Assembly: GCA_020283715.1 (NCBI GenBank) | Contig: JAIQCW010000086.1 | Coordinates: 1-20,231, forward strand | Direction of reading: 5' to 3' | Source: Cytauxzoon felis | Lineage: Eukaryota > Apicomplexa > Aconoidasida > Piroplasmida > Theileriidae | DNA length: 20,231 nucleotides | In this document: in pieces, positions 1 through 20,231 of the stretch | How the letters are laid out: each line of letters begins with the position of its first letter | Position numbering within the stretch: the first letter of the stretch is position 1 | Notes under the pieces: generated by a model | Databases searched by the model: none | Told to the model about the DNA's origin: nothing | What the model saw: the letters and a program-made list of their open reading frames with translations, nothing else | Position numbers and translations under genes: made by a program

Positions 1-35
1 GACGGCTAGTGGAAGAAGAGTTGGATTGGACATGA
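1..35. repeat. GC-rich modular repeat, edge fragment
   Basis: This is the end of a repeat block: a TAGTGGAAGAAGAGTTGGAT module that recurs near 9415, 10025, 18750 and 19738. It lies just past a splice donor at 99-98 on the minus strand, so it is probably inside an intron of the partial gene at 100-507. Confidence 0.75.
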
Positions 36-99
36 GATGGGGTATACAACGTAATGATTATTGTATTCATTAATATGTGGTGGTTAATATGATAGATAC

Positions 100-507
100 C
101 TGTTTCATTATTTGATTCATTGATTCCATAATCTCTAATATGTTCAACTTCATCTAGGCTATTGTAATCATCATCAGAATGTATTTGATAGTCATCACCA
201 TCTTCATCATCATCTTCATTGGGTGGTAAAAAAAATTGTTGCCATACTTCACGTTGTGGCATTTTCTTAATGTATTTACATACTTTTTCATCATAATGAA
301 AATAAAGCATCTCATATGGTGATAATACCGATAATAAAACTATCAAATTAGCATATTTTATCCACGTATTCGAATCTGGTAATACAACATCCGGATTCGA
401 AAAATCCTCTATTAAATCATTCAATAAATTACTCTCACGAATCGCCTCCAATGGTGGCATCTCAGGTCCACTCCTCATACGAGCATACTCATTACTAACT
501 CTTGTAT
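100..507 (-). CDS. Internal exon of an unidentified gene (partial)
   Basis: An open minus-strand stretch of about 136 codons runs between a good acceptor (TTTTATAG before 507) and a good donor (ACAG, then GTATCT from 99). It enters in phase 2 and leaves in phase 1. The protein is soluble-looking, with a hydrophobic stretch around IVLLSVLSPYEMLYF, a basic KYIKKMPQREVW patch and a very acidic D/E-rich tail. There is no start or stop codon. I do not recognise the family. The next exon should lie left of the window. The upstream exon is not visible between 507 and the repeat block at 604, so its intron may hold that repeat or even the gene at 788-2415, as in the carrier gene further right. The reading as coding rests on codon pattern and splice sites only. 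Confidence 0.6.
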
Positions 508-603
508 CTATAAAATAATATATGTCAATAGAAAAAACATCCTTTTAATCGAAAGATTTATCATCTATTATATTTCCACAGTCTTTTCCACTCGTAACCA
601 ACG

Positions 604-726
604 TTCGTCTTGCAGACAGCCCTCCACCTGAGGTTACATCTTTTCCATTGCATGGAGCTTCTTCTATTAGTTCCCCCTCCAGCTCCCGTAGATCGCTTCC
701 AGGTATTCCACTTGAGGTTCAGTGAC
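604..726. repeat. GC-rich modular repeat block
   Basis: The block carries, in order, the CTTGCAGACAGC module, a CCACCTGAGGT core, the CTCCCGTAGATCGCTTCCAG module and a CCACTTGAGGT core. All four recur elsewhere in the window in both orientations. It is much richer in G+C than the flanking DNA. It separates the partial exon at 100-507 from the antigen-like gene. Confidence 0.85.
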
Positions 727-787
727 TACCTTCACGTTCTTCCGCGTAGAATTATGGGGTATAATGGGAATATAGGGATAATTAATC

Positions 788-2415
788 CTATATAATTACA
801 TTGTGACTTGTGTCTATAATATTTCCGTAACTTCCAAAACCTTTGTGTGAATCTCCAGTAAACATTGTTGTGACGCGTGTTATTAACATGAAAAGGACAT
901 TAAATGATGATACAGAACCATTCCAACCAGTTTCTCCTTGTTTCCCACCACCACCAAATCCAACTGCCTCTAACCATTCTTGGACAACATTAAATATATT
1001 ACCAACAATACCGGCCACCCAAATATTATCTTTCACATAACTCCCAATTAAATCATCGGGGAAATCTAGTGTTCTAATAAATATATGAATGCATGGAATG
1101 TAAGGGATAGAAAAAAACCATTGATAATGCCAATATTTCCTCTTTATTTTATTATTAGACTCATTCTTATTTTCCCACTTAGCACCTGGCCCTATTTTAG
1201 TATAATTAGGTTCTTCACCTCTAACACCATCTACAATGTCCATGACTGCAATTGCATATGTTGGTAGATTGATAAGAATTAACCTCCAATCAATTCTCCT
1301 GTTAATTTACCCAGTTCAGTTATAAGTTCGGTATTATCACTATCAGGAGGTTGATTTTTCCTAATTTTATCCTTTTCAGCTGAAGTAGTGGTAATATCTG
1401 TCCAATTATCATCCCACTTGAAAAAAGGATAATCTTTTCTATAGTATTTGTATGAATTACTGGATTCTTCAGCACAAATTATTATTGGAATGTCCATAGC
1501 TCCGAAATAAAAGACATAAACAGCTTGGACATTATTAGGTAGGCCGGTTATACCTTCAAGTACTTTATCTCCATTTTTAAAGTTAAGGCCGGTATTACCA
1601 ATCTTCTTATATTCACTATTACCACTGCCCTTCACCTTATGTTTATAACGTGTATACGGAAAGACGGGGTTATTCTTTTTCAAAAAAACTTTAATATCAT
1701 CGGCACTAATTTGAGTATCCACATATATATCCACTCCAGTGCTATGGTTATAACCAATTCCCATCTTATCGATTCGTATTGTAACACTAGAAGCAGGATT
1801 GGCAGTATCTTCAGTAAGTAGATCATCACGTCTATCATCTGGTTTAATATAACCTTGATCACCAGCATTATCAAGTGCTTTTTTAATTTCTTGGAGTTTT
1901 GGTACGAGTTGTTGATCAATTTGATTGCTAGCATTAGCTGGTTTTATTTCATTATAACCAGTATCAGAGGTAACATCTTGCCATGTATTTTGACGAGTGG
2001 CCGGATCGTAATTACGCTTATACCATTTATTGTTATTAGAATCAGTAGTATTATCCTTTGTTCCATTTTTCGATAAACATATTAACAGAGGCTTCTTTAT
2101 ATCAACATAATATACGAACAAGCCTCCTCCAGTCTGAGTTTGAAATCCTTCACCACTATCCACTTCAGCGATGCCCTTTATTGGTTCATTGTATATTGAA
2201 ATGTAATTTATTGTTCCAGTAGCTATAGGAATCGGATGTTTATAACCATTATATCCACCGCTTGAATTTAAACTTTCAACAGTAATATTTTGCTCAGGTG
2301 TCTGAGGGCGTGCTTTGTAATTACCAGGTGTATTAGTTTGTTCAAGTTTAATTTCATATTTATCTTTGAGACCTTCAAGTTCATTTTTAAGTGTTTCAAG
2401 ACCATTACTAATCCC
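788..2415 (-). CDS. Theileria equi-type antigen-like protein with membrane tail, 5' end missing
   Basis: Two exons fit: about 2415-1284 and 1245-788, joined over a 38-nt GT-AG intron in phase 1. The first exon is hydrophilic and carries two related strand motifs, KKPLLICLSKNG followed by KWYKR, and DIPIIICAEE followed by YKYYRK; this pattern is typical of large gene families of the T. equi lineage (from memory). The second exon has a DIVDG motif, GPGAKWE, a KYWHYQWFF membrane-like stretch and two more hydrophobic segments. Its DI[VI]DG...GPG..WE...WH series also occurs at the end of the unit at 10146-11479, so both belong to one superfamily. No start ATG is visible: the frame runs straight out of the repeat block at 2411-2502, where a CTTCTATTTAG acceptor-like sequence precedes the open frame. 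The gene is therefore either 5'-truncated by the repeat or has its first exon farther upstream. Function unknown; likely exported or at the surface. Confidence 0.65.
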
Positions 2416-2502
2416 GTAGCTTATCTCAGGGAAGCGAAGGGGGAACTAAATAGAAGAGCTGTCTGCAAGACGACCTCAGGTGGAGAGCTGACGTCAGTAT
2501 GA
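2411..2502. repeat. GC-rich modular repeat block
   Basis: The block holds the GTAGCTTATCTCAGGGAAGC module, the GAGCTGTCTGCAAGACGACC module and an ACCTCAGGTGG core. It lies between the TH1-like gene (stop at 2534) and the open frame of the antigen-like gene, whose 5' end it touches. On the minus strand it has ATTTAG where most copies have ATTTAC, which creates a possible splice acceptor. Confidence 0.85.
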
Positions 2503-2533
2503 CTGTGGTGGACAAATCTCCGCTTATTAGTGT

Positions 2534-4210
2534 TTATCTTGGAAACATACCACCGAATTGTGAGACAGATTGATCGATGAATTCATCTCTATAGGATAAT
2601 ATAAAATGTATCCTTTTATGAATATACCTTGATGTTTCATTATCGTGTGTGATTGTAGCATCGGTTGTTTCTTCTAATAAATAAATTTAAATTTTGTGTA
2701 TTAGCATTCATACCTCGTTTATCAAATAATAAAAATCCACAGCTATCAAATGCTGCAAGAATTTTATTGAGTTCATCATAAAATTCCAGAACATCTGAGT
2801 GATTTAATTTCAATAAATCAACAGTATTCTGTGATGACGTTAATCTTTTGAATGATGAATATAACGATGGGAATCTGAAATGATTATTATGCATATGTGG
2901 ATGAGAAAATGACAATGATATTTAATGACCTCAACTAACCTAGAAAAATTCGTCATTAGTAAATGTATTTGTGATGCAGACCATTCCATCATGGCATAAT
3001 CACTATTAATTGAGCCTTTAAATATATCAGAATGTGGATATATAGTTGCTTTTGCGATAAGTTGCGATAACCTCCTACATCCCCGTAAATCAATACGCCA
3101 TTGGTAAATAAAATGTAATAATGCTTGAGAATATATATAAGCATTTTCTGCATGCCAAAATAATGGACTAACAGAGTCTAACATATCCAAATCTATACAA
3201 TCTGATACATCATCCTAAGGAAAGAGGGGATAAGAGATGAATAAGATATATCAATAAACCTTCAACAAAAATTTCCGGATTTCTTCGGAAATACGAAGGG
3301 TAAATACACTAAAATTAGATGTAATTCTGGATAAACTTTCTTTATTAATTTCATTTTGTTCCATTTTAATATATGAACTAAAATTATTCATATAATCTTG
3401 ATACCATGCTGATAGAAATTCATCCTTTGGCTTATCTCGATAAATCTTCAACATATAAGAGACTACTAATGGTGACTATAGTGATTGAATCATTGAATAC
3501 TATTGAATAAATAAATCATACCTTCATTAAGTTCCAATACAATTCTGGTGGATTCCAACGGCCATGATCACCTTTATCTTCCATATAAATCCCTATTTGA
3601 GAGAAATTTTTACATTATATACTAATAAACTCACTCATTTTATCGGTATCATATTGACTGGTTAAATACGTCATTAGAGCATCATAAATCTAAAATAGAC
3701 AATGACAAATTAGAATATACAATAAAACACACTATATTCATAGTTCCAGTAACATTTAAATTCTTGTCTTTAGAATCTATATGATATATTATGTATAATA
3801 AAATATGTACCAACCAAACTAACCAATTGCATCATCCTTTATAGTATCATTGAACTCATCGATCCATCTAGCACATACTTCACATAACCAAGAATATCCG
3901 ATATAACCATCAACTAATGTGTTTAACACATTACGATTTAATTCCTTCTTATAATCATCTTTGGATTTCCTCTTCTTTTTAAATTTAGAATCTTCATTAC
4001 AATACAGATATGATATGACTTTCTTTATATGGTAAAACACTGTATCATCCATAATAGCATCATGGCTTTCGATAAATTTCTTAGATTCTATAAGAATTAG
4101 TAAGATTTTGTATATCAAATTAATGTGTTACCATTATATTCATCTTCTGTAACATCGATGATCTCCAAACCATCATGACTTATAGATTTATTATTTTCAT
4201 TTATGTCCAT
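2534..4210 (-). CDS. TH1 / NELF-C/D-like protein
   Basis: Ten exons: 4210-4132, 4087-3824, 3776-3733, 3689-3635, 3592-3522, 3445-3260, 3214-2940, 2874-2714, 2673-2628 and 2588-2534. All joins are GT-AG and in phase, giving 411 residues. Several segments follow human NELF-C/D (TH1 family) by eye: a DDTVFYHIKK helix followed by NTLVDGYIGYSWLCEVCARW, DALMTYLTSQYD, ELYWNL, HAENAYIYSQALLHFIYQW and the SRFPSLYSSF segment. TH1 proteins bind RNA polymerase II as part of the negative elongation factor in animals; the role in piroplasms is inferred. The product is clearly shorter than the human protein (about 590 residues) and ends soon after the SRFPSLYSSF region. The last two introns are only 40 and 39 nt. 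The start ATG at 4210 lies 90 bp from the start of the divergent RING gene. Family assignment is moderately sure, exon structure fairly sure. Confidence 0.65.
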
Positions 4211-4300
4211 TATATATAATTTATAAATTATAATAATAATTTGTGGGTAATAGTTTACACATTCATAAATTATAAATGTTAGGATAATGCTTAAATACAT
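4211..4300. promoter_or_regulatory. Shared intergenic region of two divergent genes
   Basis: Only 90 bp, very AT-rich, separate the start codons of the TH1-like gene (minus) and the RING gene (plus). Both core promoters must fit here or inside the neighbouring exons. No specific motif could be identified. Confidence 0.4.
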
Positions 4301-6112
4301 ATGGACCGTTGGGAAATACCATCATGTAGCGTTTGTTATGAACGTCTATTATCAAATTTATGTGTACTTCCTAGATGTGGTCATATATATCATGAAAATT
4401 GGTATGTGTATATAGGTGGAATCAAATCCATAATAATTAACAGTTTATATGCATGGATTGAGAGGATAACACTTAAAAAAAATGGATGTCCATTATGTAG
4501 AAAGCCTATAGACCTGGATAATATTATAAAATTGAAATATGATATCACTGAAAAGACTGGTATGTCTATATAACAACATCCAATCATTGACACATTTTAG
4601 CTGTTATAGATGATAATAAAGATGATACAATGAAGACTGTACCAAGTGTATGTGATGTGTTGACAATATTTAACAATAAATGTAGGAGGTACTATTAGAA
4701 TGGAGATTGAAATTGAAGGAGGCATCGACAGATAATTTACAATTAAGAAGTTCATGTTATAAACTAGAAGTATATTTCAGTATTTAAATCATTTATTCAA
4801 TTTCAGTGTGAAAAAAGAAGGCTAGAAGAAGAAGTTAAAAATGAAGTAAAGAATAAAGATGAAGCCATTGAACAAAATAAAGAATTGAAATTAACACAAG
4901 CTGCACAAAAAACAACCATAACCAGACTAAATGAAATTATCACAAAGTTAAAAGCACAAAAAAATAAATTAAAATCTGTTAATAACTAGTATGTTGAAAG
5001 CTATAAACACGTTCCATCAATGATGACCAAAAGGTGAAATAACAAAACTAATACAATTCTAATCAACACTCCACCTGAGGTCCAATCTAACTTCTCCTTG
5101 CCACTCGCCGTTCCACCTTAGGTTACAACCTTGACTTCCTCTTGCAGAGAGCTTCCTTATCTACTTCCCCCTCCGCTTCCTTGAGATCAGCTACGGGTAT
5201 TCCACTTGAGGTCTCCACCTGAGGTCAATAATTACTAATTTCACTAACATCACTTTTACCTCTAAATTTGACGAAATTCATCATTTCTGGGGAAACTCAT
5301 GAAGATAACTCTATGACTATTGCATGAAATTCTGATATCAATACTTCATTCAACAGGACTTTGATGATTGTATCTATTTTCATCATCCTCACTTCATTCC
5401 AATTTATATTCATTCAGATATCCCTTCAAACATGGATTCCGTCACCTTAGACGTATCTTGCCGAGATTACAAATATAACCTCAAGTGGACCTGGAAGCGA
5501 TCCATGGGAGCTGGAAGGGGAAGTAAATAAAAGAGCTGACGGCAGGATGGACCTCAGGTGGAGAGTTTCTCTGTCGGTGTTTTTTTTAATCTTGTTTATA
5601 TTATATTATACTTTAGTCTTGAGAGTAATGATAAGTCTAATATATCATCGGATAATATGAATGTAATATTCAAATCGGTATGTTTGGATTTATTTGAGAT
5701 ATAATATGATATGGATTAGTTGACAAATAATGAGAAGATTTTATTATTGAATAATCGCATAATAGAATTAGAGCAGTATGTTTTGGATTATAAATTAATA
5801 TTATTTTTAAGGATAAATAAAACTCTTGCGGATTTAAGAGATAATTGGAAAAAGAAATGTGATTCAATAAATCAAGATTATTTAACAATTGAAAGGTAAT
5901 AATTTAATTTATTTTTCATATCATTTAATTTCTATAGAGAATATAAAAACTTATTAACACTATATAATTCAAAATATGGTGCTATAGATAATGTAGTTAA
6001 TAAATCACCCAATATTTTATTAAAAAGTAGTAATAAAATACCTACATTTATTACAGATTTAGTTACATCACCACCAAAAATTGATAAAAAAAAGACAAAA
6101 AATTACTATTGA
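4301..6112 (+). CDS. TRAIP-like RING-H2 / coiled-coil E3 ligase
   Basis: Eight exons: 4301-4401, 4444-4559, 4601-4647, 4686-4769, 4807-4988, 5617-5677, 5720-5895 and 5938-6112. The result is 313 residues with all phases kept. The first splice restores Cys34 and completes a RING-H2: C9-C12, C26-H28, H31-C34, C49-C52, with a conserved Trp38. A long charged coiled coil follows (around EKRRLEEEVKNE and later IIELEQYV), then a Lys/Ser/Pro-rich tail. RING plus coiled coil is the architecture of TRAIP, a ubiquitin ligase acting on stalled replisomes and DNA crosslinks in animals; that function is inferred here. Intron 5 (4989-5616, 628 nt) holds two repeat blocks and a 255-bp element; the other introns are 37-42 nt. 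The frame closes at 6110-6112 just after an A8 run; a likely lost tail continues in another frame (see 6092-6227). The RING is sure, the TRAIP name less so. Confidence 0.75.
5068..5222. repeat. GC-rich modular repeat block in a TRAIP-like intron
   Basis: The block contains CCACCTGAGGTCCAATC, CCACTCGCCGTTCCACC, a CTTGCAGAGAGC variant, the CTCCGCTTCCTTGAGATCAG module and closing CCACTTGAGGT and CCACCTGAGGTC cores. It lies wholly within the intron 4989-5616 and directly abuts the 255-bp element. Confidence 0.85.
5223..5478 (-). mobile_element. ~255-bp dispersed element, copy 1
   Basis: Read on the minus strand, this stretch aligns by eye along its whole length with 16964-17226 on the plus strand. 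Shared blocks include CCACTTGAGGTTATA at one end, ATCCATGTTTG/ACCATGTTTG, AATGAAGTATTGA, and GTTTCCCCAGAAATGATGAA near the other end, and both copies are flanked by the GC-rich modules. Identity looks like roughly 70-80%, with small indels. No convincing conserved reading frame spans both copies, so a non-autonomous element or an old duplicated fragment is more likely than a gene. It sits in intron 5 of the TRAIP-like gene. Confidence 0.7.
5471..5572. repeat. GC-rich modular repeat block (other side of element copy 1)
   Basis: The block runs from CCTCAAGTGGACCTGG through CTGGAAGCGATCCATGGGAG and GAGCTGACGGCAGGA to an ACCTCAGGTGG core. It is the reverse-oriented partner of the block at 5068-5222, so the 255-bp element is bracketed by inverted modules. 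Confidence 0.85.
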
Positions 6113-6227
6113 TGATGATAAAGAAATCAAATTCATTAAAAGGAATTATGTTAAATCACCCAATAGACTCAATAATCTACATAATTTCTTCAAAGTTACA
6201 CATAATGATAAACAAACTCCAATATAA
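6092..6227 (+). other. Candidate out-of-frame C-terminal tail of the TRAIP-like gene
   Basis: Directly after the A8 run (6085-6093) a second frame stays open to a TAA at 6225-6227. It encodes an acidic-then-basic tail ending with the motif LNNLHNFFKV. This resembles a PCNA-binding PIP box (h-x-x-F-F spacing) without the usual Gln; animal TRAIP also ends in a PIP box. Removing one A from either A-run, or splicing out a 67-nt GTTAATA...TTTAG segment inside exon 8, would connect it to the main frame. It could be an assembly indel, polymorphism or real truncation. Confidence 0.5.
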
Positions 6228-6445
6228 TATATCTTATATAATTCAATTTAATAATAAATATATAATTATGGGGTAATAATATATTGTTGGGTAAAATAAG
6301 AAATATGATGGGGTAAAATAACTTAGAAATGGGGGTTAAATTCTATATAAAAATGTATAATTAACGTTTAAATAAAATTATTTAAATATTGTCTAAAAAA
6401 TTTTAAAATTATCAAATAGGATAATTTTATCCCATAATAAATGGA
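6228..6445. other. AT-rich intergenic region with G-run motifs
   Basis: No gene was found. Short G4-G5 runs recur in an otherwise nearly pure A/T stretch: TTATGGGGTAATA, TGATGGGGTAAAAT and AAATGGGGGTTAAA. Related TATGGGG motifs occur near 757, 15072 and 18550. Two convergent genes end on either side, so this may be a shared 3' region. Confidence 0.4.
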
Positions 6446-7270
6446 TCAAATAGTACAATAAATTACACTTAAAATAGATACTAGGAGTATCGGAGATGTC
6501 ATAAATCCATCATCAACCCTAACATTCCTTGTAGAATTAATTGTCTCTACTCTAGCGCCGGCTTTCTCGGCTCTTTCTTTGAAGCGTCTTAGAGTATCTT
6601 CATAATCATCATAATAGATACGTACAACACCCCCAGAAGTAGTTCTGTAAGGATAGAAATGGTTTACTGGGAAAAGTTTTTCATCATCATCAGCATCATT
6701 GTTGAGAACAACCTTTACTTCCACTTTGTATAACAATACCTTGCCATTAAAGGAATGTGTTGTAACTCTTTTAAGAGTTTCACCATCCTTTGCTCTCCAT
6801 GATTTTTTACCATCTAATGAAAGATAAATGGCTTCCTTGCGCCTCTTTACAACGTATGTAGTAACAGTTAAACCAGAATCAACCTCGGTGGTTACGTCAG
6901 CCCAACTCTCCGGACTATCTACAAGTGATATTTTAACAAAAGTATTTATATTATCATCATCACCATCACCATCATAATCAACCAATCTTATGAGTTCTTC
7001 TGAATCAGCCGTTCTAACTAATTTCCCTTTTTCATCTTCACCTTCCTCTTGGTCTGCATCACGTGATGATGCATCTCTTCTAGCAGATGCGGTTCTACTA
7101 TCTGACGATTGTTGAGCTGACCTTTCTGCAGAACCAGACGATTCTGTCGAACTTGCTGTTCCAGTTGTACCGGATGAGGCAACATTGGAGGATACAGTAG
7201 TTGCAGACTCATTTCCAGTAGCATGGACGCCTACAATGAAAAACAATATGACAAATATTGAAAAATCCAT
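6446..7270 (-). CDS. Secreted, probably GPI-anchored surface protein
   Basis: A single exon encodes 274 residues from the ATG at 7270. A start 16 codons farther upstream is possible but would put extra hydrophobic sequence ahead of a textbook signal peptide (MDFSIFVILFFIVGVHA). After it come a Ser/Thr/Ala/Gln-rich stretch (about residues 20-75), an acidic patch with DYDGDGDDD, and a beta-strand-rich domain with short related strands such as TTYVVKRRKEAIYLSL and KVLLYKVEVKVVL. The C-terminus is a hydrophobic stretch (MTSPILLVSILSVIYCTI) with no basic tail, as expected for a GPI-attachment signal. Several Asn-X-Ser/Thr sites occur near the N-terminus. The domain recalls the small secreted strand-repeat proteins of piroplasms, but I cannot name a family. 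The gene has no introns, and its base composition is less AT-biased than the flanks. Role at the surface is inferred. Confidence 0.7.
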   Translation of the reverse strand: MDFSIFVILFFIVGVHATGNESATTVSSNVASSGTTGTASSTESSGSAERSAQQSSDSRTASARRDASSRDADQEEGEDEKGKLVRTADSEELIRLVDYDGDGDDDNINTFVKISLVDSPESWADVTTEVDSGLTVTTYVVKRRKEAIYLSLDGKKSWRAKDGETLKRVTTHSFNGKVLLYKVEVKVVLNNDADDDEKLFPVNHFYPYRTTSGGVVRIYYDDYEDTLRRFKERAEKAGARVETINSTRNVRVDDGFMTSPILLVSILSVIYCTI

Positions 7271-7468
7271 ATCTAAAAAATATAAATAAAGGAAAACACA
7301 TATATAATGAAATTCCACAACTATGGAATAATGATGGAGAAGCGGACCGGAATTCCTAAGGAAGAATAAAATAGTGTATATTTATCAAGTAATATATTGA
7401 ATGTCTTTATAATTTAGTCATCAATAGATTTATTTTTATGTACATTTAAGAATTCAGATTGCGAATTC

Positions 7469-8719
7469 CTAAAAATCTACCGACGTATCGAAATGTGTTT
7501 CTCCCAAAGACCGTATTGGGGTGGTCTGTACAAATTCTATCGACTCCTCTATATTGTCCTGTATAATTTCAGTTAATATGAATTTGATATTTCATGTAAT
7601 TTTATTAATTATTATCACAATGAATACAATTAGTGTCTCTGAAATTGGATCTTCTGAGGACGGAGGCATCGCGATTCATGGATGTGATGAGTTACAAATT
7701 GATAATTGAATATTTTCAACTAAATTCTCACCATAATTATAATTATCACAACACCAATAAGCCAAACAGTAGTCTACTAGATGTACTATCCCCTAACCAG
7801 GACGCCGTCCACTCGAGGTCCAATCGTACTACCTTCACCTTTCGTTGTCTTGCAGACAGCTCTCCCATTTACTTCCCCTTCCAGCTCCCGTGGATCGCTT
7901 CCAGGTATTCCACTTGAGGTCCAGTACATACCCTCTACACCGCCACGATCTCTGGGAGTGGCTATACTCTTTAGAGATAGGTAATTAGAAGAGCTGACGG
8001 CAGGACAAATAGAGGTAGTACTGGACCTCAGGTGGAGAGATGAATGGATATGGAATGATGTCATTGAATTGGATGGTGAGTTATGTTATTCTTTTTAATG
8101 GTGTAGCAATGTATAAACTTACATTTTCACGTATGGTAAGGAAGAAGTTTTGTGAGTATCCTGTGTTACAATCAGTGATGGTATGTTGTGTAAATGGTAT
8201 ATTATCGATAAATTCGAATTCTGTTTTTTGCGATTTGGTATGTAGATCATCTTCATCGATATGATTATGTTTATTATTGATGATTATATCATCTATATGT
8301 TTATTATGATCTAACAATTCGATGAGTTGAATAATATTAAAGAATTTAGCTTCATATAATAATGATTGTTTAAGTAATGGATCATCAGGTATAATAAGTA
8401 TATCATTTCTAAGAAAATCTAATATATATTGGAAATGATTACCATTACGATCTATAAAAATAGTTGGTATATTAGATAAATTAATATTAGTTATATTAAT
8501 ATAACCATTAGATTCATAATTTTGATTAATATTATTAATTAAATTAATAATATTTTTATATATATTAGAATCTTTATATTTAAATAATGTACTTAATGTT
8601 GTTATATATATAATACCACCAACATTAAGATTAATTAATTCATTATCATTAATAGATTTAAATATATTACTACGTGGATACATGCCATAATCTATCTTCC
8701 TACTCTTTGGAGTCTCCAT
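7469..8719 (-). CDS. KCTD-type BTB/POZ (T1) protein
   Basis: Exon 1 (8719-8123, 199 codons) encodes a T1/BTB domain at about residues 26-137. It includes LINLNVGGIIYITTLSTL, then IFIDRNGNHFQYILDFLRND, then LLYEAKFFNIIQLIELL: the classic order of the KCTD/Kv tetramerisation fold. A consensus donor GTAAGT at 8122 in phase 0 can be joined to an acceptor (TATACAG) before 7558, giving a 29-codon last exon (7558-7469) with a TAG stop, 228 residues in all. The phases match. If the donor is not used, the frame would stop after 212 residues. KCTD proteins often act as Cullin-3 adaptors; no partner-binding motif can be read here. The 564-nt intron contains a repeat block. The BTB domain is sure; the terminal exon is probable, and an extra small exon in between cannot be excluded. 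Confidence 0.75.
7796..8042. repeat. GC-rich modular repeat block in the KCTD intron
   Basis: Modules in order: CCACTCGAGGTCC, CTTGCAGACAGCTC, CTTCCAGCTCCCGTGGATCG, CCACTTGAGGTCC, the hairpin module GCCACGATCTCTGGGAGTGG followed by CTCTTTAGAG, GAGCTGACGGCAGGA, and a final GACCTCAGGTGGA core. The hairpin module has GCCAC/GTGGC arms around an 11-nt loop, and CTCTTTAGAG is itself self-complementary. It lies wholly within the intron 8122-7559. Confidence 0.85.
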
Positions 8720-8803
8720 TTATAAATAAATTAAATCATATACATTTTTTAATTATATAATTATATATAATATATAGTAATTATTTTAAAATGCACTATA
8801 ATC

Positions 8804-11800
8804 TTACACATTAAAATAACGATATGCTGTAGCCATTATAGCAGAACCTGGTACTATCTTAAATAAACGTGGACCTATACCTATAAAAAATCCTTTCATA
8901 CCATATGTCTTCATTATTCTATTATATTCATACTTTAAAGATGTATTACTAGAACTCGACATACTACCCTATAAAAATCATATTTTATTATAAATATTAA
9001 ATATAACATATAACCTAACTCATATATTAATATATACAATAAACAATACCATATAATCATATATGCACATCAATCTTATCAACTACTAATAACCATAATA
9101 TCAAACCATGCCTTCCACCTCCACCCTAGGTTACAATCCACCTCTTCTTCCACTCGCCGTTCCACCGTAGGTCCTGCCGTCAGCTCTTCTATTTACTTCC
9201 CCTTCCAGCTCCCGTAGATCGCTTCCAGGTATTCCACCTGAGGTTACATCTACTATACTAGAGGTTTCGTTCTTCCGGGTTGACACTCTTTGTTCCTCCG
9301 GGTAGATCTCCTGTTCTTAGGGGTTAACACCCTTCGTTCTTCCGGGTTAACTTCGCCACGATCTCTGGGAGTGGCTCTACTCTTTAGAGATGGTAAATAG
9401 AAGAGGCTCCACGCCTAGTGGAAGAGAGTTGGATTGGACCTCGGTGGTAGAGCTGTCTGCAAGACCAACGGTGGAGGTAACCTCAGGTGGAACGCCTAAT
9501 GGAAGGAGAGTTGGATTAGACCTCTGGTGTAGTTGTACTTGATTGAGTTTCGTGTGGTGTGGTTATGTTTGTATGATAAATTTACCTGTATATTGGTTTT
9601 GATGATATCGAATGGTTGTGAGATAATGGTTGCGATGATTGATGAGACTGAACCAGTTAAAAATGGTAACAAAATTTTATCTACATTTGATGTTATGCGA
9701 TTATTATAATACTTCTCCCTATAAATATTAATATTTATATCAATTATATATTTCAACATATAATATTTCTACCCTTTATGATAATCTTATATTACACTCA
9801 AGGTCTAATCATGTCTCTCCATCCTGCCGTCAGCTCTCCACCTGAGGTTCAATCCACCTCTCTTCCACTGGCCGTGGAGGCCTTCTCTATTTACTTCCCC
9901 CTCCGCTTCCCTGAGATCAGCTACGGGTTCTACCTGAGGTCCAATCACTATACTTCAGCCACGATCTCTGGGAGTGGCTCTACTCTTTAGAGATAGGTAA
10001 TTGGAAGAGCTGACGGCAGGACGACCTCAGATGGAACGACGACTGGAAGAAGAGTTGGATTGGACCTCGGTGGAATAGCTGTCTGCAAGACAAGGATTTG
10101 ACCTCGAGTGTAATATAAGGTTATGAAATGGATAGGATTAAAGAGTTAGGAGTATGAGATGGAGGGTGTTAAATGTTTATGATATATCATTGTGGATGAA
10201 TTGGGAGAAAATTCCTTTATATATTTTCCATGCGATGAAAATTCTACCATCTTGGGGATTTGGTTGATTATAATAAGAATAATATCATATATATATAATA
10301 TGGGACAAAGGGTAAATGTGTACAGTGCCAATTTTTACGCTTTTTTTCCCATTGATCACCTGGACCATATTCAGTTTGAATTGCACCATCTATAATATCC
10401 AACAAGGCTATGAAGAAGAGGTATAAAACTACAAGCCAAGGCTAGTGGTGTAGCAGCTTCAAGTTTAGTTTCACCATCATGCTTGTAATAGTACAGTATA
10501 AACACAGCAATGACACTTGATATTGCAATACCTCCGAATACAATTCATAATTCCATTCCACTAGGCGTGGAGCCTCTTCTATTTACTTCCCCCTCCGCTT
10601 CCCTGAGATCAGCTGCGGGTAATAAAATGATACAATAATGTTTGCCCTTATTATATTATAAACATTCTGTTGAGTATAACTACCAACAACTGGTTCACCT
10701 TCAACTTTAGGGACATCCGTTGCAGTTGTAGTTTTTATGTGATCACCATTAGTTAGACCAGAATCAAGAAGATGAGCATTAGCATTAATAGTATTACCTT
10801 CTTGTTGCCAAGTACTACCAAATCTATAATTCTGGGCAGAGGTAGACCCAATGTTTTTATATTTATATCTAAAGCTACCCGAAGTAATCCGCTTTTTAAG
10901 TGTATTCTTATCGTTATAATTTCCAGAGATTAGGCATGTGAAGATGGGAATTAATCCGAGAATGGAGAATATTATACCAATGAATATAGAAGAGTAAGGG
11001 GATTCCGTATTCCATACAACGTGTAACCAAAGGAATATGCTGGAAAGTGATATACCCGCCACAATAGTTGAAGTCATCACAGAAGGTGACATGATAGTAT
11101 CCTCCCACGGTTTACCAGGTTTAGTCCTTGTATCCCAAACATTATTAACTTTCCCTACATCATCTGTTAATTTATTGGCTAACGCAACCTTTCTATTATA
11201 TTTATCACCCTCAACAGAAACTTCATTGAAGTCTTGACCTTTAACAATTGGAGTGCCGTCAGTAGATTTTACATGAGTCTTAATATTTGGATTAGTAGGA
11301 TTATTAGCAGCTTCACCAGTACCATCGGATGGATCATCTGTTCCGTATGTGTATGATTTTCCTGTCGTTGGTTGCCAATTTTTATTATTAGCAGCGTCAA
11401 AGATGATAGGTAATGCCCATCCTTCATATTTCGGTTCCAATATATTCCAACATTGATCAATGGTCCATAGTATAATGGATTATAATTAAACTTTGATAAT
11501 ATTATCTTCAGCTATTACCTCTGTTTTATCACTTATATTAACAGTAGTTTTAACTCGTAGTTGAGGTGGAGTGTTATTATTCGCTGTCTTAAAATGGTTA
11601 CCAGTAGTAACATGCCTTGCTTCAATTGTAAGTCTATTACTAATTTCAGTACCACCACTATCTTGTTTAATAGTGCCTCTATCTTTACTTTCGTATAAAG
11701 TCATGACATTGGGTGAAGTGGTAAAGTATTCAAAATTTTCATTAGTTATGTTGATCTCCTTAAGCTTCATCTTATCTTGGCCATTAGCACGTAGAAGTGT

Positions 11801-14800
11801 AGAGATGATAGATGTTGAAGTTAAGATAGAGAATGATAGACCTATAATAATTATCACCCCATTTTTATTAATTATTATGGTGATAATTAACCCCATAATG
11901 AATAATAAACCCAAAATTCCCCCAACTACAGTTAATGTTATAACAGGTACATTAAATGGTTCTTCTCTCCATAATTTTTTCGGATCACTCTTCAAAGTAT
12001 CCTTCCAATACGTTTCAAGTTTCTTTGCAACACCATTCTCTCTATGATTAAGTTTCTTTTCAAGTTCTGTATTTATGGCATCTATCCTATCACTTTTATC
12101 TTTAGCAGCATCAACAGTTTTAAGATTAGTATTATTTCTACTACTTTGACCAGGTTGGTCGTCCCAGGTATATGTTTTTCCTTCCGGATTTGTAACGCTT
12201 TGATTATTGGCGGCACTAAAAATTCCTTGAATTAAAAAAATCTTATATTCTGGATCCAATATATTCCAACATTTGTCAATAACGTGAGCCCAATTGAATA
12301 AATGACCAGCTGTATCTTTATTAGCCTCCTTATCAGGATTATTAACTTGTGGGACATGACTTTTATCTGGATATTTATACCACCTTCTATTTGGTCCAAA
12401 TACGTAGGCCGTGTTTGTCTTAGGATAATAATCAATATCCAAAAAGAAGGGAGGAGTACACAACTACAATCTCTGGCTCCCTCTGTAGCAGCTCCTTGAC
12501 CTTGGAGTACAAACACGGCTATGGCGCTTGATATTGCAATTCCTGCGAAGGTAAGGGCTGATGTAGATACGATGAAAGTAAATAGAAACAGAGGAGCTGC
12601 GAGAGATTGTTGCGCCTTGTTGTAAAGTACAATAGAAAATATCAGGACGAAGAATAGAACCAACAAAAGACAACCTAAACCTATGGCTGCAACAAAATTA
12701 CATCTAACTAAATCCTCAATTGTACTAACTGTATGTTGAGTAGCAGTAGGGCTATACTCTTCATTATTTTGATGATCACCAATAGTACTTTGTGTACTTT
12801 TAAGTTTGATTTCTGCAGTGTTAAAGGCAACCTTTTCGCCGTGATTTGCAATTAGGACAGCGGAGAATAAAGGAGTTATAGATGCGATTGCAAAGGTTAC
12901 ACTAACATATGCTGTGATATCTTTAAAATCAACCAATTCATGAGTATTCATTGTTAGACATAGAAGAATAACATCCATTAATATTAATATCCCTTGCAAA
13001 CTAAATACAACTAAAGCTACAATGCCAACATCTTTAACATCTTTAGTTGCTTCATCTTCCCAATCTCCAATAGCCTCTCCAAGTCTCTTGCCAACTCCTA
13101 CGTTCCCATCATTGAGTCTATTAGCTATGGCCGCACATTTAGTAAAATTCAGCTCTTTATCAGCAGCTCCAGGATTAAGAGAATTGCCATCAGTACTCTT
13201 CAATATATCATTTATTTCATCTCTGTTTGCTGCTCTAAGAATCCCTTCCATTTTAAAATCCAAAAAAGTCGGATATAATATATTCCAACATTGATCAACA
13301 GTCCATAGGATGGAATGATGAATACCCACGTAAGATGCCACCATTTATGATCATTAGTTCTCTTCGGGGGACCACTATCGTCATACCATTTACCATTTGG
13401 TCCTATTACAGTCATACCATCCTTCCATTCAATATCCAATAGCGAAATAATATTAACCTTTTCTAGATCTTCTGTATGAGCGTCAATACCGGTACCTGAT
13501 GAAACTTCCACCCTGGGTTTTGCATTGCCATCAATATAAAAGTGATTTTTAGAGGTAGTAAGAGTGTTAGCAGCGACAGTTCGTTCACCTTCTTCACCTT
13601 GTTCAATAGTTGAATCAGTATGAGTATTATTTTGTAACTTTAGCTTCTTTCCCGTATATTTAAATGTGATTCCACCAAATGTCATTGCATTAAGTTTAAC
13701 CTTGTCATGTTCATTAGCTATTGTAATACAAAATAATATCGATGTAATGGCAAGTATAGAGAATAAGATGCCGATGAACACAGATGTTTCCGATGGATCC
13801 TCATCAAGTGTCATAATTAACCGCATGAGTGTACCGAGGAAAGATGTTCCAGCCATTTCAACAGATATTATCAGAGGTGTAATAATAGGATCTTCAGTAA
13901 TTTTACCACTAGCGTCACCAAGTTTTCCTTTAACTTTTTCACCAAGATAACTGGCTACAGCCCACCATCTATCGGAAGTATCGTCAGCTTCCCGAACTCT
14001 TTTACTATTCTCAGGAATAGTATAACCATTTCCACCATCACTAGCCCTATTCGTGTCGCTACTATATGTATACTCAGAAGGACCATTACTACCACTATCA
14101 GTCGTCAACTTCTTTAGATTACCCACATCTCCATTATTAGCCGCAGCCAAATCACCCCGAATTTTAAATCCAAAGTAAGTCGGCTCCAATATATTCCAGC
14201 ATTGACGAATTGAATATAATTAATAAATCCATTCCTTTCCATCCTTTATAGTATAATCCTCATAAATAACTCTGGTAGCAAGATCAACTTGTACCATTTC
14301 CCTCTATAATTCATCCCTCAAGATATATCCATCTCTCATCTCCATAAATAGATTAAAGTAATAAACAAACTTTATATTATTGTAGAATAGTTCATTCATA
14401 GGCCAATAAATTGTAGAAAATGGTATATCCCTAATGAGTGTAGGATATGTTCCTTTATATAATGTGATTAATCCTTGCGTTTTAGCGATATTTAATAATT
14501 GAGAAAATGTAATATATGAGAGATTAGCTTGAGTATATGTTCTCATATAATCTAATGGTTGTATTAATAAAAGTGATAATAATCTTGATAATAAACTAGA
14601 TGTAGGTGAATTTATATGTAATTTAAGAGTATCATATGAATAAAAAAATAATGTTTGACCAAATACAGTTATACTTAATGACCAATTAATACCTAATAAT
14701 ATAATATATTAATTATATTACAATAAATAAATACCAGTCCAAAAACTATGTACCCCTTTATTATTATATAAATGTCTAATAACATCAAATGATGTCATAC

Positions 14801-14998
14801 TAGTACGAATCTCACTTAATGATTTATTATAATACCAATAATTCTTTACAACATCAGATGGAGTACATAATATAGTTACAATTAAACCTATAATTATAAT
14901 AATATATATAATTAATCTAATTATAATATACCTCCACTTAAAGAACTTTTAAATATATTTCCAAAATTAGGTTTCTTTTGATCAATAGAATCCACCAT
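8804..14998 (-). CDS. Mitochondrial carrier, SLC25A39/40 (Mtm1)-like, split by a giant intron
   Basis: Five exons join in phase: 14998-14932, 14887-14735, 14692-14371, 9718-9586 and 8968-8804, giving 279 residues. Each of the three carrier repeats has its P-x-[DE]-x-x-[KR] signature: PSDVVK (32-37), QPLDYMR (118-124) and QPFDIIK (215-221). The segment GLITLYKGTYPTLIRDIPFS and the C-terminal GIGPRLFKIVPGSAIM resemble SLC25A39/40 and yeast Mtm1, inner-membrane carriers tied to glutathione and Fe/S or manganese handling; substrate is inferred only. Introns 1 and 2 are about 42-45 nt. Intron 4 (9585-8969) is 617 nt and holds a repeat block. Intron 3 (14370-9719) is about 4.65 kb, starts with an unusual GTTTGT donor, ends in TATAG, splits a Lys codon, and houses an array of membrane-protein genes on the same strand. 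The joined protein fits the family length, so the gene looks intact rather than broken, but the long splice needs RNA support. Confidence 0.75.
9106..9535. repeat. Largest GC-rich modular repeat block (carrier intron 4)
   Basis: This 430-bp block shows nearly every module: CCACTCGCCGTTCCACC, CTGCCGTCAGCTC, CTCCCGTAGATCGCTTCCAG, CCACCTGAGGTT, three loose copies of a GTTCTTCCGGGTT module, the GCCAC/GTGGC hairpin module, GGCTCCACGCCTAGTGGA, GAGCTGTCTGCAAGACC and ACCTCAGGTGGA. The GTTCTTCCGGGTT modules reappear reversed (ACCCGGAAGAAC) at 19577-19650. It ends about 50 nt before exon 4 of the carrier gene. Confidence 0.9.
9797..10117. repeat. GC-rich modular repeat block (between carrier exon and array)
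   Basis: Modules seen: CTGCCGTCAGCTCTCCACC, TCCACTGGCCGTGGAGGCC, CTCCGCTTCCCTGAGATCAG, the GCCAC/GTGGC hairpin with CTCTTTAGAG, GAGCTGACGGCAGGACGACC, AGAGTTGGATTGGACCTCGG and AGCTGTCTGCAAGAC. It separates carrier exon 4 from the membrane-protein array inside carrier intron 3. Confidence 0.9.
10146..11479 (-). CDS. Membrane-protein array unit D, interrupted by a repeat
   Basis: The unit begins without a Met at the conserved DQCWNILEP...AANN segment (frame open from 11479) and continues through a hydrophilic stretch. Two membrane spans follow (around STIVAGISLSSIFLWLHVVW and SSIFIGIIFSILGLIPIFTC), then a hydrophilic domain. At 10559-10620 a short repeat block interrupts the frame, which as read stops at 10583. 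Beyond it the same kind of protein resumes: GGIAISSVIAVFIL (matching FAGIAISSAIAVFVL in unit B), then, over a possible 25-nt intron (10432-10408), DIIDGAIQ, GPGDQWEKK and a last hydrophobic segment ending at TAA 10148-10146. The series DI[IV]DG...GPG..WE matches the gene at 788-2415. This may be a Tpr/Tar-like Theileria family (multi-span C-termini, tandem arrays), a tentative name. Probably broken by the repeat unless it is spliced out. Confidence 0.6.
10559..10620. repeat. Short GC-rich repeat block inside unit D
   Basis: The 62-bp block (TCCACTAGGCGTGGAGCC, TTCTATTTACTTCCCCC, CTCCGCTTCCCTGAGATCAG, CTGCGGG) falls between two parts of one membrane-protein coding region and brings an in-frame stop. 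It is the clearest case of a module landing in coding sequence and apparently disrupting it. Confidence 0.8.
11486..12463 (-). CDS. Membrane-protein array unit C
   Basis: About 325 residues are open without a convincing start Met. The segment starts with LDIDYYPKTN...GPNRRWY, the C-terminal cassette seen at the end of units A and D, and runs on in the same frame into DKCWNILDPEYKIF and the FSAANN motif. A hydrophilic region (110-150), two strong membrane spans (VVGGILGLLFIMGLIITIII and VIIIIGLSFSILTSTSII) and a hydrophilic tail follow, ending at 11486. After the TAA, a second TAA and then SIILWTIDQCWNILEP of unit D follow in the same frame. Unit C thus shows the cassette of one unit physically continuous with the start of the next. 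At 12461 the frame meets unit B at the place where unit D has a possible 25-nt intron; here no AG acceptor is visible. Function unknown; multi-span membrane protein. Confidence 0.6.
   Translation of the reverse strand: MCTPPFFLDIDYYPKTNTAYVFGPNRRWYKYPDKSHVPQVNNPDKEANKDTAGHLFNWAHVIDKCWNILDPEYKIFLIQGIFSAANNQSVTNPEGKTYTWDDQPGQSSRNNTNLKTVDAAKDKSDRIDAINTELEKKLNHRENGVAKKLETYWKDTLKSDPKKLWREEPFNVPVITLTVVGGILGLLFIMGLIITIIINKNGVIIIIGLSFSILTSTSIISTLLRANGQDKMKLKEINITNENFEYFTTSPNVMTLYESKDRGTIKQDSGGTEISNRLTIEARHVTTGNHFKTANNNTPPQLRVKTTVNISDKTEVIAEDNIIKV
12464..13344 (-). CDS. Membrane-protein array unit B
   Basis: The frame opens with MVASYVGIHHSILW just after a stop and continues with DQCWNILYPTFLDF and LRAANRD. 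It has the strongest membrane content of the array: about five spans (IVALVVFSLQGILILMDVILL, AYVSVTFAIASITPLFSAVLI, FVAAIGLGCLLLVLFFVLIF, LFLFTFIVSTSALTFAGIAI and ISSAIAVFVL). As read the frame continues to 12232, but paralogy with unit D and the gene at 788-2415 indicates that true coding should switch near 12461 into the frame of unit C, so I place the boundary there. The first codons overlap the 3' end of unit A in another frame. Start at 13344 is a real ATG, unlike the other units. Function unknown. Confidence 0.6.
13212..14219 (-). CDS. Membrane-protein array unit A
   Basis: Open from 14219 after a stop, with RQCWNILEPTYFGF and LAAANNGD near the start, a long hydrophilic Asn/Ser/Gly-rich part, two membrane spans (around LIISVEMAGTSFLGTLMRLI and VFIGILFSILAITSILFCIT), a hydrophilic domain, then the complete C-terminal cassette LLDIEWKDG, GPNGKWYDD and WWHLTWVFIIPSYGLL, ending at 13212. 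It is the only unit with all parts in one frame. No start Met precedes CWNIL, so either an upstream exon exists or translation starts internally. Its last ~130 bp overlap unit B in a different frame. AANN codons vary at third positions among the four units (GCA GCA, GCC GCC, GCG GCT, GCT GCT), which supports this frame being translated. Tpr-like naming is tentative. Confidence 0.65.
   Translation of the reverse strand, partial: LYSIRQCWNILEPTYFGFKIRGDLAAANNGDVGNLKKLTTDSGSNGPSEYTYSSDTNRASDGGNGYTIPENSKRVREADDTSDRWWAVASYLGEKVKGKLGDASGKITEDPIITPLIISVEMAGTSFLGTLMRLIMTLDEDPSETSVFIGILFSILAITSILFCITIANEHDKVKLNAMTFGGITFKYTGKKLKLQNNTHTDSTIEQGEEGERTVAANTLTTSKNHFYIDGNAKPRVEVSSGTGIDAHTEDLEKVNIISLLDIEWKDGMTVIGPNGKWYDDSGPPKRTNDHKWWHLTWVFIIPSYGLLINVGIYYIRLFWILKWKGFLEQQTEMK
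14220..14303 (-). pseudogene. Remnant of a C-terminal cassette before unit A
   Basis: A short frame encodes MVQVDLATRVIYEDY then DGKEWIY and a TAA, and is in the same frame as the RQCWNILEP start of unit A. Position and pattern (Asp-Ile/Leu strand, then a G-K-x-W-Y type motif) match the cassette that precedes CWNIL in unit C, so it is probably the tail of a lost unit. An AG acceptor just upstream would also be phase-compatible with carrier exon 3, so it could serve as an alternative, truncating 3' exon of the carrier gene. Confidence 0.4.
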
Positions 14999-15259
14999 TA
15001 TTAAATTCAATATACAACCAAACCTTTTATTATTCTAGAATACCATATAGTATCAATCTATATAGATATACATGGGGATATAAAATTATAATATTTTACT
15101 TGAATTAAATATAATTATAAATTTAATATGTAATCTATTATTTAAATTTAAATTTCATTTCTATTAATGTGTAATTTACTCAGTTTAACCTAATTTTTAT
15201 ACCACTTCAACCAAACACTACCACTACACAACTCTCCTATAATAATCTCTATATATGAT
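14999..15259. promoter_or_regulatory. Shared intergenic region of carrier and CDK11-like genes
   Basis: About 260 bp, nearly pure A/T with long A/T-only stretches, separate the divergent start codons at 14998 and 15260. It contains no repeat block. Both promoters should lie here; no defined motif could be recognised. Confidence 0.4.
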
Positions 15260-16873
15260 ATGAATAGACATAATAAAGATAGATATTCAACATCACGTAG
15301 AGATTTAAGGAGAAGATACTCACCAAATTATAAAAAATATGATGAACATTATAGAGAAGCTGAAGATCCATCATATAATACAAAAGATTATAGAAATGAT
15401 TACACACGATACAATAATGAAAGATCATATGATAAATATAAAAACTATTATCAAAGATCATATAAAAGAAATCGATGGGATAACTCACCACCTCATACAA
15501 ACATAATCTATAAAAACTCGTCTACCAGTAAATCAAATACTCAACATGAGGTCCGTCCTGCCGTCAGCTCTTCCAATTACCTCTCTCTAAAGAGTAATGC
15601 CACTCCCGGAGATCGTGGCGAAGAATCCGAGACGATCCATGGGAGTCGAGGTGAGATAAATAGAGAGACAACCACGGCGAGTGGAATGACGACTAATACT
15701 CGACCTCAAGTGGAGCCCGCAGCTGATCTCAGGGAAGCGGAGGGGGAAGTAAATAAGGAAGCTGTCTGCAAGATGACCTCAAGTGGAGAATCTCCATGCA
15801 ATGGAACACAAGGTGATGAAGGTGGTGATGCAACCTCAGGTGTAAATGAGGTTTATTATAAATCGTATGATATATGTATGAATTCTATATCAATGAAGTG
15901 TAGATATGGTTATTTATCATGTAGGGATGTAGAGAATTATAAATGTTTGAATAAGATATCGGAGGGTACATATGGTACTGTATATAGAGCTATGGATCGT
16001 GAGAGTGGTGAGATTGTAGCATTGAAGCATATAAAATATCATGATATGCAATGGAAGGAAGGATTTCCTATAACATATTTAAGAGAGATATCGATATTAT
16101 TAGAATTGAATCATCCTAATATATTACGTGTTAAAGAGATTGTAACAAATATGAAGAGAGATAAATATTATATGGTAATGGAATATATAGAACATGAATT
16201 AAAGACATTATTAGAAGATAAAAAACCCGACTTTACATTATCAGAAAGGAAATGTTTATTAAAACAATTATTAGAGGGTACAAAATATTTACATGATAAT
16301 TGGGTAATGCATAGAGATTTAAAAACTACAAATATATTATATAATAATAAAGGTATATTAAAAATATGTGATTTTGGTATGGCTAGACGTTATGGTAATC
16401 CATTAAAAAATTATACACATAATGTTGTTACACATTGGTATAGAGCACCAGAATTATTTTTAGGTGAATTAAAATATTCTGAAAAAACTGATATTTGGTC
16501 TATTGGTTGTATATTTGCTGAAATTATATTAGGTAAACCATTATTCCCTGGTATTAATGATAATGATACACTTGATAAAATATTTAAATTATGTGGATCA
16601 CCTAATATACGTAATTGGCCCAATTTTATTAATCTACCCAATATTATTAATAATAAATTTATATTCAATACTAATTATAAACCTAATTTTAATACATTGT
16701 TCAAATCTAATATCATCAATGATCTAGTCAATTCCAATTCATATATGTCCAATCAAGGATTAGATCTACTCACCAAAATGCTCACACTCGACCCCAATCA
16801 AAGAATCTCTGCAAAAGATGCACTACTACACCCATATCTCACACAGGTTCGTAATTATATAACGAAAATATAA
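15260..16873 (+). CDS. CDK11 (PITSLRE)-type cyclin-dependent kinase
   Basis: A single open frame of 537 codons. Residues 1-95 are Arg/Tyr/Ser-rich like the RS-type heads of CDK11 kinases. Residues about 97-196 are encoded by the GC-rich repeat. The kinase domain starts with CRDVENYKCLNKISEGTYG (Gly-loop near 233-240) and has the EGFPITYLRE helix corresponding to PITSLRE, catalytic HRDLK with Asp353, DFG at 371-373, an activation segment with the THNVVTHWYRAPE motif, DIWSIGCIFAE and the C-lobe to HPYL. The CRDVE...KCL lead-in and YGNPLKNYT segment are specific to CDK11 rather than CDK1/2. CDK11 acts in splicing and transcription with cyclin L in other eukaryotes; in Theileria such kinases are called CRKs. 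The 300-nt repeat region could be translated or removed as a 3n GT-AG intron (15551-15850). All catalytic residues are present. Confidence 0.88.
   Translation: MNRHNKDRYSTSRRDLRRRYSPNYKKYDEHYREAEDPSYNTKDYRNDYTRYNNERSYDKYKNYYQRSYKRNRWDNSPPHTNIIYKNSSTSKSNTQHEVRPAVSSSNYLSLKSNATPGDRGEESETIHGSRGEINRETTTASGMTTNTRPQVEPAADLREAEGEVNKEAVCKMTSSGESPCNGTQGDEGGDATSGVNEVYYKSYDICMNSISMKCRYGYLSCRDVENYKCLNKISEGTYGTVYRAMDRESGEIVALKHIKYHDMQWKEGFPITYLREISILLELNHPNILRVKEIVTNMKRDKYYMVMEYIEHELKTLLEDKKPDFTLSERKCLLKQLLEGTKYLHDNWVMHRDLKTTNILYNNKGILKICDFGMARRYGNPLKNYTHNVVTHWYRAPELFLGELKYSEKTDIWSIGCIFAEIILGKPLFPGINDNDTLDKIFKLCGSPNIRNWPNFINLPNIINNKFIFNTNYKPNFNTLFKSNIINDLVNSNSYMSNQGLDLLTKMLTLDPNQRISAKDALLHPYLTQVRNYITKI
15546..15852. 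repeat. GC-rich modular repeat in frame in the CDK11-like gene
   Basis: The block has CTGCCGTCAGCTCTTCC, CTCTAAAGAG with the reversed GCCAC hairpin module, GATCCATGGGAGTCGAGGTG, CCACGGCGAGTGGA, GCAGCTGATCTCAGGGAAGC, AGCTGTCTGCAAGATGACC and an ACCTCAGGTG core. ATGAGGT occurs at 15546-15552 and again at 15846-15852, exactly 300 nt apart. The block has no stop in the kinase frame. The left ATGAGGT may be a degenerate copy of the repeat's own CCTGAGGT core rather than a target duplication. Confidence 0.85.
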
Positions 16874-16892
16874 TCCTACTCTTATACACATC

Positions 16893-16976
16893 TTCTTCCA
16901 CTAGGCGTGGCGCCTCTTTTATTTACATCCCCTTCCAGCTCCCGGAGATCGCTTCCAGGTATTCCACTTGAGGTTA
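16893..16976. repeat. GC-rich modular repeat block before element copy 2
   Basis: TTCCACTAGGCGTGGCGCC, CTTTTATTTAC, CTTCCAGCTCCCGGAGATCG and CCACTTGAGGTTATA appear in order shortly after the kinase stop codon. The last core overlaps the left end of the 255-bp element. Confidence 0.85.
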
Positions 16977-17226
16977 TAAACCTAATCTCGACGAGATATG
17001 ACTAAAGTGATGGAAACCATGTTTGTTCGGATATCTCAATGAATACAATACGGAATTAAATGAGGATGAGTATATTAAATAGAATCATCAAATTCCTTTT
17101 CAATGAAGTATTGAGATTTATATTTCATTCAATAGTAATTTCACAATCTTCAGTAGTTTCCCCAGAAATGATGAAATTCCTTCAAATTTCAGAGGCAAAA
17201 ATGAAACTAATGATTGGACCTCGAGT
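16964..17226 (+). mobile_element. ~255-bp dispersed element, copy 2
   Basis: This is the plus-strand copy of the sequence at 5223-5478 (there reversed). Both run from CCACTTGAGGTTATA through ATCTCG..GA, CATGTTTG, ATATCT.AATGAATA, GAGGATGA, AATCATCAAA, AATGAAGTATTGA and GTTTCCCCAGAAATGATGAA to a CCTC(A/G)(G/A)GTGG core. Here it lies between genes, with a GC-rich block on each side just as in copy 1. An 83-codon frame from 17060 is not kept in copy 1. Confidence 0.7.
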
Positions 17227-17389
17227 GGAACCCGAGAACGATCTCTGGGAGTTTGAGGGGGAATTAAATAGAAGATGCCACCACGGCTGTGGAAAAGAGT
17301 GTTGGATTTGACCTCAGGTGGAGAGCAGCTCATTTGTGTATATTTTTATATAAATGTGATATAGGAGAGACCTCGTACTCAGGTGGTAG
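17214..17389. repeat. GC-rich modular repeat block after element copy 2
   Basis: GGACCTCGAGTGGA, CGATCTCTGGGAGT, GAATTAAATAGAAGATG, CCACGGCTGTGGAAAAGAGT and GACCTCAGGTGGAGAGC are followed, after a short AT-rich gap, by a degenerate GACCTCGTACTCAGGTGGT at 17371-17389. The block ends only a few bases before the start codon of the small gene at 17395. Confidence 0.75.
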
Positions 17390-17394
17390 AATTG

Positions 17395-17631
17395 ATGCCG
17401 ACTGTACCGGATACGAATTGTAAGGGTGAGTTGATATTAATTATGTAATTATTAGTATTATTAGTCCGTAGTAAGCGTCATCAAGATTTGTATAATGAGG
17501 AAGGTGAGTTTGTTACTTTAGTGAATTAATATAATGGTGTAGATCAGGTGTCTAGATTTGGTACAAGAGTTGATCCGGTAAAATTTTTATCAATGATGAA
17601 ACAGACTAAAACAACTACACGAAAATATTAA
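17395..17631 (+). CDS. Small basic protein of unknown family, 52 residues
   Basis: Three exons (17395-17425, 17465-17503 and 17543-17631) join over 39-nt introns with GTGAGT donors and phases 1 and 1. The product is basic, with RSKRHQDLY, then SRFGTRVDPVKFL and a Lys/Thr-rich end. The sharp splice signals and clean phases make it a likely gene, but I do not recognise it. It may be only the 3' part of a longer gene, since the ATG lies right after a repeat core and an acceptor-like ATATAG precedes it at 17374; earlier exons would then lie left of the repeat. It ends about 50 bp before MEMO1 on the same strand. Confidence 0.55.
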
Positions 17632-17682
17632 TATAATTATAATAATTAATTAATTTTATTTATATTTTATTTAATTCATAGC

Positions 17683-19413
17683 ATGAGGACTGCTACGCAT
17701 GCTGGTAGTTGGTATTCTGATTCCAGTATGTTTCCTATATATACTATTAATCTTTGTATATAAATTTATTAGAAACATTATTGGAATCTCAAATTAAAAA
17801 AGCATTTGATAAAATAAATGATAATTCTACGAGTATTCTGAAGTATATTATAGCACCGTATGTATAAATCTTAAATTAAAATCATTATTAGACATGCTGG
17901 TTATGCATATTCATTAGAAACAGCCGCTCATTCATACAAGAAAATCGACTTGTCTAACATGTATTTTAATACATAATGAAATTAATACTCTATTAATCAT
18001 TTTAGTAAACGAATATTTGTACTAGGACCATCACATCATATATACCTTAAAGGATGTGCAATAGATGGATTCAAACAATTAAATACACCATTAGGTGTAC
18101 TCGATGTAGATGTTGATGTAGTTAATAATCTACAAAATAACAAACACTTTAAAAAAATTAAAGAATATGAATCAGAAGATGAACACTCTATAGAATTACA
18201 CCTACCATTAATCAAATTCATCACCAACAAGTATGTCAATTTATAGAAGACCTTCACACCCTTAGTCACCATTAGTAGTCTCTTTCCACTCAGTTACAAT
18301 CCAACTCTCTTTTACTGTCCGTTCCACCTGAGGTCCTGCCGTCAGCTCTTCTATTTACCTCCCCTTCCAGCTCCCGTAGATCGCTTCCAGGTATTCCACC
18401 TGAGGTCCAATCACTACACTTCTGCCACGATCTCTGGGAGTGGCTTTACTCTTTAGAGATAGGTAATAAGGAGAAGCCTCCACGGCGAGTGGAACAGAGG
18501 TTGTAACCTCAAGTGGAGAGCTGACGGCAGGACTAACCTCAGGTGGAGAATTATGGGGTTAATTATCGAGTAATTTTATTTCATGGGGTTTATTTTTATA
18601 GTGTTTTTTATCCCTACAGTCCCCCATAATATCCCCATCGCCACGATCTCTGGGAGTGGCTTTACTCTTTAGAGATAGGTAATTAAAAGAGCCTCCACGG
18701 CGAGTGGATCAGTGGTTATAACCTCGGGTAGAGAGCTGTCTGCAAGACGAAGAGAGTTGGATTGGACCTAGGTGGATGTCTATACATTTTTATTATAGGT
18801 ATAATATTGATGTGAAGGTTGTGCCATTGATTGTTGGTGATTTATCTGATGTATCATGTGATGAAATATCGAATGCATTGTTGGGATATTTTCAAGATTC
18901 TATAAATTTATTTGTGATATCATCAGATTTTTGTCATTATGGTAGGAGGTTAGTTGTGTAATGAATATTATAAAAATTGATTAGATTTGGTTTTATTAAG
19001 ACGGGTTATGAAGAATTGGATAAGCCGATATATAAATGTATAGAATTATTAGATTTAAAAGGTATTGAATATATTACAAAACATAATTTAAATGGTAATT
19101 ATTATTTTTTTTATTATATTTAAGATTATTATATTTTAGATTATCTCAATTATTTAAATACTACAAATAATACAATCTGTGGTAGAAATCCTATACAAAT
19201 TTTATTAAAGGTAAATTTATAATCATTCTTATACAGTAAATATTAATTATTAGATGATCAATTCATCATCATTAAATATCAATTCAAAATTATTATATTA
19301 TACTCAGGTATATTTTTATTTATACCATGTCCATAATAATTTAGTCATCACAAGTCACAGATGTATACGACTCATCAGTGTCATATGCAGCCATCGTAGG
19401 CACCTTAAACTAA
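17683..19413 (+). CDS. MEMO1: MEMO1 family protein
   Basis: Nine exons (17683-17725, 17773-17857, 17892-17960, 18006-18230, 18799-18948, 18985-19094, 19140-19210, 19254-19307 and 19345-19413) join in phase to 291 residues; the human protein has 297. It follows MEMO1 throughout: THAGSWY at the start, IIAPHAGYAYS (His44), RIFVLGPSHH (76-77), DEHSIELHLP, VPLIVGDLS, FVISSDFCHYG (His187), NTICGR (Cys241), YTQSSQV and SVSYAA at the end. These include the His/His/Cys metal site of the MEMO fold, which is related to non-haem iron dioxygenases; human MEMO1 binds iron or copper. Its role in the parasite is unknown. Intron 4 (18231-18798, 568 nt) holds two repeat blocks, the other introns are about 34-55 nt. 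The gene looks complete and functional. Very sure of family. Confidence 0.92.
18289..18550. repeat. GC-rich modular repeat block in MEMO1 intron 4 (first)
   Basis: CCAATCCAACTCTC (degenerate), CCGTTCCACCTGAGGTCC, CTGCCGTCAGCTCTTC, CTCCCGTAGATCGCTTCCAG, CCACCTGAGGTCC, the GCCAC/GTGGC hairpin with CTCTTTAGAG, CCACGGCGAGTGGA, GAGCTGACGGCAGGA and ACCTCAGGTGGA follow in that order. It lies within the intron between the exon ending 18230 and the one starting 18799. Confidence 0.9.
18640..18778. repeat. GC-rich modular repeat block in MEMO1 intron 4 (second)
   Basis: A second hairpin module (GCCACGATCTCTGGGAGTGG with CTCTTTAGAG), CCTCCACGGCGAGTGGA, GAGCTGTCTGCAAGACG and AGAGTTGGATTGGACC follow a 90-bp AT-rich spacer that has TATGGGG at one end and CCCCCATAATA at the other. 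The block stops 20 nt before exon 5. Confidence 0.9.
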
Positions 19414-19484
19414 TATCATCTAACCCATATATATATAATTCATGTATTAGACCCAAAGTTGTATTTCTATCATTCCACCATCTC

Positions 19485-19764
19485 TTCCACTCGCCTCCAC
19501 CTGAGGTCCTGCCGTCAGCTTTTCTATTTAGTAATCTCTAAAGAGTATAGCCACTCCCAGAGATCGTGGCGAAGTTAACCCGGAAGAACGTAAATGTTCA
19601 ACCCCTAAGAACAGGAATTCTACCCGGAAGAACAGAAAAAGTTCAACCCGAAAGAGCAGACCTCAAGTGTAATACCTGGAAGCGATCCACGGGAGTCGAG
19701 GGGAGTAATTGGAAGAGGCCCCACGGCGAGTGGAAAGAAGAGTTGGATTGGACTTCAGGTATAG
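19485..19764. repeat. GC-rich modular repeat block downstream of MEMO1
   Basis: CTTCCACTCGCCTCCACC, TGAGGTCCTGCCGTCAGC, CTCTAAAGAG with the reversed hairpin module, three ACCCGGAAGAAC-type modules spaced about 30 nt apart, CCTGGAAGCGATCCACGGGA, CCACGGCGAGTGGA and AGAGTTGGATTGGAC. It is largely the reverse-oriented counterpart of the block at 9106-9535. No gene lies between 19414 and 19827. Confidence 0.9.
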
Positions 19765-19827
19765 GAAGTAGAGGAGGATAAGATGATGAATATGAATCAA
19801 ATATGGTATAAATTTTTGTATTTAAAT

Positions 19828-20098
19828 TTATCTTTTATATTTTTCATTAAATTGTGTAGTAAGTTCTTCGATTTTTTTGAATTCGGTACGAGTTGTTTCG
19901 AGTACATTTTTAACTTCATTATAATTTAATGTAATCACATCATCTTTAGCCCTCTCTGTAGTATTTATTAAAAATGACATCAATTCTGATAATTGATCAT
20001 TCTGTAAATCACTAATTTCACACTGTAACTCTAATGATGATATCAAATCACCATAATAATTCAATAACTGATCACGATCCATCATACGCAATTGCTTC
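19828..20098 (-). CDS. Last exon of a small coiled-coil protein (5' partial)
   Basis: The open frame starts after a good acceptor (TATATATAG before 20098), entered in phase 2, and ends with a stop at 19828. It encodes about 88 residues, almost entirely helical, with heptad-like spacing (LLNYYGDLISSLELQ, LQNDQLSELMSFL, EFKKIEELTTQF). An ATG pair at codons 5-6 could also be a start, making a protein of about 84 residues. Small coiled-coil subunits of trafficking, kinetochore or mediator complexes look like this, but nothing here picks one. Earlier exons would lie right of the window, with the repeat at 20150-20231 in between. Confidence 0.55.
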
Positions 20099-20149
20099 CT
20101 ATATATATACAATATTATCATGAAACAACGAAGTATTTCAACCCCAACT

Positions 20150-20231
20150 GAGGTCCAATCCAACTCTTGTTCCACTAGGCGTGGGGCCTCTTCCAATTAC
20201 TCCCCTCGACTCCCATAGATCGTCTCGGATT
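20150..20231. repeat. GC-rich modular repeat, edge block
   Basis: AACTGAGGTCCAATCCAACT, GTTCCACTAGGCGTGGGGCC and CCCCTCGACTCCCATAGATC run off the window end. The last part matches, reversed, the GATCCATGGGAGTCGAGG stretch within the CDK11-like gene. It is probably in an intron of the gene at 19828-20098. Confidence 0.8.

Follow-up and report, generated by a model that had tools for sequence, protein, structure and literature searches.

In the apicomplexan Cytauxzoon felis, the gene for a CDK11-type kinase in a window of 20,231 nucleotides (the whole stretch of DNA analysed here, contig JAIQCW010000086.1) carries a repeat block between a putative arginine-rich head and the kinase domain, and this raises the question of whether the block is spliced out, is translated, or does not belong to the gene at all. 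A preliminary description of the locus had left the choice between an introner and an exonised repeat. The evidence presented below makes it highly probable that the kinase block, one copy of a GC-rich palindromic element dispersed in the C. felis nuclear genome, has been exonised and filtered for frame. The sampled DNA shows a family that is very abundant, is predicted to fold into hairpins and lies, within predicted genes, in one orientation and one frame almost without exception.

The block is stop-free in the kinase frame, as the preliminary description had stated: this frame (15194-16873) stays open across it for 559 codons, words of the repeat family span 15554-15842 (the repeat mask of the block), and canonical 4-mers cover 75 of its 96 residues with no stops. 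The CDK11-type assignment was likewise borne out, with CDK11B as the best solved relative (E = 2.1e-97), a Pkinase match in Pfam over residues 228-528 of the translation (E = 2.5e-70), and both a CDK11-like catalytic domain and a C-terminal tail present. The nearest named relatives are the proteins of Theileria orientalis (77% identity), T. equi (76%) and T. annulata (73%), over 57-58% of the query, and in the gene model the 77% identity to the T. orientalis protein runs from the kinase domain into exon 3. The repeat segment is absent from all 12 orthologous proteins that were aligned, nine named piroplasms among them. The Theileria and Babesia orthologs start near the kinase domain, and their N-terminus is unrelated to the arginine-rich head and not alignable with it. 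A search for a homologue of the head found none, and its low coding score lends it no coding support; what ties it to the kinase is the shared open frame.

The three introns predicted in this gene (Table 1) start with GTTCGT or GTGAGT and end with ATAG, TTAG or GTAG. The two short ones, of 39 nt each, start with GTGAGT, end with TTAG and GTAG, and have GC contents of about 0.18 and 0.26, the second value coming from a measurement that omits one base. The 300-nt intron proposed in the preliminary description (15551-15850), on the other hand, starts with GTCCGT, ends with TGAG and has a GC content of 0.51. Intron 1 appears to have grown to its present 518 nt, against 39 nt in the other two, through a long-form copy of the repeat; judging by one Babesia protein, which has an intron-like insert at the corresponding site, this intron may be old.

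Table 1. Features of the kinase gene and of repeat copies in the window (window positions)
Feature	Position	Strand	Basis
In-frame palindromic element copy, in the canonical frame of the family	15546..15842	+	mask 15554-15842; 0 stops; aligned with 17 other copies
Left ATGAGGT, probably a CTGAGGT-type end belonging to the element	15546..15552	+	other copies carry CTGAGGT there
Right ATGAGGT, outside the repeat mask, chance match	15846..15852	+	mask, word counts, end-identity test
Non-coding copies, example: blocks 9128-9517 and 9818-10110, with 4 and 2 stops, mixed frames	9128..10110	.	mask, frame scan
Long-form element: GC-rich inverted arms, AT-rich centre of about 230 nt	16884..17326 (approximate ends)	-	mask, alignment
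Kinase exon 1: Arg/Tyr-rich head, in-frame repeat, kinase domain	15260..16846	+	open frame, Pkinase, four-exon model of 591 aa
Predicted intron 1 of 518 nt, enlarged by a long-form repeat copy	16847..17364	+	orthologs go from HPYLTQ-type to EKPRTQ-type; 218 of 518 bases in repeat mask
Kinase exon 2 (ERPRTQVVELMPTVPDTNCK)	17365..17425	+	gene model
Kinase exon 3	17465..17503	+	gene model
Kinase exon 4 (VSRFGTRVDPVKFLSMM...)	17543..17631	+	gene model

The case for an introner had been built on the ends of the block. Two ATGAGGT words do lie exactly 300 nt apart, and a cut at AG/GT does remove a segment of length 3n in phase 0, position 15551 being a codon start. The pair is nevertheless best read as chance: ATGAGGT occurs three times in the window against an expected 3.26, and the left copy coincides with a CTGAGGT-type end in other copies of the repeat, a possibility about which the preliminary description itself had cautioned. 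A word of at least 7 nt common to both ends was found in 3 of 39 coding copies (mispaired-end control 5.3%, about two expected) and, among non-coding copies no shorter than 150 nt, in 1 of 66 (control 3.8%), in a test weakened by element ends that are not sharply defined. A target-site duplication sought at the ends of these 39 coding and 66 non-coding copies was therefore not seen beyond the mispaired control, and duplicated ends of the introner type are not supported, the word occurring at chance frequency and end identity showing no excess over the control. An introner with an ATGAGGT target duplication is accordingly not supported: the frame is kept, the ends are unduplicated, and splice ends and GC content are atypical.

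The repeat occurs throughout the window and the genome. The 12-mer CCACCTGAGGTC alone has 2063 occurrences in the 8.6-Mb genome, as against none for its reversed control. From a block similarity search of the genome, in which 40 of 3033 first-look candidates were scored, a sample of 220 kb was assembled, comprising the window and 20 further stretches, each of 10 kb and centred on one of the closest matches to the kinase copy; as these stretches were chosen by their similarity to a coding copy, close and coding copies are over-represented in it. Repeat blocks have a GC content of 0.50-0.56 by locus, versus 0.24-0.33 for the remaining DNA of the 220 kb, and cover 16.8% of the sample, which scales by 12-mer density to roughly 11% of the genome. 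In-frame blocks are mostly 220-420 nt long and modular. Several (L010, L011, L022, L025 and L026) contain extra modules, namely an AT-rich DKKPHN-like one, YPEEQ and SDGSSIMGMMEDG, and the element thus appears to be composite. Rfam gave no match in the window at the gathering score. An origin in a sequenced bacterium, archaeon or virus was considered and set aside, as one 22-nt element word had no exact match in genome contigs, which is a weak test. The repeat is not mentioned in the sections searched of the literature, including PMC6310948, PMC9860807, PMC10058880 and PMC10730637, a scope that excludes the 2013 C. felis genome thesis cited in PMC9860807.

The behaviour of copies inside genes was studied on 147 merged blocks (5 of 152, at locus ends, were left out), which were classed by the coding score of their flanks and not of their interior: 23 have coding flanks of one strand on both sides, 33 have coding flanks of some other kind and 91 have none. 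Every one of the 23 intragenic blocks lies in sense orientation. The canonical frame runs through 22 of them without a stop, and in 21 the flanks on the two sides share a frame, the two whose flanks differ in frame being L011 1185-1435 and L012 4588-4861. The kinase block falls outside these 23, its left flank having a low coding score. Stop-free blocks number 24 of 33 among those with other coding flanks and 28 of 91 among those without coding flanks (15 of 66 for blocks of at least 150 nt), counts that favour the coding class because the canonical words derive from frames that had been selected as open. For blocks reaching 150 nt, stops per 100 codons amount to 0.04 in the intragenic class (22 blocks), 0.76 with other coding flanks and 2.31 without any (66 blocks). 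A count made without canonical words and before merging gave a similar picture, with 31 of 34 blocks between coding flanks reading straight through. Gapped alignments (81 of 183 kept, at least 80 nt) were not used for stop counts, since join words are read in different frames between copies.

The element offers essentially one readable frame. Among the 39 coding copies the canonical frame has no stops, by selection, while the other five frames have 3.2 to 8.8 per 100 codons; each of the other two sense frames is stop-free in none of the 39, and the antisense frames in 3, 4 and 1. Insertions and deletions sum to a net multiple of three in 18 of 18 coding alignments that reach 140 nt versus 8 of 15 non-coding ones, and with a threshold of 60 nt in 26 of 32 versus 26 of 55, a contrast helped by the way in which coding copies were picked. 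In our reading, part of the coding exceptions are join words that are read in two frames, with the main modules keeping theirs. A genome-wide search with the canonical peptide, in which 150 of 3899 candidates were scored and which favours open copies, gave at least 155 matches. Frames of 250 aa or more contain 96 of the 150 matches listed, none of them with a stop; the other 54 lie in frames of up to 220 aa, and seven have stops. As five frames appear two or three times, the 96 correspond to about 90 distinct frames.

A Pfam scan of nine block-bearing open frames assigned a family to eight of them: Vps16, Aquarius (two frames), asparaginyl-tRNA synthetase (AsnRS), a GAF-domain protein, a Sec7 protein, an ABC1 protein and SBDS. 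In AsnRS the insert of about 130 residues lies in the catalytic domain, and query residues 140 and 274 meet at a single point of the solved structure 6pqh_A. SBDS has about 140 residues more than its relative, its residues 103 and 264 facing 177 and 196 of 5an9_J, with the second part of this alignment being weak (10 bits). In the Aquarius gene (L012:4588-5149) the frame shifts inside a pair of repeat blocks and the helicase domain is split between two open frames, possibly through a sequencing error, an intron or damage to the gene. The Sec7 gene contains two elements 1.2 kb apart (L016:3597-3942 and 4830-5176), which share 347 nt at 98.3% identity, including about 49 nt of host flank outside the mask. 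Judging from this identity, the pair is a recent local copying event, and its common flank fits copying that carries flanks along.

The most direct information on the fate of an element in a message comes from cf76. When the repeat part of the kinase was used in a protein search, for which only proteins of about 296-941 residues were eligible, two of 114 candidates matched, both of them C. felis Cf76 (723 and 706 residues). Part of the gene was located at L029:1501-3033: the 33-nt cf76 forward primer of PMC3748084 matches once in the genome (33/33), which identifies the organism as C. felis, and six of the eight primers sought are present in this 3-kb locus, the remaining two probably lying beyond its end. 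COX1, sought for the same identification, had no match in this assembly. According to the sections of PMC3748084 on the gene, cf76 is a single exon of 2172 bp that was amplified from cDNA, with the clones sequenced, and DNase treatment and a DNA-free control are reported for this cDNA. The same paper also gives a figure of 962 EST contigs for C. felis, from 454 sequencing. Repeat words lie within two of the primers (fragment 1 reverse and fragment 2 forward). The primer distances on the genome, 720 and 828 bp, equal the sizes in Table 1 of that paper, which are primer-table values; for a gene with one exon, genomic DNA yields an identical product. The retention of the element in the cf76 message is supported by published cDNA work.

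Cf76 has two element copies, whose starts are close to residues 178 and 573. Between the forms from two isolates the net length difference is 17 residues, with the change lying mostly in and around copy 1 and the frame being kept. By the primers, copy 2 falls in the C-terminal fragment, and copy 1 is common to the other two. In the relevant parts of PMC3748084 the C-terminal fragment is described as highly immunogenic and the other two as giving weaker signals, and a 30-bp tandem polymorphism is reported from the C-terminal region of the gene; the only obvious tandem seen in Cf76 is of 11 residues (33 nt), in copy 2, versus these 30 bp.

Sequence divergence offers a further view of what is kept after insertion. 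Of 190 alignments, 32 coding and 55 non-coding passed a threshold of 60 nt, and 18 and 15 one of 140 nt. Divergence from the majority at codon positions 1, 2 and 3 is 0.081, 0.079 and 0.089 in coding and 0.081, 0.086 and 0.077 in non-coding copies for the larger set; with the threshold of 140 nt the values become 0.077, 0.064 and 0.078 (18 coding) and 0.069, 0.090 and 0.057 (15 non-coding), so that divergence is lowest at the second position in coding copies and highest there in non-coding ones. As the codon positions diverge about equally, the frame appears to be kept and the peptide hardly. Strong selection on the peptide was rejected, not being seen in these divergences, and constraint on the peptide itself amounts at most to a hint in the longer alignments, where numbers are small.

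With regard to folding, the mean z against shuffles is -3.8 for coding and -4.1 for non-coding copies, versus -0.33 for non-repeat DNA (14 sequences each), with values below -2 in 9 of 14, 12 of 14 and 0 of 14, respectively; the kinase copy folded as RNA has a z of -2.40. Changes on both sides with pairing kept were found in 3 of 36 predicted pairs, two of these in one mini-stem (8 and 3 of 18 copies), and most other pairs vary little or not at all, and hence are uninformative. A long form is represented by ten copies after length filtering, that in kinase intron 1 aligning with the nine others; it is absent among the 23 intragenic blocks. Inverted arms are present, but the ends differ between copies. 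According to the sections of PMC9141347 on its survey of 64 apicomplexan genomes, class II transposons are absent from the genomes studied, and no transposable elements are recorded in C. felis. A search of the genome for reverse transcriptases gave only two neighbouring matches, in one frame of 1010 aa (G000:C56:73693-74436), which is probably telomerase, a name suggested by inference; a LINE-type reverse transcriptase was rejected as a source of copies on this ground, the sole frame found being taken for telomerase.

The closest parallel known to us in the literature is a bacterial one. The Rickettsia palindromic elements (Ogata et al. 2000, 2002), as summarised in the pertinent section of PMC10969869, are of about 150 bp, with 44 insertions first reported in one genome, and like the C. 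felis repeat they are short palindromic repeats in frame within unrelated genes, which tolerate the extra peptides. In our tests the C. felis element resembled them both in being palindromic and hairpin-folding and in its in-frame insertion into unrelated genes. Unlike them, it is hosted by a eukaryotic nucleus, and it is distinguished by modular blocks mostly of 220-420 nt and a 12-mer present 2063 times. As regards the rickettsial families themselves, the 22-nt element word lacked an exact match in bacterial and archaeal contigs, a comparison limited to exact matching.

MITEs combine inverted repeats and a high copy number with the lack of a gene of their own. The C. felis element likewise has inverted repeats, no gene of its own that could be seen and a high copy number, and its long form has GC-rich inverted arms around an AT-rich centre; unlike MITEs and class II transposons, no target-site duplication was found in its copies. 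Introner elements are dispersed repeats in genes with AG/GT at their ends, whose copies coincide with introns, and in introner-like elements a target-site duplication supplies a splice site. The C. felis repeat is similarly dispersed in genes with AG/GT at its ends, but it is unspliced in the one gene with cDNA evidence (cf76) and the frame is kept. GC-rich hairpins in AT-rich DNA, sometimes in frame, also occur in the mitochondria of fungi and algae as mobile GC clusters and double-hairpin elements. The present element resembles them in these features, with the difference that those sit in organelle genomes.

These observations can be set against three other explanations of the kinase block. 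If copies brought GT-AG ends of their own and were spliced out, the kinase message would be free of the block, and the phase-0 cut of length 3n between AG/GT ends, the AG/GT contained in the CCACCTGAGGTC and GACCTCAGGTGG words in either orientation, and the two of 23 blocks that join flanks of different frames would agree with this. Spliced copies need no frame, though, and there is no reason for them to be stop-free, yet stops are absent from 22 of 23 and the frame is preserved in 21 of 23; the ends are not duplicated, splice ends and GC content are unlike those of the gene's predicted introns, and the cf76 element is present in cDNA, all of which renders splicing very unlikely. Of the two possibilities raised in the preliminary description, the exonised repeat is thus favoured by the 23 of 23 copies in sense, the 21 of 23 in one frame and the cDNA-amplified, single-exon cf76, and the introner is disfavoured by ends, splice sites and GC content. 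It is less improbable, but still unlikely, that the block is intergenic, with the head and the kinase belonging to two genes and the frame being open through the repeat by chance. The head has a low coding score and no homologue found, the Theileria and Babesia orthologs start near the kinase domain with an unrelated N-terminus, and among non-coding blocks of 150 nt or more, 15 of 66 have a best frame without stops; against this, a single stop-free frame of 559 codons is common to head, block and kinase, in a region where the upstream DNA has about 22% GC and a stop is expected, by our own arithmetic, about every 11 codons.

The repeat peptide might alternatively be a selected module, for example a decoy epitope shared by many parasite proteins. 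One copy indeed lies in the C-terminal Cf76 fragment reported as highly immunogenic in that part of PMC3748084, and the low divergence of the second codon position in coding copies of at least 140 nt is a possible hint of weak constraint. The identified host proteins, however, are mostly internal housekeeping ones, codon positions diverge about alike in the set of at least 60 nt, and the epitopes of Cf76 are not mapped to the element, and we regard such a module as quite improbable. Under the preferred reading, that of an exonised, frame-filtered element, copies would be placed widely across the genome, and those landing in coding sequence would persist only if they lie in sense, with their open frame in register, and fall in a tolerant loop, after which mainly the frame would be guarded while the peptide drifts. 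The kinase copy would be transcribed and left unspliced, its translation giving a hydrophilic linker of some 100 residues that connects the arginine-rich head with the kinase domain. As a conjecture, the spread would have occurred without a transposase or LINE-type enzyme, perhaps by hairpin-primed template switching or gene conversion.

A broader proposal, which we advance tentatively and hold at somewhat below an even chance, is that a palindromic element spreading by hairpin-assisted copying, with no transposase or LINE-type enzyme, has coding sequence as a habitat. Its one readable frame would render it harmless and place it in frame in some 90 or more open frames, including those of housekeeping enzymes, and many proteins, including a vaccine-candidate antigen, would now display the same peptide. 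Rickettsia already provides an instance of in-frame palindromic selfish DNA, and a dense case in a eukaryotic nucleus would make the tolerance of proteins to repeated large inserts testable. Cf76 is a vaccine candidate that was tested with cat sera, and given its two element copies and the occurrence of the same peptide family in many other open frames, antibody signals against it may be non-specific. Gene predictions that excise such blocks as introns, or that split genes at them, would be wrong. Elsewhere in the window, four adjacent related open frames on the minus strand (10583-14219), which match no Pfam family above the cut-off, have a CWNIL-type motif in common and apparent membrane segments.
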